Source: Paenarthrobacter aurescens (GTDB lineage Bacteria > Actinomycetota > Actinomycetes > Actinomycetales > Micrococcaceae). From it: a DNA stretch of 64,000 bases. Of the stretch, positions 1 through 64,000 are shown piece after piece. The stretch lies in contig NZ_CP157456.1 of NCBI RefSeq assembly GCF_041549525.1, forward strand, positions 1,984,001 to 2,048,000, written 5' to 3'. Position 1 is the stretch's first letter, and every line of letters begins with the position of its first letter. Below the pieces are notes generated by a model that searched no databases, was not told the DNA's origin, and saw nothing but the letters and a program-made list of their open reading frames with translations. Position numbers and translations under genes: made by a program.

Positions 1-2663
1 CAACAGTAGATGCCCCTGGCGAGGTCCGCCGCTGGCATGTGCTGGATAACGAAGCTGAACTTACGCGCCGCGGCCTGACGCCTGCCGGTACTTTGCTGTG
101 CGTGCATGGAAACCCCACGTGGTCTTACCTGTGGCGTTCACTCTTAGGCGCCGGAATGAACCCGGACCATCCATGGCGCGTTGTGGCCGTGGACCAGTTG
201 GACATGGGTTACTCCGAGCGCACCGGCACATTCAGGCGCTTGGCTGACCGGATCAATGATCTTGGCGACCTCACGGATGCCCTGGGCCTGGAGGGACCGG
301 TTGTAACGGTCGGCCATGACTGGGGTGGAGTGATAAGTGCCGGCTGGGCCTTGGAGCACCCGCAGCTCCTGAGGGGAGTGGTGCTGACCAACACCGCCGT
401 CCACCACCCCGCGGATACTCCCATCCCAGCGGCTCTGCGGCTCGCCCTGCATCCTGCTGTGCACCGTTGGGGCACCACAACCTCGGACGCCTTCCTGCGC
501 GTGACGCACTCGCTGGCCAACCCGCCGCTCTCAGCGGCTGTGGGGAAGGCTTTCATGGCTCCCTACCGTGGTGCCGGGCGACGGGCCGGCGTAGGGAACT
601 TTGTTGCGGACATTCCCGCCCAGCCCGGGCATCCCAGCTTTGCGGCGCTGACCCGTGTGGCGGAAGGTTTGCGCGGGCTGAGGGTCCCCGCCCTGATGCT
701 GTGGGGGCCCAATGATCCCATATTCTCGGACCGTTACCTCAAGGACCTCATTGGTCGTCTTCCGCACGCCGAGGTGCACCGCTTTGAAGGTGCCGGACAC
801 CTCGTGGGAGAGGACCGGGACATCGCCACGCCGATCTTTGACTGGCTTGCTGTTCACGGCAGCCGCATAGATGCCGGCCGGGGCGAAGCCGGGATTTCCG
901 TGTCAGGCGAAGCTGGTGCCGATCTCATTGAAGCCACCGCCAGGCAGAGCGAGGAAGCGGCCCAAGGAGACGCAGCGGCCTTCCGGCCCCTGTGGGATTC
1001 GCTGGAGGAACTGGCGGCCGGACCGGCCGGGGAAGAAACCGCTGTTGCGGAGATGGCACCGGACGGCAGCGTGAGCCGTTCGCTGAGCTGGCAGCAGTTG
1101 GACCGGAGCATCCAGGATGTGGTGGGGGGCTTGCGGCAGGCCGGTGTGGGACGCGGAAGCCGTGTAAGCCTGATGGTTCCCCCTGGAGCCGATCTGACCA
1201 TCGCGTTGTACGCCTGCCTGAAGTTGGGTGCGGTGGTAGTTGTTGCCGACGCCGGGCTGGGAATCAAAGGCATGAGCCGCGCGGTGAAAGGCGCTACTGC
1301 CGATTTCCTGATTGGCATCGACAAAGCACTCGCAGCGGCCTCGGTACTCGGATGGCCCGGACGAAGGATCAGCGTTCGGGATCTCTCCCCGGTCCGTCGT
1401 CGACTACTCGGTGTACAGACCTCGCTGGCCGCCATGGCCGGTGCCGAACATCACCACGTGGACATCGTGGACATCGTGGACATCGTGGACCCGGACGCAC
1501 CTTCGGCAGTGCTTTTTACCTCCGGCTCCACAGGTCCTGCCAAGGGCGTCCTGTACACCCATAGCCAGTTGGCTGCGATGCGGAACACCGTTGCAGCTAC
1601 CTTCGGGATCATCCCAGGGGCCCGGCTCGTGGCGGGCTTCGCCCCGTTTGCCTTGTTGGGTCCTGCGCTGGGCGCCGTTTCGGTGACACCTGCCATGGAT
1701 GTCACCGCCCCCCGCACCCTGACGGCCCGGACGCTGGCGGAGGCAGCCAATGCCATAGACGCCACGGTGGTTTTCGCTTCGCCGGCAGCTCTGCGCAACG
1801 TCGTAGCCACCGGGGATGACCTCAACGGGCTGTTGCTGAATGCTCTGGGAAACGCGGAACTGCTCCTGTCCGCCGGTGCACCGGTCCCGGAATCACTCCT
1901 TGCCCAAGTGCAACAGTTGATGCCCCAGGCTTCCTTGCATACGCCGTACGGCATGACTGAGGCGTTGCCTGTGACTGATATCAGCTTTGAGGAAATCCGG
2001 GCGGCCGGCCAGGACGCGGCTGCCGGGACTGTCCACGGAGCCGGCAACGGGGTGTGTGTGGGCAGGCCCGTGCACGGAGCCCGGTTGGCGATTGTTCCAC
2101 TGGCGGCTGATGGCACCGCGAACGGCGGGCATTGTGGCACCGAGGCCGGCGTCACCGGCGAAATTCTGGTCAGCGGACCGCACGTCAAAGAAGCCTATGA
2201 CAGGCTATGGCTCACCCAGCGGGAAAGCGCCGCCCTTGTTGGCTGGCACCGAACCGGGGACGTGGGCCACTTCGACGCCGCCGGGCGTCTTTGGGTGGAA
2301 GGGCGCCTTGCCCACGTGGTCACGGCCCCAGGGGCTGTTGTGACCCCAGTTGGCGCTGAGCAATCGATCGAACGCCTGGATACAGTACATATGGCAGCCA
2401 TCGCCGGAGTGGGACCCTCGGGGACCCAGGCTGTGGTGGCCGTGGTCCAGACCATGCCTCCTGCCACCAAAGCGGGACCGGCAGCGCCGCAACTGGCGGC
2501 TCGCGTCCGCCGGGCAGCTTCCGAGGCCGGCGTGGATGTCAGCGCCGTGCTGGTAGTACCTGCACAACCCACCGACATCCGGCATAACGCCAAGATCGAC
2601 AGGACACGGCTTGCCCGCTGGGCTTCACGGGTGCTGGCCGGCGGCCGTCCGGGAAAGCCATGA
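1..2663 (+). CDS. oleBC: OleBC fusion: beta-lactone decarboxylase + beta-lactone synthetase (5' partial)
   Basis: This fused protein carries the last two carbon-chemistry steps of long-chain olefin biosynthesis. The N-terminal half (about residues 1-275, counted from a GTG at 39) is an alpha/beta hydrolase of the haloalkane-dehalogenase type: HGNPTW at 23-28, nucleophile Asp94 in GHDWGG and a late catalytic His near 254. In OleB this fold decarboxylates a beta-lactone to the alkene. The C-terminal half (about 305-874) is an AMP-binding enzyme with the P-loop TSGSTGPAKG near residue 494; OleC uses ATP to close the beta-lactone. The frame stays open upstream of the GTG to the window edge and reads a plausible sequence (PGEVRRWH), so the true start lies outside. 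The gene overlaps oleD by ATGA. oleA would be expected further upstream, out of view. The fusion is known in actinobacteria. Confidence 0.9.
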   Translation, partial: TVDAPGEVRRWHVLDNEAELTRRGLTPAGTLLCVHGNPTWSYLWRSLLGAGMNPDHPWRVVAVDQLDMGYSERTGTFRRLADRINDLGDLTDALGLEGPVVTVGHDWGGVISAGWALEHPQLLRGVVLTNTAVHHPADTPIPAALRLALHPAVHRWGTTTSDAFLRVTHSLANPPLSAAVGKAFMAPYRGAGRRAGVGNFVADIPAQPGHPSFAALTRVAEGLRGLRVPALMLWGPNDPIFSDRYLKDLIGRLPHAEVHRFEGAGHLVGEDRDIATPIFDWLAVHGSRIDAGRGEAGISVSGEAGADLIEATARQSEEAAQGDAAAFRPLWDSLEELAAGPAGEETAVAEMAPDGSVSRSLSWQQLDRSIQDVVGGLRQAGVGRGSRVSLMVPPGADLTIALYACLKLGAVVVVADAGLGIKGMSRAVKGATADFLIGIDKALAAASVLGWPGRRISVRDLSPVRRRLLGVQTSLAAMAGAEHHHVDIVDIVDIVDPDAPSAVLFTSGSTGPAKGVLYTHSQLAAMRNTVAATFGIIPGARLVAGFAPFALLGPALGAVSVTPAMDVTAPRTLTARTLAEAANAIDATVVFASPAALRNVVATGDDLNGLLLNALGNAELLLSAGAPVPESLLAQVQQLMPQASLHTPYGMTEALPVTDISFEEIRAAGQDAAAGTVHGAGNGVCVGRPVHGARLAIVPLAADGTANGGHCGTEAGVTGEILVSGPHVKEAYDRLWLTQRESAALVGWHRTGDVGHFDAAGRLWVEGRLAHVVTAPGAVVTPVGAEQSIERLDTVHMAAIAGVGPSGTQAVVAVVQTMPPATKAGPAAPQLAARVRRAASEAGVDVSAVLVVPAQPTDIRHNAKIDRTRLARWASRVLAGGRPGKP
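1458..1490 (+). repeat. 9-bp in-frame tandem repeat inside oleBC
   Basis: GTGGACATC is repeated 3.7 times without error and encodes (VDI)3-VD, just before the AMP-binding P-loop of the OleC half. The unit is a multiple of three, so copy-number changes would keep the frame. It lies in what is probably a surface loop or linker. Confidence 0.85.
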
Positions 2664-3646
2664 GGGTCCTCGTCACAGGCGCCAGCGGGCTCCTCGGAGG
2701 CGAAGTAGCCCGGCAACTGGTGCTCCAGGGCCATGATGTTTCCTCGTTTCAGCGCCGCTCCTCAGGAGTTGCCGGGGTGGAAGATTTCCGCGGATCCATC
2801 GGCGACGATTCCGCCCTTCGCCGGGCATTGGAGGGTGCGGAGGGGGTTATCCATCTCGCCGCCAAAGTATCCATCACCGGGCGTGCGGCCGAGTTTGACG
2901 CGGTAAATGTTGAAGGAACCCGCTGGCTGCTCCACCTGGCCAGGGAAGCGGGGGTGCGGGACGTGGTGTATGTTTCCTCACCGTCCGTGGCACACTCAGG
3001 AGCGGCCATCATGGGCGCCGGCGCTGACCAGGCGGACCCACGGCATGCTCGGGGAGACTATGCCCGTACCAAGGCCGAAGCTGAGCTGCTGGCCCTCGCG
3101 GCGGATGGTGCCGGTTTCAGGGTGGGAGCTGTGCGCCCGCACATTGTGTGGGGTCCCGGCGACACACAGTTGGTTGAGCGCGTCATGGCGCGTGCCAGCC
3201 GCGGAAGGCTTCCGCTGCTGGACTCAGGTGCTGCCTTGATCGACACGACGTATGTAGAGAATGCCGCGTCGGCGATCGTCGCGGCTCTGCATCGTATGGA
3301 ATACCTCCACGGCAGGGCCGTGGTGGTGAGCAACGGCGAGCCCCGGCCGATCGGCGAGCTGCTGGCAGGCATTTGTGCGGCCGGTGGCGTGGCGCCGCCG
3401 TCGTGGTCTGTGCCGGGTGGTTTGGCACGGGCGGCCGGAGCCGTAGTGGAGAAAGCCTGGATCTGGGCGGGACGTCACGAGGAGCCTCCCATGACACGCT
3501 TCCTCGCTGAGCAACTCTCCACGGCGCACTGGTTTGACCAACGTGCAACCCGTGAACTCCTCAACTGGACCCCTTCTGTGTCAATCGATGAAGGACTGTC
3601 CCGGCTGGCCGAGTACTACGGTTCACGAGCGTTGAAGAACGGCTGA
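2660..3646 (+). CDS. oleD: OleD, NAD(P)H-dependent 2-alkyl-3-ketoalkanoate reductase
   Basis: An extended short-chain dehydrogenase of the 3-beta-HSD/epimerase type. The Rossmann motif TGASGLLGG begins at residue 6 and the catalytic Y-x3-K is Tyr134/Lys138 (YARTK). In the Ole pathway OleD reduces the 2-alkyl-3-keto acid made by OleA to the beta-hydroxy acid that OleC converts to a beta-lactone. The 328-residue length is normal. The start codon overlaps the oleBC stop as ATGA, which indicates translational coupling, and no other dehydrogenase partner is near. The assignment rests on the neighbour as much as on the fold; alone it would be called only an NAD-dependent epimerase/dehydratase family protein. 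Confidence 0.85.
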   Translation: MRVLVTGASGLLGGEVARQLVLQGHDVSSFQRRSSGVAGVEDFRGSIGDDSALRRALEGAEGVIHLAAKVSITGRAAEFDAVNVEGTRWLLHLAREAGVRDVVYVSSPSVAHSGAAIMGAGADQADPRHARGDYARTKAEAELLALAADGAGFRVGAVRPHIVWGPGDTQLVERVMARASRGRLPLLDSGAALIDTTYVENAASAIVAALHRMEYLHGRAVVVSNGEPRPIGELLAGICAAGGVAPPSWSVPGGLARAAGAVVEKAWIWAGRHEEPPMTRFLAEQLSTAHWFDQRATRELLNWTPSVSIDEGLSRLAEYYGSRALKNG

Positions 3647-3717
3647 AGGACCCGCTCCGCCAAAGTGGTTCCTCCTTTTCCTCGTAGCAGTGTTGCCAAA
3701 CCCGCACCTCGGGATCA

Positions 3718-3740
3718 AAGTGAGATGAATCAGATCACTT
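3718..3740. promoter_or_regulatory. dyad-symmetric operator candidate upstream of the APC permease
   Basis: AAGTGA, then TGA/TCA around the centre, then TCACTT form an interrupted 23-bp palindrome about 40 bp upstream of the permease start. It has the size and symmetry of a dimeric repressor site. No regulator gene is adjacent, so the binding protein is unknown. Confidence 0.35.
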
Positions 3741-3779
3741 ACACGGTTATTGGAACCGTGAAAGGGCCGGGGGTGGACC

Positions 3780-5291
3780 ATGAGCACCACGTCAGAGAAC
3801 GCTATGGAAGCAACACCTGCAGGTGCCGAACCCGAGCTCAAACGTGTGCTGGGCCCTAAACTGCTCCTGCTGTTTATTGTTGGTGACATTCTGGGGGCCG
3901 GGGTCTACGCGGTCACGGGGACCATGGCAGGGACAGTGGGCGGGATCGTTTGGCTGCCGTTCCTCCTGGCCTTCATCGTTGCCACGCTCACCGCCTTCTC
4001 CTACCTCGAGCTGGTAACGCAGTATCCGCAGGCTGCCGGTGCCGCGCTGTACACGCATAAGGCATTCGGGATCCACTTCGTCACATTCCTTGTGGCGTTC
4101 GCCGTTGTCTGCTCCGGAATCACCAGTGCCTCCACCTCCGCAAACGTCCTTGCCCAGAACTTTTTTGGTGGCCTGGAAGTCAACGGCTGGATGGACGTGC
4201 CTGACCGGGGCGTGATCACAGCGGTGGCATTGGGTTTCATGCTGCTTCTGGCGTTGATCAATCTTCGCGGGGTGGGGGAGAGCGTGAAATTCAACGTGAT
4301 TCTCACAGCTGTGGAGGTGATCGCGCTCTGTGTGGTCATCGGAGTGGGTTTCTTCGTCATGGCGCAAGGAACCGGTAACCCGCAGGAGATTTTTGTTTTC
4401 AGCGATTATCAGGACAAAGGGCTTTTCCTGGCCGTCACTGCGGCCACCTCAATTGCCTTTTTTGCCATGGTGGGCTTCGAAGACTCAGTGAACATGGTGG
4501 AGGAGACCAAAAACCCGGAACGGATCTTTCCACGAACCATGCTCACCGGCTTGGGGATCGCCGTGATCCTTTACATGCTGGTAGCTGTCTCTGTGGTGAG
4601 TGTGCTGACACCGGCAGAACTGGGCGAGATCAGGGAAGCAGAAGGTGCGGCCCTTCTTGAAGTGGTGCACAAAGGCTCACCGGACTTCCCCATAGATAAG
4701 ATCTTCCCGTTCCTGGCCGTCTTCGCCGTAGCCAACACAGCGTTGATCAATATGCTGATGGCCAGCCGGCTGATCTACGGGATGGCACGCCAGCATGTCC
4801 TGCCCAGGTCCTTGGGACGGGTCCTGCCAGGGCGCCGGTCACCCTGGGCCGGAATCGTGTTCTCCACTGTCCTTGCCATGGGGCTGATCTGGTACGTCAG
4901 CAGCGACCCCGCCAGCAACATTGTGGCCAATCTTTCCGGGACAACCGCGTTCCTCCTGTTGTGCGTGTTCACTTTGGTCAATGTGGCATGCGTTGTTCTC
5001 CGCAGGAAGAGGGACCCGCACCGCAAGGTATTTTTTACCTCTCCCGGGCAATTGCCGCTGGTTGCCGCAGTGCTGTGCGCCTTCCTCGCCGGTCCGTGGG
5101 TGGGCAGAAACCCTATCCAGTACCAAGTAGCCGGAGGCCTGATGGCCATCGGCGTGGTGCTGTGGTTCATCACGTGGCTGATCACTAGGAAGTCCGCTGC
5201 GGGACGAGGCGAACCGGCCGGCACCGTGGCAGGAGACGGCGGGATGGAATCGGATGTGCGGGAAAAGCAGCAGCCGCCGCAGGATTCCTAG
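3780..5291 (+). CDS. APC-superfamily amino acid permease
   Basis: A 503-residue integral membrane protein with about 12 hydrophobic segments. The first helix carries the glycine-rich GDILGAGVYAVTG sequence typical of APC transporters, which forms the unwound substrate site. A short polar tail follows the last helix (about residues 470-503). It should import an amino acid or amine by proton or sodium symport; the substrate cannot be read from sequence. The ATG at 3780 has a GGGGGTGG purine run just upstream. It stands as a single gene with a palindromic operator candidate in its 133-bp upstream gap and ends 4 bp from the converging MBL gene. Confidence 0.85.
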   Translation: MSTTSENAMEATPAGAEPELKRVLGPKLLLLFIVGDILGAGVYAVTGTMAGTVGGIVWLPFLLAFIVATLTAFSYLELVTQYPQAAGAALYTHKAFGIHFVTFLVAFAVVCSGITSASTSANVLAQNFFGGLEVNGWMDVPDRGVITAVALGFMLLLALINLRGVGESVKFNVILTAVEVIALCVVIGVGFFVMAQGTGNPQEIFVFSDYQDKGLFLAVTAATSIAFFAMVGFEDSVNMVEETKNPERIFPRTMLTGLGIAVILYMLVAVSVVSVLTPAELGEIREAEGAALLEVVHKGSPDFPIDKIFPFLAVFAVANTALINMLMASRLIYGMARQHVLPRSLGRVLPGRRSPWAGIVFSTVLAMGLIWYVSSDPASNIVANLSGTTAFLLLCVFTLVNVACVVLRRKRDPHRKVFFTSPGQLPLVAAVLCAFLAGPWVGRNPIQYQVAGGLMAIGVVLWFITWLITRKSAAGRGEPAGTVAGDGGMESDVREKQQPPQDS

Positions 5292-5295
5292 GGTT

Positions 5296-6108
5296 TCATG
5301 TCAGGTGGTCGAAGTCTCCGCGCGTCCATGCTGCATGCCGCTGGGCAGATTCGCGCACGACGCCCCGCGCTCCTGAGGGGATGACGTTGTTGAAGTTGCC
5401 GTAGATCCGATCGAATTCAAGCTCATCCAAGCGGGCAGCAATACCTAACGCCACAGCACCTGAGAGCGGCAGGCGATTTGGATAACTGCGCATGAACGCC
5501 ACTGTGCGCCGATCAGGATTGGGAAAAACGCTGTCACCGCTCAGCAAAACTCCTTTCCCGGCAGCGCCCGCAGCCCAGTGCGCCACTGCGCTGCCCGGGA
5601 AGTGTCCGCCGGTTTGGTACAAAACCAGTCCTTCAGTGATTGCTTTTGTCCCGGACCAGAAAGTGATGCAGGGGTCAGTGCGGCCGAGCCATTGGCGGTC
5701 TGCATCGGCCACCAGCACCGGGACGTGGCCGAGGCGGTGCGACCATTCCACCTGCACTCCAAACATATGCGGATGGCTTGCTGCGATCGCCAACACCGGA
5801 CCATGGTCAAGGACCGATTCCACTGTTTGGTCATCGATGTACCCCACAGGATCCCATAGCAGCGAACCCTCAGGTGTCAGAACAAGCTGGGCCGTTTGAC
5901 CGATGCCGGCCTTCGGCTCAGTGCTGATCCCTATAAGGCCGGGTTCGTTCTGTTCCAGCACGGTATGGCGCCCTGTCCTGGTCAGCTCATCCATGGTCAG
6001 CCAGCGTTGTCCGTCCTCAGGGACGTATTGCCGTTCATCGGCGCAGATGGGGCAGAGCTCCGGAAGTGGTTCGTCGCGTTCCACGGCGCAGGTGGCGCAG
6101 ATCAGCAT
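5296..6108 (-). CDS. MBL-fold hydrolase-like protein with N-terminal zinc ribbon
   Basis: The open frame extends to 6408, but the ATG at 6108 (270 aa) has a good AAAGGA ribosome site and starts directly with a CxxC-x11-CxxC zinc ribbon (Cys4, 7, 19, 22). The rest resembles a metallo-beta-lactamase-fold domain, with GGHFPGSAVAHW and LLSGDSVFP in the positions of the later metal motifs. The canonical HxHxDH is not present; its place is taken by a HPHMFG stretch, so metal binding is altered or lost. It is divergent from the TUDOR-like gene at 6230, with 121 bp between. The substrate is unknown. The residues upstream of 6108 look like non-coding translation. Confidence 0.75.
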   Translation of the reverse strand: MLICATCAVERDEPLPELCPICADERQYVPEDGQRWLTMDELTRTGRHTVLEQNEPGLIGISTEPKAGIGQTAQLVLTPEGSLLWDPVGYIDDQTVESVLDHGPVLAIAASHPHMFGVQVEWSHRLGHVPVLVADADRQWLGRTDPCITFWSGTKAITEGLVLYQTGGHFPGSAVAHWAAGAAGKGVLLSGDSVFPNPDRRTVAFMRSYPNRLPLSGAVALGIAARLDELEFDRIYGNFNNVIPSGARGVVRESAQRHAAWTRGDFDHLT

Positions 6109-6229
6109 CGGGGTTCCTTTCCGCAGCACGACGTCTTTGGCTTGTCTGCCGGGTGACCACCAATGATCATCATGCTTACTATTGTGGAGCAGTCGAAAGT
6201 TGGAGAGGGACACCACACTAGGAGCGGAC

Positions 6230-6436
6230 ATGGCACTGAGCAAGGGAACACGCGTGGAGTGGAACACCCCGCAGGGCAAGACGCACGGAAAGATCGTGGA
6301 AAAGAAAACCAGCGACTTCGAACTCGACGGGAACAAGCACGTGGCCAGTGAGGACGAGCCGCAGTACGTGGTGGAATCCGAAAAAACCGGCGCCAGAGCA
6401 GCGCACAAAGGCTCCGCCTTGACTGAAAAGAGCTAG
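6230..6436 (+). CDS. small DUF2945 / 'hypervirulence-associated TUDOR' domain protein
   Basis: A 68-residue soluble protein that begins MALSKGTRVEWNTPQGKT and continues with GKIVEK and a conserved HVAS-EPQYVVESEKTG core. This pattern matches the small SH3/Tudor-like DUF2945 family. A longer reading from 6182 is possible, but the ATG at 6230 has GGAGCGG upstream and matches the family start. It is followed after 3 bp by the SQR gene, so the two are probably cotranscribed. Its molecular role is unknown; the family name comes from a eukaryotic homologue and says nothing about bacteria. Confidence 0.75.
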   Translation: MALSKGTRVEWNTPQGKTHGKIVEKKTSDFELDGNKHVASEDEPQYVVESEKTGARAAHKGSALTEKS

Positions 6437-6439
6437 CGG

Positions 6440-7636
6440 ATGGCACAGCACCACGAGGTGGTTATCATCGGCGGGGGCAATGCAGGGGTGTCCCTGGCTG
6501 CACGCTTGAAGCGGTATGGCTTCAGGGACATTGCACTGATTGAGCCCAAGGAGCACCACCTCTACCAGCCCTTGTTCTCCCATATTGCCGGCGGCCGGGC
6601 CCAGGTGAAGGAATCTGTCCGCAGCCAGGAATCCGTAACGCCCAAGGGTGTGGCTTGGATCAAGGACAAGGCGGTGGACGTGGATGCAGCGTCCAATTCG
6701 GTGACGCTGGCCTCAGGCTCCACCATTACCTACGGTCACCTCGTTGTCTGCCCGGGGCTGCAATATAACTGGGAAGCCGTGCCGGGGTTGGCTGAGGCAG
6801 TGCACTCCCCGTACGGCTCCTCACACTATGAGTTTGAGCTTGCCCCGAAGCTCTGGACGCTCTTGAGTTCCATGACGTCCGGCACTGTCATCTTCACCAT
6901 GCCCTCAGGGCCGGTCAAGTGTGCCGGCGCCAGCCAAAAACCGATGTACCTGGCGTGCGATTACTGGAAGGAGCAGGGCGTTTTGGACAACATCCGGGTT
7001 GTCATGGTCCAGCCCTATCCCACCGTGTTCGGCGTTGCGGAGATTGACAGCGAGCTGGACCGAAAGATCGCCGAGTACGGCATCGAGTTGCGGACAAACA
7101 GCGAGTTGGTGGCAGTGAACCCGGCCGATCGAACCGCCACCATCCGGAGTACCACGGACAACACCTCGGAGGAGTTGTCCTATGACGTCCTCAATGCTGT
7201 TCCGCCCCAGTCGGCACCTGACTGGCTGAAAGCCACGGACCTGCCTGCGGCCGGTGACAAGTACGGCTTTGTGGAAGTGGATACGCAGACGCTGCGGCAT
7301 TCCAGGTTTGCCAACATCTGGTCTTTGGGCGACGCTGCGGGCACTACCAACTCGAAGGCCGGCGGGGCGCTCCGCAAACAGACCAAGGTACTGGCAAAAA
7401 ACCTGCGGTCAGCCCGCAAAGGTGAACCGCTCAGTGCTGAATACAACGGATATTCCGTGTGCCCGTTCACTGTTTCACGGAACACCGTGGTCTTTGCCGA
7501 ATTCGACGATCACTACCAGCCAATGCCCACCATCCCGAAGGTACCCACCTGGAAAGAAAGCCGGTTTTCCTGGTGGGTGGACCGCGATATGTTCCCGCAG
7601 GTCTATTGGCATTTGATCCTGAAAGGCCGTGCCTGA
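6440..7636 (+). CDS. sqr: type II sulfide:quinone oxidoreductase
   Basis: An FAD flavoprotein that oxidises hydrogen sulfide to sulfane sulfur and passes electrons to membrane quinone. The N-terminus has the dinucleotide motif GGGNAGVS, and the two redox cysteines expected for SQR are both visible: Cys161 in PVKCAGASQKPMYL and Cys341 in GYSVCPFTV. The sequence around both matches the mitochondrial/type II SQR group better than the classical bacterial type I. The protein is 398 residues and has no membrane helices, as expected for a monotopic enzyme. No persulfide dioxygenase or rhodanese gene is adjacent, so detoxification partners must be elsewhere. It ends before a strong bidirectional hairpin. 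Confidence 0.85.
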   Translation: MAQHHEVVIIGGGNAGVSLAARLKRYGFRDIALIEPKEHHLYQPLFSHIAGGRAQVKESVRSQESVTPKGVAWIKDKAVDVDAASNSVTLASGSTITYGHLVVCPGLQYNWEAVPGLAEAVHSPYGSSHYEFELAPKLWTLLSSMTSGTVIFTMPSGPVKCAGASQKPMYLACDYWKEQGVLDNIRVVMVQPYPTVFGVAEIDSELDRKIAEYGIELRTNSELVAVNPADRTATIRSTTDNTSEELSYDVLNAVPPQSAPDWLKATDLPAAGDKYGFVEVDTQTLRHSRFANIWSLGDAAGTTNSKAGGALRKQTKVLAKNLRSARKGEPLSAEYNGYSVCPFTVSRNTVVFAEFDDHYQPMPTIPKVPTWKESRFSWWVDRDMFPQVYWHLILKGRA

Positions 7637-7645
7637 CATACCAAA

Positions 7646-7676
7646 AGACCGGTCAGGCACGTGGCCTGACCGGTCT
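7646..7676. terminator. bidirectional hairpin terminator between sqr and the cold-shock gene
   Basis: Perfect 13-bp arms AGACCGGTCAGGC and GCCTGACCGGTCT (7646-7658 and 7664-7676) enclose a 5-nt loop. The hairpin sits between two converging genes and has A-rich sequence on its left side, so it can serve the leftward cold-shock transcript as well as sqr. Confidence 0.85.
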
Positions 7677-7704
7677 GATGGTACGTCATGTGAATATTTG
7701 AAAC

Positions 7705-7908
7705 TCAAGCAGGCTGGATATTCTCCGCCTGCGGACCCTTAGGGCCCTGAGTAATGTCGAACTGGACCTTCTGGTTCTCCTCCAGCGAACGGTATCCGCT
7801 GGACGTGATTGCTGAGTAATGAGCAAACACGTCCGGGCCTCCATCGTCCGGGGCGATGAATCCGAAACCCTTTTCAGCGTTGAACCATTTTACTGTTCCT
7901 GTTGCCAT
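7705..7908 (-). CDS. CspA-family cold-shock protein
   Basis: A 67-residue single cold-shock domain that binds single-stranded RNA/DNA and acts as an RNA chaperone. RNP1 (KGFGFI) and RNP2 (VFAHY) are both intact, and the protein begins [15 protein letters not shown] as in most actinobacterial Csp proteins. The ATG at 7908 has AAGGG upstream; the longer reading to 7974 adds a non-conserved stretch and probably covers the 5' leader. It is monocistronic, between two hairpins. Confidence 0.95.
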
Positions 7909-8047
7909 GCCCTTATTTCCTTCACCCGGTCGCTGGTCGGTCCCGCTGGTCGGTTTGCCGTCCCTGCCACTCACGATACGAGCCTATGGGCCGGTTCGGC
8001 TTGGGGCAACACATTTGAGGAGGCGCGTAGGCGTCGGTGGGAAGAAC

Positions 8048-8075
8048 GCCCGACGGCGGGAGGTCGCCGTCGGGC
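8048..8075 (-). terminator. hairpin terminator of the antiporter gene
   Basis: Arms GCCCGACGGCG and CGCCGTCGGGC (8048-8058 and 8065-8075) with a 6-nt loop lie 45 bp past the antiporter stop and separate it from the downstream cold-shock gene on the same strand. Confidence 0.75.
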
Positions 8076-8120
8076 GCTGGCTGCCCATGCCTGTACTGCT
8101 TTTGTGGGCAGTTGCCCGGG

Positions 8121-9323
8121 TCAGACCTCCGGGGTACCGGGGTTAGGGTTTGCTGCTTCCGTGCGCCGCAGCCGGCGAAGCGCGAACAACGGAAACAGCA
8201 GCACCGAGAGCATCCCCGCTCCAATAAGGGCAGATGATATTCCGCTGGTGATGAGGCCATGCTCCCGTCCAATGGTTGTCACCGCAACGATGATTGGCAA
8301 GGCCGTAGCACCCAACAACACCAGGGCGGTTTTTCCCGCCCGGCCGGATCCGGGCGGCGCGGTGAGCAAAGATGGCAACCCTCGGATGATCAGCAACAGG
8401 GCAAGGAACAACGGGACCATGGCAAGGGTCACGGTATTGGACGTCAAGGCACCCAGATCAAAATCAATCCCTGTATCAATGAAGAAGATCGGCACCAGGA
8501 AACCGAAAGCCAGGGCGTCGATTTTCGTCTCAATGACTTTGCGGTCTGCTTCGGGAGCCCGCGCGATGATGACTTTCCAGAGGACTCCGGCGGCGAAGGC
8601 ACCCAGCAGCATGTCAAGTCCCAGGACCATGCTCAACACCACCAAGGTGCTGAGGATCAACAGGATGGACCGCACTGCAAACTGGCCGCTGGTGTGGAGC
8701 GTGGCCGTGACTTGGGCGTGGAACAAGGTATGCCTTGCTTGGGACGCAAGGTAAATGGCTACCCCGGTCAGGAGAACAAAGCCGAGCAGAACACCTGAAG
8801 CCACTCCGAGCTGCTTGCCACTGAAAAACAATGAAATGGCTATCAAAGGACCAAACTCGCCTGCCGCGCCCAACGCGGTAGCCGCCACCCCGATCGGCGA
8901 TTTAGCAACTCCGGCGTCCCGAAGGATCGGCAGCAACGCACCCAGAGCCGTGGAGCACAGGGCCACACCGATGATCACGGCGGCCTCGAGGGAGGGCACC
9001 AGGATAAAACCTGCGCCAATGCCAGCTGCCAAGGAAATGACCCAACCTGCGGAGGCACGGTAAATGGGGCGGCCCCGGATTGCTGCGAAATCGATCTCGT
9101 TGCCGGCAACGAAGAACAGCATGGCCAGCCCGAAGTCGGCCAAAGTATCGGTAAACACCGTGGACTGAACCCACCCCAGGATGCTGGGGCCGAGCAGGAT
9201 GCCAAGAATAATCTCGAAGACGACGATTGGTACTTTGACCCAACCCTCAAGCAGCCGCGTGGCCAGAGGGGCCACCACAGCTATCACAGCGATGAGGACC
9301 AGTGACGCGGATAAGCCTTGCAT
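8121..9323 (-). CDS. CPA2-family monovalent cation:proton antiporter (KefB-like)
   Basis: A 400-residue membrane protein with about 12-13 helices. The early block LGILLGPSILG and the following LFFVAGNEIDF are characteristic of the Na+/H+ exchanger domain of CPA2 antiporters; the acidic pair in NEID stands where the ion-binding residues are expected. There is no C-terminal TrkA-N/RCK domain, so gating by nucleotide or glutathione as in KefB/KefC is not expected. The ATG at 9323 was chosen for its GGAGG site; the frame is open further to 9416. Ion specificity (Na+, K+) is not readable. It is monocistronic, with a hairpin downstream. Confidence 0.85.
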   Translation of the reverse strand: MQGLSASLVLIAVIAVVAPLATRLLEGWVKVPIVVFEIILGILLGPSILGWVQSTVFTDTLADFGLAMLFFVAGNEIDFAAIRGRPIYRASAGWVISLAAGIGAGFILVPSLEAAVIIGVALCSTALGALLPILRDAGVAKSPIGVAATALGAAGEFGPLIAISLFFSGKQLGVASGVLLGFVLLTGVAIYLASQARHTLFHAQVTATLHTSGQFAVRSILLILSTLVVLSMVLGLDMLLGAFAAGVLWKVIIARAPEADRKVIETKIDALAFGFLVPIFFIDTGIDFDLGALTSNTVTLAMVPLFLALLLIIRGLPSLLTAPPGSGRAGKTALVLLGATALPIIVAVTTIGREHGLITSGISSALIGAGMLSVLLFPLFALRRLRRTEAANPNPGTPEV

Positions 9324-9548
9324 CGGCAGTGCCTCCGGTACCTCGGCGGCTTCACGGAAAAGTACTCCCAAAGCTACCGCCACGGCCACACGTGCGCCAT
9401 AAGACCAAGGCCACAAAATTCCAGCCGCGAAATCCTGCGCCTCCCACCGGCGCCGGGTTCCCTGAGTAACTGTGAAGGATCATACTGATTCGAGAAAGAC
9501 GCCACAGCACCGCGGCATAGGCCCGCGGGCCCTGATAAGGAGTGCACC

Positions 9549-10157
9549 GTGGGAATCCTCACCGCCAACCTGTTCATTACGCTGGACGGCGTTTATCAAG
9601 CACCGGGTGGCCCTGAAGAAGACAGAAGCGGTGGCTTTGAATACGGTGGCTGGCAGGCAGCCTACTTTGATGACGGGACCGGTGACGTCATTGACGAAGG
9701 AATTGACCGTATGGACGCTCTGCTGCTCGGACGAAGGACCTATGAGATCTTCGCGGATTTTTGGCCGCATCAAGAAGACCACATCGGCGGGAGGTTTAAT
9801 TCTTTGCCGAAGTTAGTGGTGTCTAAATCCCTGACGCAGCCAAAATGGGAAGGTACAACCGTGCTGTCGGGCCTCTCCGGGCTGGCTGGATACAAGGAGC
9901 GGTTCGAGGACATCCACATGTTCGGCAGCGGTCACCTTATCCGCTCCCTGATTGAGGCTGATCTCCTGGACCGGCTCAACCTCTTCCTTTACCCGCTGAC
10001 CTTCGGCTCGGGAAAGCGCCTGTTTGCCGATGGTACAGGCGTCCCTGCGGCCTTCCGGTTCGCCCAAGAACCCAAGGCGTTTCCGAAGGGCGCAGTGCTG
10101 CTCTCCTACGAGCGTGCCGGTGACCCGATCACAGGCCTGACCATTGGGCAGGACTAG
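9549..10157 (+). CDS. dihydrofolate reductase-like / RibD C-terminal domain reductase
   Basis: A 202-residue protein of the RibD-C superfamily that shares the DHFR fold. It begins GILTANLFITLDG and has the LLLGRRTYEIFADFW segment and a late GSGHLIRSL motif that forms the NADPH site in this family. The GTG start at 9549 follows AAGGAG. It is too divergent from true DHFR (FolA) for a folate role and lacks the deaminase half of RibD; members are usually NADPH-dependent reductases of unknown substrate. A distant paralogue lies at 22191. Confidence 0.8.
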   Translation: MGILTANLFITLDGVYQAPGGPEEDRSGGFEYGGWQAAYFDDGTGDVIDEGIDRMDALLLGRRTYEIFADFWPHQEDHIGGRFNSLPKLVVSKSLTQPKWEGTTVLSGLSGLAGYKERFEDIHMFGSGHLIRSLIEADLLDRLNLFLYPLTFGSGKRLFADGTGVPAAFRFAQEPKAFPKGAVLLSYERAGDPITGLTIGQD

Positions 10158-10184
10158 CCGCGTGTTCCCAATATTTTGGGAGGG

Positions 10185-11429
10185 TCAGGACGTTGCCCGG
10201 CCCGGCCATTCCTTACCCGCCCAGGGATCGTAATCGGCGATCAGTTCCTCCTGCGTTGGGCGCCGGTCTTCGGGGATGTGCTGAAGATTCACGCGAACCC
10301 GGTACCACAGTGAGCTGGATCCACGCATGCCATCAATGAGGACATCGGCAGGGTGCAGCAGGGGAACAACGTCCGCATGCCTGGCCTTCCACTCGTCAAG
10401 TGCTGCCTCGGCTTCAGGCTTTGTCTTGCTCCGGGCAACCTCGATGAGCGGCATCAAGGAGATACGCCGGCCTGATCCGTCTCCGCTCTTGGGTGCTTTC
10501 TCGGCGGGTCCGAGCTCGGCAGCCAAGGCAAGGAGGGAGTCGAGCGAGCCGTGTGCTTCATCGATTCCTGCGTGCGGGTCTCCCATGTCCGCGAATCGTG
10601 CCGGGACTGTTTTGACTGTGAACTGGCCCGGCCGCGCGGAGCGTACTTCTTCCCAGGTCAGTGGGGTTGAAACGCGGGCATCGGGGCGGGAGCGGACCGA
10701 GTACGCCGAAGCTACGGTGCGGTCTTTGGCGTTCTGGTTGAAGTCCACAAAGACGCTCTCGCCGCGTTCCTCTTTCCACCATTTGGCTGTTGCCAGTCCG
10801 GGAGCACGATTTTCCACTTCGCGGGCCAGTGTTTCGGCGGCGAGGCGCACGTCCCGGTAAGACCACCGGGGTTCTATCCGTACCAGGATGTGAAGCCCGC
10901 GGGAGCCGCTCGTCTTGGGCCACCCCACCAGCCCGGCGTCGTCCAGAACTTCCCGGGCTACATAGGCTGTGTCCACAATCCGGGACCAGTCGACCCCCGG
11001 CATGGGGTCCAGATCCACCCGAAGTTCATCGGGGTGGTCCAGGTCCTCTGCGCGCACAGGGTGCGGATTCAGATCCAGGCAACCCAAATTCACCACCCAT
11101 GCAAGGCCCGCGGCATCCCGGATCACGGTCTCCTCCGCAGAGGTACCAGAAGAATAGTGGAGGGTGGCGGTGTCAATGAAGACCGGATGATTCTCGGGTA
11201 CACGCTTCTGGAAGAAGGGTTCGGCGTCAATGCCCTTGGGGAAGCGCTTGAGAACCATGGGCCGTCCTCCGGCGCCCCGCAGCGCCCCCTCCGCAACGGC
11301 CAGGTAGTAGCTGACCAGATCGAGCTTGGTCAGGCCGGGCTCAGGAAACACCACCTTGTCCGGGTTGGAGATGCGGACCTCGTGGCCGGCGATGCTGAGA
11401 ATCTCAGCCGGTGACTTCGACGGGTTCAT
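10185..11429 (-). CDS. stand-alone LigD-type primase-polymerase (PolD2-like)
   Basis: An archaeo-eukaryotic primase-type polymerase as found in LigD, without a ligase or nuclease domain. The active-site DxD is in RVDLDPMPG, the nucleotide-binding block is SGSRGLHI, and the third acidic residue is in VFVDFNQNAKDRT. The 414 residues include a roughly 100-residue C-terminal extension beyond the polymerase core. Length and extension resemble the mycobacterial PolD2 group, whereas the shorter paralogue at 59127 resembles PolD1/Prim-PolC. Expected activities are ribonucleotide-preferring gap filling in excision or end-joining repair. No Ku or ligase gene is in the window. The ATG at 11429 opens the conserved N-terminus. 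Confidence 0.85.
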   Translation of the reverse strand: MNPSKSPAEILSIAGHEVRISNPDKVVFPEPGLTKLDLVSYYLAVAEGALRGAGGRPMVLKRFPKGIDAEPFFQKRVPENHPVFIDTATLHYSSGTSAEETVIRDAAGLAWVVNLGCLDLNPHPVRAEDLDHPDELRVDLDPMPGVDWSRIVDTAYVAREVLDDAGLVGWPKTSGSRGLHILVRIEPRWSYRDVRLAAETLAREVENRAPGLATAKWWKEERGESVFVDFNQNAKDRTVASAYSVRSRPDARVSTPLTWEEVRSARPGQFTVKTVPARFADMGDPHAGIDEAHGSLDSLLALAAELGPAEKAPKSGDGSGRRISLMPLIEVARSKTKPEAEAALDEWKARHADVVPLLHPADVLIDGMRGSSSLWYRVRVNLQHIPEDRRPTQEELIADYDPWAGKEWPGRATS

Positions 11430-11580
11430 GCGGCAACGCTAGCAATCAACTTCCCACCCAGCCAGAGTTCTTCACGCCTCAATGAGCCTATGAGCCTATG
11501 AGGCTTTCAGGTGAGGCACGGACAGGCCGACTATATTGACCCTGTCAGCCCACCACCATCATTGAGGGAGCCTGCACATT

Positions 11581-13329
11581 ATGGCCAAGGAACTTGCCAC
11601 CCAACTCATCGAACAACTCCAGGCTGCCGGTGTGCAGCGGATCTACGGAATTGTTGGCGACAGCCTGAACCCGATCGTGGACGCCGTACGGCAAACAGGA
11701 GGCTCCGCGAAGGGCGGAATTGACTGGATCCATGTTCGTCATGAAGAAGCAGCCGCCTTTGCTGCCTCTGCGGAAGCGCAGTTGACGGGTAAATTGGCTG
11801 TCTGCGCCGGGTCCTGCGGCCCCGGAAATTTGCACCTCATCAATGGGCTTTATGACGCTAACCGCACAGGAGCGCCGGTGCTGGCCATTGCTTCGCACAT
11901 ACCCAGCAAGCAAATCGGCAGCGGCTTCTTCCAGGAAACCCACCCGGACCGGCTGTTCAACGAATGTTCTGTCTATTCGGAGATGATCAGTACCGCCGAG
12001 CAAGCCCCGCGGGTGATGCACAGCGCCATCCAAAACGCCATGGCTCTTGGGGGAGTGGCGGTGGTTACGCTCCCGGGTGACATCGCCGGGCTTGAGGCTG
12101 CAGCGCCGACACCTCTTCCGGCCACATTCCGGCCCGCCGCACTGGTTCCGGATCCTTTAAGCGTCCGCGAACTCGCTGATGCCATTAATGAGTCCGGCAA
12201 GATTGCCATTTTTGCTGGAGCCGGCGTCGAAGGCGCCCACCATGAACTGATGGCGCTGGCTGAACTGGTCAACGCCCCCATAGGCCATTCCTTACGGGGT
12301 AAGGACTTCGTCCAGTACAACAACCCCTTCGACATAGGCATGACCGGGCTGCTTGGCTATGGAGCGGCGGCCGAGGGCATCGAAGACGCGGACCTGCTGA
12401 TCATGCTCGGCACCGACTTTCCCTATGACCAGTTTCTGCCTGAAACCCGGACGGCACAGGTGGACCGGGCCGCACAGCGGCTGGGGAGAAGGACCGACGT
12501 CGACATCGCAGTTCACGGAGACGTACTGCCAACCTTGACTGCACTGCTTCCGCTGGTGACGCCGAAGAAGAACCGGCGTTTCCTTGACCAGATGCTGAAA
12601 AAGCATGACCGTCTGATGAACAAGGCGGTGGGCGCTTACACCCGCAAAGTGGAGAAGAAGCAGCCCATTCACCCCGAGTACGCGGCCTCATTGTTGGACC
12701 AGATCGCGGCCGAAGACGCCATCTTCACGGCCGATACCGGCATGTGCAACGTCTGGACGGCACGCTATATCAACCCTCTGGGCACGCGCCGGCTGATTGG
12801 CTCGTTCCTTCACGGGTCCATGGCCAATGCCCTGCCGCACGCGATCGGCGCCCAGGTGGCCTACCCCGGACGGCAAGTCATTTCCGTCTCCGGCGACGGC
12901 GGACTGTCCATGCTGTTGGGTGAGCTCATCACCGCGGCCGCGCACCAGTTGCCGGTGAAGGTGGTGGTCTTCAACAACTCCACCCTTGGCATGGTGAAAC
13001 TCGAAATGCTGGTGGACGGGCTACCGGATTTCGGTGTGGACGTGCCGGACGCCAACTACGCCGAAGTGGCCAAGGCCTTGGGCTTCCATGCAGTGCGCGT
13101 CACGGATCCGGCAGACATCCAAGGGGCGTACCGGGCCGCGTTTGCTCATCCTGGTCCGTCGTTGGTGGAGCTCATTACCGACCCCAACGCGCTGTCCATC
13201 CCGCCGAAAATTTCGGGTTCCCAAGTCATGGGATTCGCTACAGCCATGTCCAAAGTGGTCCTGAACCGCGGTGCCGGCGAGGCTGTCAGCATGGCGCGAA
13301 GCAACCTGCGGAACATCCCCCGCCGGTAG
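11581..13329 (+). CDS. poxB: pyruvate dehydrogenase (quinone), PoxB
   Basis: A thiamine diphosphate and FAD enzyme that decarboxylates pyruvate to acetate and CO2 and passes electrons to the quinone pool at the membrane. The 582 residues match E. coli PoxB (572). The order is N-terminal pyrimidine-binding domain (GIVGDSLNP, catalytic Glu in HEEAAAFAA), central FAD domain, and C-terminal ThDP domain with GDGG at 438-441 and the following NNS of the metal-binding motif. A GGGAG element precedes the ATG at 11581. The upstream gap (11430-11580) holds a short direct repeat, TGAGCCTAT, and a TATATT box. It converges on the UvrA gene with no intervening base. Confidence 0.9.
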   Translation: MAKELATQLIEQLQAAGVQRIYGIVGDSLNPIVDAVRQTGGSAKGGIDWIHVRHEEAAAFAASAEAQLTGKLAVCAGSCGPGNLHLINGLYDANRTGAPVLAIASHIPSKQIGSGFFQETHPDRLFNECSVYSEMISTAEQAPRVMHSAIQNAMALGGVAVVTLPGDIAGLEAAAPTPLPATFRPAALVPDPLSVRELADAINESGKIAIFAGAGVEGAHHELMALAELVNAPIGHSLRGKDFVQYNNPFDIGMTGLLGYGAAAEGIEDADLLIMLGTDFPYDQFLPETRTAQVDRAAQRLGRRTDVDIAVHGDVLPTLTALLPLVTPKKNRRFLDQMLKKHDRLMNKAVGAYTRKVEKKQPIHPEYAASLLDQIAAEDAIFTADTGMCNVWTARYINPLGTRRLIGSFLHGSMANALPHAIGAQVAYPGRQVISVSGDGGLSMLLGELITAAAHQLPVKVVVFNNSTLGMVKLEMLVDGLPDFGVDVPDANYAEVAKALGFHAVRVTDPADIQGAYRAAFAHPGPSLVELITDPNALSIPPKISGSQVMGFATAMSKVVLNRGAGEAVSMARSNLRNIPRR

Positions 13330-15909
13330 CTACTGCCGGAGCGCGGCGGCAAGATATGGTGCCGTCCGGCTCGTCGGGGAGTCCGCGACGACGGCTGGCG
13401 GGCCGGCCACCATGATCCCGCCGCCGGCGTCGCCACCTCCAGGACCCAGATCAATCACCCAGTCAGCACCCGCCACGACGTCCATCTCATGCTCCACCAC
13501 GATCACCGTGTTGCCGGCGTCCACCAGCCTGTGCAATTGGGCCATCAGAAGTTGGACGTCGGAAGGGTGCAATCCGGTGGTGGGCTCATCCAGCAAATAA
13601 AGGGTGTGTCCGCGCTGAATGCGCTGCAGCTCTGAGGCGAGTTTGATGCGCTGTGCTTCGCCCCCGGAAAGCTCAGTGGCGGGTTGGCCCAGCCGGAGAT
13701 AGCCCAAGCCCACCTCACGAACGGTTTGGAGGCTACGGGCAACGCCGGGGAGATCAGCCAGGAATTCGGACGCTGCGTTCACCGTCATGCCCAGCACTTC
13801 GGCAATATTGCGTCCACGGTAGGTAACTTCCAGTGTTTCCGGGTTGAAGCGCGAGCCATGGCACTCGGGGCAAGGCCCGTAGCTGCCCGGAAGGAACAGC
13901 AGTTCCACGGACACAAAGCCTTCGCCCTGGCATGTTTCGCATCGGCCGCCGGCCACGTTGAAGGAGAACCGTCCAGCGCCGAAGCCGCGGGAACGCGCCT
14001 CTTCAGTGGCGGCAAACTCCTTCCGGACACCGTCAAAAAGCCCAGTGTACGTGGCCAGGTTGGAGCGGGGGGTCCGGCCAATGGGCTTCTGATCGACTTT
14101 CACGAGGCGATCCAGTTGGTGGAGCCCGGATATGAGCCCTACAGCGTCCGGCATTGGCGGGATGTCTGCATCGAGGGCTTCCGGATGCAGCGCAGCCCCC
14201 ACCACCTCCGCAAGAACGTGGCTGACCAAGGTGGATTTACCCGATCCAGACACACCTGTCACTGCTGTGAGGACGCCCAGCGGGAACTCTGCGTGGACGT
14301 CGCGAAGGTTGTGCCTGTTGATGTTGTGTAAGGTGAGCCATTCCTTCGGTGGCCGGGGCGAGGCTGGACCGGTTCCGGCGGCCACCACACCGTCGTCGTG
14401 AGTTGCCTTGGCACTTTCGGCGCCAATGCTGCGGTCAGGGAACAGGTAGGGCCGCGTCACGGACTCCTGGACATCCGCCAGTCCGCTTACAGGGCCGCTG
14501 TAGAGGATTTCTCCTCCACCCTCGCCTGCGTGCGGCCCAACATCCACCAACCAGTCGGCCGCCCTGACCAAGTCCATGTTGTGCTCCACCACGAACACCG
14601 AGTTACCGGAGCTTTTGAGCTGATCCAGCACAGCCAGGAGCGGCTCGGCATCGGCCGGATGAAGTCCGGCAGATGGTTCATCAAGTACGTAGATGACACC
14701 GAACAGCCCGGACCGCAGCTGCGTGGCGATCCGGAGTCGTTGCATCTCACCGGGGGAGAGCGTTGGTGTTGGGCGACCCAGCGCCAGGTAGCCCAGCCCC
14801 AGCTCAAGGAGTACGTTGACCCGGCCCAGGAGATCGCGGGTGATGGCGAGGGCTACCTCGTTGACTTCCCCGGAGGTCTGGGTACGCGAGGCTGTGCTGG
14901 CCGCTGTTAATTGAGTGGTGGGGCGGATGATGTCGGCCAGTTCTGTCATCGGCAGGGAGTTGAGCTCGGCGATGGTTTTTCCGGCGAAGGTGACGGCCAG
15001 TGCTTCCGGGCGGAGCCCACTGCCACCACATTGGGGGCACTGCCCCGTTTCCATGAAGCGCAGTACCCTGTCACGCATCGAGGAGCTCTTCGAGTCGGCC
15101 AGGGTGTGGAGCACATAGCTTTTGGCGCTCCAGAACCGGCCCTTGTACGGTTTGGCAACGCGGTCGCGTTGCGGCGTAACTTCCACCACGGGCTGCTCGT
15201 CGGTGAAGAGGATCCAGTCGCGGTCCTTTCTGGGGAGCTTCCGCCACGGCGTGTCGACGTCATAACCCAGGTGGGTGAGGATGTCACGGAGGTTCTTGCC
15301 TTGCCAGGCGCCGGGCCACGCGGCGATCGCGCCATCCCGGATGCTGAGTGAGGGATCGGGAACCAGGGACTCTTCGGTGACCGTGTGGGCAACACCGAGT
15401 CCGTGGCACTCGGGGCAAGCGCCGGCGGCAGTGTTGGGGGAGAATGCATCAGAGTCCAGCTGGCTGGCCCCTTCGGGGTAACTTCCGGCTCGGGAGAAGA
15501 GCATGCGTAGTGAGTTGGACAGTGTGGTCAGAGTGCCAACACTGGAACGCGCGGTTGCCGTGCCGCGGCGCTGTTGAAGGGCGACGGCGGGAGGCAGCCC
15601 CGTGATGGACTCCACCTTGGGGTTGTGGCCCTGTTGGATGAGGCGCCGGGCGTAAGGTGCCACGGATTCGAAGTAGCGGCGTTGGGCTTCGGCAAAAATG
15701 GTGCCGAACGCCAAGGACGATTTTCCGGAGCCTGAGACTCCGGTGAACGCGACGATTGCATCGCGGGGCACGTCCACGTCCACGTTTCGGAGGTTGTTTT
15801 CGCGGGCTCCGCGGACTCTGACGAATCCGTCCTCAGACTCTGCCGACTGTGGTTTCGGCTGGATGCTGCCGGGCTGCCGGGCGATTGTCAGTTCACTGTC
15901 CATTGACAT
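13330..15909 (-). CDS. UvrA2-like ABC excinuclease subunit
   Basis: An 859-residue duplicated ABC ATPase of the UvrA family. Walker A motifs GVSGSGKSS (about 57) and GVSGSGKST (about 550) pair with ABC signatures LSPGEMQRL (about 385) and LSGGEAQRI (about 746), and Walker [19 protein letters not shown]. Zinc modules CPECHG, CPQCGG, CETCQG and a second CPECHG are intact. It is about 90 residues shorter than classical UvrA; the missing part fits the UvrB-interaction region, as in UvrA2 proteins, so it probably senses DNA damage or confers drug tolerance without canonical UvrB loading. That last point is inference from length. Its stop codon abuts the poxB stop. Confidence 0.88.
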
Positions 15910-16179
15910 GACTCTATCGGCCCCACGGGCCGGCGCGCTTCGCCGTGCCCGGTCAGCGACGATCCCATGGCGCGGAGTTCATGCTCCCCGGCCACTGCCC
16001 CGTAACGTGTTCCGTCCAGCATTTCGACCCCCGGCCGAGACACCTTCCGGAATGTCGAGCCGCAGAATGAACTGCCCGCGGTCAAGGGTCCACGCGCTGC
16101 TGATGCGGCCATGGATCTGATCAAAAAGCCCTGACAGAGGGGCACCTTCCATAGCGCGGGCCTCTACCCAGGAGGACAA
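15888..16179 (-). pseudogene. remnant of GH78 alpha-L-rhamnosidase C-terminal domain, frameshifted
   Basis: The minus strand upstream of the UvrA gene reads [20 protein letters not shown] then [11 protein letters not shown], a beta-sandwich pattern typical of the C-terminal domain of bacterial rhamnosidases (HGRI-S-W ... IP-G). The frame then breaks. Dropping one base from the five-base C run at 16028-16032 restores [19 protein letters not shown], which continues the same domain. No catalytic part is present and the upstream end is cut where the NTF2-like gene begins at 16179. I read this as the decayed 3' end of a lost glycosidase gene. The family match is from memory of the domain pattern. 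Confidence 0.5.
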
Positions 16180-16574
16180 TGCGGTTCATGGCAGATCAAA
16201 TTGGCAATGAAAACGTGGTCAAACGGCTGATCGACTGCATCAACGAACGCCGAATCGAGGTCATGGATGAGCTGTTCCATGATGACGCGGTGATGCACTG
16301 GCCGCAGTCCGGGGAAGTTGTGCGCGGCGCTGGGAATCGCCGGGGTATTTACAACGCTTTTCCACAGTTGCCCACCATCACGCCCCGCCGACTGCTCAGC
16401 GGCGGGGATCTAGTGATGGCAGAGGCGCTGCTGGACTATGACGGCCCTCAGTACCAGACGGTCTTCATCTTCGAGTTCCGGGACGGCAGGATTGCCAAGG
16501 AGACGGCGTACTGGAGCGAATCCTTCCAAGCTCCGGAGTGGCGCGCCGAGTGGGTGGAGATCAGCGGCAGCTAA
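16179..16574 (+). CDS. NTF2-like / SnoaL-type small protein
   Basis: A 131-residue protein with the cone-shaped NTF2-like pattern: N-terminal helix NENVVKRLIDCINERR, LFHDDAVMHWPQSGEVVRGAG and a C-terminal sheet ending FEFRDGRIAKETAYWSE. Members act as small-molecule isomerases, hydrolases or binding proteins; no specific catalytic pair is recognisable, so the function is unknown. AGGAGG precedes the ATG at 16179 by only 3 bases; a second ATG at 16188 is also possible. Its stop overlaps the converging Rid-family gene by 4 bp. Confidence 0.75.
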   Translation: MRFMADQIGNENVVKRLIDCINERRIEVMDELFHDDAVMHWPQSGEVVRGAGNRRGIYNAFPQLPTITPRRLLSGGDLVMAEALLDYDGPQYQTVFIFEFRDGRIAKETAYWSESFQAPEWRAEWVEISGS

Positions 16575-16975
16575 TCCCGTTCGACTGCTGCTATGGCGCT
16601 GATCTCCACCAGCGCGCCCGGCACCCCCAGCCCTGCCACGAAGGCGGCGGTCACCAGGGGTGGCTCCTCGGATGCCAGCTTGGCGGCAATCGCCCCGTAT
16701 CCGGCAGCGAGGTCGGCGCCCTGGACGAAGAGCACATTCCACTGGACCACATCGCTTAATGTGGCACCTGCGGCTTCCAGTGCGGTCTTGGCGTTGTCGA
16801 GTGCCCGGGCAGATTGGGCGGCCGCATCCCCTTCTCCGAGCAGTGCGCCCTTGGCGTCAACAGAGTTTTGGCCGCCGACGTAGATGGTTGTGGCGCCGGG
16901 TGGGACGACGGCGACATGACTGAAAGCCGGGCTGGAAACCAACCCTTCCGGGCGGATGCGCTGTACGGGTGCCAT
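16571..16975 (-). CDS. Rid family protein (YjgF/YER057c/UK114)
   Basis: A 134-residue chorismate-mutase-like trimer-forming protein. The family core is clear: TIYVGGQNSVDAKGALLGEG, a long helix, DVVQWNVLFV and the closing GALVEISAIA. In imine-deaminating RidA an Arg stands 15 residues before the Glu of the VEI motif; here that position is Thr (PLVTAAF), so 2-imino acid deaminase activity is doubtful and it belongs to another Rid subgroup. The start is uncertain: the frame is open to 17008 (TTG), and the ATG at 16975 gives the usual family length. It lies downstream of arfB on the same strand. Confidence 0.8.
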   Translation of the reverse strand: MAPVQRIRPEGLVSSPAFSHVAVVPPGATTIYVGGQNSVDAKGALLGEGDAAAQSARALDNAKTALEAAGATLSDVVQWNVLFVQGADLAAGYGAIAAKLASEEPPLVTAAFVAGLGVPGALVEISAIAAVERD

Positions 16976-17019
16976 GACTGTATGGTCCCACTGACCTTCC
17001 GCTGCCAACAGGGGGCCGG

Positions 17020-17439
17020 CTAATCGGCTGAGGGCCGGCGTCGTTGCTGTTTGGTTGCCGACCTGTGCTCCTTTGCCATGCGGTGGCGCCGGGCAGAGCC
17101 CCTGGTCGGCTTGGAGGGGCGGCGGACGTTTTCCGGGACCAGGCCGTTGCTGATGAGCCGGGCCAGCTTGGCCAAGGCAAGCTCGCGATTACGAAGTTGG
17201 GACCGCTCCTCGGAGGCTGTGACTGTAATGACTCCCGCCACCAGTTTTGGTCCGAGGCGCCTCAGCAGCAGCAGCCTTTGCTCATCTGTCAGCGCGGAGG
17301 AATCGGCAACATTCCACAGCAATTCTGCGCGACTGTCGGTGGTGTTGACGTGTTGACCGCCCGGACCCGACGAACGCGAAAAGCGCCAGCCAAGCTCCGA
17401 CGAGGGAATCGTCAGCAAAGGCGGGATTTCCAGGTCCAT
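17020..17439 (-). CDS. arfB: alternative ribosome-rescue factor ArfB (peptidyl-tRNA hydrolase)
   Basis: A 139-residue, single-domain class I release-factor homologue. The catalytic loop SSGPGGQHVN has the GGQ at residues 27-29, and the C-terminal tail (about 105-139) is strongly basic with clusters such as KQQRRR that insert into the empty mRNA channel of a stalled ribosome. It releases nascent peptides from non-stop complexes without a stop codon. The ATG at 17439 has GAGG eight bases upstream; the frame is open to 17502 but that extension is not conserved. It faces away from the iron-transport operon. Confidence 0.88.
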   Translation of the reverse strand: MDLEIPPLLTIPSSELGWRFSRSSGPGGQHVNTTDSRAELLWNVADSSALTDEQRLLLLRRLGPKLVAGVITVTASEERSQLRNRELALAKLARLISNGLVPENVRRPSKPTRGSARRHRMAKEHRSATKQQRRRPSAD

Positions 17440-17513
17440 GGAACAAGCCTCGCACGTCCCGGACGCTAAAGAGGGCAGCCATGCGAGGACATTCAGAGAC
17501 ACGTTTTTAGGAA

Positions 17514-17532
17514 TTAGGTAAGCCTAAGCTAA
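17514..17532 (+). promoter_or_regulatory. IdeR/DtxR iron box
   Basis: TTAGGTAAGCCTAAGCTAA matches the DtxR/IdeR consensus TTAGGTTAGSCTAACCTAA at 17 of 19 positions. It lies 11 bp upstream of the GTG of the ABC ATPase gene, where bound Fe2+-repressor would block the promoter of the iron-importer operon. Confidence 0.85.
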
Positions 17533-17543
17533 TCTTTCATTTT

Positions 17544-18368
17544 GTGATTGAACTGAACGAACTCTCCGGCCTGGAAGCCACGGACCTCGTCCTCCGTTAC
17601 GGGGACAAGGACGTGGTGCACGGTGCGGGACTCAGGCTGGAACCGGGCCGCATCGTAGCCCTGGTGGGTCCGAATGGCAGCGGCAAGTCCACACTTCTGC
17701 GGGCCCTGGCCCGTTTGCACGAGGCGTCATCCGGTTCTGTGACCGTTCGACCCGCCGACGGTGAAGCCAGTGACGCCCTCATGATGAAGCGCAGCGATTT
17801 CGCCCGGCATGTGACGTTGCTATCCCAAAGCCGTCCCGTGCCGCACGGCCTGAGTGTTCGGGATGTTGTCGAGTTCGGCCGCCATCCGTACCGCGGACGG
17901 TGGCGTGCCGCCGATCCGGCGGGCCCGGCCGCCGTCCACCGCGCTATGGAACTGACCGGTGTTGCCGAACTCGCCCAGCGGGGTGTCCACGAACTGTCCG
18001 GTGGACAACTCCAGCGGGTGTGGTTGGCAAGCTGCCTGGCGCAGGACACGTCCGTCCTGCTGCTCGACGAACCGACAAACCACCTGGACCTGCGCTACAA
18101 GGTAGAGATTTTTGACCTCGTGCACGACCTCGCCCGCGTTCACGGAGTGGCCATTGGTGTTGTTCTGCACGACCTCGATGAGGCGGCCGCATTGGCCGAT
18201 CACGTGGTGGTGCTCTCCGAAGGCCGCATCGCAGCCGCCGGGCCGGCCCACGAGGCCCTCGACGCAGCGCTCCTGAGCGAGGTCTACTCCATCCCCATCG
18301 TTACCCACACAGACCCGCTGACCGGCCGGCTGCGCACGCGCGCGGTGGGTCGGCACAGCAATAGCTAG
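17544..18368 (+). CDS. iron-siderophore ABC transporter, ATP-binding protein (FecE-like)
   Basis: A 274-residue cytoplasmic ATPase of the FecE/FhuC type. Walker A GPNGSGKST is at 42-50, the Q-loop region is LLSQSRPVPHG, the signature LSGGQLQRV and Walker B LLLDEPTNHLD, followed by the H-loop in VVLHDLDEAA. It energises the fused permease at 19409 and works with the lipoprotein at 18418. The only plausible start is GTG 17544, which lies 11 bp after the IdeR box and has no visible ribosome site, so the transcript may be leaderless. It is first in the three-gene operon. Confidence 0.88.
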   Translation: MIELNELSGLEATDLVLRYGDKDVVHGAGLRLEPGRIVALVGPNGSGKSTLLRALARLHEASSGSVTVRPADGEASDALMMKRSDFARHVTLLSQSRPVPHGLSVRDVVEFGRHPYRGRWRAADPAGPAAVHRAMELTGVAELAQRGVHELSGGQLQRVWLASCLAQDTSVLLLDEPTNHLDLRYKVEIFDLVHDLARVHGVAIGVVLHDLDEAAALADHVVVLSEGRIAAAGPAHEALDAALLSEVYSIPIVTHTDPLTGRLRTRAVGRHSNS

Positions 18369-18417
18369 ACCCCAAGCGTCACCATAACGAGTCAATCCCC
18401 ACCACGAAAGGGACCCC

Positions 18418-19398
18418 GTGTCCATGAAGATCCACAAGGCCCTCGCGGCCACTGCCGCCCTGGCAATCCTGCTCACCGGCTGCGGCACCACCGAAGGCCC
18501 CGCCAGCTCCGCATCGAACACCGCCGCTGCCGGAGGAGCCATCACCGTCACGGATGCCCGCGGCACCGAGGTCAAGCTCGACGGCGCCGCCAAGCGTGTA
18601 GTCGGCACCGAATGGAACGTGGTGGAGAACCTGACCACCCTCGGCGTCATGCCAGTGGGCGTCGCCGACGTCAAGGGCTACAGCGCCTGGGTTACTGCCG
18701 GCAAGCTGGACAGCACCCCCACGGACATCGGAACCCGCAACGAGCCCAGCTTCGATACAATCGCGTCGCTGGATCCTGACCTGATCGTCGCCACCACCGA
18801 CCTCGCCGAGCCCGTCATCAAGCAACTCGAAGAGTTGGCTCCGGTGGTTGTAGTGAAGTCCGCCGATGGCAGCCGCCAGATTGCGCAGGCCGAGGACAAC
18901 CTCAAGCTCGTCGCCAAGGCGACCGGCACCGAGAAGAAGGCCGATGAAGCCATCGCCGCATTCGACGCCGCCGTTTCCAAGGGCAAAGCTGACCTTGAAA
19001 AGGCCGGACTCGGTGGATCCCGCGTAGCTTTCGCCGATGGCTGGGTTGCTGACGGCAAGGTCTCCATCCGCCCGTTCACCAAGGGTTCCCTGCTGGCCGA
19101 TATCAACACTGAACTTGGCCTCGTGAACCCGTGGACGGTTGAAGGCGATCCGGCTTACGGCCTGGGCTCCACCGACGTCGAAGGCCTGACCGCAGTCAAC
19201 GCTGATCACTTTGTGTACATCACCAACAGCGCCGATGGCGATTTCACCGAGCAGCTGACCGACAACGCTGTGTGGAAGTCCCTTCCCTTCGTCTCAGCCG
19301 GCAAGGTGCACCGCCTTTCTGACGGCATCTGGATGTTCGGCGGCCCTGCCTCGATGACCCAGTACGTCGACGCAATCGTCGCGTCCCTGACCAAGTAG
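18418..19398 (+). CDS. iron-siderophore ABC transporter, substrate-binding lipoprotein
   Basis: A 326-residue periplasmic-binding-type protein (FecB/FhuD fold, two lobes joined by a long helix). The N-terminus is a lipoprotein signal with lipobox LLTGC, Cys22 being the lipidated residue, followed by a Ser/Ala-rich linker. The body starts with the family's ITVTDARGTEVKLDGAAKRV and contains LDPDLIVATTD. It captures ferric siderophore outside the membrane and hands it to the permease. A GAAAGGGA site serves either the GTG at 18418 or the ATG at 18424. It is 49 bp after the ATPase gene and 10 bp before the permease. Confidence 0.88.
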   Translation: MSMKIHKALAATAALAILLTGCGTTEGPASSASNTAAAGGAITVTDARGTEVKLDGAAKRVVGTEWNVVENLTTLGVMPVGVADVKGYSAWVTAGKLDSTPTDIGTRNEPSFDTIASLDPDLIVATTDLAEPVIKQLEELAPVVVVKSADGSRQIAQAEDNLKLVAKATGTEKKADEAIAAFDAAVSKGKADLEKAGLGGSRVAFADGWVADGKVSIRPFTKGSLLADINTELGLVNPWTVEGDPAYGLGSTDVEGLTAVNADHFVYITNSADGDFTEQLTDNAVWKSLPFVSAGKVHRLSDGIWMFGGPASMTQYVDAIVASLTK

Positions 19399-19408
19399 CC
19401 CCACCCGC

Positions 19409-21547
19409 ATGACCGACACTGTGAAGAGGCCCGCCATGACCGTACCCACGGCCGTGGCGGGTGCTCCCGTACCAGCCGCGCCGTCCGGACGAGATGGCCG
19501 CTTTCGTTCCGGCCCAGCCTTGGTGGCTGGCGTTGGAGTAGTTATTCTGGCCCTGTTTTCGATGATTCACCTGACTCAAGGAACGGCCGACGTCGGCCCT
19601 TTCCAGTTGTTGGGACTTCTCACCGGCGACGGAACAGACCAGGAAACCGCAGTGTTGCTTGCTTCGCGGGTGCCGCGCCTTTTCGCCGGCCTTCTGGTCG
19701 GTATCGCGTTGGGGGTGGCCGGCGCAGCCTTGCAGTCGGCCACCCGCAACGTCCTTGCTTCGCCTGACACGCTGGCGGTCAACGCCGGAGCACATTTTGC
19801 GATTGTTGCTGTGGCCGCGTTCGGCCTGACACTTCCGGCCCTCTTATCCGGTGGCATCGCGTTCATCGGCGGCCTCGCAGCGGCAGTGCTGGTGCTTGCC
19901 TTGTCCGGCGGTGGTGCGAACGGAAATGGCGGTCCTATCCGTTTGGTGCTGGCCGGTACGGCACTTGCCCTTGGCTTGCATTCAGCCACCAGTGCCCTCC
20001 TTCTGTTGTTCAGCCAGGAGACCACTGGCCTTTATGCCTGGGGCCAAGGCAGCCTCGCGCAGTCACGCACCGACGAACTGATCCAGTTCACACCGGTGGT
20101 TCTTCTAGCCATCGCCGGCCTCTTTCTCCTGGCCCGACGGATGGATCTTTTGGGTCTGGGCGATGACGCCTCGAGGCTGGCCGGTGCGGATCCACGCCTG
20201 GCCCGGGTCGGCGGCGTCGTGCTTGCCGTGGTCCTGTCCGCTGCTGCTGTGACCATCGCCGGTCCGATCGGTTTCGTGGGCCTGTGCGCGCCTGCCATCG
20301 TGCGTCTGCTGGCCTCCCGACTCCGCGGACTAGGCCGGCACAGGGCACTGCTGCCCATCTCCGGCTTGGCCGGTGCGGTGGTAGTGATCGGCGCGGACGT
20401 GCTGGTTCGTGGACTTTTCGGCGCCCAGGCAGGGGTTGAAGTGCCCACCGGCGCGGTGACCACAGTGTTCGGTGCCGTCTTCCTTGTCATCCTGGCCATG
20501 CGGATGTCCGACGCCGGATTGAGTGTTGCCGGTGACGCCCTGGCGAAGCTTCGATCCCGCAGGTTCTTCCTTGGCGTGTTGATCGGGCTCTTGGTTTTAC
20601 TCACCGGTTTGCTGGTGGCCGGAGCACTGCTGGGCGACGCGAAGCTGCTCCTGGGGGATCTGGTCAATTGGCTCACAGGTCAGTCCGGAAACCGCGTCAG
20701 CGCTGTACTGGGAACCCGCATGCCGCGTGTCCTTGCCGCTGTACTCGCCGGAGCTGCTTTGGCTCTGGCCGGTGCCTTGATTCAAGCGGTGTCCCGCAAT
20801 TCCCTGGCCGAGCCCGGAATCCTTGGAGTCTCCGGCGGCGGCGGCCTCGCAGCAATCATCGTCATCACCTCTGTCCCCACTGCAGGTTCCTGGGTGATTA
20901 CCGGCTCCGCGCTCGGGGGAGCGGCACTGTCCGCGCTGCTGGTCTTCGGACTGGCCTTCCGGGGCGGGCTTCAACAAAACAAGCTGGTCTTGATCGGCAT
21001 TGGCATTTCCGCAGGGCTGGCAGCCGCCATCACAGTTCTCCTGGTGACCACTGACCCGTTCAACCAGACAAAGGCCCTGACCTGGTTGTCAGGCTCAACC
21101 TATGGCCGCAACTTTGCCTCCGTACTACCGCCGCTGCTTGCTCTGGTGCTAGCCCTGCCCGTGCTCGCGGGCATGCGCCGTGATCTGGACCTGATTGCAG
21201 TGGATGACGACTCTCCCCGTGTGCTGGGAATCGGGTTGTCCGGGTCCCGGCTGCTCCTCCTTTCCGTGGCGGTACTTTTGACCGCTGGAGCCGTCTCTTC
21301 GGTAGGCGTCATTGCCTTCGTTGGGCTTGTAGCACCACACGCTGCCCGCACCCTCGTGGGGGCACGGCATTCACGGGTATTGCCGGTAGCCGCCCTGATT
21401 GGCGCCTCCACTGTGGTGCTGGCTGACACCATCGGCCGCACCCTCATTGCTCCTGCCCAGATCCCGGCGGGAATCATGACCGCTATGGTGGGCGCGCCGT
21501 ACTTCGTTTACCTGCTGTGGCGCTCACGGGTGGACCGGACCGTCTGA
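19409..21547 (+). CDS. double-length (fused) FecCD-type iron-siderophore permease
   Basis: A 712-residue membrane protein made of two FecCD permease units in tandem, about 50-385 and 390-705, each with about ten helices. Each half has the RVPRLFAGLLVGIALGVAGA / RMPRVLAAVLAGAALALAGA entry motif and the coupling-helix motif GPIGFVGLCAPAIVRLL / GVIAFVGLVAPHAARTL that contacts the ATPase. One polypeptide therefore replaces the usual FecC-FecD pair, as in FhuB. The N-terminal 45 residues are polar and Pro/Ala-rich. It completes an operon with one ATPase and one binding protein, all under the IdeR box. Confidence 0.88.
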   Translation: MTDTVKRPAMTVPTAVAGAPVPAAPSGRDGRFRSGPALVAGVGVVILALFSMIHLTQGTADVGPFQLLGLLTGDGTDQETAVLLASRVPRLFAGLLVGIALGVAGAALQSATRNVLASPDTLAVNAGAHFAIVAVAAFGLTLPALLSGGIAFIGGLAAAVLVLALSGGGANGNGGPIRLVLAGTALALGLHSATSALLLLFSQETTGLYAWGQGSLAQSRTDELIQFTPVVLLAIAGLFLLARRMDLLGLGDDASRLAGADPRLARVGGVVLAVVLSAAAVTIAGPIGFVGLCAPAIVRLLASRLRGLGRHRALLPISGLAGAVVVIGADVLVRGLFGAQAGVEVPTGAVTTVFGAVFLVILAMRMSDAGLSVAGDALAKLRSRRFFLGVLIGLLVLLTGLLVAGALLGDAKLLLGDLVNWLTGQSGNRVSAVLGTRMPRVLAAVLAGAALALAGALIQAVSRNSLAEPGILGVSGGGGLAAIIVITSVPTAGSWVITGSALGGAALSALLVFGLAFRGGLQQNKLVLIGIGISAGLAAAITVLLVTTDPFNQTKALTWLSGSTYGRNFASVLPPLLALVLALPVLAGMRRDLDLIAVDDDSPRVLGIGLSGSRLLLLSVAVLLTAGAVSSVGVIAFVGLVAPHAARTLVGARHSRVLPVAALIGASTVVLADTIGRTLIAPAQIPAGIMTAMVGAPYFVYLLWRSRVDRTV

Positions 21548-21678
21548 ACCGCGCCTGAAACGCAGCTGACCACCAACAACCTGCGTAAACCTCAGCCGGC
21601 CAAGCATTCTGAAGATTCGTTTCGTGCACAGATGCTGTTCACTGCACTGTTCCCATCATGAACGCATAGGATCACATC

Positions 21679-22074
21679 ATGGCCGGTTCCGTGGATGTCC
21701 TCGGCCCCATCCTGGAAATGATGACGTGGGTGGGGTTTGTTCCGGGCGTGCCTTTGTTGATCTGCGCATGGATAATTGCCAAGCGCCGCTGTGTCTGGGC
21801 CACGGCCGATGCTGAGCAGTTCGCCGCAGGCGGGTTCCTCGGAGTCCAATGGATAGATCGGGATAACGAAGAGCAGAAGGTACTGCTGGACATACCTGCC
21901 CGCGAAGGCACTGTAGGTTCCCAGGCCGTTCTTGTGCACTACGACCTCTGCCATCCGTCCCGTTGTTCCTTGGAACCGCCACGACATGACAACACAGTTC
22001 TTATCCTTGGCTGGATCCTCACCGGCGTGGGGATACTGAGCACCCTCGGAGGGTTCGTCCTGCTGCTCTTCTAG
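21679..22074 (+). CDS. hypothetical membrane protein with two flanking helices
   Basis: A 131-residue protein with a hydrophobic helix near the N-terminus (about 10-33, WVGFVPGVPLLICAWIIAK) and another at the C-terminus (about 105-131, LILGWILTGVGILSTLGG). The roughly 70-residue region between them is soluble and mostly beta-like. The arrangement resembles small DUF3592-type envelope proteins, but I do not recognise the family with certainty. AGGATCAC precedes the ATG. It stands alone after the iron operon. Confidence 0.6.
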   Translation: MAGSVDVLGPILEMMTWVGFVPGVPLLICAWIIAKRRCVWATADAEQFAAGGFLGVQWIDRDNEEQKVLLDIPAREGTVGSQAVLVHYDLCHPSRCSLEPPRHDNTVLILGWILTGVGILSTLGGFVLLLF

Positions 22075-22106
22075 CTCTCCACTTTTAGCCCGATCTCCTC
22101 GATTCA

Positions 22107-22140
22107 CCCCGCATCCCTTGAACGTCATACTGGAGCGGGG
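22107..22140 (+). terminator. possible weak hairpin after the small membrane-protein gene
   Basis: CCCCGC and GCGGGG (22107-22112, 22135-22140), with an inner TCC/GGA pair, could form an imperfect stem. The loop is long and there is no T-tract, so this is a weak candidate. Confidence 0.3.
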
Positions 22141-22190
22141 CTAGCATTTCCGCGCATGGTCAACGCCGCCGCTCAACCGAGGAGACTGCT

Positions 22191-22811
22191 ATGAGTGAGC
22201 CCACTGCAACCCTGATGGTAGATCTGATCATTTCCCTGGACGGGTACGCTTCCGCCGATGGGTGGCCGGGCTGGTGGGGCTTGGAAGGTCCCGAATACCT
22301 TGCCTGGCTCGATGAAGAGGGGAAGAAGGAGTTCACCACGCTGATGGGCGCCAACACGTATCGCGTGATGTCCAGTATGTCCGAGGAAGCCTCTGCAGAC
22401 AGCTCCGGGTTCTCCGAGGAGGAGGGTGGAAGCCTGACCGGCCTGGCTGCCATGCCAAAAATTGTCTTCTCCTCCACGTTGAAGGAACCTCTGGCGTGGC
22501 CCAACACCGAGCTCATATCCGCTGATGCCGTGGAGGCTGTGCGTGAATTGAAGCGGACCCGGTCCGGAACCTTAACCACTCTGGGCAGCTTGAGTCTCTG
22601 CCGGTCCCTGCTGACAGCAGGACTGGTGGACCGGTACCGTCTGGTGGTTTTTCCCGTAATTACTGGAAGAACCGGGAGAGAGCGGATTTTTGACGGCTAC
22701 CCGGACGTCGCCTTGGAGTTGGTGGAGAGCCGGACGTTCGACGGCAGGTCTCAGTTACTGGAGTACATTCCCACTGTTATTGATGGCCCGCCGCCGGCAA
22801 GGCAGAGTTGA
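22191..22811 (+). CDS. dihydrofolate reductase-like / RibD C-terminal domain reductase
   Basis: A 206-residue DHFR-fold protein of the RibD-C superfamily with MVDLIISLDGYASADGWPGW at the start, LMGANTYRVM in the middle and TLGSLSLCRSLLTAGLVDRY at the nucleotide site. GGAG lies upstream of the ATG. The substrate is unknown. It is a distant paralogue of the protein at 9549. Six bases after it begins the broken MBL gene, suggesting a former two-gene unit. Confidence 0.8.
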   Translation: MSEPTATLMVDLIISLDGYASADGWPGWWGLEGPEYLAWLDEEGKKEFTTLMGANTYRVMSSMSEEASADSSGFSEEEGGSLTGLAAMPKIVFSSTLKEPLAWPNTELISADAVEAVRELKRTRSGTLTTLGSLSLCRSLLTAGLVDRYRLVVFPVITGRTGRERIFDGYPDVALELVESRTFDGRSQLLEYIPTVIDGPPPARQS

Positions 22812-22817
22812 TTCCCT

Positions 22818-23370
22818 GTGCGTCCGAGTCCTGAGTCGAGTCCGGAAACTTCCCAATCCCTTACCGGTCCCACTGAAATCAGTTTCGACGTCCGCTGTTT
22901 CGTGCTGCCCGTGGCCGACGGGATTCTCGTGATCGACACCGGCATGGGGGACAACGCCACGGCTATGCACCAGGCACTGGAACGTTTAGGCGCGGACTGG
23001 GCTGACATCTCCGACGTCCTGATTACCCATGCACACGCTGATCATGTGGGCGGTTTGAACGAGGTCCTTTCGAAGGCAGGAAACGCTCTGGTGTGGGCGG
23101 GCGAAGCGGATGCGGGCGCCGTATCAGCCGGCATTTCTTCCGGCCCTGAAACCTCGGAACCGCAGGTCCGGGCCACCGCCGATGGCGCCTCCATCCGCGG
23201 GTTACGAGTCATTCACACCCCGGGCCACACCCAAGGCCACATCGGCCTGCTGCACGAAGGAGAGGGCCCGCTTGTCACCCCGCAGAATCCTGTTCTCCCA
23301 TGGTGCAGAGATTCCCGACGCCGCCAGCCGGCTTCGTGAGCTCATCGAACGGTCCGCGCCCCAGCAATAA
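22818..23370 (+). pseudogene. MBL-fold hydrolase gene with internal deletion and frameshift
   Basis: Starting at GTG 22818, the frame encodes a normal metallo-beta-lactamase N-terminus with VIDTGMG, the metal motif THAHADHVGG and the next ligand in HTPGHTQGHIG. After LLHEGEGPLVTP the frame runs into non-family residues and stops at 23339. In the +1 frame from about 23278 the sequence RRILFSHGAEIPD followed by a helix ending ERSAPQQ is the usual C-terminus of this family, ending at 23370. The piece that should lie between, including the bridging Asp motif (GD) and roughly 50-70 residues, is missing. The gene has therefore lost an internal segment and the frame and should be inactive. The amount lost is estimated from related proteins I recall. 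Confidence 0.75.
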
Positions 23371-23397
23371 AACCTTCACAGGAGAAACGGCCATGAG

Positions 23398-23838
23398 CTA
23401 CCTGGAGTATTGCTCCTGATGGCCGCTGGCGTGTTCGAGCAGCGGTGAAAGGCACTCAGCGTAGTACGTCATGACTTCGGCGAATGTGAGCAACTCCGGT
23501 CCTTCGGCAGCGGTGCTTTCCGCGTGCTGCGGGACAGTCGGGTCCACTCGGCAGAGGACCGGTTCGCGGCTGACACCGTTGGCCGTCAAGGTCGCAATTC
23601 CCCAGGGGCGGCTGGGTTCGGTCACGGAAATACCTGCTGCGTCGAAAGTATCCCTCAAGACGTAGTGGGTGACTGTGCGCCATGACTGGAGAAATGGCGG
23701 CTGCAGCTGCTCTATGAGGTCGTCGTCCTGGCGGCGGTAGGCGTCCGCGAGGGCAGCTGTCAGTCCGTCCCACTCGTTGGCGTCCCGGACCATAAGATGC
23801 GCGGTCCTCAGGCGGTCAATGGTTTCATTCAACGTCAT
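23398..23838 (-). CDS. hypothetical protein
   Basis: An acidic soluble protein of 146 residues from the ATG at 23838 (GGGGA upstream); ATGs at 23859 and 23904 are alternatives. The first 45 residues look alpha-helical (LNETIDRLRTAHLMVRDANE), and the C-terminal part has a short FAEVMTYYAECLSPLLEHASG helix. I do not recognise a family. It converges on the MBL pseudogene with a 27-bp gap. Confidence 0.55.
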   Translation of the reverse strand: MTLNETIDRLRTAHLMVRDANEWDGLTAALADAYRRQDDDLIEQLQPPFLQSWRTVTHYVLRDTFDAAGISVTEPSRPWGIATLTANGVSREPVLCRVDPTVPQHAESTAAEGPELLTFAEVMTYYAECLSPLLEHASGHQEQYSR

Positions 23839-24083
23839 GGCAGTCCCCAAACTTCCCATCGTTTTTGCCTGCCCTGCAAGGGCAAGCCTGACCGCCGTCG
23901 GCATGTCACTAACAATCTGAACGGATGAAGCCCCGGCATGATTCCCACATGACGTCGCCTTTTGTTTTCAGTCTGTTCGTGACATTCCTCGCCCGTCTAG
24001 CAAATCAGTAGCCTTACTAATAGGGTGTCTATGGGGAAAGGCCCCGGACACGCAGTCCCGGTATGAGGAGAAGTGAAGCCCGC

Positions 24084-24566
24084 ATGACTGAAGAACAAGC
24101 CATCAGCAAAGTCACTGACATCATCAATGATTCCAAAATTGGGATGCTGACCACCCATAACGAGGATGGCGCCCTGGTCAGCCGCCCTCTGGCCGTTCAG
24201 GAAGTCAAGGACGACGGCGACATGTGGTTCTTTACGGGCTTGGGAACCTCTCAGGTTGCACATGTGCGCCAGGACCCCCGGGTCAATGTTTCCTTTGGCA
24301 GGAACACCGAGTGGGTTTCCGTGGCTGGAACTGCCGAGGTTGTCACGGATCGGCAGAAGATCCATGAGATGTGGAACCAGGTAGTTGAGGCATGGTTCCC
24401 CGATGGCCCCGACACGCCTGAAGTTTGCCTGCTGCGCGTTGACTCCGACTCCGCGGAGTACTGGACAAGCCCGGGCGGAACCGCTGCTACGGTTCTTCAA
24501 TGGGTCAAGTCAAAGGTCACGAACTCCCGTTTCAGCGTGGGCGAGAGCGGCACTGTAGAACTATGA
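24084..24566 (+). CDS. pyridoxamine 5'-phosphate oxidase-like general stress protein (GSP26 type)
   Basis: A 160-residue split-barrel flavin/F420-binding fold protein. It has the family pattern IGMLTTHNEDGALVSRPLA, DMWFFTG-, DPRVNVSF and WVSVAGTAEVV seen in the 'general stress protein 26' group. The true PdxH active-site residues are not evident, so it is not a PLP synthesis enzyme; a flavin- or F420-dependent reductase or cofactor-binding stress role is more likely. The ATG at 24084 is preferred because GGAGAAG lies upstream; the ATG at 24063 would overlap that site. It is followed after 6 bp by the DksA-like gene. Confidence 0.8.
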   Translation: MTEEQAISKVTDIINDSKIGMLTTHNEDGALVSRPLAVQEVKDDGDMWFFTGLGTSQVAHVRQDPRVNVSFGRNTEWVSVAGTAEVVTDRQKIHEMWNQVVEAWFPDGPDTPEVCLLRVDSDSAEYWTSPGGTAATVLQWVKSKVTNSRFSVGESGTVEL

Positions 24567-24572
24567 CCGGCC

Positions 24573-24926
24573 GTGGTTGACCTCGAGCGGTTCCGCTTCC
24601 TCCTGGAGGAGGAGCGGAACCGCAAACTTGAGCTGTTGAAGTCGCTGCGCAGCGACATCGCCTCGGTAAGTCTGGCTCGTCAGGATTCGAATGTGGACGA
24701 CGAACACGATCCCGAGGGGAGCACCATCGCGTTCGAGCTTTCCCAGGCCTCTGCCCTCATGGGCCAGAGCCGGTTGGGGTTGGAGCAGATCGAAGCGGCA
24801 CTGGTGAGGATCGCCGACGGAACTTACGGGCAGTGCGCGGTGTGCGGTGTGCCCATTCCTGAAGGCAGGCTCGAGGCCAGGCCGTGGACACCTTTCTGCG
24901 TCCATCACGCCTCGGGCACCCGTTAG
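24573..24926 (+). CDS. TraR/DksA-family zinc-finger protein
   Basis: A 117-residue protein with a long N-terminal coiled-coil (about 4-35), an acidic turn DDEHDPEG (42-49), a second helix (52-80) and a C-terminal zinc finger. The finger ligands are Cys88, Cys91, Cys109 and His112 (CxxC-x17-CxxH), with His in place of the usual last Cys. DksA-type proteins insert their coiled coil into the RNA polymerase secondary channel; this probably modulates transcription in stress. The GTG start at 24573 follows the PNPOx-like stop closely, so cotranscription is likely. Confidence 0.82.
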   Translation: MVDLERFRFLLEEERNRKLELLKSLRSDIASVSLARQDSNVDDEHDPEGSTIAFELSQASALMGQSRLGLEQIEAALVRIADGTYGQCAVCGVPIPEGRLEARPWTPFCVHHASGTR

Positions 24927-24947
24927 AGGCCTAAGCCCCCATTACCC

Positions 24948-24978
24948 TCAGCCTGACTAAGAGGCCAGGTCAGGCTGA
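24948..24978. terminator. bidirectional hairpin between converging genes
   Basis: Arms TCAGCCTGAC and GTCAGGCTGA (24948-24957 and 24969-24978) with an 11-nt loop. The right arm includes the stop codon of the leftward small gene (24970-24972). Confidence 0.6.
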
Positions 24979-25230
24979 CATCCCCGGTGACACCGGAACG
25001 AATTCAATGCCCTGCTGGACCTTCTTCTTGGGTCCCCGGTCAAAGCCTTTGGCGTCCAGATGATTCGCCGCCCGGTAGCTCGCCAGCGCTTCGTCATAGA
25101 TTTCGTTCAGCCGCCGCGCGGTGAAGACCTCCTCGGTCCCGTCGGCAAAAACCACGGACACCTCGGTGCTGGCGGGAAAGTGCCTTTTCATCCGGATGAA
25201 TCCTTGGGCGTCCTGGTGCAGGGAGATCAC
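24970..25230 (-). CDS. small hypothetical protein
   Basis: An 86-residue protein starting at GTG 25230, or 73 residues from the internal ATG at 25191 (MKRHFPASTEV). It has a beta-rich first half (VSVVFADGTEEVFTARRL) and a helical middle (NEIYDEALASYRAANHL), then a basic RGPKKKV segment. No family is recognised. It ends inside a hairpin shared with the DksA-like gene. Confidence 0.5.
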   Translation of the reverse strand: MISLHQDAQGFIRMKRHFPASTEVSVVFADGTEEVFTARRLNEIYDEALASYRAANHLDAKGFDRGPKKKVQQGIEFVPVSPGMSA

Positions 25231-25275
25231 GTAACAACCGCGCTTTCTGTAGTGGCTGCTACCAGTCTCGCATCC

Positions 25276-26583
25276 CTAAGTCCTTGATTCGGGGTTTGGG
25301 GCGGTTTCTGAGGTCCTGGCCCGGTCGGCTGCTGCGCCCTGCTTCCTGCTGGCCAGCAGGAACGGAACAGCTATGAGCTCGACGACGCCGGCTATTGCCA
25401 GTGATGCCGGATACCCGTAAAGATCAGCTCCCCGGCCCAGGGCAGGTTGGATCACTACGCCGCCGCTGGAACCCATCAGCGAATCAAAACTCAGGACGGT
25501 GGCCCGCTGCTTGGACGGGATCATGTCGTTCACGTACGCCTGCCGGACGGGCGTGGCCGCAGAACCCACAACGGCCCACAATGCGAGCAGAACCAGGGCC
25601 ACCCAGAAGATCCGCGTGAATCCCAGGACCAGCAGGATGAGGGCGCCCACCACTGCGCTGAGGATGAGCACGGATGTTCGCTTGTGGAACAGTTGCCGGG
25701 CGTGCGGGGCAAGCCAGCCCCCAAGGATCTGCGATCCGGCTACTATCGCAGCGGCCAAACCCGCGATGGAATACGCTTTCGGGTCGCCAAAGAGGTCCAG
25801 CAGGTACGGCTGCAGTGCGTAAAAGACATAGAACCCGACGCCGGCGCTGAAGGGCGCTGCCAACATCACGTAGCGGACAGGCGGGTTCTTCAATCCGCTC
25901 TCGATCGACGCTGACAGCACCGCGCGCGTCGCGCGGATTGGGTGCGTTGAACGCTCAGGCGAGAACCCGACGTCGTGCATGAGTCCGAAAGCGACAGCAA
26001 ACATGGCAAGCAGCACCAACACGCGAAGGAGGAACGGCACGCCAAGGTTGGTTGCCTGGGCTATCACCCCACCTGCCACTGAACCCAGCAGCATCGCTAC
26101 GCCCTGGACCATCTGCCCGCGGCCCAGCACCGATTCCAGTCCGCCTTGGTAGCCCGAAAAGCGCAGCGCATCGACGAGCCACGCCTCCACAGCGCCGGAA
26201 AAGAACGTGAAGCCAAGGCCCAGGAGGACAGAGACAACGGCCCACATCCAGAATGGCGCGGAGATCTGCCACATCACGAAATATAGGTAGGTGGATACGG
26301 CCAACGTCACCGTCCCCAGCAGGAACGAGACACGACGCCCCCAGCCATCCGCAATAACGCCTGTGGGAACTTCGAAAAGAACCATGCCAACAGTGAAGAA
26401 GGCATTGGCGGCAAACGCCTCCAGATTACTCAGGCCAGCGTCCAGGAGGAAAAGGGTGTTGATACCCCATATGAAGGACGCCGCAACGGTATTGCCCAAC
26501 GTCAATGTCAGGTAGACGCGTTGGATCTTCCGGGCGGCATCATTCAGCGTGTCGCCGCCCTCACCGGTGCGGGGAGTGACCAC
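25276..26583 (-). CDS. major facilitator superfamily transporter
   Basis: A 435-residue protein with 12 predicted helices. The loop between helices 2 and 3 has the MFS signature as GVIADGWGRRVSFLLGT, after the FFTVGMVLFEVPTG helix. The central loop (around residue 205-225) is short. MFS proteins of this shape are usually proton-driven exporters of small compounds; the substrate is not readable. The GTG at 26583 is the furthest start and lacks a strong ribosome site, so the N-terminal 15 residues are uncertain. Confidence 0.82.
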   Translation of the reverse strand: MVTPRTGEGGDTLNDAARKIQRVYLTLTLGNTVAASFIWGINTLFLLDAGLSNLEAFAANAFFTVGMVLFEVPTGVIADGWGRRVSFLLGTVTLAVSTYLYFVMWQISAPFWMWAVVSVLLGLGFTFFSGAVEAWLVDALRFSGYQGGLESVLGRGQMVQGVAMLLGSVAGGVIAQATNLGVPFLLRVLVLLAMFAVAFGLMHDVGFSPERSTHPIRATRAVLSASIESGLKNPPVRYVMLAAPFSAGVGFYVFYALQPYLLDLFGDPKAYSIAGLAAAIVAGSQILGGWLAPHARQLFHKRTSVLILSAVVGALILLVLGFTRIFWVALVLLALWAVVGSAATPVRQAYVNDMIPSKQRATVLSFDSLMGSSGGVVIQPALGRGADLYGYPASLAIAGVVELIAVPFLLASRKQGAAADRARTSETAPNPESRT

Positions 26584-26638
26584 CAGCTAATTCTCGTTCC
26601 GTGTCCTGTACTCCGCCAGAGATTCCGGTGACTGCCGG

Positions 26639-27865
26639 CTAATTTTCGTGACTCGTTGGGATGTCCTGGGAGGCTGCCCACTCGCTGACATCCCGGCGTT
26701 CAATGGCCGCAGCCATCATGTCCGGGAAAAGATCCGGAGTGCACGCGAACGCGGGAACACCGATGCCTGCAAGCGCCGCTGCGTGGCTGGAGTCGAAGGA
26801 TGGATGGCCGCTGTCACTCAAGGCCAGCAAGGCGACCATGGTTGTCCCTCCGCCCACAATGGAAGCGGCACGGCGCAGCATTTCTTCTGCTATCCCGCCC
26901 TCGTAGAGGTCACTGATCAGCACCAGGATGGTTTCGGTGGGTTTGGTGATCTGGTCCTGACAGTAGGCAAGTGCGCGGTTGATGTCAGTGCCACCGCCCA
27001 GTTGCACGCCGAACAGCACGTCCACGGGATCGTCCAGGTCGTCGGTCAGATCCACCACTTCGGTGTCAAAGACCACCAACCTGGTGCTCACTGACTTGAG
27101 CGAACTGAGGACAGCTCCAAAGACACTGGAATAAACCACTGATTCAGCCATGGATCCCGATTGGTCGATGCACAGAATGATTTCGCGCTGAATTTCGGTG
27201 CTGCGTCGTGCGTGTCCGTGGAGCCGCTCGGGCACCACCGTCCGGTATTCGGGCTGGTAATGCTTGAGGTTAGCGGCGATGGTTCTGTTCCAGTCAATAT
27301 CCCTATGCCGTGGCCGGCGGGTCCTTGCGGAACGGTTGAGCGCCCCTGAAACGGCCTGGATCGTCTTGGCACGTAACCGTTCTTCAAGCTCCTTGGTGAC
27401 CTGCCGGATAACCGATCTGGCAGTTTCCCGGGACTCCTCGGGAATCACCCGCCCCAGACCCACCAGGGTGCTCACCAATCCGATATCCGGTTGGACCGTC
27501 CGCAGCATTTCCGGTTCCAGAAGCAGCTGCCTCAGCCCGAGCCGGTCCATGGCATCGGCCTGCATAACCTGGACCACTGAAGAGGGAAAATACCCACGGA
27601 TGTCGCCAAGCCATCGGGCCACGCGTGGACTGGACGAGCCCAGTCCACCGCGCCGATTGGACCCCTCACCGTAGAGCTCTTCCAACGCCTGATCGCGTCG
27701 CACATCGTCCTCGGACAGCTGCACCGGCATACCTTCCCCTGTTGAGATGCCGTCAGCATCGTGCCCGCCCAGCACCAACCGCCAACGGCTCAGCCGGTCC
27801 CGCCCGGACCCGGCAGAATCCTCCGGCGCATCAGAGGCACCTGTCACAGCTGCATCGTCGGTCAT
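26639..27865 (-). CDS. VWA-domain protein of the MoxR-linked five-gene operon
   Basis: A 408-residue soluble protein. The C-terminal half (about 210-390) is a von Willebrand A domain with the MIDAS motif DQSGSM, followed by the conserved Thr region GGGTDI and the Asp in LVLISDLYEGG. The N-terminal half is helical and starts with a low-complexity acidic stretch. VWA proteins next to MoxR ATPases act as their adaptor or effector in metal insertion or complex assembly. The ATG at 27865 overlaps the DUF5682 stop by ATGA and has GGGAGG upstream. It is the last gene of the operon; the next gene, on the same strand, is the MFS transporter. Confidence 0.88.
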   Translation of the reverse strand: MTDDAAVTGASDAPEDSAGSGRDRLSRWRLVLGGHDADGISTGEGMPVQLSEDDVRRDQALEELYGEGSNRRGGLGSSSPRVARWLGDIRGYFPSSVVQVMQADAMDRLGLRQLLLEPEMLRTVQPDIGLVSTLVGLGRVIPEESRETARSVIRQVTKELEERLRAKTIQAVSGALNRSARTRRPRHRDIDWNRTIAANLKHYQPEYRTVVPERLHGHARRSTEIQREIILCIDQSGSMAESVVYSSVFGAVLSSLKSVSTRLVVFDTEVVDLTDDLDDPVDVLFGVQLGGGTDINRALAYCQDQITKPTETILVLISDLYEGGIAEEMLRRAASIVGGGTTMVALLALSDSGHPSFDSSHAAALAGIGVPAFACTPDLFPDMMAAAIERRDVSEWAASQDIPTSHEN

Positions 27866-30273
27866 GCGATCGCCTCCCATCCCAGAATGCGTGCCATGGT
27901 TTTCAGCGCCGGGCCAGCGTCGGACAGGTCCATGGGGGAGGACTCTGCTGCGACGCCGGCAGAACCGGCCCGGCTTAACTGCTCGCCGATTTCGCGCCGC
28001 TCAGGCCTGCTGAACGCCGAGAAAGTCCTCCGGATCAAAGGTAAGACGTCCTCGAACACGTCATCAGGCACGGCTTCCACCCAATCATCAACGATCTGAA
28101 GTAGCCGCCGATCATGGATCAGCAAGGTCGCGTCGCCGGACAGCAGGCCGTCCAACCAGGCAGCGGCTTCCGGGGCGGGTGTAGCAATGGACAATCGTCG
28201 GCTAAGGCGCGAGGCAACGTCATCTCCTTCCACCAGGCCTGCATCCAGCAGGAGTCGGGTGGCCCGTCCGGCCACCGAGCCATGAATAGTGTCCGAGTGC
28301 GCCACCGCCGAGAGGGCAGTATGCCAGTCATTCAACGGCAGCTCAGGCAAGACGGTCAGACCATCCTGTGCCCGGTCAATGGCCCGGCGCATCACACCGG
28401 CAGCATCATCATCCAAGCCGGCGCAGGCGGTGGGCAGTCCGACACACGCGCGGACTACCGTGGCCTGCAGGATTTTCCGGACATCCCTCACGTCCACCCC
28501 GCGCACGTTGCCGTACCTGCAGGTGCGCGCCAGCGGGGCGATGGTTTCCAAGAGCGGAGGAACATCCTGCTGCAGCGCAGTGCGTTCAGCCAAGGCGGAC
28601 ACGACGCCGGCAATGCCGTCCGGTAATTCGGCCAGCAGACAGCTCTCCAACAGTTTGCTCAAAACGGGCAGGCTTTCGGCCGCTTGCGCCTGCTCAGAGA
28701 CGTACGTGGCTGCTGCTGAGGCGACGGTGGTGCCGTAGCGGCTCGCTTCCACCACTGAAACAGCCAACTCGGGTTTCCACGCCAACGTCCATGCCTCCTT
28801 GAAGGTGCCGGTGGTCCTGCCGGCGTCGGTCGGCTGAGCCCAGTCCACACCCAGCAGTGACAGACGGTGGAGGAGCACCGAACGGGCCAACTGGTTCGGC
28901 TTGCGCAGGTCCAGAACCATGACCTCTTCCATGGCACTGGGCTTCATGCGCAGCTTGCGTTGGGTGGCGGTGAGGTCCGCTGCGAGCGGGAGGGTAGGCA
29001 CAGAGTCGGGAACGTTCCCGAGCTCGCGCCCAACAGTAAGTTCCCGGTGAACCAGGGCCAACGGCAGAGGTGAACCGTCGCAAAGGACAGTCTGCGCGGC
29101 ATCGTCCAGCTCCGGCAGGCCAGGGCTTGGCCGTCCGCGGACGGCGGCTAACGCAGTAGCCATCCTGCTGGCCTCCACAACGGAGGCCGTGGAAGCATCC
29201 AGGTTTTCTTTGCGCAATGCATGGGCTACCCGGACCAGCCACGTGGTGGCAACGTCCGCCGCGGGATCCTTGGCCATCCAATGTGCGAACAGGTGCTGGT
29301 ACCAGCCCGGCGCAGTTACTCCTGCTCCGTATCCGCTGCCCAGGCTGAGCCGGTCCGATGTCCATGGAACCCAGGTGACTGCAACTTTTGCCTTGGGCAA
29401 ACCGGCGAGGACTTTGTTGTCGGCGGACACCGAAGGAAAACCGGCGGGTACCAGTGCCGGTGCGTGATAGGCGCCGCACACTACTGCGATGCGTTCGTGC
29501 CCTTCGCGCATGGCCGCGCGCACCAAGCGCCGCATGGCAGCTTCCCGGCGGTTGTTCTCCAGAACGTCCGGATGGTCCACCGGACGCTGATCCATGTCCC
29601 GGATCTCCGTGATCGCATCGATGAGAGCTTCAAAGCGTTCAACGGGGTCCGTGTTCCGGTGCTCCACGGCGTCCTCCCACCAGCGTTCCGCGTCGCTGTA
29701 GCCTGCAGCTGTGGCCAACATGCCAATCGCGTCGGGCCGGTACGCCTGCAGCGGGGCGGCCGGAGGGTCCTCGATGACATCCGAGGGTGTCCCGTCGACG
29801 GCGGCAAGACCGCCGCCGTCGTCCGAAGTGGCAGCAGTGGCTTCCTCCTGAGAAGCCGCCAAGGCTGCCAGGTCGCGTTCCTGTACCGCGCGTTCCTGTG
29901 CCGCGCGTTCCTGTGCCGCGCGTTCCTGTGCCGCGCGTTCCTCTGCCGCCCGGAGCGCGAACGTGTGTGCGGCGGGCAGGTCAATGGCACGCACAGGCTT
30001 TCCCGTGGACAGAGCCCAGCGGATCGCCACCCACTCAGGCGAGAAGCCGGCCATGGGGTAGAACGAAGCCAATCGAGGCTCATCCACCGCATAGATTAAG
30101 CCTGCGACCGGTGGAACCATGTCCGGATCCGTGACCAGCGGGATGACCTGGTCAAGCTCCGGCGGCCCTTCAACCAGTACCAAATCAGGCCTAAGGGTAG
30201 CCAGAGCTTCCGCGACGGAATGGGCCGAACCCGGACCGTGGTGCCGAATCCCCAGAATGTGGACGTCTGTCAT
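27862..30273 (-). CDS. DUF5682 family protein of the MoxR/VWA operon
   Basis: An 803-residue soluble protein. The N-terminal part opens with VHILGIRHHGPGSAHSVAEA and LVLVEGPPELD, and a later block reads RIAVVCGAYHAPAL near residue 260. This paired G-x-x-H arrangement recalls the TIKI/TraB/EreA-type hydrolase fold (my inference). Residues about 108-132 form a repeat (AAQER units) expected to be a short charged coiled coil. The C-terminal 450 residues are helical and may be a scaffold. The start follows the MoxR stop by 3 bp. The biochemical function is unknown. Confidence 0.8.
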   Translation of the reverse strand: MTDVHILGIRHHGPGSAHSVAEALATLRPDLVLVEGPPELDQVIPLVTDPDMVPPVAGLIYAVDEPRLASFYPMAGFSPEWVAIRWALSTGKPVRAIDLPAAHTFALRAAEERAAQERAAQERAAQERAVQERDLAALAASQEEATAATSDDGGGLAAVDGTPSDVIEDPPAAPLQAYRPDAIGMLATAAGYSDAERWWEDAVEHRNTDPVERFEALIDAITEIRDMDQRPVDHPDVLENNRREAAMRRLVRAAMREGHERIAVVCGAYHAPALVPAGFPSVSADNKVLAGLPKAKVAVTWVPWTSDRLSLGSGYGAGVTAPGWYQHLFAHWMAKDPAADVATTWLVRVAHALRKENLDASTASVVEASRMATALAAVRGRPSPGLPELDDAAQTVLCDGSPLPLALVHRELTVGRELGNVPDSVPTLPLAADLTATQRKLRMKPSAMEEVMVLDLRKPNQLARSVLLHRLSLLGVDWAQPTDAGRTTGTFKEAWTLAWKPELAVSVVEASRYGTTVASAAATYVSEQAQAAESLPVLSKLLESCLLAELPDGIAGVVSALAERTALQQDVPPLLETIAPLARTCRYGNVRGVDVRDVRKILQATVVRACVGLPTACAGLDDDAAGVMRRAIDRAQDGLTVLPELPLNDWHTALSAVAHSDTIHGSVAGRATRLLLDAGLVEGDDVASRLSRRLSIATPAPEAAAWLDGLLSGDATLLIHDRRLLQIVDDWVEAVPDDVFEDVLPLIRRTFSAFSRPERREIGEQLSRAGSAGVAAESSPMDLSDAGPALKTMARILGWEAIA
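29875..29949 (-). repeat. 15-bp tandem repeat in the DUF5682 gene
   Basis: Five consecutive copies of GCGTTCCTGTGCCGC (plus-strand orientation); the first and last copies differ by one base. On the coding strand this encodes repeated A-A-Q-E-R units. The unit keeps the frame, so the copy number can vary without breaking the protein. Confidence 0.9.
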
Positions 30274-30276
30274 TTT

Positions 30277-31383
30277 TCAGTTGGATGATTCGAGATCGCG
30301 GCAGGCCCTGTACAGGTCCTTCCATTCAGGCCGGTTCCGCACCACGGTCTCCAAGTATTCCTGCCAGATGACGCGGTCCTGCACGGGGTCCTTGATCACT
30401 GCGCCCACCAAGCTGGCGGCCACATCCTCTGCACGGACCGTGCCGTCTCCAAAGTGTGCTGCCAGGGACAGCCCGTTGGTCATCACGGATATTGCCTCCG
30501 CTGTGGACAACGTGGCCGATGGCGACTTGATGGTGGTGCGCTGGTCCTGCGTCACCCCTGACCGGAGCTCGCGCATCACGGTCACCACCCTGCGGATCTC
30601 GGACAGCGCTGCCAAATCGGCCGGCAGCTCCAAGGCCTCACCCAGGCTGCGAACACGGGTGGTGACGATCTCCACCTCTTGGTCGATGCTGTCCGGAAGC
30701 GGCAGGACCACCGTATTGAACCGGCGTCGAAGGGCGGACGAGAGATCGTTGACGCCCTTATCCCGGTTGTTCGCTGTGGCAATCACATTGAAGCCCTTCC
30801 GTGCCTGCACTTCCTCATTGAGCTCGGGAATGGGCAGTGTCTTCTCGCTGAGGATGGTGATCAGGGAGTCCTGCACATCGGAGGGGATGCGGGTGAGTTC
30901 CTCCACCCGCACCAGGCTTCCTGTCTCCATTGCGCGCATCACCGGACCCGGAACCATGGCGGCGCGGGAAGGGCCATCGGCCAACAAACGGGCGTAGTTC
31001 CATCCATACCGCAACGCCTCTTCCGGGGTACCCGCGGTGCCCTGCACCACCAGGGTGGATGAGCCGGAGACGGCTGCCGCCAGGTGCTCACCAAGCCAGG
31101 TCTTCGCGGTTCCCGGAACACCCAGCAACAGCAGTGCACGATCCGTGGCCAAGGATGCCACGGCGATTTCCACCAAGCGTTCCGAGCCAAGGTACTTCGG
31201 ACTGATCTGAACACCGTTGGCCAAGGTTCCACCGAGGATATAGGTGGTGACTGCCCATGGCGAAAGACGCCAGCTCGGTGGCCGTGGGCGGTCGTCAACA
31301 GCGGCCAACGCGTTGAGTTCATCGGCGTAGGCGTTCTCGGCGTGGGCCCGGAGAACCTCCGTGGCGTTCTGGGCATCGGTCAT
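30277..31383 (-). CDS. MoxR-family AAA+ ATPase
   Basis: A 368-residue AAA+ ATPase. Walker A is GVPGTAKTW, Walker B region LVRVEELTRIPSDVQ, sensor 1 in NVIATANNRD and the arginine finger in SSALRRRF; the C-terminal lid is present. MoxR ATPases are chaperone-like remodelers that work with VWA proteins, here the one encoded at 26639. The frame is open to 31764, but the ATG at 31383 overlaps the DUF5691 stop as ATGA, has GGAGG upstream and gives a normal MoxR N-terminus. It is the third gene of the five-gene operon and resembles the YehL-type subfamily by its gene neighbours. Confidence 0.9.
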   Translation of the reverse strand: MTDAQNATEVLRAHAENAYADELNALAAVDDRPRPPSWRLSPWAVTTYILGGTLANGVQISPKYLGSERLVEIAVASLATDRALLLLGVPGTAKTWLGEHLAAAVSGSSTLVVQGTAGTPEEALRYGWNYARLLADGPSRAAMVPGPVMRAMETGSLVRVEELTRIPSDVQDSLITILSEKTLPIPELNEEVQARKGFNVIATANNRDKGVNDLSSALRRRFNTVVLPLPDSIDQEVEIVTTRVRSLGEALELPADLAALSEIRRVVTVMRELRSGVTQDQRTTIKSPSATLSTAEAISVMTNGLSLAAHFGDGTVRAEDVAASLVGAVIKDPVQDRVIWQEYLETVVRNRPEWKDLYRACRDLESSN

Positions 31384-32822
31384 CGGAAAGCCTCCGTCAG
31401 GGATTGTCTGAATGATTGGTATTGGACGGCATCGCGCAGGACACGACGCCGGGCTGCGTCGTCGTCTGTTCGTGCCAAAAGTTGCCGGCAATGTTCGGCA
31501 GCCTCGGGCGGCAGCGCAGTAGGAAGGACTGCAGCCAGCAGGGCCGCCAAGCGACCACCGTCCTTGCCCGAAATCACTGCCAGTACCGCCTCGGACAATG
31601 GAACGGGCCACGGTTGCGGCAGATCGTGGAGGAGCGGAGCCAGGGTCAGCGGTTGGTCGTTGGTTTCCCGGACGTGCCGCTCCAGCCAATGTGCCCGCTC
31701 GTCCGGAGGGAGGCAATCGAGCAGCCTCCTGTCCGTCACGACGCCAAGAAGCGCGCGGGCCCATTCGGGATCGTTGCGCGCGGCAGTGGCAGCGATCATC
31801 GCGTCCAGGATGCGGGGTTCTCCCTGCAGCAGCGCAAGGGTGGCCGAGCGGTTACGGCCTGTTGCCGCCGTCCACACATCCAGCGGTGCGCCCTTGATAA
31901 TGGCCTCCAGCCGTGCCATCCGATCCGGTTCGCCCTTGCGTGGGTCCGGTGGAACTCCGTCCCGCAGTGCCTCCTTGTCAGGGGCCGGGGGGAGATCGAT
32001 CTCCAGCCTTTTACTCAGGAGCCCTTTGACCTGCAGCAAGGGTTTTAGCCGGGTGGCCATGCGTGCAGCGCGCGCACTCTCCGGGAGTTGGTCCAGAAGC
32101 CGGAGAGCCACGTCCCGTACACCCTTGGCTTTGTCGTCCAAGGCCTGCTCCAGCAAGGCTTCGTCGTCGTCTTGGAGGTTTCCGGCGAACAATGCCAGCT
32201 TGCCTGCGCGTTCCCTGGCGCTGAGCGACGTCCAGGTCTGACGAAGTTGGGCGCGTGCAGCTGAAGGATCACCACCTCTTAGCCGGCCATAGTCTGCCGC
32301 AGCGTCAGAGCTCCGGGGCCCAGTACTTTGGGTGGCAGGCTCGTGAGAAGGCGGGTTCTTGATCTCCTGCAACCACCGGCCACGGGTTCCAATAGCCGGT
32401 TCCAGAGACCTGAAAACAGCGGAATTAGTTTCAGCCAACGTCAGCAACGCCGGCAGCAGCCGGTGAGGAACCCGTCGTCGTGATTTTTCGGCTAAACCCA
32501 GCCAGTCCACTACCAGCTGGGTCCTCAGCTCAAGGCCCACGGGTGGCTGGGTCAGCAAAAGGTCCAAGAGCCGGGCGGCCTCACCGCTGGCTTGCGGCTC
32601 CACATCAGCAGGGGCCGGCGAAGAAGGACCGGTTTGGGGGGCAGTGGTGGCTGTCCGCGTCGCCCGGGTAACAATGTCAGCCAGGGCGGCTTGATCCAAC
32701 AGGGATTCTTCGCGGCTTAGGCCAGCGGGTGCACGAAACCCCAATTCTGTGGGCGGATGCGGAGCGTCGTGCCGTCCCGTACCCACCAGCGCCGCTGTTC
32801 GCAGGTCTGCCACCCACATCAT
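31380..32822 (-). CDS. DUF5691 family protein of the MoxR/VWA operon
   Basis: A 480-residue soluble, largely helical protein, starting MMWVADLRTAALVGTGR as in DUF5691 proteins. The C-terminal two thirds show regularly spaced Leu-rich helices that suggest a HEAT-like repeat scaffold (inference). No catalytic motif is visible. Both ends are coupled: the start shares ATGATGA with the stop of the SWIM gene and the stop overlaps the MoxR start. Its fixed position between SWIM and MoxR genes suggests it is a structural partner of the ATPase complex. Confidence 0.75.
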   Translation of the reverse strand: MMWVADLRTAALVGTGRHDAPHPPTELGFRAPAGLSREESLLDQAALADIVTRATRTATTAPQTGPSSPAPADVEPQASGEAARLLDLLLTQPPVGLELRTQLVVDWLGLAEKSRRRVPHRLLPALLTLAETNSAVFRSLEPAIGTRGRWLQEIKNPPSHEPATQSTGPRSSDAAADYGRLRGGDPSAARAQLRQTWTSLSARERAGKLALFAGNLQDDDEALLEQALDDKAKGVRDVALRLLDQLPESARAARMATRLKPLLQVKGLLSKRLEIDLPPAPDKEALRDGVPPDPRKGEPDRMARLEAIIKGAPLDVWTAATGRNRSATLALLQGEPRILDAMIAATAARNDPEWARALLGVVTDRRLLDCLPPDERAHWLERHVRETNDQPLTLAPLLHDLPQPWPVPLSEAVLAVISGKDGGRLAALLAAVLPTALPPEAAEHCRQLLARTDDDAARRRVLRDAVQYQSFRQSLTEAFR

Positions 32823-34117
32823 GGGGTCACCACCATTCCATCAACGACGACGGTCAGGGGACGCAGGCGGCCATCTTCCAGTTCGCCAAAAATATCGGCC
32901 GCATGGCCACCGGTCAGTGCCAGCAGCGAGTCCAGGGGAGCATCCACCAAGGGAAGAGCCTCGCCGTTCGGATCATGCAGCCACCCCGTGCCCTCGGGGT
33001 TGATGATGACTTCCTCCAACAGCACGGGAAGCCTGGTCCGCCACGGCGAGAGGGCAACGGCAGCAGACTCCTGTTTGAGGGCCTGCACAATGCTGTTGCC
33101 CGCGCCCAGGTTGGTGGCCACGTCCAGGGGAGTGATAGGGCCGTTGAACATAGCGCGCTGCGGAGCTGAGCCGGGGTACCGGGCAATGGTGGCATCAAGC
33201 AGAGCCCCGGCGAGTTGCGGGGCAGCTAAACCCTGGCCCTGGCCGGCGAAATCAAGGACCACCACTACCTTTCCATCCGGGCCCTGAAGCCAGGTCCGTT
33301 GTTGCTGAAGGCGGCCGTCATCGCTCCGGTGGGCTCCCAGAACCAGCCAAGGGCCCGGCAACCGCTCAGTGTCCTGTACATCGGCCGACGCCGTGGACCA
33401 CCCGAGGGCAGCCTTGACGTCAGCGAACTCGTCCGGAGAAAGCTTGTCCCTGGCTGACCAGGCCATGGAAAGAGCCCACCAGCGGCCCGCATGGAGGAGA
33501 AGATGATCAGACCAGTCCGTCCTGCCGTGGATTTGGGAAGCCATGTCCCGTACTTGTTCGCCTAAACCAGGAAGCTGGGAGTCCACCAAACGGGCTGCAA
33601 CGCCATCCCACCACGAATAGGGCTGGTTGCGGGCAGCAGCGAGCCCTGTCCGGATAAGGTCCGTCAGCCAGCGCGAAAAATCATCGACCCCTGCGTCCAT
33701 CAGCGCGAGCCGCGCAGCGAGACGTTTTGCCTGCGCTTCCGGATCGGCGGGCTGCTCGGTTTGCCGACGTTCTTTTGCCGTGGCGCGATCGGCCCGTTGA
33801 TCCGCCCACTCCTTGGCGAAATCCGCGGTGGCGGCTCCTACTTCGGCTGCCTCACCCCGGGACCACAGGAGGAGCAGTGCCAGGGCATGCTTGCACGGGA
33901 ACTTCCGGCTGGGACACGAGCAGCGGTAGGCGGGCGCGACGATGTCAACGCTGACTTGGTACGGCGTCTTTCCGCTGCCTTGGCATTTACCCCATACAAG
34001 AACCTCATTGCTGCCGGAGTCCGACCATGGGCCGGGATGTGCAAGCTTCCGCGCCGCCGCCAAGGAGGATGCGTCCGGGGCTGCTTTGATGACTGTCTCT
34101 TCGCTCCAACGCCCCAT
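32819..34117 (-). CDS. SWIM zinc-finger protein, first gene of the MoxR/VWA operon
   Basis: A 432-residue protein with a SWIM zinc finger near the N-terminus: Cys66, Cys68, Cys75 and His77 in YRCSCPSRKFPCKHALAL. A charged, helix-forming stretch follows (about 92-130), then a large domain of unknown fold. SWIM fingers bind DNA or protein; the related E. coli gene yehQ also sits next to MoxR (yehL) and VWA (yehP) genes. It is the promoter-proximal gene; the promoter should lie in 34118-34250, where I find no clear operator. Confidence 0.85.
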   Translation of the reverse strand: MGRWSEETVIKAAPDASSLAAARKLAHPGPWSDSGSNEVLVWGKCQGSGKTPYQVSVDIVAPAYRCSCPSRKFPCKHALALLLLWSRGEAAEVGAATADFAKEWADQRADRATAKERRQTEQPADPEAQAKRLAARLALMDAGVDDFSRWLTDLIRTGLAAARNQPYSWWDGVAARLVDSQLPGLGEQVRDMASQIHGRTDWSDHLLLHAGRWWALSMAWSARDKLSPDEFADVKAALGWSTASADVQDTERLPGPWLVLGAHRSDDGRLQQQRTWLQGPDGKVVVVLDFAGQGQGLAAPQLAGALLDATIARYPGSAPQRAMFNGPITPLDVATNLGAGNSIVQALKQESAAVALSPWRTRLPVLLEEVIINPEGTGWLHDPNGEALPLVDAPLDSLLALTGGHAADIFGELEDGRLRPLTVVVDGMVVTP

Positions 34118-34252
34118 GAGTTTTATTCTGCCTGACGGCTACGACAGTTTCACAAAGGACCCGCGCGCAACGCCCTGGGGCCGGAGCCGCGCCGCAGCTC
34201 TGCAGCTGACCAGTCACCAGCCATGCACCTGACTGTCCAACAGCGCAAGAAA

Positions 34253-34288
34253 GGCCCGGATGTTCGCACAGGTGCGAGCATCCGGGCC
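34253..34288 (-). terminator. strong terminator of the DUF3100 operon
   Basis: 17-bp arms GGCCCGGATGTTCGCAC and GTGCGAGCATCCGGGCC, with one wobble pair and a 2-nt centre, lie just past the DUF3100 stop. Read leftward, the stem is followed by a TTTCTT tract. It insulates the SWIM operon from the cluster on its right. Confidence 0.85.
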
Positions 34289-34307
34289 GAAGCTTGGCGG
34301 GCGCTTG

Positions 34308-35678
34308 CTAGTGCCAGAGTCCCAAAGCAAACTCAGCGATGACCGTGGAGAGCAGGAAGGACGCTGTGATGGCAACGAGGCCCACCGGAATGATCTTCCA
34401 CCCAATGTTCCGCAGCAGGGGGATGTCCTTGCCGAGCGACAAGCCAGCCAAGGTCAGCATCACTGTGGCGATGGACAGGAAGTCCACAGTCTTGACTGCC
34501 TCATTCAGGACCCCTGACCCAAAGAACCACGGGCTGGAAATATAGGCGCCGATGGTGGTGATAAAGACAATGGCCGAAATCTTCCTGGTGACCTTGGCAA
34601 GCACCAGGCTGACCAGGACCAGAGCCAACATAATGCCGTACCCAGCGAGGATCGAGAGGCTCAAGCCCTTCGCGGCCACTGCCGCAGTACCGACACCCAA
34701 CACCGTGAGTACGGACAGGGATAGCCACAGAGGCAACTTCATCGCCGCGGAAGACTTCGCAACCTCTTCACGGAAACGACGGTTCTCCTCAGCCTGAACC
34801 TCGTCCTGTTCCAGCTCAGCGGCGGTGCGGGCCTGGGGAGCCGTGCCGGCAGCGACCTTCTGCGATTCCTTGTTGCGGGTGAGTACCTTATAGAACCTGT
34901 CAGCCACGGGCAGTGCGATGTAAATGCCTACATAGACGCCCAGAATGGTAGTGATCAGGTTGGAAACGGCAGCCATGCCGAGGATTGCTTCCTGATCTCC
35001 CGGATAAGCGGCAATGATGCTGGCAGCCGAGGCGGCCATCATGGAGCCCGAGCCCACACCGGCGCCCATCGCCAGAGCCAGGGGATCGAAGATCTTCCAG
35101 TTGGCCACCAGGGAGGTCAGCAGAGTGATGAAAATTGCGCCAAACAGGGTGCCGAAAACGTACATGGCCAGGACGCCGCGGTACTGGTCTGAATCCGGAC
35201 CGTATTTCTCTGAGACCATGGCGAACGACGGTTCGCGGTCAAGGGAGAACGTGGCGCCCACGGTGGCCTTGCCCATTCGCAGCAAGACAGCGAGCGGAAG
35301 TGCCAACACGATGGTTCCCAGCAGATGGCCCACTTCCTGCAGGAGCAGTGCGGGGCCAGCCTTGATCAGGCTCGGCAGGCTCGGGCCGATATTGAAGGCG
35401 AGCCTGGCCACCAGGAGCAGGACCGCTACACCAACGAGGGCTGCTGCCACACGCTGGAGGTCCAGGCCCAGCGGCTTGAACTTCTGGATGGAGACCAGCA
35501 AGCCAAGGATCAAGCCCCACACCATGGGGAAAATGATGATCGCGCCAATGCCGAGATCAATTTTGGCTTGGCCGATGAACTGGACCGCAAGGGCAATGAC
35601 AAACGCCAGCGCGGCAACAGGAAGCGTCAGCCGGGTGCCGGCCTTGTCCGTCCGCGTGGTTTCGGTGCTGGTGCTCAT
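34308..35678 (-). CDS. DUF3100 family membrane protein (probable transporter)
   Basis: A 456-residue integral membrane protein with about 11-12 helices; the central block MGAGVGSGSMMAASAASIIAA is glycine- and serine-rich like a substrate site. A cytoplasmic charged loop lies around residues 270-320 (QARTAAELEQDEVQAEENRR). It matches DUF3100 as I recall it, a family often found beside M20 amidohydrolases; import of the amidohydrolase substrate is the likely role (inference). Its start overlaps the M20 stop as ATGA, and a strong terminator follows. Confidence 0.8.
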   Translation of the reverse strand: MSTSTETTRTDKAGTRLTLPVAALAFVIALAVQFIGQAKIDLGIGAIIIFPMVWGLILGLLVSIQKFKPLGLDLQRVAAALVGVAVLLLVARLAFNIGPSLPSLIKAGPALLLQEVGHLLGTIVLALPLAVLLRMGKATVGATFSLDREPSFAMVSEKYGPDSDQYRGVLAMYVFGTLFGAIFITLLTSLVANWKIFDPLALAMGAGVGSGSMMAASAASIIAAYPGDQEAILGMAAVSNLITTILGVYVGIYIALPVADRFYKVLTRNKESQKVAAGTAPQARTAAELEQDEVQAEENRRFREEVAKSSAAMKLPLWLSLSVLTVLGVGTAAVAAKGLSLSILAGYGIMLALVLVSLVLAKVTRKISAIVFITTIGAYISSPWFFGSGVLNEAVKTVDFLSIATVMLTLAGLSLGKDIPLLRNIGWKIIPVGLVAITASFLLSTVIAEFALGLWH

Positions 35679-36901
35679 GATGATGCTTCCTGAATCGTGG
35701 CTTCGCGACGGTAGGCCGCCCTAACGAAGCGATCTCTCTGTTGGGGATTGTTTGCGGCGCCCGCCACCGTCCAAGCCAGCGCGGTGGCTGCCTCGAACAT
35801 CACGGCGTACGCCTCGGGGGTGTTCGCAAGGGCTGCGAAGCCGTGCGAATGGATGGGAACATTGGCGCCAGGGATACTCAGCCACGGATGCAGCGATGGA
35901 ATCACTTGGGAGATATTCCCCATATCCGTGGAGCCTCCTCCCATGCCCGCCGCCGGGGAAGTGTCCTTACCGAACACATCCATGGCCTCTGTCCAGTGAG
36001 CGGCAAGTTCTGCATCCTGAATCAGCGGCTCGTAGAGCGGTTCCGCGGCAGTGATGTCCAAGGTGGTTCCAGTGGCTATCGCTGCACCTTCAAAACACCG
36101 CTTGACCCGTTCAAGCAACGCTTCGTACTCCGGAAGAGTAAAAGCACGGCACTCAAACGGAACCACGGCCCGATCCGGGATGATATTGGTGACATGCCCG
36201 GCCTCAGCCACATAGCAGGCCACCCGATGATCGCCGGGAATCTGCTGACGAAGCAAACCAATGGCTACCTGACTGAGCACCGCCGCGTCCCCGGCGTTGA
36301 CGCCCATATGTGGGGCAGCCGCAGCGTGGGCGGCCTTGCCCGTGAAGACAGCCTCGTAACGGCCTACGGCCTGGGCTGTGGTCCCCGCGGGGTTGTACGT
36401 AACGCCGTCCTGCACTGGGTGGACCATCAGGGCCAGCCCGACGCCATCAAAGGCGCCGCGCTCCAGCATCAGCACTTTGCCGCCGCCATGCTCCTCAGCA
36501 GGAGTGCCGATCGCTTTCAACGTGATGCCGAGTTCGTCCACGTAGGGAAGGAGAGCGAGCGCCGCAGCTACGGAGGCTCCCGCGATCAGGTTGTGCCCGC
36601 AGGCGTGGCCCACCGACGGCAGCGCATCGTACTCGACGCACAGGGCAACAGTCAGGTCGCCGCTTCCCGCGCTCGCAGTAAAGGCAGTGGGCAGATCAGC
36701 CGTTCCATGAGTGACATCAAAGCCCCCTTCGGAGAGGAGGGATGTAATAGCCTCGGCCGCCCGAACTTCTTCGAAGGAAATTTCGGGATTGGCGTGCAGA
36801 TCCTCTGACAGTGCCCGCACGCGCGGCTTCCACGATGCGACGCCATCCGCCAGCACTGTGCGAAGGCCTTCATCCTGGGATGCTGTGTTGGTGATTTCCA
36901 T
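35675..36901 (-). CDS. M20-family metallo-amidohydrolase
   Basis: A 408-residue dinuclear-zinc peptidase-fold amidohydrolase of the M20D (hippurate/IAA-amino acid hydrolase-like) type. Zinc-site motifs are GHACGHN, the catalytic TPAEEHGGGK and the late GGGSTDMGNISQVIPSLHPW. The dimerisation domain with KAAHAAAAPHMGVNAGDA is in between. It should release an amino acid or amine from an N-acyl or similar conjugate. The frame is open to 37144, but the ATG at 36901 has AGGAAG upstream and the correct family N-terminus. It lies 11 bp past the ALDH stop and overlaps DUF3100. Confidence 0.87.
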   Translation of the reverse strand: MEITNTASQDEGLRTVLADGVASWKPRVRALSEDLHANPEISFEEVRAAEAITSLLSEGGFDVTHGTADLPTAFTASAGSGDLTVALCVEYDALPSVGHACGHNLIAGASVAAALALLPYVDELGITLKAIGTPAEEHGGGKVLMLERGAFDGVGLALMVHPVQDGVTYNPAGTTAQAVGRYEAVFTGKAAHAAAAPHMGVNAGDAAVLSQVAIGLLRQQIPGDHRVACYVAEAGHVTNIIPDRAVVPFECRAFTLPEYEALLERVKRCFEGAAIATGTTLDITAAEPLYEPLIQDAELAAHWTEAMDVFGKDTSPAAGMGGGSTDMGNISQVIPSLHPWLSIPGANVPIHSHGFAALANTPEAYAVMFEAATALAWTVAGAANNPQQRDRFVRAAYRREATIQEASS

Positions 36902-36912
36902 GGTTCTTCCTG

Positions 36913-38460
36913 CTAGTAGGACAGGGACGGGAAGGGAGAGCCGGCCGCCCTTGTTGGCACCCAGACAGCTTTCGTCTGGGTGTATTCGTCCAGGACGCCC
37001 GGGCCGGAGGAGCGGCCGTGGCCGGAATCGCCGAAGCCACCGAAGGGAACAGCGACGTGGATGGTCTTGTACGAGTTGATCCAGAAGGTCCCGGCCTTCA
37101 CTTCGCGGGCGATGTGGTGGGCCCGGGAAATGTCCGATGTCCACACGGCACCGGCCAGTCCGAAGGTGGTGTTGTTGGCCCTGGTGATGGCCTCGGCTTC
37201 AGTGTCGAAAGCGTCGGCTCCCACCACGGGTCCAAATACTTCGGTAGTCTCCAGACGGTTCGCCGGTGTTACGCCGTCCAGCAGCGTTGGCATGACCCAG
37301 TGGCCGCCGGCCAGCTTGGAGCCAGCCAGTGAGTCAGGCAACGCTGCCCCCGTAACGCGGCGGCCGCCGTCGTTCACTCCTGCCTCAATCAGTGAGGTGA
37401 CGGTGGCAAACTGAGGGGCCGTGATAATGGGGCCCACCTCGGTGTCCGGGTCCAGGGGGTCGCCGACGCGGAGCCTGGCAGCGCGTTCTGCCACCATTTC
37501 CACGAAGCGGGAGTGTACGCTGCGTTCCACGAGGAGACGCGAGCCAGCCACGCAGGATTGGCCGGCGCCGGAGAAGATCGCGGAGATGGCCCCATCGGCG
37601 GCCCGCTCCAAATCGGCATCTGCGAAGACGATGTTGGCGCTCTTGCCGCCAAGTTCGAGCAATGCTGGAATTCCGGCCTGCGCGGCAGCGACGGCGACGC
37701 GGCGGCCGGTGGGGACGGAGCCGATGAAGCTGACTTTGCCAACGCGTCGATCCGAGGTCAGCGTGGCTCCGACGGTCTGGCCCAAGCCCGCAGCAACGTT
37801 GAAGACGCCGGCGGGGAGTCCGGCTTCATGGGCCAATTGGGCGAGGCGGACGGTGGTGGCGGGCGTGAACTCACTGGGCTTGATGATGACGGCGTTGCCT
37901 GCGGCAAGCGGTGCAGCTGAGTTCCAGCCGGCGGTGAAGAGCGGAGCATTCCAAGGGGTGATGGCGACCACCACACCCCAAGGCACGCGCTCTGTGTAAG
38001 TGTGCCAGGGGCCCGGAACAGGAATCGTCTGGCCTGTCAGCTTGTCCGCCCAGCCGGCGTAATAGCCGAACATCTCAGCAACTTTGGCCGCTTCAACACG
38101 GGCATCGCGGATGGGTTTTCCCGTGGTTGCGGATTCGAGGATCGCCAATTCTTCAATGTGGGCTTCCACCACCCGGCTGACGTTGCGGAGGATAGCGGCT
38201 CGTTCGAATCCATTCAGGGCGCCCCAGACGGCTGCGCCGCGGACGGAACTCTCCAGGATGGAATCGGCGCCTTCAGTGCCTGGATCCGCGTAGCTCGCAA
38301 ACGGTTCACCCGTGGCCGCCGACGTCAACGTGATGGAGTTGCCTGATCCCGGCACTACCTTTCCGTCCTGGAAAGCGCCGAAACCTGCGGGGAAAGCTGC
38401 GCTCAGGACTTCACGGGCTGTGCTGGTGGATGATGCAGCGGGGGCTGTGGTGATGCTCAA
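36913..38460 (-). CDS. NAD(P)-dependent aldehyde dehydrogenase
   Basis: A 515-residue ALDH-superfamily enzyme oxidising an aldehyde to the acid. Catalytic Cys is in FSGAGQSCVAGSRLL, the general-base Glu in LELGGKSANIV, the cofactor-site Asn in ITPWNAP and the C-terminal motif in VPFGGFGDSGHGRSSG. The substrate is not defined; the neighbours (beta-hydroxyacid dehydrogenase, M20 hydrolase) suggest a multi-step catabolic route. It is 27 bp after the dehydrogenase gene in one leftward operon. Confidence 0.9.
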   Translation of the reverse strand: MSITTAPAASSTSTAREVLSAAFPAGFGAFQDGKVVPGSGNSITLTSAATGEPFASYADPGTEGADSILESSVRGAAVWGALNGFERAAILRNVSRVVEAHIEELAILESATTGKPIRDARVEAAKVAEMFGYYAGWADKLTGQTIPVPGPWHTYTERVPWGVVVAITPWNAPLFTAGWNSAAPLAAGNAVIIKPSEFTPATTVRLAQLAHEAGLPAGVFNVAAGLGQTVGATLTSDRRVGKVSFIGSVPTGRRVAVAAAQAGIPALLELGGKSANIVFADADLERAADGAISAIFSGAGQSCVAGSRLLVERSVHSRFVEMVAERAARLRVGDPLDPDTEVGPIITAPQFATVTSLIEAGVNDGGRRVTGAALPDSLAGSKLAGGHWVMPTLLDGVTPANRLETTEVFGPVVGADAFDTEAEAITRANNTTFGLAGAVWTSDISRAHHIAREVKAGTFWINSYKTIHVAVPFGGFGDSGHGRSSGPGVLDEYTQTKAVWVPTRAAGSPFPSLSY

Positions 38461-38487
38461 ACTAGTGTCCTTCTCTTGCTGGAATGG

Positions 38488-39393
38488 CTACGCTGCGTGC
38501 GTGGTGTTCGGGGCGCCGGCGGGAGTCACCGAGGGAGCCACAGTCCTTGCGATTTCAGTGAAATCGGCTGCCGGTCCAAGGGCTGTGAGTGCTGCCTGCC
38601 ACTGGTCCGCGGCCGCCGCCAGGAGGTCGGGCTGTTCGCCGACCTGCCGGGCCATGTCGATGGCGAGTGCGGCGTCCCGTGCCATCAGGCCGAGGGAGAA
38701 TCCGGAATTGTGGGTACCGGAGAACACCCAAGCGGGATACATGGCGGCGGAGACTTTGCTGCCACCGGAGGCGTTGCTGATGCTGTCGGCCGCCACGGCG
38801 GGGTCGATTCCGTAGGCCTTAGCCACACCGAGGGCTTCTCCCACGGATACGAGGTTGGCTGCCGCAAGGACGTTATTCAACAGTTTGACCACATTGCCGC
38901 TTCCGGGGCCGCCAATGTGGGCGTACTTGCCCCCTGTGAGGGCATCAAGGACGGGTTGAGCGGCCACCACCGCAGTATCAGATGCTCCCACGAAGGCACT
39001 CAAGGTGCCGGTTGCTGCTCCGTCGCGTCCGCCGGACACAGGGGCATCCACAAACGCTGCGCCCTTGGACTCCGCCAGGGCAGCCATTGCCTTGCTGGTG
39101 CCTGGTTCGGAGGTGGTGGTGTCCACGATCGCGATGGTCCCGATCACTGAGAGGAGCGTGGGAACTGTTGCTTCCACGATCTTGGCCGAGGGGAGGGACA
39201 GAACCACGTAGGGGATGCCGGCGAGATCATTGAGTTCTGCCGTGGTGGATATTCCCGTCTCGGCGGCTGCGAGTCGGGCGGCTTCCGAGGGATCGAAACC
39301 CGTGACATCCCAGCCGGCCCGGTGCAGAGTTGAGGCCATCGCCCCTCCCATGGATCCGAGGCCGATAACGGCGATGCGTTGATTGTTGCTCAT
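38488..39393 (-). CDS. beta-hydroxyacid dehydrogenase (3-hydroxyisobutyrate dehydrogenase family)
   Basis: A 301-residue NAD(P)-dependent dehydrogenase. The Rossmann motif GLGSMGGAMA starts at residue 11, the substrate motif DAPVSGGRDGAATGTL is typical, and the catalytic Lys lies in GSGNVVKLLNN. The family includes 3-hydroxyisobutyrate, tartronate semialdehyde and threonate dehydrogenases; the exact substrate is open. AGGAG precedes the ATG at 39393. It is the first structural gene of the catabolic operon, just after the RpiR regulator. Confidence 0.87.
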   Translation of the reverse strand: MSNNQRIAVIGLGSMGGAMASTLHRAGWDVTGFDPSEAARLAAAETGISTTAELNDLAGIPYVVLSLPSAKIVEATVPTLLSVIGTIAIVDTTTSEPGTSKAMAALAESKGAAFVDAPVSGGRDGAATGTLSAFVGASDTAVVAAQPVLDALTGGKYAHIGGPGSGNVVKLLNNVLAAANLVSVGEALGVAKAYGIDPAVAADSISNASGGSKVSAAMYPAWVFSGTHNSGFSLGLMARDAALAIDMARQVGEQPDLLAAAADQWQAALTALGPAADFTEIARTVAPSVTPAGAPNTTHAA

Positions 39394-39453
39394 GAGGTAC
39401 TCCTAGAGAGGATTTTGTAGCGACAAGAAGAAGATGAGGGCCATCCTCGGACG

Positions 39454-40344
39454 TCAGTCCAGGTAGATGTCCAGGTCTTTCCAGAGCTGCTGGGTTCGCC
39501 GGATAGCGGCGCGGCTGCGATCGGGGTGGGCCGCTTCCATGCCGGCGAGCAGTCCGTAGACCATGGAATTTGCCGCAGTCACCGATTGGAAGAAGGAGAT
39601 TCCTTCGGAAGCGACAATCAGCAAGTGATCTGCCGCTGCGGCGAGGCGACCACGGCGCATGTCGCTGATGGCGACGACGGTGGCACCGGCCTGTTTGGCG
39701 GCTTCAGCAGTGACGATGATCTGCTGAACAGACCGCCACATATTGACCACCACCAGAACGTCGCCGGGACCCAGGCTGTTGGCTGCCGAGGCCAGGTGGA
39801 CGCCGCCGCGGTTTTCCAGGGTGATGGGGTAACCCATGGTTGAACCGAGGTGGGCCATCACGCTTGCCGGTCCTGCGAAGGATCCGATGCCGACGGCCGT
39901 GATGGATTTTGCCGCAGCCAGAGCGGCAATGGCGGCTTCGACGTCGTCGGCGTTGTTGGACTCAAGTGTCAACCGCAGGTTGTCGATGTCGTGATTCAGT
40001 GCGTCATGGAGGGGGCTGCGGTGCTCGCCGTGTTCCAGGAGGGTGTCCTCCGTGGAGATCATCACCAGGTAGCGGGAGCGCAGTTCGCGCTGGAGGTCCG
40101 GCCAGCCTCGGTAGCCCAGGCGCTGGGCGGTGCGGACAACGGTTGAGTTGTTGACGTCTGAGCGCTGGGCAATCTCTGCGATGTCTGCGTAGGACGAAAG
40201 CTGGGGATTTCGGGCGATGACCTCCACTACCCGCGCCTGGGATTTGGACAGCGCAACCTCCGGAAGTGCGTCGCCCAGCCACGCATGATCCACGGCTTCC
40301 CGTGCCATGGGGGCGGTTCCGGCCTCTTCGTGCTTGGTTGTCAC
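39454..40344 (-). CDS. MurR/RpiR-family transcriptional regulator
   Basis: A 296-residue regulator with an N-terminal helix-turn-helix (about 35-90, with SYADIAEIAQRSDVNNSTVV) and a C-terminal SIS sugar-isomerase-like domain (GIGSFAGPASVMAHLG) for a phosphorylated or acidic ligand. It lies upstream and on the same strand as the dehydrogenase-ALDH-M20-DUF3100 genes, which it probably controls. The repeated ACTCTGCAA element in its own promoter suggests autoregulation. Confidence 0.87.
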   Translation of the reverse strand: MTTKHEEAGTAPMAREAVDHAWLGDALPEVALSKSQARVVEVIARNPQLSSYADIAEIAQRSDVNNSTVVRTAQRLGYRGWPDLQRELRSRYLVMISTEDTLLEHGEHRSPLHDALNHDIDNLRLTLESNNADDVEAAIAALAAAKSITAVGIGSFAGPASVMAHLGSTMGYPITLENRGGVHLASAANSLGPGDVLVVVNMWRSVQQIIVTAEAAKQAGATVVAISDMRRGRLAAAADHLLIVASEGISFFQSVTAANSMVYGLLAGMEAAHPDRSRAAIRRTQQLWKDLDIYLD

Positions 40345-40370
40345 AGTCTCTTCTCCTTGTAACCCACATC

Positions 40371-40426
40371 ACTCTGCAAACTGCATTGCATTTAACATAC
40401 TCTGCAATTTCGTTTGCCACTAGTGG
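40371..40426 (-). promoter_or_regulatory. repeat elements upstream of the RpiR gene
   Basis: ACTCTGCAA occurs at 40371-40379 and again at 40399-40407, 28 bp apart in the same orientation, followed by the palindrome CCACTAGTGG at 40417-40426. All lie within 85 bp upstream of the regulator start, the only AT-richer stretch nearby, and are plausible operator half-sites. Confidence 0.4.
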
Positions 40427-40478
40427 TTTGCGTTACAGGCATGTAAACCCTGCACAAGGAGGCAGCCTTAAACGGCAA

Positions 40479-40510
40479 ATGCCGGGAAACCCCACTGGGG
40501 CTCCCGGCAT
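40479..40510 (-). terminator. terminator of the FAD monooxygenase gene
   Basis: Outer arms ATGCCGGGA and TCCCGGCAT (40479-40487, 40502-40510) and an inner CCCC/GGGG pair form a long stem just after the monooxygenase stop; read leftward it is followed by an ATTTG and GTTTAA stretch. Confidence 0.75.
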
Positions 40511-40522
40511 TCCAGCCAATCC

Positions 40523-42472
40523 CTACGCCTGATTGCTCACCAAGCCGGCAGCTACGTCCCTACCCGAGGTCGGGTTCCTGCCCTCGAGCTGCGTCGACAG
40601 CAGCGGGGCGAAGAACCTGCCAAGTTCCGCCGTCGCCGTCAAAGGCAACACGTTGGCGACGTACTGGTCCGGGCGGACCACTACTACGACGCCGTCGCGG
40701 CTGAGCCCACGCATTTCGAAGATGTCCTGGTTGGGGTCGCTGCCAAAAACCTTCTCAAGGTAGGTGAGCTTGAAGGGCCCAACAGTGGGCTTGAACACCG
40801 CCGGAACGGCGTTAATGTCCACGTTGGTGTGGTCCTGCTGGTAGATCACCTTCACATCGAACCAGGCGTCGCGGTCAGCGCCCGACGGCGTCGCGGCCAG
40901 CGGCGAGTCCGGCGAGTTCGCGATCCACTCGGCGAAGTCCGCCACAGGTCCCGGCGCTCCTGCTTGCGCGTTGTCCGCAAAGACGTAAATACGCCATCTG
41001 CCATCGGCCTTGGCGTGATGGCCCAAGTGCATGGGATTGGTGTCACAGACCCGGAGGACGGGCGCTGATTTGAAGCGCTTACCCACGGGGAAGCCGGTGG
41101 CGAGGTCCTGGTGCTGCGCCTCGGCCATGACCAGCGACGGCGCGTATTGGGTCATGAAGCCGGCCGGGAACTCGGCGGTGCTGGTGTAGAAGGTTTCCAG
41201 TTCTGCTGGGTCTTCGAACTCTTCGGGCTTCTTGGCCATCAACGTGGACCACTGCTTGTCGAAGTCGATGAGGTTCTTCGCCACCACCTGGCGTTCAGCC
41301 GAGTAGGTGTCCAGGAGACTTTCAGGACTGCGGCCTTCCAGGACGTGGCCGAGTTTCCAACCAATGTTGAAGCCGTCCTGCATTGAAACGTTCATTCCCT
41401 GGCCGGCTTTGGCGGAGTGGGTGTGGCAGGCGTCGCCGGTGATGAATACCCGGGGCGTGCGCGTACCGCGGTCCTCCGGCAGAACGTCGTCGAACCTGTC
41501 CGTCAGCCTGTGGCCGACCTCGTACACGCTGTGCCAGGCGACGTTGCGCACGTCCAATGTGTACGGGTGGAGGATGTCGTTGGCCTTTTGGATGATCTGC
41601 TCAATGGTGGTTTTGCGCACGGCACCCTTGTCATTGGGGTTTACTTCGCCCAAGTCCACGTACATGCGGAACAGGTGCCCGCCCTCGCGCGGGATCAGCA
41701 GGATGCTGCCGCCGGCGCCGGACTGGATGGCGCACTTGGTGCGGACGTCCGGGAAGTCAGTGACTGCCAGCACGTCCATGACACCCCAGGCGTGGTTGGC
41801 CTGATCCCCGGCAAGGTGGCAGCCGATCGACTCACGGACCTTGCTTCGCGCACCGTCAGCACCCACCACGTACTTGGCGCGGATGATCCGTTCCTGGCCT
41901 TCGTTCGCTCCGGAAGTGTGGGCAAGTGTGACGGTTACCGGGTAGTCGCCTTCGCCGGTGACCTGGAGCCCGCGGAACTCGTAACCGTAGTCAGGTTTCA
42001 TACGGGTGGGGGAGTTGGCCATGAACTCGGCGAAGTAGTCCAGGACGCGGGCCTGGTTCACGATCAAGTGCGGGAACTCGCTGATTCCTGCCGGGTCATC
42101 CACAGCCCGCGCGGCCCGAACAATGCGGGAATGATCGGCAGGATCGGGCTTCCAAAAAGCCATCTCCGTGATCCGGTACGCCTCCGCGATGATGCGCTCG
42201 GCAAATCCGAACGCTTGGAATGTCTCTACACTCCGGGCTTGGATACCGTCAGCCTGACCAATGGCCAGCCGGCCGGGACGGCGCTCGACTATACGGGTGG
42301 TGACGTTGGGAAATTGCGAAAGCTGCGCGGCTGTGAGCATGCCAGCAGGGCCAGTGCCCACAATCAGGACGTCAACCTCGTCAGGAAGCCCGGCCGGGCG
42401 ATCGATCCCTACGCCGGCGGCCGGCTCAACTCGCGGGTCACCGGATACGTAACCGTGATGGTGGAACTGCAC
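40523..42472 (-). CDS. FAD-dependent aromatic monooxygenase (phenol 2-/3-hydroxybenzoate 4-monooxygenase type)
   Basis: A 649-residue flavoprotein hydroxylase that adds oxygen to a phenolic ring using NAD(P)H. It has the FAD motif VGTGPAGM near residue 38, the DG motif VVGADGARSKV and the GD motif FITGDACHTHSAKAGQGMN, plus the C-terminal thioredoxin-like domain found in phenol hydroxylase and MobA (3-hydroxybenzoate 4-monooxygenase). MobA-like function is the closest guess. It is monocistronic, with a strong palindromic operator upstream. No ring-cleavage gene is in the window. Confidence 0.82.
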   Translation of the reverse strand: MQFHHHGYVSGDPRVEPAAGVGIDRPAGLPDEVDVLIVGTGPAGMLTAAQLSQFPNVTTRIVERRPGRLAIGQADGIQARSVETFQAFGFAERIIAEAYRITEMAFWKPDPADHSRIVRAARAVDDPAGISEFPHLIVNQARVLDYFAEFMANSPTRMKPDYGYEFRGLQVTGEGDYPVTVTLAHTSGANEGQERIIRAKYVVGADGARSKVRESIGCHLAGDQANHAWGVMDVLAVTDFPDVRTKCAIQSGAGGSILLIPREGGHLFRMYVDLGEVNPNDKGAVRKTTIEQIIQKANDILHPYTLDVRNVAWHSVYEVGHRLTDRFDDVLPEDRGTRTPRVFITGDACHTHSAKAGQGMNVSMQDGFNIGWKLGHVLEGRSPESLLDTYSAERQVVAKNLIDFDKQWSTLMAKKPEEFEDPAELETFYTSTAEFPAGFMTQYAPSLVMAEAQHQDLATGFPVGKRFKSAPVLRVCDTNPMHLGHHAKADGRWRIYVFADNAQAGAPGPVADFAEWIANSPDSPLAATPSGADRDAWFDVKVIYQQDHTNVDINAVPAVFKPTVGPFKLTYLEKVFGSDPNQDIFEMRGLSRDGVVVVVRPDQYVANVLPLTATAELGRFFAPLLSTQLEGRNPTSGRDVAAGLVSNQA

Positions 42473-42516
42473 GGGCTTTCCTCACTTCTTTGTGGGCTGC
42501 TGCATTTTCTGGGAGT

Positions 42517-42548
42517 GTTCGATAATAGAACACGCTGTTCTATTATCG
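42517..42548. promoter_or_regulatory. perfect inverted-repeat operator upstream of the FAD monooxygenase
   Basis: Arms CGATAATAGAACA and TGTTCTATTATCG (42520-42532, 42536-42548) are exact inverses around CGC. The left part also forms the 15-bp dyad GTTCGATAATAGAAC (42517-42531), which resembles the PcaR-type IclR-family box GTTCGATAATCGCAC as I recall it. It is 45-75 bp upstream of the gene, in an otherwise unassigned gap. Confidence 0.7.
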
Positions 42549-42660
42549 CTCGTACAATCGTAATGCTGCTCACACCGGTGTTCAAGTCTCTGACGATTCT
42601 TATGCCTGGTAACTTGTGCGGCCTCCTACGGATCCGGCCACAGGCATGTCAGGATCAGGT

Positions 42661-43596
42661 ATGCCGCGATTGATGCTCCTGGACACCGCCTCCCTGTACT
42701 TCCGCGCCTTCTACGGGGTGCCCGATTCCATCCGGCGCGCCGATGGGACGCCTGTGAACGCAGTGCGGGGTTTGATGGACATGATCGCCCGCCTCACAAC
42801 CGACTACGAAGCTACGCACCTGGTGGCGTGCTGGGACAACGATTGGCGCCCTCGATGGCGTGTGGACCTCATTCCCAGCTACAAGCAGCACAGGGTGGCC
42901 GAAACAGTATCCGACGGTCCGGATGTAGAGGTGCTCCCGGACCCGCTTGAAGCACAGATCCCCATGATCCTGCGTGTTCTGGAGCTCGCCGGGATAGCGG
43001 TAGTGGGCGTTGACGAACACGAAGCCGACGACGTCATAGGAACCTATGCCAGCCAGGCGACCATCCCAACCGATGTTGTCACCGGTGACCGCGACCTCTT
43101 CCAGCTCGTTGATGACCACCGTGCGGTTCGCGTCATTTACACGGCGCGCGGCATGAAGAACCTGGAAGTTCTCACCGACGTGGTAGTTGTGGGCAAGTAC
43201 CGGGTCCTTCCACAGCAATACGCCGATTTCGCCACACTCCGCGGGGATGCCTCTGACGGGTTGCCCGGCGTTGCCGGCATCGGAGAAAAGACGGCAGCGT
43301 CGCTGCTTGGCACGCATGGTTCTCTGGAGGGGCTGCTTGAAGCTGCGGAAGCTCCCGACGGCGGGTTGTCCGCCGGCGTCCGGGCCAAACTTTCCGCTGC
43401 AGCCGACTACCTCAAGGTGGCGCCCGCCGTCGTAAACGTTGTGCGTGACCTGAAGGTCCCCACGCTTGAAGAAGCAGGTGCTGAGCTGCACCCCGTCACA
43501 GGAGACGCCCGCGCTGAACTGGAAAAGCTGGGAACAGAGTGGAACCTCGGCGGATCGGTCAAAAGGCTCCTGGACGCTTTGGACCGGGTCCGCTAA
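42661..43596 (+). CDS. stand-alone 5'-3' exonuclease / flap endonuclease (Pol I N-domain type)
   Basis: A 311-residue FEN-type nuclease without a polymerase domain. Active-site clusters are visible in order: LLDTASLYFRAFYG, RVDLIPSYKQHR, EADDVIGTYA, VTGDRDLFQLVDD and the helix-hairpin-helix region GDASDGLPGVAGIGEKTAASLL. It should remove RNA primers or flaps. The ATG at 42661 is chosen because AGGATC lies 6 bases upstream; a GTG at 42616 and an ATG at 42646 are open alternatives. Confidence 0.87.
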   Translation: MPRLMLLDTASLYFRAFYGVPDSIRRADGTPVNAVRGLMDMIARLTTDYEATHLVACWDNDWRPRWRVDLIPSYKQHRVAETVSDGPDVEVLPDPLEAQIPMILRVLELAGIAVVGVDEHEADDVIGTYASQATIPTDVVTGDRDLFQLVDDHRAVRVIYTARGMKNLEVLTDVVVVGKYRVLPQQYADFATLRGDASDGLPGVAGIGEKTAASLLGTHGSLEGLLEAAEAPDGGLSAGVRAKLSAAADYLKVAPAVVNVVRDLKVPTLEEAGAELHPVTGDARAELEKLGTEWNLGGSVKRLLDALDRVR

Positions 43597-43748
43597 GACA
43601 AACTCACAGACTCAGGTCCTCTTTCACAGCCGAATGACAGGTTCGCAACAGCCCGCGCTGTGGTGGCCATCCCATCCTCTTAAAAGGACGGAAGCATTGA
43701 CCGTCCCTCACGCACATGCCGTACCAACGGCTCATGGAGGAGAGGCAC

Positions 43749-44324
43749 ATGTCAGTCACGAAGAGAATCACCTTGGGAGTTACAGCAGGAGCACTGGCGC
43801 TGGGAGTCGGGCTCGGTGCAACCAGCATCGCAACGGCGGCCACCACGCCGACACCGAGCTCCACATCCTCGCCCAGCTCACCGGCATCTACGGATGCAAG
43901 CACTCCTTCCGATCGCGGGGGACGGCCCGGCGGGCATGGACGCGGAGCCGATCGTGGACAGATAGCCGCTGAGCTGGCTACCAAGCTCGGTGTGGACGAA
44001 GCCAAGGTCACCGAGGCGTTGAAGGCGTTCCGTGAGGCGAACAAGCCCACCACCCCTCCTGTTGAGGGAGAGGAAGGCACCAAGCCGGACCGGACTGCAC
44101 AGGATGCCGCCCTGGCGAAATCGCTCGCGGAAGCTTTGGGAGTTGAAGAATCCAAGGTCACCACGGCGTTGGAAGAAATCCGGGCTGCGAACCAAGCCGA
44201 ACGATCGGCCGCTCTGAAAACCAAACTGGACAAAGCGGTCACTGACGGCAAACTGACCCAAGCCGAAGCTGACGCCGTGACCAAAGCGGTTGAAGCTGGC
44301 GTCATTGGGGGCGGCGGCCGCTAG
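43749..44324 (+). CDS. secreted protein with two LGV-EEx-KVT repeats
   Basis: A 191-residue exported protein. A signal peptide (1-30, KRITLGVTAGALALGVGLGA, ending near ATA) precedes a Ser/Thr/Pro and Gly-rich linker. Two similar helical units follow: LATKLGVDEAKVTEALKAFR and LAEALGVEESKVTTALEEIR. A third helical stretch and a GGGGR tail end the protein. No enzyme motif is visible, and it may be an envelope or ligand-binding protein. GGAGGAGAGG precedes the ATG at 43749. The 3' side holds a 15-bp tandem repeat and a strong terminator. Confidence 0.7.
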   Translation: MSVTKRITLGVTAGALALGVGLGATSIATAATTPTPSSTSSPSSPASTDASTPSDRGGRPGGHGRGADRGQIAAELATKLGVDEAKVTEALKAFREANKPTTPPVEGEEGTKPDRTAQDAALAKSLAEALGVEESKVTTALEEIRAANQAERSAALKTKLDKAVTDGKLTQAEADAVTKAVEAGVIGGGGR

Positions 44325-44377
44325 GGTCACCGGCGCTAAGGTCACCGGCGCTAAGGTCACCGGCGCTAAGGTCACCG
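44325..44377 (+). repeat. 15-bp tandem repeat directly after the stop codon
   Basis: Exact copies of GGTCACCGGCGCTAA occupy 44325-44339, 44340-44354 and 44355-44369, with 8 bases of a fourth. The array begins on the base after the TAG of the secreted-protein gene and ends shortly before its terminator, so it would lie in the 3' untranslated RNA. Confidence 0.9.
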
Positions 44378-44393
44378 AACAGCACCAGCAGCA

Positions 44394-44427
44394 ACAGGAT
44401 CCCTCGGACACGTCCGAGGGCTCCTGT
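44394..44427 (+). terminator. terminator of the secreted-protein gene
   Basis: A stem of ACAGGA/TCCTGT (outer) and CCCTCGGA/TCCGAGGG (inner) with a CACG loop, followed by GTTTCTT. The outer and inner parts are separated by single-base bulges. Confidence 0.85.
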
Positions 44428-44620
44428 GTTTCTTGGCCGTTGCTGATGAACATGACGCTGCCCGGAAGCGACCCTGCCCGTTGGCCCAAAGCGGCCGGAC
44501 GAATGGCGCTAAGCGATCATGTCCAGAACCCCTGCGGGCAGCACCCGGCCCCATCTTTCCGAAGGACAGGCCGGTGCCTGCTCACACCTGTGTTGGGTGT
44601 GGCCGGTTTGGGGGGTGTGT
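44428..44620. other. intergenic region, no gene supported
   Basis: The 193 bases between the terminator and the HNH stop become strongly T/G-biased on the plus strand near 44600. I find no conserved reading frame or RNA structure here. Confidence 0.5.
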
Positions 44621-46482
44621 TTATGTTCTTTGGGGTGTGTGGTGGTGGTTGCGTCGGGGTTTTTGGTTTGGGTCGATGTGGGGTGGGGGGATGAACCAGG
44701 GGACGCCGGTTTTCATGTCGATGCGCCACTGTTCTTTGTGGATGAGGTGGTGGTGGTGGCTGCAGAGGAGTGTGCCGTTGTCGGTGCCGGTGGTGCCGCC
44801 GTGTGACCAGTAGGTGGTGTGGTGGGCTTCGCACCAGGGTGCGGGCATGGTGCAGTCGGGGAAGGCGCAGCCACCGTCGCGGGCGGTGATGGCTTTGCGG
44901 ATGTGGGGTGGGAAGATCCGGGTGGTGCGGCCGATGTCCAGGACTCGGGAGTCGCTGCCGAGCAGGACGGGGATGATGTCGGCGTCGCAGGCGATTTTCC
45001 GGATGATGGCCGGGTGGATCGGCCCAGAAAAGTCGCCGTCCCAGACCCAGACTTTGTCCCTGTGCCCGCCCCTATCCGAGTCCGGGTCACTGTTCCTGTC
45101 CCGGTACCGGCGCCGGTGCCGGGAACGCCGCCACTGCCGCTGCCGTGGTTCGGGCTTGTTCCGGTGCGACTGTGTTGGTTGTGCCGGGTGTTGTCGTTGA
45201 GTTGGTTGAGGAGTTCTTGGTAGCCGATGGTGACCGTGAGTTGGGGTCGGAGTCCGCCGTTGGCGGGGAGTTTCCCGGTGGTCATCGCGACACTGCAGGC
45301 CCCGACGAGGCCGTTGAGGTGTTTCTGGGCCCGGGTGCGCAGGTCCAAGACGGGCCCTGCCCCGTCTCCGGCTCGGGTGTCAGATTGGGACTCAGATCCG
45401 GCGTCGGACTCGGTGTCGGTGTTGGTGGTGAGTCTGGGGTTGGTGGCGGCGTTCATGGCGGTGGTGAGGGTTTCGTATTGTTCGTCGGTGGCGAAGATTT
45501 CGATGTGGTGGAGTCCGTAGCGGCGTCGGCGGCGCAGGAATGCTCCTTGGTGTTGTCGGAGGATTTCTTCGGAGGGTTCGGGTCCGTCGTGGTCGATGTG
45601 GTCGATCCAGCGTTTGGTCATTTTGGTGAGGAAGTCGGGGTCGGTCTCAATGGCGGTGGTGGTGAGGGCGTGTTCCATCCGGGTGATGGTTTGCTCGTCG
45701 GTGAGGTGCCGGACTTTGTCCAGGGCGGTGCTGATGATCGTCGCGGAGCGGGAAGGCAGCAACGCGGCCCCGACAGCGTCGGCGAGGATTTCGCGGCGGG
45801 CCGGGATCTGTTGGCCGGTCATTCCGGTTTGGGGGAGGACGTCGGGGGCGAGGGAGAGCCGGCGCCGGGCTTCACCGATGCTGATCCGCAACCGTGCCCG
45901 AAGGAACTCCGCAGCACTCCGGTACCCGTCATCGAGAACACCCGGCTGATTCGGCAAACCGGCAGCAGGGGCGGGGATCTTCGGGTCCGTGGCTGGTTCG
46001 GTCCAGCCCGTCCGCCATTCCGGTGCTGCTGACGAGGACCCCGGACCGGCTTGCTGTGCCTCTCTACGGGTCCGTTCCACAGCCTGGGCCGCGACCACCT
46101 GCAAATACTCCACCGACCGGGACATCTCCTCGACCCTGCCCGCGAAATCAGCAGCCTCAACAAACCCCAACAACCGCACCTCATCAAAGGCCATCGACCG
46201 CAACGCATCAACGGCCGCAATACCGGCCAGAAGCGCACGGTCCAGAAGCGCACCGTCCAGAAGCGCCGCATCCCGAAGCCCTGGAACAGCACGCCCGGTT
46301 TCGGACCCCGACAGCACTCCAGCATCCGCAAGGGTACCCGCCAAAGGCTCGGCCGCCGTCGTAAGCTCGATATCCGGCAGTGGAGCAGTCCCGTTGGAAG
46401 ACGTCAGGGACCGTTGACGCAGCAATGCGTAGGCGTACTGCGAACCCGCCCGCCTTGCTACGATCTGCCCGATAACTCTCAT
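44621..46482 (-). pseudogene. DUF222/HNH endonuclease (13E12-repeat family), frameshifted
   Basis: From the ATG at 46482 the frame encodes a DUF222 domain (SIGEARRRLSLAPDVL, RRRRYGLHHIEIFATDEQYE) typical of the many 13E12-type HNH proteins of actinobacteria. Within a Gly/Thr-rich linker (about 45060-45130) the frame slips. The original frame continues as meaningless S/T/P-rich residues to 44713, while a second frame carries KVWVWDGDFSGPIHPAII and then the HNH motif CEAHHTTYWSHGG...LLCSHHHHLIH, stopping at 44621. The full protein needs the shift, so the gene is broken as given, unless a sequencing error or programmed slippage occurs in the low-complexity linker. Confidence 0.8.
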
Positions 46483-46610
46483 GCATCAACCCTGACATGG
46501 GGCTCTGACATTATTGGCTCCTGCACCGCAGCCACGGCCAAACGGGCCTGGCGAGATGTGTCATGACCCAAAGACCCTCGAAGTGACCACCCTCAATCAC
46601 CCCGGATGAA

Positions 46611-47507
46611 TCACTTGCTGTGGGTGTCCCGGAGAAGCCCCGAATCCTCAGAGTCTGTGAGGCTGGTTGCCGCCCAGCTCGCCAGCAACGTCAAAGCATC
46701 GTCCGTGCCAGTGCCCGGCTCGGCGTTGTACACGGTCAACGTCATGCCGGCATCGGCGGACAGTTCCAGGGCCTCGTACAACAAATGCAAGTCACCCACT
46801 ATCCGGTGCCGGAAGTGCTTCTTGCCGGTGTAGTGCTGCCGGACGTTATGAGAAGCCCACCTGACCCTGAATTCCTCGCTTCTGGTAGAAAGTTCACCCA
46901 CGAGGTCGCTGAGTCCGCGGTCATAGGGATCGCGCCCCGCCTCGGTACGCAGGATGGCCACGGTGTCGTTGGCGGCCCGTTCCCAGTCGGCGTAGAAATC
47001 GTGGCTGCGGGGATCGAGGAAAAGGAACCTGGCGTGGTTGGGCGGTCCCGCGGGACTTTCATACATATCCGCGCACAAAGCCCGGCCTATGGCATTGGTG
47101 GCCAGGAGGTCCAAGCGGCTGTTGCGGATAAAGGCCGGCGACCCTGTGATCGCATCCAAGGTGAGCTGAACGCCAAGGCGTATGGCTTGCTTCCGAACCG
47201 GGCGGCGTCGTGGCCTGCCGCCTTCGCTCGCCGCTCGTGCGAGGTCATACAGGTGGGCGCGCTCAGCATCATCGAGTTGCAGGGCGTGCGCCAGGGACTC
47301 CAACACGCTTTCGGACACGCCTGCGAGGTTTCCCCGCTCCAGTCGGGTGTAGTACTCCACGCTTACGCCCGCCAGCATCGCAACTTCACCACGGCGAAGG
47401 CCCGGCACGCGGCGGTTGCCACCATAGGCTGACAATCCTGCCTGTTCGGGTGTGATCTTCGCCCGGCGTGTGGAGAGGAAGTCGCGTGTCTCGGTCCGGT
47501 TGTCCAT
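46611..47507 (-). CDS. XRE-type regulator with MmyB-like ligand domain
   Basis: A 298-residue transcription factor. The N-terminal helix-turn-helix includes RRGEVAMLAGVSVEYYTRLE (about residues 39-58), and the C-terminal 180 residues match the MmyB-like ligand-binding domain (NHARFLFLDPRSHDFYADW, STRSEEFRVRWASHNV). Such proteins often control an adjacent oxidoreductase gene. It is divergent from the alcohol dehydrogenase at 47637 with 129 bp between them, which fits that model. The ATG at 47507 opens a full-length N-terminus. Confidence 0.87.
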   Translation of the reverse strand: MDNRTETRDFLSTRRAKITPEQAGLSAYGGNRRVPGLRRGEVAMLAGVSVEYYTRLERGNLAGVSESVLESLAHALQLDDAERAHLYDLARAASEGGRPRRRPVRKQAIRLGVQLTLDAITGSPAFIRNSRLDLLATNAIGRALCADMYESPAGPPNHARFLFLDPRSHDFYADWERAANDTVAILRTEAGRDPYDRGLSDLVGELSTRSEEFRVRWASHNVRQHYTGKKHFRHRIVGDLHLLYEALELSADAGMTLTVYNAEPGTGTDDALTLLASWAATSLTDSEDSGLLRDTHSK

Positions 47508-47636
47508 GCTTCAACGGTAAGACGTTTGGCCAGCTAAGGGAGTCCCTGCCAGTACCCCTAACAGCAGTAACTCCTTCCTCCCAGGAAATCAGGGTTAGAT
47601 GGAGTCATCCAACAAAGTGAACTACGCAGGAGAAAC

Positions 47637-48680
47637 ATGCCTACCGCTAACGCTTACGCTGCCCCCTCGGCCACAGGCGATTTGACCCTGACCACTATTG
47701 AACGCCGCGAGGTGGGCCCCCACGATGTCCACATCGACATCAAGTTCGCCGGAATTTGCCACTCCGACATCCACACAGTCCGGGGTGATTGGGGCCCGCA
47801 GCAGTATCCATTGGCCCCGGGCCACGAAATCGCAGGCATCGTCACCGAGGTCGGCTCGGACGTCACCAAGCACAAGGTGGGCGACCGCGTTGGCGTCGGC
47901 TGCATGGTGAACTCCTGCAAGGAGTGCAAGAACTGCCTGGCAGGTGAGGAACAGTACTGCCTCAAGGGAAACGTGGGCACCTACGGCTCCGTTGACCGCG
48001 ACGGCACCATCACCCAGGGCGGATATTCCAGCAACGTCGTGGTGAATGAAGATTTCGTAGTGAACATTCCCGAAGGTTTGGACCTGGATGTGGCTGCGCC
48101 GCTTCTGTGCGCAGGCATTACCACCTACTCGCCCCTGCACCACTGGGGAGCAGGCCCCGGCAAGAAGGTTGCTGTGGTTGGCCTTGGCGGGCTTGGTCAC
48201 ATGGCAGTAAAGATTGCCCATGCCATGGGTGCTGAGGTCACGGTGCTTTCCCAGTCGCTGAAGAAGATGGAGGACGGGCTCGCACTGGGGGCCGACCACT
48301 ACTACGCCACCAGCGACCCCTCCACCTTTGAGGAACTGGGGGGCACCTTTGACCTCATCATCAACACCGTCAGCGCTTCACTTGATATCAGCGCTTACCT
48401 GCAGCTGCTCTCGTTGGATGGCACGCTGGTGAACGTCGGCGCGCCGCCGGAGCCACTGCCCGTGAATGCCTTCGCACTCATCGGTGCACGCCGGAGTTTT
48501 GCCGGTTCCGCGATCGGCGGCATCCGCGAGACCCAGGAAATGCTGAATTTCTGCGCGGAGCACGGACTCGGCGCCGAGATTGAGGTCATCCCGGCCAGCA
48601 AGATCAATGAGGCCTATGAACGCGTTCTTGCCTCCGATGTCCGCTACCGCTTCGTCATTGACGTCTCCACCATCGGCTAG
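47637..48680 (+). CDS. zinc-dependent NAD(P) alcohol dehydrogenase (CAD/YahK type)
   Basis: A 347-residue medium-chain dehydrogenase. Catalytic zinc ligands are Cys in GICHSDIH and the His in GHEIAGIV; the structural zinc site is CKECKNC with a later Cys. The cofactor motif is [13 protein letters not shown]. The family reduces aldehydes with NADPH in many bacteria. AGGAG lies upstream of the ATG at 47637. It is probably regulated by the divergent MmyB-type protein, and ends at a long perfect hairpin. Confidence 0.87.
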
Positions 48681-48709
48681 GGACTCAACGCCTTGAAGGC
48701 GGCACCGCA

Positions 48710-48745
48710 GGAAAGGCCACACCCGTCACCGGGTGTGGCCTTTCC
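48710..48745 (+). terminator. perfect 16-bp hairpin after the alcohol dehydrogenase
   Basis: Arms GGAAAGGCCACACCCG and CGGGTGTGGCCTTTCC (48710-48725, 48730-48745) with a TCAC loop lie 29 bp after the stop. There is no long T-tract, but the stem is very strong. Confidence 0.85.
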
Positions 48746-48790
48746 AGTGTCAGCGGGCAGGGACGGTCACCGGGCAGGGACAATGGTCTG

Positions 48791-51478
48791 GTGACTTTCA
48801 GACTGGACACCATCGGCAAGGGACTGGTCTTTGCTGATTCCCTCGCAAACCTTGTTGCCGCCCTGACGAAGCAAGGTGACACTGCTGGTGCGCGAACGGC
48901 GCTTGGGGGAACGGCAGTTGTTCAGGCGCCTCCCGGCACTGGAAAGACCACGCTGGTTCCGCCGCTGCTGGCCAACCTTGTGTCCCGGAACACCCGCCAG
49001 CCGCGCGTCGTCGTCACCCAACCGCGCCGTGTGGCAGCCCGTTCAGCGGCCAGGCGGCTTGCTTCCCTGGACGGTAGCCGGTTGGGGGACCGGGTGGGCT
49101 ACACCGTCCGGGGTGAAAGCAAGGTCGGCAAGGACATGGTGGTGGAGTTCGTCACGCCAGGCATTCTCTTGCGGCGTCTTCTGGCTGACCCGGGACTTGA
49201 AGACGTCCATGCCGTAGTCCTGGATGAGGTTCACGAGCGGGGGCTGGAAACAGATCTCCTGGTGGGTATGCTCGCTGAAGTCCACCAGTTGCGAGGTGAC
49301 CTGACGCTGGTGGCGATGTCCGCCACTCTCGATGCCCCCCGCTTTGCGGCACTTCTTGGCGCAGGCGGGGACGGGCTCGACGACGGCGGGCCGGCGCCGG
49401 TGGTTGACTGCCCTTCGGCGCTGTACCCGCTGGAGGTCCAGTGGGCTCCTTCACGTCAGCCACGGCTGGATGTCCGGGGAGTCTCAAGGCTGTTCCTTGA
49501 CCACGTTGCTGGTACAGCAGCGGCCGCCCACTCGAAAGCCCTGAATCAAAACCCCGAGGTGGATGCGCTGGTTTTCCTCCCGGGAGCACGGGAAGTTTCC
49601 GACGTCGCCACCCGCCTTCGCAGGCAACTGCCGGATAGTGTTGAGGTTCTTGAGCTGCATGGCCAGATAGGCCCGGAGGCCCAGGACCGCGCGGTATCGG
49701 GCCGCGAACCTGGCGGACCGCCCCGGATTATCGTTTCCACTTCTTTGGCGGAATCCTCCCTGACAGTTCCTGGCGTGCGTTTGGTCATTGACTCAGGACT
49801 TTCGAGGGAACCGCGGCGGGACGCAGGCCGTGGCATGTCAGGTTTGGTAACCGTTTCCTGTTCCCGGGCGTCGGCCGATCAGCGTGCCGGCCGCGCGGCG
49901 CGGCAGGGTCCGGGCATTGTTGTGCGTTGCTATGACCAACAGGCCTTTGCCGCCGCGGCCGCACACCAGACCCCGAAAATTGCTGTTGCTGACCTCACCA
50001 GTGCTGCCTTGGTTCTTGCCTGTTGGGGCGCGCCGGGCGGTTCCGGCCTGAGGCTTCCGGACGCACCGCCCGCTGCTGCCATGGTTGACGCCGTTGAGGT
50101 CCTCCGTGAACTGGGGGCCCTGAACCCGGATGGAACGGTTACCCCTATGGGCAAGACGTTGGCCCGGATTCCCGCCGATCCCCGGCTTGCCCGCGCTTTG
50201 CTGGACGGATCTGCGGTGGTGGGGCGGCGTGCAACCGCTGAAACAGTGGCGCTGGTGGCGAGCGACCAGAGAGCGCCTGGTGCCGACCTGACAAAGCTGC
50301 TGCCCATGTTGCGCACGGGTCCCGCTGCTGGTCGCTTTGCCGAAGACGTCACCCGGATGGAGAGGCTGGTAGAGAAGGAAACGCGCGGTGAGGCAGCCAC
50401 CGTGGCGAAGCCCGGCAGGGCGGCAGATGTCACCGCGAGGGAAGTGCCCGGATTTGTGGTGGCGTTGGCCTTTCCGGACCGTATTGCCAGGCGCGTGCCC
50501 GGTGATGGTTCCACCACGTACTTGCTCGCCTCCGGGACGCGGGCCGGGCTTCCTGCCGGGAGTTCGTTGTCCGGGTATGACTGGCTTGCCGTGGCTGAGG
50601 TGTCCCGTGCGCAAGGCCGCGATGCTGCGGGGACGGGCGCTGTGATCCGTTCTGCGGCGCCGGTGACGGCCGAACTTGCGGCGATCGCGGCCCCGGGCCT
50701 TCTTGCAGAAGAGGTGCGCGCCAGATTCCATCAGGGCAAGGTGATGGCCAGGCTGGAGCGAAGCCTGGGTGCCATTGTGCTCTCCTCCACTCCTGTCCGC
50801 CCTTCCCCGGAGGCCGGACGAAAGGCTGTGTCCAGGATGTTGGAGAAATCGGGATTGGAAATGCTGGACTGGTCAGTGCCGGCTGTTGCCCTGCGCAGGC
50901 GCCTGGCAATGGTGCACCGCGAACTGGGGAGTCCCTGGCCCGACGTCCGCGAGGCCGCGCTGCTGTCCAGACTGGAGGAATGGCTGGGCCCGGAGCTGGA
51001 GGCCTTGGCGGCAGGGGCCGCCGTGAGTTCCATCAACCTCGTAGACCCGTTGAGGCGCCTGCTCCCGTGGCCGGAGGCGGCACGGTTTGAAGAGCTGGTA
51101 CCTGAGCGCCTGATGGTGCCCAGCGGCTCGCGCATCCGGATCGAGTACCCCGAGGTCCAGGAGGACAATCCCGGTCACGGCGCTCCCGGTCAGGAAGCAA
51201 AGAATCACGACGGCGGCCGCCCGGTGGTGGCGGTCAAGCTTCAGGAATGCTTCGGCTGGGACCGCACACCTCACCTTGTGGACGGCAGGGTCCCGGTGTT
51301 GTTTCATTTACTGTCCCCGGCGGGAAGGCCCTTGGCCGTCACGGACGATCTGAGATCCTTCTGGTCCGGCCCGTACGCCCAGGTCCGGGCCGAGATGCGG
51401 GGGCGTTACCCCCGGCATCCCTGGCCCGAAGACCCGTGGACCGCACCGGCTACAGCCAGGACGAAAAACCGGATGTAG
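48791..51478 (+). CDS. hrpB: ATP-dependent helicase HrpB
   Basis: An 895-residue DExH/RHA-type helicase. Motif I is QAPPGTGKTTL, motif II LDEVHERGLETDLL (DEVH instead of the commoner DEFH), motif III MSATLD and motif VI in SADQRAGRAARQGPG. The C-terminal half carries the HrpB-specific helicase-associated and C-terminal domains, including LQECFGWDRTPHLVDG. The RNA target of HrpB is not known. A GTG start at 48791 follows closely after the terminator; no strong ribosome site is visible, so the start may be leaderless. It is followed, after 23 bp, by the converging amidohydrolase. Confidence 0.92.
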   Translation: MTFRLDTIGKGLVFADSLANLVAALTKQGDTAGARTALGGTAVVQAPPGTGKTTLVPPLLANLVSRNTRQPRVVVTQPRRVAARSAARRLASLDGSRLGDRVGYTVRGESKVGKDMVVEFVTPGILLRRLLADPGLEDVHAVVLDEVHERGLETDLLVGMLAEVHQLRGDLTLVAMSATLDAPRFAALLGAGGDGLDDGGPAPVVDCPSALYPLEVQWAPSRQPRLDVRGVSRLFLDHVAGTAAAAHSKALNQNPEVDALVFLPGAREVSDVATRLRRQLPDSVEVLELHGQIGPEAQDRAVSGREPGGPPRIIVSTSLAESSLTVPGVRLVIDSGLSREPRRDAGRGMSGLVTVSCSRASADQRAGRAARQGPGIVVRCYDQQAFAAAAAHQTPKIAVADLTSAALVLACWGAPGGSGLRLPDAPPAAAMVDAVEVLRELGALNPDGTVTPMGKTLARIPADPRLARALLDGSAVVGRRATAETVALVASDQRAPGADLTKLLPMLRTGPAAGRFAEDVTRMERLVEKETRGEAATVAKPGRAADVTAREVPGFVVALAFPDRIARRVPGDGSTTYLLASGTRAGLPAGSSLSGYDWLAVAEVSRAQGRDAAGTGAVIRSAAPVTAELAAIAAPGLLAEEVRARFHQGKVMARLERSLGAIVLSSTPVRPSPEAGRKAVSRMLEKSGLEMLDWSVPAVALRRRLAMVHRELGSPWPDVREAALLSRLEEWLGPELEALAAGAAVSSINLVDPLRRLLPWPEAARFEELVPERLMVPSGSRIRIEYPEVQEDNPGHGAPGQEAKNHDGGRPVVAVKLQECFGWDRTPHLVDGRVPVLFHLLSPAGRPLAVTDDLRSFWSGPYAQVRAEMRGRYPRHPWPEDPWTAPATARTKNRM

Positions 51479-51501
51479 CCCACGCCTGATCCGGAAAACG
51501 T

Positions 51502-53151
51502 TTATGCGTGCCGCTCCAGCATGAACTGGATCTGACCATCCACGAACGTTCCCAGGACGCTGCTCGCGGCGAACTCGTCCGGGGACGTTGTGAGGGGATC
51601 GAGCTCAAAGGCAGTGAAGTCTGCCCGTTTACCCACCGTGATGGATCCGGATATGTCCCACAGCCCGGCAGCTTTGGCCGCGTGTGAGGTGTACCCTTCC
51701 AAGGCTTGACGCGCGGTGAGGGCCTGGGACGGGGCGATCGGATGCTGATCGGGTTTTCCCGATCGCCGGCGCAACCGGGCATCGGCCATGATGGGGAGCG
51801 GCTCGAAGGGTGCAATCGGCCAGTCCGAGCCGATAGCCAACGTCACTCCGGCGTCTCGAAGATCCCTGCAGCGCCAAGCCCTGTCCGCCCGCTCCGGGCC
51901 AAGCCGGGTGGACCAATTATCCGTGTGATCGGCCAACGAATAGTGGGTGCAGTGGGTGGGCTGCATACTTGCCACCACTCCAGATCCCTGGAATCGTGCC
52001 ACCAGGTCATCGGGAACGGTTTCTATGTGCTCAATCCTGTGGACCGTGCGACGGAGAACGTCAGCGGGAACCTCGTGACGCAGGGACTCCAAGGCCGTCA
52101 GCACGTGGTCAACTCCGGCATCGCCGATTGCGTGCGTGGCCGTGGGGATGCCCCGGGAGGCAAAGTAGCGGACGGCAGCGGAGTATTCTTCCGGCCGTGG
52201 CCAGAACGGTGCAGTGGATTCGCCCCGCACATCCGGTTCGTAGAGCCAGGCCGTTCCGTTGTCTACCGTGCCATCGACGAAGAGTTTGATCGCTTCAATG
52301 GACCATCGCCGCCCGCCTGTACCGATGCTGCGGGCCAGTTCCTTCCAGCTCTCTTCGTCACTGCCCGGCATGCACCACGGTGCGGCCCGGAGCCGCAGGG
52401 GGAGTTCACCTTCAGCCTCCAACGCGTGGAAGAGATCGGCGGATTCCTCGCTGTGGTCCATGATGTGACCGCCGGTCAGTCCCGATCGGGCAAAGTCTCT
52501 CAAGAGCTCACCGAGGCGGGCTTTGCGCTGGGCAAACGACTCCTGCGGGATGTGGCGCTGGACCAACTCCATGGCTGCGGCTTCGAGCAGGAGCCCGGTG
52601 GGAACACCGTCTGCGTCGCAGACCACCTCGGAGGCTTGATCGAATTCGAGCCTTCCGTGGATTCCGGCAAGTTCCAAGGCCCGGCTGTTGGCGAGTGCCG
52701 AATGGCCGTCGAAGAGGCGGATGAAGGCGGGCTGATCGCCGGTGACCCGGTCCAGGACGCTTCGGTGCAGCGGCACTGTTCCGAAAGCGTTCGGATTCAG
52801 TCCCCATCCACGCAACCAGCCGTCGTCGTGCCTTCCTTCGGCCTGGAGAAGGGCCAGGACTTCATCCAGCGACGAAGCGCTTGAGAGGTCTGCGCCGATT
52901 GTCAGGTCCAAGCCAAACACCGGATGGATATGGCCGTCTACCAGTCCTGGGGTCAGCGTCGCACTGCCGAGGTCCACCACCTGAGTGTCCGCCTCCTGCC
53001 ATTGCCCGGCATCCTGACGGGTCCCGACGGCGGCAATCACTCCGCCGCTGATGGCTACGGCTTGGACGTGTTGAGAGTCTTCAGGCCCGGCGAGGGGTGG
53101 ATCGTCCATGGTGTGGATGGTGTCGGCAAGAATGATGAGGTCAGGAGTCAT
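51502..53151 (-). CDS. YtcJ-like metal-dependent amidohydrolase
   Basis: A 549-residue amidohydrolase-superfamily enzyme of the YtcJ/amidohydrolase-3 type. The first metal motif is LTPGLVDGHIHPV, later ones include THAIGDAGVDH and the Asp in IGSDWPI. The C-terminus returns to the small beta-sandwich that holds the N-terminal strand. The ATG at 53151 overlaps the end of the APC permease gene by 11 bp; the frame is open to 53214 but the extra residues are not conserved. The substrate is likely an amide brought in by the coupled permease (inference). Confidence 0.85.
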   Translation of the reverse strand: MTPDLIILADTIHTMDDPPLAGPEDSQHVQAVAISGGVIAAVGTRQDAGQWQEADTQVVDLGSATLTPGLVDGHIHPVFGLDLTIGADLSSASSLDEVLALLQAEGRHDDGWLRGWGLNPNAFGTVPLHRSVLDRVTGDQPAFIRLFDGHSALANSRALELAGIHGRLEFDQASEVVCDADGVPTGLLLEAAAMELVQRHIPQESFAQRKARLGELLRDFARSGLTGGHIMDHSEESADLFHALEAEGELPLRLRAAPWCMPGSDEESWKELARSIGTGGRRWSIEAIKLFVDGTVDNGTAWLYEPDVRGESTAPFWPRPEEYSAAVRYFASRGIPTATHAIGDAGVDHVLTALESLRHEVPADVLRRTVHRIEHIETVPDDLVARFQGSGVVASMQPTHCTHYSLADHTDNWSTRLGPERADRAWRCRDLRDAGVTLAIGSDWPIAPFEPLPIMADARLRRRSGKPDQHPIAPSQALTARQALEGYTSHAAKAAGLWDISGSITVGKRADFTAFELDPLTTSPDEFAASSVLGTFVDGQIQFMLERHA

Positions 53152-54598
53152 GGGTTTCGAAACTTCCAATCCGGGCAAAGACGTCGGGGCGGGTGGTACG
53201 CAGTCTGCGGGCAATCAGCAGGCCTGCAAGAAAGACAACGGGCGTGACCAGGAGAAGGATGGTGTTGGTCAGGGCATCGGCAAAGGTGAGGAGCTCAATG
53301 TTGATGGCAATCAACGCCACCACCCCGAAGAGCAGGATGGCCGAGGCCACGCTTACAGGAATGAGCAGGCGGTTGGTAGCCGCGGCCGGATTGCGACGAA
53401 GGTAGATGAATGCCGCTACGGACACCAGCCCTTGCAGAGCCACAATTCCGAAGATGCCCGGCGTGTTCACCCAGATCAGGAGCTGCTTGTACGGGTCTGC
53501 GCCGGCTATGGCGCATATGATGATGACGATCGCGGCCAGGATGGTCTGGATCTGCCCGGCGCGGTGCGGGGACTTGTATTTGGGGTGGGTCCTGCCGAGG
53601 AACGCGGGCAGCACGCCGTCTTTGGCGAGCATGTAGACGTAACGGTTGATGGCATTGTGGAAGGCCAGCTGCGAGGCATAGACGCTGGTGACGATCAGCA
53701 CGTACATGACCACTTCGGCCCAGGGGCCCACGTAATGATTGATGGTGGCAAAGAACATGCCATCGGCCAATTCGCCTGCGGCAGCGACGACGTTGCCGTC
53801 GCCGAAAGCCTGAATGACGGTCCACACAATGAAGGCGTAGAACACGGACATGAATCCCACCGCAATGTAGGTGGCCCTGGGGACTGATGTGTCCGGATTC
53901 CGCGCCTCCCGACGGTACAGCACGGTGGACTCGAAACCCATGAAAGCGGCGAAGCAGACGGCCAGGATGGCAAGAACACCGGGAGTGAAAGCATGTTCGG
54001 GGGAGAACGAGGCGAAACTGATTCCTTGGGCACCGCCGCGGGCGAGGATTCCAAAGCCCATGATGGCCAGGATTGCGGTCTCGGCGATGAGCAGGACTCC
54101 AAGGACCTTCGCGCCGACGTCAATTCCCCGGTAGCCGAGGAACCAGACGGCTGCGATGGCCACCAGGGCAACCACGGGCCACGGGACATCCCAGCCGAAG
54201 AGGGCCCGGAGCATGGACTGGGTTTGGACGGCGAACAATCCGTAAACGCCGATTTGCAGGCAGTTATAAGACACGATCGCCAGGATGGCTGAGGCCAATC
54301 CAACGGTCTTTCCCATGGCCAAGGTGATGTAGGTGTAGAAGCCGCCAGCTGCCTTGACGTGTTTGGTCATGGCCATGAAGGAGATGGCGAAGATCAGCAG
54401 TACCACCCCGGCGATCACGTAGCCCATGGGGGCGCCTATGCCCCCAACGCCAATGGCAACAGGTGCAACGCCGGCCATCACGGTCAGGGGAGCCGCGGCG
54501 GAGATCACCAGGAAGGCGATGCCTCCGGTGCCTATGGCATTTCTTTTGAGGCCGTTTCCGGCGTCTGCTGCCGGGGGTCGGGTTTCGAGGTCAGACAT
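53141..54598 (-). CDS. APC-superfamily amino acid/amine permease
   Basis: A 485-residue membrane protein with about 12 helices. The N-terminal helices show the APC pattern GTGGIAFLVISAAAPLTVMA, and the helix 6 region SFASFSPEHAFTPGVLA precedes the conserved AAFMGFESTVLYRREARNP. Importer of an amino acid or amide, substrate unknown. It overlaps the amidohydrolase gene by 11 bp and is translated first. GAGGATC precedes the ATG at 54598. A palindrome in the divergent promoter probably binds the TetR protein at 54754. Confidence 0.87.
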   Translation of the reverse strand: MSDLETRPPAADAGNGLKRNAIGTGGIAFLVISAAAPLTVMAGVAPVAIGVGGIGAPMGYVIAGVVLLIFAISFMAMTKHVKAAGGFYTYITLAMGKTVGLASAILAIVSYNCLQIGVYGLFAVQTQSMLRALFGWDVPWPVVALVAIAAVWFLGYRGIDVGAKVLGVLLIAETAILAIMGFGILARGGAQGISFASFSPEHAFTPGVLAILAVCFAAFMGFESTVLYRREARNPDTSVPRATYIAVGFMSVFYAFIVWTVIQAFGDGNVVAAAGELADGMFFATINHYVGPWAEVVMYVLIVTSVYASQLAFHNAINRYVYMLAKDGVLPAFLGRTHPKYKSPHRAGQIQTILAAIVIIICAIAGADPYKQLLIWVNTPGIFGIVALQGLVSVAAFIYLRRNPAAATNRLLIPVSVASAILLFGVVALIAINIELLTFADALTNTILLLVTPVVFLAGLLIARRLRTTRPDVFARIGSFETHDS

Positions 54599-54645
54599 GG
54601 GGATCCTCAGGGGGTTTGGGAAGGGGAGATATGGGGAGCCGTCCG

Positions 54646-54668
54646 ATAAGCGAAAGGCTTTCGTTTAT
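54646..54668. promoter_or_regulatory. TetR-type operator candidate between permease and tetR
   Basis: ATAAGCGAAAG and CTTTCGTTTAT (54646-54656, 54658-54668) form an 11-bp inverted repeat with one mismatch around a central G. It lies between the divergent permease and TetR genes, 48 bp from the permease start. Confidence 0.65.
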
Positions 54669-54753
54669 GGTAGGCCCTTGTGACCGCCGGCACAATACCT
54701 CGGAGCAAACTTCTGGCTAGAGTCGTAACAACAACCGCGAATGGAGACACCGT

Positions 54754-55371
54754 ATGGCACGCCCGCTGGTCCCGCTGATATCCATAGATGCCCTCGTTAC
54801 CGCTGCCCTTGAACTGGTGGACGAGGCAGGAGACTTCAGTCTGCCCAAACTTGCCAAGAGAATCGGCGTGAGTCAGTCCTCCATCTACAACCATGTCAGC
54901 GGACGGGAGGAAATCCTGGAGCTCATGCGAGGCCGGATTATCTCCGAAAGCCCCTATGTACTGGGGGAGGAGAAGGATTGGGAAGCATCCCTTCGGGCCA
55001 TCGTCCGGAGCTACAGGGACGCCTTCGCACGCCACCCTAAACTCGCACCCCTGCTGGTGCTGCAAACCGTGCAGGATGATCAGGTCATGGCCCTCTACGA
55101 GAACCTGGCCGTGGCCCTGGAAGCTGCAGGGTTTCGGGGCCGGGATGTAATGTCCGCGATCTCCACCATAGACAGTTTTGCCCTGGGCTTCGCCTTGGAC
55201 CTGGCAGCTCCCGACGTCGTTTGGGCACCGCCCGCCCAAGGCTACCCGGCCCTGACCGACGCACTCGCCCACGCTGGCCCTGCCCAGGAGCGTGGAGAGG
55301 CAGCATTTGAGTTCGGCCTTGAAATCCTCATTGCCGGGCTGCATTCCCGTCTTCAATCAAGCGTCCTGTGA
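54754..55371 (+). CDS. TetR/AcrR-family transcriptional regulator
   Basis: A 205-residue repressor with an N-terminal helix-turn-helix, KLAKRIGVSQSSIYNHVSGREEI (about 32-55) read in two parts, and a C-terminal ligand domain ending FGLEILIAGLHSRL (TetR_C-like). It probably controls the divergent permease-amidohydrolase operon through the palindrome at 54646. Its stop overlaps the start of the M50 gene as GTGA, so the two are translated together. Confidence 0.87.
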   Translation: MARPLVPLISIDALVTAALELVDEAGDFSLPKLAKRIGVSQSSIYNHVSGREEILELMRGRIISESPYVLGEEKDWEASLRAIVRSYRDAFARHPKLAPLLVLQTVQDDQVMALYENLAVALEAAGFRGRDVMSAISTIDSFALGFALDLAAPDVVWAPPAQGYPALTDALAHAGPAQERGEAAFEFGLEILIAGLHSRLQSSVL

Positions 55372-56102
55372 ACCTGGCACAACAGTGGTGGGAAGCGGTG
55401 ACCCAAGGTTTTACCGACACCCACACAACTGCAGTGCCGTTGCCGGTGCTGCTGGGGATCCTCGCATGCGCGGTGGTCCTCAGCATCCCGCGTGCTACCT
55501 GGCGGTGGTTCGGCTTGTACGTCACTTTCGTTCACGAACTCGGACATGCCTACGCCGCGCTGATGACCGGGCGTTTCGTCCACGGGCTCCGGATCGGCCT
55601 GGACCACTCGGGGCGTGTTGTCAGCAGTGGCCGGAGCGCCTTCGGGGCAGCATGGTCCGGTTTCTGGGGATATCCGGCGCCTGCGGTGGTCGGTTTGTGT
55701 TTGATCGCCGCCTTTGCTGCCGGCCGCTCCGGCGCCGCGATGTCCGTTGGGGCGCTGATTCTTCTCGTCTCGCTGATCTTCCTAAGAAACCTCACCGGGA
55801 TTCTTGTGGCAGTTTTGAGTGCTGCGGTTGCCCAACTCCTGATCCTGTTCGCCACCCCGGCAGCCGTCAATTATGCAGTGCTTGCCCTTGGCGTGGCCCT
55901 TTCTGTGGGGGGAGTCCGGGATTTGATCAAACTGGCGGGCGTCCACACCAGGCGCCGCAATCGCCTTTCATCCTCGGATGCCTTCATCCTGGGCCGCACC
56001 ACCGGCGTCCCTGCGTTCGTCTGGTTGGCAGGATTCACTGTAGTGATTACAGGATGCTCCATCGCTTCGGCCTGGTTATTGTGGGGGATGCTCTCGGCAT
56101 AG
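55368..56102 (+). CDS. M50-type membrane metallopeptidase homologue
   Basis: A 244-residue membrane protein with about six helices and the zinc motif HELGH at 56-60 in VTFVHELGHAYAALMTG. This matches the 'M50B-like' family of putative site-2-type proteases. The second zinc ligand motif is not clear to me, so activity is unproven. The GTG start overlaps the TetR stop (GTGA). The link to TetR is unexplained: it may be an accessory membrane gene rather than a signalling partner. Confidence 0.78.
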   Translation: MNLAQQWWEAVTQGFTDTHTTAVPLPVLLGILACAVVLSIPRATWRWFGLYVTFVHELGHAYAALMTGRFVHGLRIGLDHSGRVVSSGRSAFGAAWSGFWGYPAPAVVGLCLIAAFAAGRSGAAMSVGALILLVSLIFLRNLTGILVAVLSAAVAQLLILFATPAAVNYAVLALGVALSVGGVRDLIKLAGVHTRRRNRLSSSDAFILGRTTGVPAFVWLAGFTVVITGCSIASAWLLWGMLSA

Positions 56103-56259
56103 GCCCGCCGCTTGACCGGACTGCGTACCTGGGGAGCTTGTCCGGTTTTGGTTGCTGTGGGGCCTTGCCCTGTGGTCGCCTCAGGGTGTCCAATCCTCTT
56201 TAACGTTCGAACTGGAAGTGTTCGGACTTCGTGCCGGGATACAACACCAGGAGGTGCCC

Positions 56260-58371
56260 ATGTCCACGAAGGGGACGCGCGAAACGGCCAAAGGTCAGGG
56301 CTCCGGAACCCCGGATGCCAGACGAAGTGAGAACAGCGCCGTCCTGGCCGCCAGCGATCCGGCAAAAATCCGGAACGTAGCACTCGTGGGGCACTCGGGG
56401 GTCGGCAAGACCACCTTGGTGGAGGCCCTGCTGGCCGCGACAGGCGCCATCACCAGAATGGGCTCCATCAGCGAAGGCACCACTGTCAGTGATTCGGACC
56501 CCTCAGCGATCCACCAACAACGTTCTGTCACATTGTCCGTGGCCCCGATCATGATCCGGGACGTCAAGGTAAACCTGATCGATACCCCCGGCTACACCGA
56601 CTTCACCGGCGAACTGCGTGCAGGATTGAGGGCCGCCGATGCGGCCCTTTTTGTTGTCTCGGCAGCTGATGGCATCGATGGCGCCACCGTGGCATTGTGG
56701 GGCGAGTGCCGGAAGATCCGCATGCCGCGCGCGGTGGTAGTGACCAAACTGGACCATCCGCGCGCTGACTTCAGTGCCGCCGTCGTGCGTTGCCAGGAAG
56801 CGTTCGGTGAATCAGTCCTCCCGCTGTACCTCCCGGCTGCAGGCAACGGCGGACTCATCGGCGTCCTTCACCCCCTTGACGATGAGGATCTGGAGAGAAT
56901 CCCGGACGCAGAAGCAGCCAGGGGACCCCTGATCGAAGGGATCATCGCGGAAAGCGAAGACGAGACACTGATGGACCGCTACCTGGGAGGTGAAGAACTG
57001 CCGCTGGCGGACCTGATCGCCGATCTTGAGACGGCAGTAGCGCGCGGAAACTTCTTCCCAGTCATGCCCACCTCGGCCGAAACGGGTCTTGGGCTCCCCG
57101 AACTCATGTCGTTGCTCATTGATGCTCTCCCGTCTCCTCTGGAACGCACTGCCCCTGCTGTAATGAAACTCGATGGTTCGTCATTGAAGCCTGTGGCCTG
57201 CGACCCCGCCGGGCATCTGGCCGCTGAGGTGGTTCGCACTACCGTAGATCCCTTCCTTGGCCGGGTTTGCTTGGTCCGGGTCTTTTCCGGCACCCTCCGG
57301 GAGGATTCATCTATACATATTGGCGGCAGGGGCCTGGCTGACAGGGGGCATGAAGATCACGACGCCGATGAACGCATCACGCACCTCTACTCGCCTGTTG
57401 GTTCGAGCCTCAAAGCAGTTCCCCAATGCATTGCCGGTGACATCTGCGCCATCAGCAAACTGGCCAGCGCCGAGACCGGAGATACCGTCTCCGCACGCGA
57501 GACACCGCTGCTGATCGAGACGTGGAACATGCCGGAACCTTTGATGCCTGTAGCCATAGAAGGGGCATCGCGCAGTGACGAGGACGCACTGGCAAAGAGC
57601 ATCGGCAAGGTGGCCGCTGCTGACCCCACTCTTCGTTTGGAACGCAATCAGGACACCCACCAACTCATCCTGTGGTGCATGGGTGAAGCCCATGCAGAAG
57701 TGGTCCTGGACAGGCTGCGCAACCAAGGCGTCAAGCTTCAGACAGTGGACGTCATCACTCCGCTCAGGGAAACTTTCGCCGGCAAAGCCAGCGGACATGG
57801 CCGGCACGTAAAACAATCCGGGGGCCATGGGCAGTTCGCCATCTGCGACATTGAAGTGGAGCCCCTGGAACGCGGCGCGGGCTTTGAATTTGCGGACAAA
57901 ATTGTAGGCGGGGCCATCCCCGGGACCTTTGTCACCTCTGTGGAGAAGGGGGTCCGCTCACAGATGCTCAAGGGCGTGTCAGCAGGATTCCCGGTGGTGG
58001 ATATCAAAGTGACGCTGGTAGGTGGAAAAACCCACAGCGTTGACTCCTCGGACGCCGCCTTTCAAGCTGCCGGAGCACTGGCACTGAGGGAAGCGGCCGC
58101 AGCTGCCAAAATTCAACTGTTGGAGCCGGTATCTTCGGTTGTCATCAGCGTTCCTGACGAATACGTCGGCGCCGTCATGAGCGATCTGTCCGGACGCCGG
58201 GGCCGGGTAACCGGTACCACCGCCGCTGACGGCGAGGGAACAGAGATCAGCGCAGAAGTGCCGGACCAGGAGCTCCTGCGGTATGCCATTGAACTGCGCG
58301 CTCTTACTGCCGGAACCGGCCGTTTTCGCCGGTCCTTCCTTCGTCACGAGCCCCTGCCGAAACAGGCCTAG
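56260..58371 (+). CDS. elongation factor G-like protein (EF-G2)
   Basis: A 703-residue translational GTPase homologue, a second EF-G type. G1 is GHSGVGKTT at 44-52, G3 DTPGYTDF and G4 TKLD (standard EF-G has NKxD). The protein has a roughly 37-residue polar N-terminal extension before the GTPase core. The C-terminal domains IV/V are present (KQSGGHGQFAICDIEVEPLE). It resembles the actinobacterial EF-G2 group, whose role is unclear and which in mycobacteria is not the essential translocase. The ATG at 56260 has AGGAGG upstream; the frame is open to 56152. Confidence 0.85.
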   Translation: MSTKGTRETAKGQGSGTPDARRSENSAVLAASDPAKIRNVALVGHSGVGKTTLVEALLAATGAITRMGSISEGTTVSDSDPSAIHQQRSVTLSVAPIMIRDVKVNLIDTPGYTDFTGELRAGLRAADAALFVVSAADGIDGATVALWGECRKIRMPRAVVVTKLDHPRADFSAAVVRCQEAFGESVLPLYLPAAGNGGLIGVLHPLDDEDLERIPDAEAARGPLIEGIIAESEDETLMDRYLGGEELPLADLIADLETAVARGNFFPVMPTSAETGLGLPELMSLLIDALPSPLERTAPAVMKLDGSSLKPVACDPAGHLAAEVVRTTVDPFLGRVCLVRVFSGTLREDSSIHIGGRGLADRGHEDHDADERITHLYSPVGSSLKAVPQCIAGDICAISKLASAETGDTVSARETPLLIETWNMPEPLMPVAIEGASRSDEDALAKSIGKVAAADPTLRLERNQDTHQLILWCMGEAHAEVVLDRLRNQGVKLQTVDVITPLRETFAGKASGHGRHVKQSGGHGQFAICDIEVEPLERGAGFEFADKIVGGAIPGTFVTSVEKGVRSQMLKGVSAGFPVVDIKVTLVGGKTHSVDSSDAAFQAAGALALREAAAAAKIQLLEPVSSVVISVPDEYVGAVMSDLSGRRGRVTGTTAADGEGTEISAEVPDQELLRYAIELRALTAGTGRFRRSFLRHEPLPKQA

Positions 58372-59051
58372 GTATTCTGCCGGATGAAGGCAGCAACCGC
58401 GGGAGCAAGAGATGCCCCTACCTCGGCAGCGCTGCGCTTTAAACCTTTGACTGCAAACGAATGGTCCCCGCCCTCCGCCCATTGAAGAGTCGCCGCCGGG
58501 CCTATCTTCGCTACCACGGCCTCGAGCAGTTCCGGAGTGGCAAAAGTATCGCGGGTGCCCTGGAGGAAGAGCATGGGAACAGTGATGCCGTAAAGATGCT
58601 CATCCCGCAATTTCTCCGGCTTACCGGGAGCATGGAGCGGATATCCAAGGAACACCAGGCCGCGTGCGGGCATGCCATCGGCAACCGCCATGGAAGCCAT
58701 GCGCCCGCCAAAGGACTTCCCCGAGGCCCACAGCGGCTCGCCGTCGCTGAGTCCGCTTGCTGTGTCCATCACTGCCTGCCAGGTGGAAATGGCCAACGGC
58801 GGACGGTCCGGAAAACGCCGGCCAGCCTCCCGGTAGGGGAAGTTGAAACGCAAGGTTGCCACACCTTCCCCGGCCATCGCCTCTGCGAAGCCCTGCAGGA
58901 ACGGATGTTCCATTCCGGCACCTGCGCCGTGAGCCACCACCAGGGTTGCCAAGGGCTGCGTGGGCCGGATATGGAGGGCGGAGATCTCAACTTCGCCAAC
59001 ATCGATTTTCACGGATGTTTCAGTGTTTGGCATGCCTCCATCATTACCCAC
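58368..59051 (-). CDS. alpha/beta hydrolase (KANL3/Tex30-type, dienelactone hydrolase-like)
   Basis: A 227-residue hydrolase. The oxyanion region is LVVAHGAGAGMEHPFLQG, the nucleophile elbow GKSFGGRMAS (Ser), the acid Asp in FLQGTRDTFATPE and the His in AEGGDHSFAV. The substrate is unknown. The start could be the GTG at 59051 (GAGGGTGG upstream) or the ATG at 59033, where GGAGG sits too close. Its stop overlaps the EF-G2 stop by 4 bp (CTAG), so the two genes converge. Confidence 0.82.
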   Translation of the reverse strand: MGNDGGMPNTETSVKIDVGEVEISALHIRPTQPLATLVVAHGAGAGMEHPFLQGFAEAMAGEGVATLRFNFPYREAGRRFPDRPPLAISTWQAVMDTASGLSDGEPLWASGKSFGGRMASMAVADGMPARGLVFLGYPLHAPGKPEKLRDEHLYGITVPMLFLQGTRDTFATPELLEAVVAKIGPAATLQWAEGGDHSFAVKGLKRSAAEVGASLAPAVAAFIRQNT

Positions 59052-59126
59052 CAGCCCACCCTCGCTGCCATCCAGGAGGACAAAACGTAGCGGGTGCTGA
59101 CGCGCAGGGCTTTAACGGGGTAGCTT

Positions 59127-60158
59127 GTGGCCATGGCTAGCGAAGCAACCACCGTTACTGTCCCAGGTCCCCACGGCCCACGCGAGGTAAGGATTTCGAG
59201 TCCAAGCCGGGTGATGTGGCCTGAGGTGGGACTGACAAAACTGGACCTTGCCAACTACCTCATTGACGCGGGAGAGGCCTTCGTCACGGCCAACGGAAAC
59301 CGTCCCGTCAGCCTGCAGCGATACTCCGGGAACATTGAAGGCGAAATGTTCTTTTCCAAGAATCCGCCCAAGGGCGCCCCGGAGTACGTCCGTTCAGTAC
59401 CAGTGACGTACCCCAGCGCGCGTTCGCATCCCCAATTGGTGATCGACGAGCCGGCAGCTGCAGTGTGGGCTGCCCAAATGAACACCGTCGTCTTCCACCC
59501 CTGGGCCTCCCGGGCCAACGACCCGGATAACCCGGATCAGCTCAGGATCGATCTGGACCCCCAACCCGGGACGGACTTCGACGACGCCAAACCCGCCGCC
59601 CTGGAACTGCGCACAGTGCTCGAAGAAGCCGGCCTCACGGCGTTCATCAAAACCTCCGGAAACCGTGGGCTTCACGTCTACGCGCCCATCCACCCCAAAC
59701 ACGAATTCCTGGACGTCCGCCACGCAGTGATCGCCGCGGGGCGGGAACTGGAGCGGCGCATGCCGGAGAAGGTCACCACAGCGTGGTGGAAGGAAGAACG
59801 CGGAACAAGGATTTTCGTGGACTTCAACCAAGCCAACCGGGACCGGACCATTGCCGGGGCATACAGTCCCCGCGCCGTACCCACAGCCCAGGTGTCCTGC
59901 CCCCTGACGTGGGAGGAACTGGATAACGCCGATCCCGCGAAATACACCATCCAAACCGTTCCGGACCGCTTGGCCAAGGTAGGCGACCCCTGGGCTTCCA
60001 TGCACGACCACCCCGGTGACATCGATGTCCTGCTGAAGTGGTGGGATCGGGACGTCAAGAACGGCCAGGGCGAAATGCCCTTCCCTCCGGAATTCCCCAA
60101 GATGCCTGGTGAGCCCATGCGTGTGCAGCCAAGCCGGGCACGCAAGCCGGAGGAGTAG
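59127..60158 (+). CDS. stand-alone LigD-type primase-polymerase (PolD1/Prim-PolC-like)
   Basis: A 343-residue primase-polymerase without ligase or nuclease domain. The catalytic DxD is in RIDLDPQPG, the sugar-binding block SGNRGLHVYAP, and the third acidic residue in IFVDFNQANRDRT, all intact. The length fits the mycobacterial PolD1/Prim-PolC group, which fills short gaps in excision repair. The GTG at 59127 is 6 bp from a ATG at 59133; either may be used. It is the second polymerase of this kind in the window (see 10185). Confidence 0.87.
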   Translation: MAMASEATTVTVPGPHGPREVRISSPSRVMWPEVGLTKLDLANYLIDAGEAFVTANGNRPVSLQRYSGNIEGEMFFSKNPPKGAPEYVRSVPVTYPSARSHPQLVIDEPAAAVWAAQMNTVVFHPWASRANDPDNPDQLRIDLDPQPGTDFDDAKPAALELRTVLEEAGLTAFIKTSGNRGLHVYAPIHPKHEFLDVRHAVIAAGRELERRMPEKVTTAWWKEERGTRIFVDFNQANRDRTIAGAYSPRAVPTAQVSCPLTWEELDNADPAKYTIQTVPDRLAKVGDPWASMHDHPGDIDVLLKWWDRDVKNGQGEMPFPPEFPKMPGEPMRVQPSRARKPEE

Positions 60159-60197
60159 GCCGGAGAAACAAGCCGAAGAAGGGAACCGGGAGAGGCA

Positions 60198-61403
60198 GTG
60201 CCGCGACGTCCAGCCACAGGCCGCCTGACCACTGCGCCCGCGTGCGGGGTGTTCCTTGCGTGCGGGATGTTCCTCGGCGGGTGTACGCCAACCCCGGAGC
60301 CTTTGCCGCTTCCATCCACCACCGCCTCACCAACCCGGACGATGCCAACCATTGAGCCCTCACCAACCTTCCTTCCCGCCGAACCCACGCTGACGGCTGC
60401 CCCGGCGACCACTGCTGCCCCTGGGCCGACGGCCACTGCGGGGTTCAGCCCAGCGTTTCAGGAGCTCCGCGCCACCCTTGAGCTCTTCTCGCGGGAAAAG
60501 CTGGAAGAAGGGGCATCTGCTGTGCTCGTCAAGGCAAGGGTCGGCCAGCAGGAATGGGAGCTGGCATCAGGGGTCCGGAGCCAGGACACAGGCGACCCTG
60601 TCCAGCCGAGTGATCTTTTTCCCGTCGGTGAGCAGTACCGTTCCTTCCTGGCTGTTTCCGTCATGAAGCTCGTGGACGAGGGGCGGTTGGGATTGGCGGA
60701 CAGGGTTGCCGCCTACCTTCCCGGATCCCTTGCGGCAGATAGCCCAGTGACCATCAGAGAACTGCTCGGCGACGCCATTGAGGTACCGGACGCCGGGGAC
60801 TTGTCAGAGGGTGCCCTGACCGGGGCAGATGCCACGGGCCTGCTCGGCCAAGTGGTTGAGCGCTTGCGGGGTGCGCCCTTGGAAGCGGTTCTTCAAACTG
60901 AGGTCCTGACACCACTGAATCTCCGGTCCACGCAGCTCCTGGAAGCAAATGCCGCTGTTCCGGAAACTCTCATTCACGGATATGTCCAGCTGGAAGGACA
61001 AAACGTGGACGTCACCGGCGCCCCACTCCCGGACGGAATTTCCTCGGGTGGGCTGGTGTCCACGCTGAAGGATGTCTCGGAGTTCCACGCTGCTCTGCTG
61101 AGGGGCCGACTACTTTCCCCGTCAGGCCTCGTCGCCATGAAGGGGACCGTGTTCGCTGATGATGGTTTTGGCTTGGATCACTGGGATGACCGCTGCACGA
61201 ACGGCCTGTACTACGGCTACACCGGGGACATCCCGGGCTATGGAAGTGTGTCCATCACCAGCGCAGACGGGAACCGCCAACTGTCCATTTTCATGGCCTA
61301 CCCGCCCCAACCGGTGACCTCCCGGCCCTCAGCCCTGGCGTTGGAAATGACCGGAGTGGCACAAGTGGCCCTGAACTCGGGATGCCGCTTCCAGTTCCGC
61401 TGA
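60198..61403 (+). CDS. lipoprotein with beta-lactamase/serine-hydrolase fold, catalytic motif lost
   Basis: A 401-residue lipoprotein: signal peptide with lipobox LGGC (Cys29), then a Pro/Thr-rich linker to about residue 90, then a serine beta-lactamase-like domain. The segment FPVGEQYRSFLAVSVMKLV aligns with the family's 'IGSVTKSFTA...LV' block, but the catalytic Ser is Glu145 and the Lys is Arg148. The expected Y-x-N motif is also not recognisable. The late GYTGDIPGY matches the third motif region. It therefore looks like a pseudoenzyme with a binding or scaffold role. GGAGAGGCA precedes the GTG. Confidence 0.82.
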   Translation: MPRRPATGRLTTAPACGVFLACGMFLGGCTPTPEPLPLPSTTASPTRTMPTIEPSPTFLPAEPTLTAAPATTAAPGPTATAGFSPAFQELRATLELFSREKLEEGASAVLVKARVGQQEWELASGVRSQDTGDPVQPSDLFPVGEQYRSFLAVSVMKLVDEGRLGLADRVAAYLPGSLAADSPVTIRELLGDAIEVPDAGDLSEGALTGADATGLLGQVVERLRGAPLEAVLQTEVLTPLNLRSTQLLEANAAVPETLIHGYVQLEGQNVDVTGAPLPDGISSGGLVSTLKDVSEFHAALLRGRLLSPSGLVAMKGTVFADDGFGLDHWDDRCTNGLYYGYTGDIPGYGSVSITSADGNRQLSIFMAYPPQPVTSRPSALALEMTGVAQVALNSGCRFQFR

Positions 61404-61446
61404 ACTGGCCTGACGAAACTAAACGGCCCAGATAGCAGAGTGGTTC

Positions 61447-62067
61447 TTATTCGAAGCGCGAAGGATCGCCCGTCCCGTATCGAACAACTTCGGCCACACC
61501 GCTGGAGAAGTCAATCACGGTAGTGGGCTCCGAGCCGGTGTCCCCGGCATCAATGACCCCGTCCACCTGGTTGTCCAGGCGTTCTTTGATTTCCCACCCT
61601 TGGGTGAGTGGTTCTTCCTCATCGGGCAACAGGAGGGTGCTGGAGAGCAGGGGTTCGCCCAGCTCGGCCAGGAGAGCCTGAACCACGCGGTGGTCCGGGA
61701 TGCGCACGCCCACGGTCTTTTTCTTGGGATGCAGGAGGCGCTTGGGAACTTCCCGGGTGGCAGGGAGGATGAACGTGTAGCTACCGGGGGTGACAGCCTT
61801 GATACTTCTGAAAATGTCATTGTCCACCATGACGAACTGCCCCATCTGGGCGAAGTCCTTGCACACCAGGGTGAAGTGGTGTTTGTCGTCCAGTTGCCTG
61901 ATGGACCTGATCCGGTCCAGGGCCTCCCTGTTTCCGATCTGCGCGCCCAGGGCGTAGCAGGAGTCCGTTGGGTAGGCGATCAGGCCGCCGCCTTGGAGCA
62001 TGTTCACCACTTGGCCGATGGCGCGTGGTTGGGGATCTTCCGGGTGCACGTCAAAGAATCTGGCCAT
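61447..62067 (-). CDS. YciO/Sua5/YrdC-family L-threonylcarbamoyladenylate synthase-like protein
   Basis: A 206-residue YrdC-fold protein. It has the nucleotide/substrate pattern GGLIAYPTDSCYALG, IRQLDDKHHFTLVCKD and PGSYTFIL, and a basic KKKTVGVRIPDH loop. The sequence is closer to YciO than to the TsaC enzyme that makes threonylcarbamoyl-AMP for the t6A tRNA modification, so activity in that pathway is uncertain. The ATG at 62067 opens MARFFDVHPEDPQPRAI. The permease gene lies 20 bp upstream on the same strand. Confidence 0.82.
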   Translation of the reverse strand: MARFFDVHPEDPQPRAIGQVVNMLQGGGLIAYPTDSCYALGAQIGNREALDRIRSIRQLDDKHHFTLVCKDFAQMGQFVMVDNDIFRSIKAVTPGSYTFILPATREVPKRLLHPKKKTVGVRIPDHRVVQALLAELGEPLLSSTLLLPDEEEPLTQGWEIKERLDNQVDGVIDAGDTGSEPTTVIDFSSGVAEVVRYGTGDPSRFE

Positions 62068-62087
62068 GGGAAGAGCCTACGACAAAG

Positions 62088-62954
62088 CTAGGACAAGACG
62101 TCCTTGTTGGAGAATTTTGCATAGGCCAGCGCGCCGCACACCGCGCTGTACCCGGCCTGGAGGAGCGCGTTCTCGCCGAACGATGTCCAGGAGATGGGTT
62201 GCCGCAGCAGATCCGCGAAGCCCAGCCAGTGGTGGCTGAACAGCCAGGGATGCAGCCACTCAAGCTGGGGCAGGTTGTCAAGCACCTGGGAGACCACGGA
62301 GAGCACTATCGTTGCGGCCATGGCGCCCACCGGCACGTCCGTGAAGGTGGAAATCAGCAGACCGATTGCTGAGAGGCCCAGCAGGGAAACGGTGATGTAG
62401 GAGGCGATCAGCAAGGACCGCACAGCAGATTCGCCTACGCTGATGGTGTCCCCGGACAACAATGTCACCGGACCTACGGGGAAAAGTACGACGCCGGCCA
62501 GGGCACCGGAGGCTGCCACGGTGGCGGTAGCGGCGCAACAGAACGCAACGGCCCCGGCATATTTCACCAGCAGCAGCCGTATCCGTCCTGCGGGAGCCAG
62601 AAGAAGGTAACGCAGTGTCCCCAGGTTCGCCTCCCCGGCGATGGTGTCCCCGGCTACCACCCCCACAGTGAGGGGCAGGAAGAGGGGCACGCACACCACC
62701 AAAGCCGTAACTGCAACAAAGAGGCCGTTCTGTGTGATGCGGTCCAGGAAGAGCGGCCCGCGGCCAGGGGCGGTGGGACGGGAAGATAGCTTGACGGCAA
62801 CCGCAATCAGTATGGGCACGGCGGCGAGGGCAATCAGCATGGCCCAGGTACGCAAGCGACGAAACAGGACTTTCAGCTCCGAGCCGAGGAGCGCCCACCC
62901 TGGGCCTGTACGGACCGAACTCTCCTGGGAAGGACCAGCAGTATTAGCCGACAA
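62088..62954 (-). CDS. ABC-2 type transporter permease
   Basis: A 288-residue membrane protein with six helices in the ABC-2 layout: helix 1 (LRTWAMLIALAAVPILIAVAV), a long extracellular loop, then five helices. It starts with TTG at 62954, overlapping the ATPase gene's stop by 11 bp, which supports coupled translation. Together with the ATPase at 62944 it forms an exporter of unknown substrate (antibiotic or lipid). Confidence 0.82.
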   Translation of the reverse strand: MSANTAGPSQESSVRTGPGWALLGSELKVLFRRLRTWAMLIALAAVPILIAVAVKLSSRPTAPGRGPLFLDRITQNGLFVAVTALVVCVPLFLPLTVGVVAGDTIAGEANLGTLRYLLLAPAGRIRLLLVKYAGAVAFCCAATATVAASGALAGVVLFPVGPVTLLSGDTISVGESAVRSLLIASYITVSLLGLSAIGLLISTFTDVPVGAMAATIVLSVVSQVLDNLPQLEWLHPWLFSHHWLGFADLLRQPISWTSFGENALLQAGYSAVCGALAYAKFSNKDVLS

Positions 62955-63960
62955 CGTCGAACCCCTCCCCGGTCAGGGAGACAAAACGCTCTTCCAGGCT
63001 TGCGTTCTCGACGGTGAAACCACGGATACCTACCCCATCAGCTACCAAAGCAGCCACTATTGCCTCGGGAAAGTGACCGTTGATCCCCGTCGCCATTACT
63101 GCCGTGTTTCCCCCTGTAAGGCCTGTTCCTGCTGCGTCGCCGGGAACCAGGCCAAGGCGCGTCAGGACGCGCGCCGCTGCGTCGACGTCGGGCGTTTGCA
63201 CCACAACGTGAGCCTGCCCGGCCGAGCGCAGTTCCTCCAGGGGCCCCTGGGCCACTAAACGTCCGGCGCTCATCACCCCCACATGCGAACACATCTGCTC
63301 CACCTCGGCAAGCAGGTGGCTGGAGACGAACACAGTGGTTCCCCCTGCTGCAAGGGATCGAACCAAGGTGCGGACTTCGCGGGTACCCTGCGGATCAAGG
63401 CCATTGGTTGGTTCGTCCAGAACCAGGAGTTTTCGTGGCCGAAGCATGGCGTTGGCCAGGCCGAGGCGCTGCTTCATGCCCAGGGAGTAGGCGCGAACTT
63501 TCTTTCCTGCCGCGTGGCTGAGGCCAACCCGCTCAAGGGCATCTTGAACGCGCACCCGCCTGGTGGATGAGGGAGCGTGGGGGTCGGCGGCGTCCAAGCG
63601 CATCAGGTTTCCCGTGCCGGACAGGAACGGGTAAAAGCCGGGCCCTTCCACCAACGCGCCCACATCCGGAAGGACGGAGGCCAACGCCTGCGGCATATCC
63701 CTGCCAAGAACGCGAACGTTCCCGCTGCTCGCTGATGCCAGTCCGAGCAGCACCCGGATAGTGGTGGTCTTACCCGATCCGTTGGGACCCAGGAACCCGA
63801 AGACCGAGCCACGGGGCACGGCGAGGTTGATGCCGTCCACGGCGGACCTGTGCCCGAACCGCTTCACCAACTGGTGAGTTTCGATCGCGAGGTCTGCTGG
63901 GTCACCAAGAGTTGCGCGTCCCGTTCCGCCCACAGAGGCAGCAGCCCCGGATTCGTTCAC
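62944..63960 (-). CDS. ABC transporter ATP-binding protein (drug/lipid exporter type)
   Basis: A 338-residue ATPase. Walker A GPNGSGKTT, Q-loop region ALVEGPGFYPFLSG, signature YSLGMKQRLGLA, Walker B LLVLDEPTNGLD and H-loop SSHLL are in order. A C-terminal extension (about 255-338, VVVQTPDVDAAARVL) is typical of CcmA/BcrA-type exporters. The start is GTG 63960, which overlaps a possible upstream stop as GTGA; the 11-bp overlap with the permease follows downstream. Confidence 0.87.
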   Translation of the reverse strand: MNESGAAASVGGTGRATLGDPADLAIETHQLVKRFGHRSAVDGINLAVPRGSVFGFLGPNGSGKTTTIRVLLGLASASSGNVRVLGRDMPQALASVLPDVGALVEGPGFYPFLSGTGNLMRLDAADPHAPSSTRRVRVQDALERVGLSHAAGKKVRAYSLGMKQRLGLANAMLRPRKLLVLDEPTNGLDPQGTREVRTLVRSLAAGGTTVFVSSHLLAEVEQMCSHVGVMSAGRLVAQGPLEELRSAGQAHVVVQTPDVDAAARVLTRLGLVPGDAAGTGLTGGNTAVMATGINGHFPEAIVAALVADGVGIRGFTVENASLEERFVSLTGEGFDVVG

Positions 63961-64000
63961 TGGGCAGCGGCGGCTGACTGGAGCCGTTCCAACGGAACCA
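63957..64000 (-). CDS. C-terminal end of an upstream gene (partial)
   Basis: The minus strand from the window edge reads VPLERLQSAAAAQ and stops with TGA at 63957-63959, overlapping the GTG of the ABC ATPase gene as GTGA. This is the usual spacing of coupled genes, so it is probably the end of the first gene of the exporter operon. Only about 13 residues are visible, so no product can be named. Confidence 0.45.
   Translation of the reverse strand, partial: VPLERLQSAAAAQ

Follow-up and report, generated by a model that had tools for sequence, protein, structure and literature searches.

Related MoxR–VWA loci

Several described systems, namely NorQ–NorD, CoxD–CoxE, CbbQ–CbbO and RavA–ViaA, share the logic of an AAA+ protein acting with a VWA protein of the CoxE type. 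To our knowledge, all of them are two-gene systems without DUF5682, DUF5691 or SWIM proteins. Larger assemblies are the ternary systems of Kaur et al. 2020 (PMC7159879), in which, according to the portions of the article considered here, the MoxR–vWA pair is joined by a further conserved component (VMAP, iSTAND, FtsH or a beta-propeller) and the effector is variable and sometimes fused to vWA; its main text nowhere mentions SWIM. MoxR ATPases and vWA proteins coupled to a putative peptidase have also been described (PMC12839542 and PMC7824862; jumbo phages), the partner being a metallopeptidase or one of several variable peptidases; DUF5682, DUF5691 and SWIM are not named in the parts of these two texts that were examined.

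The operon considered here occupies positions 26639-34117 on the minus strand of the window, that is, the whole stretch of 64,000 nucleotides that was analysed, and encodes, in close coupling, SWIM, DUF5691, MoxR AAA+, DUF5682 and VWA proteins. It resembles the above systems in combining a MoxR–VWA pair with a further conserved, possibly peptidase-like component. However, Pfam and PADLOC scans found none of VMAP, iSTAND, FtsH and beta-propeller in the five proteins, the match of the MoxR protein to bpMoxR is below the cut-off, and, in contrast to the variable effectors of the ternary systems, the same families recur here across many phyla under purifying selection. Sequence similarity to NorQ, RavA and ViaA is weak (24 bits for MoxR against RavA, 30 bits for VWA against ViaA).

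A further comparison is with Escherichia coli yehLMPQ. The earlier note was right to name yehL, yehP and yehQ as a related locus, but the picture was incomplete, since yehM, located between yehL and yehP, encodes a DUF5682 protein as well. Homologues of MoxR (YehL; 226 bits, 40% identity over 350 aa), DUF5682 (27%) and VWA (YehP; 34%) are shared, in the same order MoxR–DUF5682–VWA, together with a SWIM gene. In the window these four genes likewise lie side by side, with DUF5691 between SWIM and MoxR, whereas yehLMPQ has no DUF5691 gene, carries DUF4132- and WGR-type genes upstream and has its SWIM gene last, with a product (YehQ, 614 aa) that is built differently. A DUF4132 gene thus stands in place of DUF5691 in E. 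coli, while the SWIM gene is kept. Judged by these sequences, yehLMPQ is a sister version of the operon in the window, and direct comparison with YehL and RavA places the MoxR protein in the YehL subfamily.

A DUF4132 gene also adjoins the operon in six Bacteroidota loci (Pfam-checked in L107, L117, L129 and L151). The DUF4132 relatives in L107 and L129 carry HEAT_2 over the cut-off, and a solenoid plus SWIM part therefore appears to recur with changed sequence; a Pfam scan of E. coli YehI gave no HEAT_2 match. At least 80% of the yehLMPQ block is present in 5162 of 5426 complete E. coli genomes (about 95%), and the literature searched describes no function either for this block or for the five-gene set. 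As far as these searches show, the putative MoxR–VWA–DUF5682 machine is thus uncharacterised in a species where it is nearly ubiquitous.

Gene organization and conservation

All five genes are on the minus strand, and an HMM search matched each product to a Pfam family. The first gene (32819-34117) encodes a SWIM zinc-finger protein of 432 aa (SWIM, 3.7e-7) with the ligands C66, C68, C75 and H77 (CxCx6CxH), a motif that is intact in the alignment of the loci. It is followed by the genes for the DUF5691 protein (31380-32822; 480 aa; DUF5691, 2.6e-93), the MoxR AAA+ ATPase (30277-31383, with its ATG at 31383; 368 aa; AAA_5, 2.1e-38), the DUF5682 protein (27862-30273; 803 aa; DUF5682, 1.9e-243) and the VWA_CoxE protein (26639-27880; VWA_CoxE, 3.4e-53). 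The mechanically called ORF for MoxR, 30277-31764, is over-extended. The ATGA overlaps SWIM/DUF5691 and DUF5691/MoxR and the 3-bp gap between MoxR and DUF5682 are as the earlier note had described them. The ATGA overlap that it saw between DUF5682 and VWA depends on which of two candidate starts is used: it exists with the start at 27865, which is likely the correct one, and becomes an overlap of 19 bp with the alternative ATG at 27880. A hairpin with a T-rich tail (34253-34288, minus strand), read by eye, may terminate transcription of the DUF3100 gene upstream, in which case the operon would have a transcript of its own; the hairpin is absent from the list of a terminator scan, and a search of the locus for a promoter-like site found none. 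An MFS gene was rejected as a sixth member, as it has a match in 55 of 62 genomes of the genus while the operon occurs in few, and marks the site only.

The five genes belong together beyond chance. Among the 80 named loci, which are the best of at least 583 confirmed relatives and are skewed to the window's type A, 66 have enough flanking sequence by a threshold chosen for this analysis (4.5 kb upstream and 1.5 kb downstream); all five genes are kept in 62 of these 66, as annotated with gene HMMs trained on the same loci, and the other four lack several of them. Fourteen loci were left out for short flanks, four of which still hold all five genes, and L051 and L078 are seemingly one contig (136,001 bases each). 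Across the phylum, DUF5691 exceeds the cut-off in 17 of 246 genomes, with DUF5682 no more than 6 kb away in every case. Of 39 places with DUF5682 found in other genomes, 34 were taken with flanks, and MoxR accompanies it in 33, the exception being a decayed remnant. Comparison of all five genes with five relatives gave dN/dS values of 0.014-0.223. Independent occurrence of the five families, which the earlier note had named as the outcome that would speak against it, is therefore not what was found. Loci were found in Actinomycetota, Cyanobacteriota, Chloroflexota, Bacteroidota, Planctomycetota, Verrucomicrobiota and Pseudomonadota; the MoxR tree is a quick build in which 28 of 72 inner branches are open.

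Natural fusions occur between SWIM and DUF5691 (six loci) and between DUF5682 and VWA (four loci, of which L065 was verified by Pfam). The former fusion had 513 database matches, and all of the 120 listed are 910-1019 aa long and carry PF18944. In the type D loci L070-L073, VWA, MoxR and DUF5682 are present and a search for the SWIM motif found none, so that a SWIM-containing adaptor would not be universal.

Some observations concern the neighbourhood. In L144 (Streptomyces), the sole locus checked in this way, the two scanned genes downstream of VWA encode succinyl-CoA ligase subunits, a core chromosomal neighbourhood. A recurrent ORF family of 12 loci lies on the opposite strand in L144 and was taken for spurious.

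Protein features and the putative hydrolase

The DUF5682 model (pLDDT 91.5) consists of an N-terminal alpha/beta domain and a C-terminal alpha solenoid. The GX2H motifs of TIKI/TraB type that the earlier note had recognized in this protein are indeed there, and they are conserved. The first, G8-I-R-H11-H12, was located by alignment (His11 codon at 30241-30243); model and alignment together place Glu35 (30169-30171) at the end of strand 2 and define the second motif, G267-A-Y-H270 (His270 codon at 29464-29466), all on the minus strand. H11, H12, E35, G267 and H270 are found in 108 of 108 aligned sequences and G8 in 101, and the model presents them in the order strand-GX2H, strand-E, strand-GX2H. 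Two GX2H motifs, a Glu at the end of strand 2 and an R-E-x-x-M before the last motif strand are features that DUF5682 shares with the TIKI/TraB/erythromycin-esterase superfamily. Unlike these proteins, it has a long C-terminal solenoid, and it differs from Ere in the 2His/2Glu set, whose first Glu (GE..H) corresponds to I9, with Glu at this position in no aligned row. HHalign of the N-terminal domain did not reach significance, with P values of 0.041 against Ere and 0.068 against TraB, from small alignments with which the accepted pair TraB–Ere itself reaches 0.084; a comparison of this power is too weak to prove kinship. Foldseek returned no match at E <= 0.001 for the whole model. No PDB entry matched the N-terminal domain in the Foldseek and VIA lists, both of which were filled by the solenoid, and the absence of TIKI folds from such lists excludes nothing. 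A 15-bp tandem repeat of 5.1 copies (29874-29949, minus strand) codes for a helical insert (AAQER) of DUF5682; the length of the protein varies among its closest relatives.

The residues of MoxR that we take to be Walker A, Walker B and the arginine finger are intact, the key ones being invariant in 109 of 109 rows, with Walker B as Glu-Glu throughout. Similarly, the D, S and S of the VWA MIDAS and the later D are invariant in 110 of 110 rows, and the Thr is present in 105. For DUF5691, the helical scaffold proposed in the earlier note agrees with the model, an alpha solenoid; the resemblance to HEAT/ARM proteins is found only at a middling Z, a level that helical repeats arranged by chance can attain, and Foldseek returned no match at E <= 0.001.

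Proposed mechanism and alternatives

Taken as a whole, the five genes seem to specify a protein machine that is driven by ATP and has a putative hydrolase at its core. Drawing on the operon, its linkage, the intact motifs, the fusion pairs and the modelled folds, we tentatively propose, with a probability of about 0.4, that a MoxR–VWA switch gates a DUF5682 hydrolase served by a solenoid–SWIM adaptor. All five products would form one cytosolic machine, in which the YehL-type MoxR would assemble into an ATPase ring acting through its VWA partner, possibly by a MIDAS peptide grip. This pair would switch or unlock DUF5682, which may be a hydrolase, most likely a peptidase or esterase of the TIKI/TraB/Ere type, with its own alpha solenoid as the carrier. 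The adaptor that recruits the target would consist of DUF5691, as a HEAT/ARM-like solenoid, and SWIM, and ATP hydrolysis would thereby couple target recognition to hydrolysis. It is tempting to speculate, although we consider it somewhat doubtful, that a cytosolic protease of TIKI fold is gated by a further, broadly distributed class of MoxR–VWA machine, the target being chosen by an exchangeable adaptor of solenoid and SWIM; this would be a form of energy-dependent hydrolysis unlike that of Clp, Lon, FtsH and the proteasome. The five-part set spans many bacterial phyla and has its sister form in a laboratory strain, where the invariant DUF5682 residues and the fusion pairs make the old yehLMPQ question directly testable.

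Alternatively, the operon might be an anti-phage or conflict system whose effector is DUF5682, and would then add a further class to the ternary systems of Kaur et al. 2020. The chaperone-like pair, a hydrolase-like third component that can be fused to VWA, as vWA–peptidase effector fusions are in the counter-invader systems described in the relevant part of PMC12839542, and the patchy distribution in the window's genus, with losses (9 of 61 genomes over the cut-off), would fit such a role. However, PADLOC has no model that matches any of the five genes or the three neighbours run with them, and no hypervariable component was seen. The window's DUF5682 was matched in 36 of 72,556 plasmid and one of 50,697 phage records, and viral contigs gave 16 pattern matches, none of which was confirmed. 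A classical anti-phage island is disfavoured because of this rarity, the purifying selection and the core status in E. coli; the conflict option of the earlier note has thus lost ground and appears distinctly unlikely, and we regard the operon as a device of the chromosome for stress or maintenance, not as a defence island that moves between genomes. In 46 other ORFs of the window, PADLOC reported five families (mad3, mad8, AriA, an amino-acid transporter and PDC-M01A), taken for generic matches. For 96 of 140 chosen flanking ORFs, with no control set, it reported 29 families, the 25 listed having one to three members each; some matches were strong, one AbiEi reaching 3.4e-100.

Metal-centre maturation would have the MoxR and CoxE-like VWA proteins insert or remodel a metal site in the manner of NorQ–NorD and CoxD–CoxE; DUF5682 would then be the client or a partner in loading the metal, and SWIM/DUF5691 would be adaptors for the client. 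Consistent with this, VWA_CoxE is the best match of the VWA protein, NorQ is the nearest bacterial solved structure for MoxR (38 bits, behind midasin at 85 bits), and Tiki is described as metal-dependent in the text consulted of PMC6254334. An iron-sulfur assembly family occurs in three of 80 neighbourhoods (the L147 member, Pfam-checked, lies 132 bp upstream), but among the recurring neighbour families with scanned representatives there is no other metalloenzyme or metal-assembly gene. Work from 1990, cited in the consulted part of PMC8533742, connected molybdate use with E. coli molR, a neighbour of yehI and yehLMPQ; in PMC8533742 itself, however, the molybdate genes of D. radiodurans gave no response. 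On balance this role seems unlikely. Still less probable than a conflict system is a DNA-damage or genotoxic-stress complex, in which SWIM, with WGR and DUF4132 in the E. coli form, would read damaged DNA and MoxR–VWA–DUF5682 would act on proteins there. It would fit the WGR- and DUF4132-type genes upstream of yehLMPQ in E. coli and the DUF4132 gene next to the operon in Bacteroidota, and the same portion of PMC8533742 reports a rise of D. radiodurans proteins of the DUF4132 and WGR types upon DdrO depletion. Yet SOS boxes are not clearly enriched upstream of SWIM: the exact box GAACN4GTTC occurs once in 66 loci against 0.5 in shuffles, and boxes with one mismatch show a weak excess (12 against 6.6). 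Moreover, the DUF4132 gene of the window's own genome lies 1.35 Mb away.

Layout and linkage of the five genes

The operon is read on the minus strand (26639-34117) and consists of the genes for SWIM (32819-34117), DUF5691 (31380-32822), MoxR (30277-31383), DUF5682 (27862-30273) and VWA (26639-27880, with a likely start at 27865), in this order. The tight coupling described in the earlier note is seen in the window sequence, with ATGA overlaps at SWIM/DUF5691 and DUF5691/MoxR and a 3-bp gap between MoxR and DUF5682; the DUF5682/VWA junction is also ATGA given a VWA start at 27865, the overlap being 19 bp with the longer start. An MFS gene lies 55 bp downstream of the operon, and a DUF3100 gene is its upstream neighbour. 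The nearest relatives of the window DUF5682 come from Paenarthrobacter/Arthrobacter. A 15-bp tandem repeat (29874-29949, 5.1 copies) encodes an AAQER helical insert in this protein, which falls after the conserved Glu35 region and before the second GX2H motif. Walker B motifs usually have the form Asp-Glu; MoxR of this system has Glu-Glu instead, in all 109 of 109 homologues.

How often the five genes stay together elsewhere, a question raised in the earlier note, can be read from a named-genome scan in which the best 80 of 583 confirmed relatives were kept. The complete set is present in 62 of the 66 loci that have room for the whole operon, the exceptions being L088, L093, L102 and L157. These best 80 comprise 34 loci from Actinomycetota, 13 from Bacteroidota, 11 from Pseudomonadota, 7 from Cyanobacteriota, 6 from Chloroflexota, 5 from Planctomycetota, three singletons and one unassigned. 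The window's phylum was represented by 246 genomes: DUF5682 occurs in 19 of them and DUF5691, over its cut-off, in 17, all of which also carry DUF5682 at a distance of at most 6 kb by coordinates. Two genomes (G298 and G219) have DUF5682 without DUF5691, and three more DUF5691 matches, below the family cut-off, were found in genomes without DUF5682. MoxR stands beside DUF5682 in 33 of the 34 places fetched (out of 39 in other genomes), the exception, L077, being a remnant.

Architectures, neighbours and fusions

The window's gene order, type A, varies in strand: of the 69 loci in which SWIM and MoxR were both sought, 10 carry them on opposite strands, all from Streptomycetaceae by record title. 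Type A genes also occur on large plasmids (L181, L182; Deinococcus taeanensis, Hymenobacter radiodurans), DUF5682 being annotated as three pieces and VWA not listed in the Hymenobacter record. The E. coli form, type B, is ordered DUF4132–MoxR–DUF5682–VWA–SWIM. It is represented in MG1655 by yehI, yehL, yehM, yehP and yehQ, the first two being separated by the small yehK, and further by loci L052, L053, L063 and L069. Six of the 13 Bacteroidota loci among the best 80 of 583 relatives combine type A with a DUF4132-type gene, Pfam-checked in L107, L117, L129 and L151, forming a bridge between types A and B. HEAT_2 scored over the cut-off in L107 and L129 and below it in L117, L151, L052 and L053; the Pfam scan found none in YehI.

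Type C (L064-L066 and L068) consists of a large protein upstream of MoxR (1584 aa in L068, 1683 aa in L064, no Pfam match in either), MoxR, DUF5682 fused to VWA and, downstream, a protein that shows a SWIM-like CxCx5CxH motif in all four loci (SWIM match E 0.028 in L068). In type D (L070-L073), VWA–MoxR–DUF5682 adjoins an unannotated protein (463-472 aa, measured in L070 and L073) of a family common to the four loci, in which a SWIM motif was looked for and not found.

Neighbouring ORF families were counted when they recurred in at least three of the best 80 loci. Those with a scanned member were DUF4132, short-chain dehydrogenase, RibD_C, MerR, Cys/Met enzyme, pirin and an iron-sulfur assembly protein, of which DUF4132 alone stands consistently beside the operon. 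The iron-sulfur gene occurs in three of these loci, at 3.3 kb in L081, 4.4 kb in L129 and 132 bp upstream of SWIM in L147 (4482-4793, Chitinophaga niastensis). A single DUF4132 protein, which also contains DUF7737, is encoded in the window's own genome, at a great distance from the operon (L160 8451-11009, near 660 kb of G000:C1). In D. radiodurans, proteins of the DUF4132 and WGR types are described as rising upon DdrO depletion (PMC8533742).

SWIM and DUF5691 are fused in L058, L067, L100, L120, L126 and L154. The L120 fusion as query matched 513 proteins at E ≤ 1e-30, and the 120 listed of these each measure 910-1019 aa, all with PF18944. DUF5682 and VWA are fused in four loci; in the L065 protein DUF5682 spans 84-1011 and VWA_CoxE 1040-1261 according to Pfam. 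Both fusions are taken as evidence that the partners may be in contact.

A possible mechanism and known systems

MoxR–VWA would constitute a remodelling engine, DUF5682 its enzyme, and SWIM together with the DUF5691 solenoid an adaptor, a reading that fits the parts list, the gene order and the fusions. The conserved residues suggest that DUF5682 may act by hydrolysis, and gene linkage hints at a gated complex. In its working the system would resemble the ternary MoxR–vWA systems that Kaur et al. (2020) described, and likewise MoxR–vWA pairs fused to peptidases (PMC12839542 and PMC7824862). It differs in that none of the four third components of Kaur et al. (VMAP, iSTAND, FtsH, beta-propeller) is present and in that its parts recur and stay the same in kind. 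The YehL subfamily is named in PMC3893208. No mention of DUF5682 or DUF5691 was found in the literature searched, in which two or more of yehL, yehM, yehP and yehQ appeared together in two papers, one announcing a genome and one presenting a strain resource. SWIM–MoxR–VWA neighbourhoods were reportedly remarked upon earlier, in a SWIM domain paper of 2002 and a MoxR review of 2006.

Selection, loss and spread

Purifying selection acts on each of the five genes, dN/dS against five relatives being 0.014-0.056 for MoxR, 0.031-0.083 for VWA, 0.078-0.151 for DUF5682, 0.072-0.152 for SWIM and 0.203-0.223 for DUF5691. Distribution within the genus is patchy, with the operon over the cut-off in 9 of 61 genomes and a weak remnant in G042. 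Losses are real, since in G039 the site flanked by the MFS and DUF3100 genes is empty, with 37 bp between the equivalents of window positions 26620 and 34253, and since VWA scraps persist in G060 and G042, the latter also keeping DUF5682 scraps. The scraps of these two congeners lie at L162 6211-6456 (G060) and L077 8230-8807 (G042); past the scrap in G060 the flank jumps to window position 40473.

A MoxR tree built from 75 rows places the 34 rows of Actinomycetota on one side of a branch with support 98 and does likewise for the 11 of Bacteroidota with support 99, which argues for clade-wise descent in the large groups. The tree requires 13 changes in total against a least possible 7, with five each in Pseudomonadota and Chloroflexota and four in Planctomycetota, where transfer or paralogy may have occurred. 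Matches to the window DUF5682 are rare on plasmids (36 of 72,556 records, some chromosome-sized) and phages (1 of 50,697 records), and viral contigs yielded no confirmed relative. In E. coli, at least 80% of yehLMPQ is present in 5162 of 5426 genomes.
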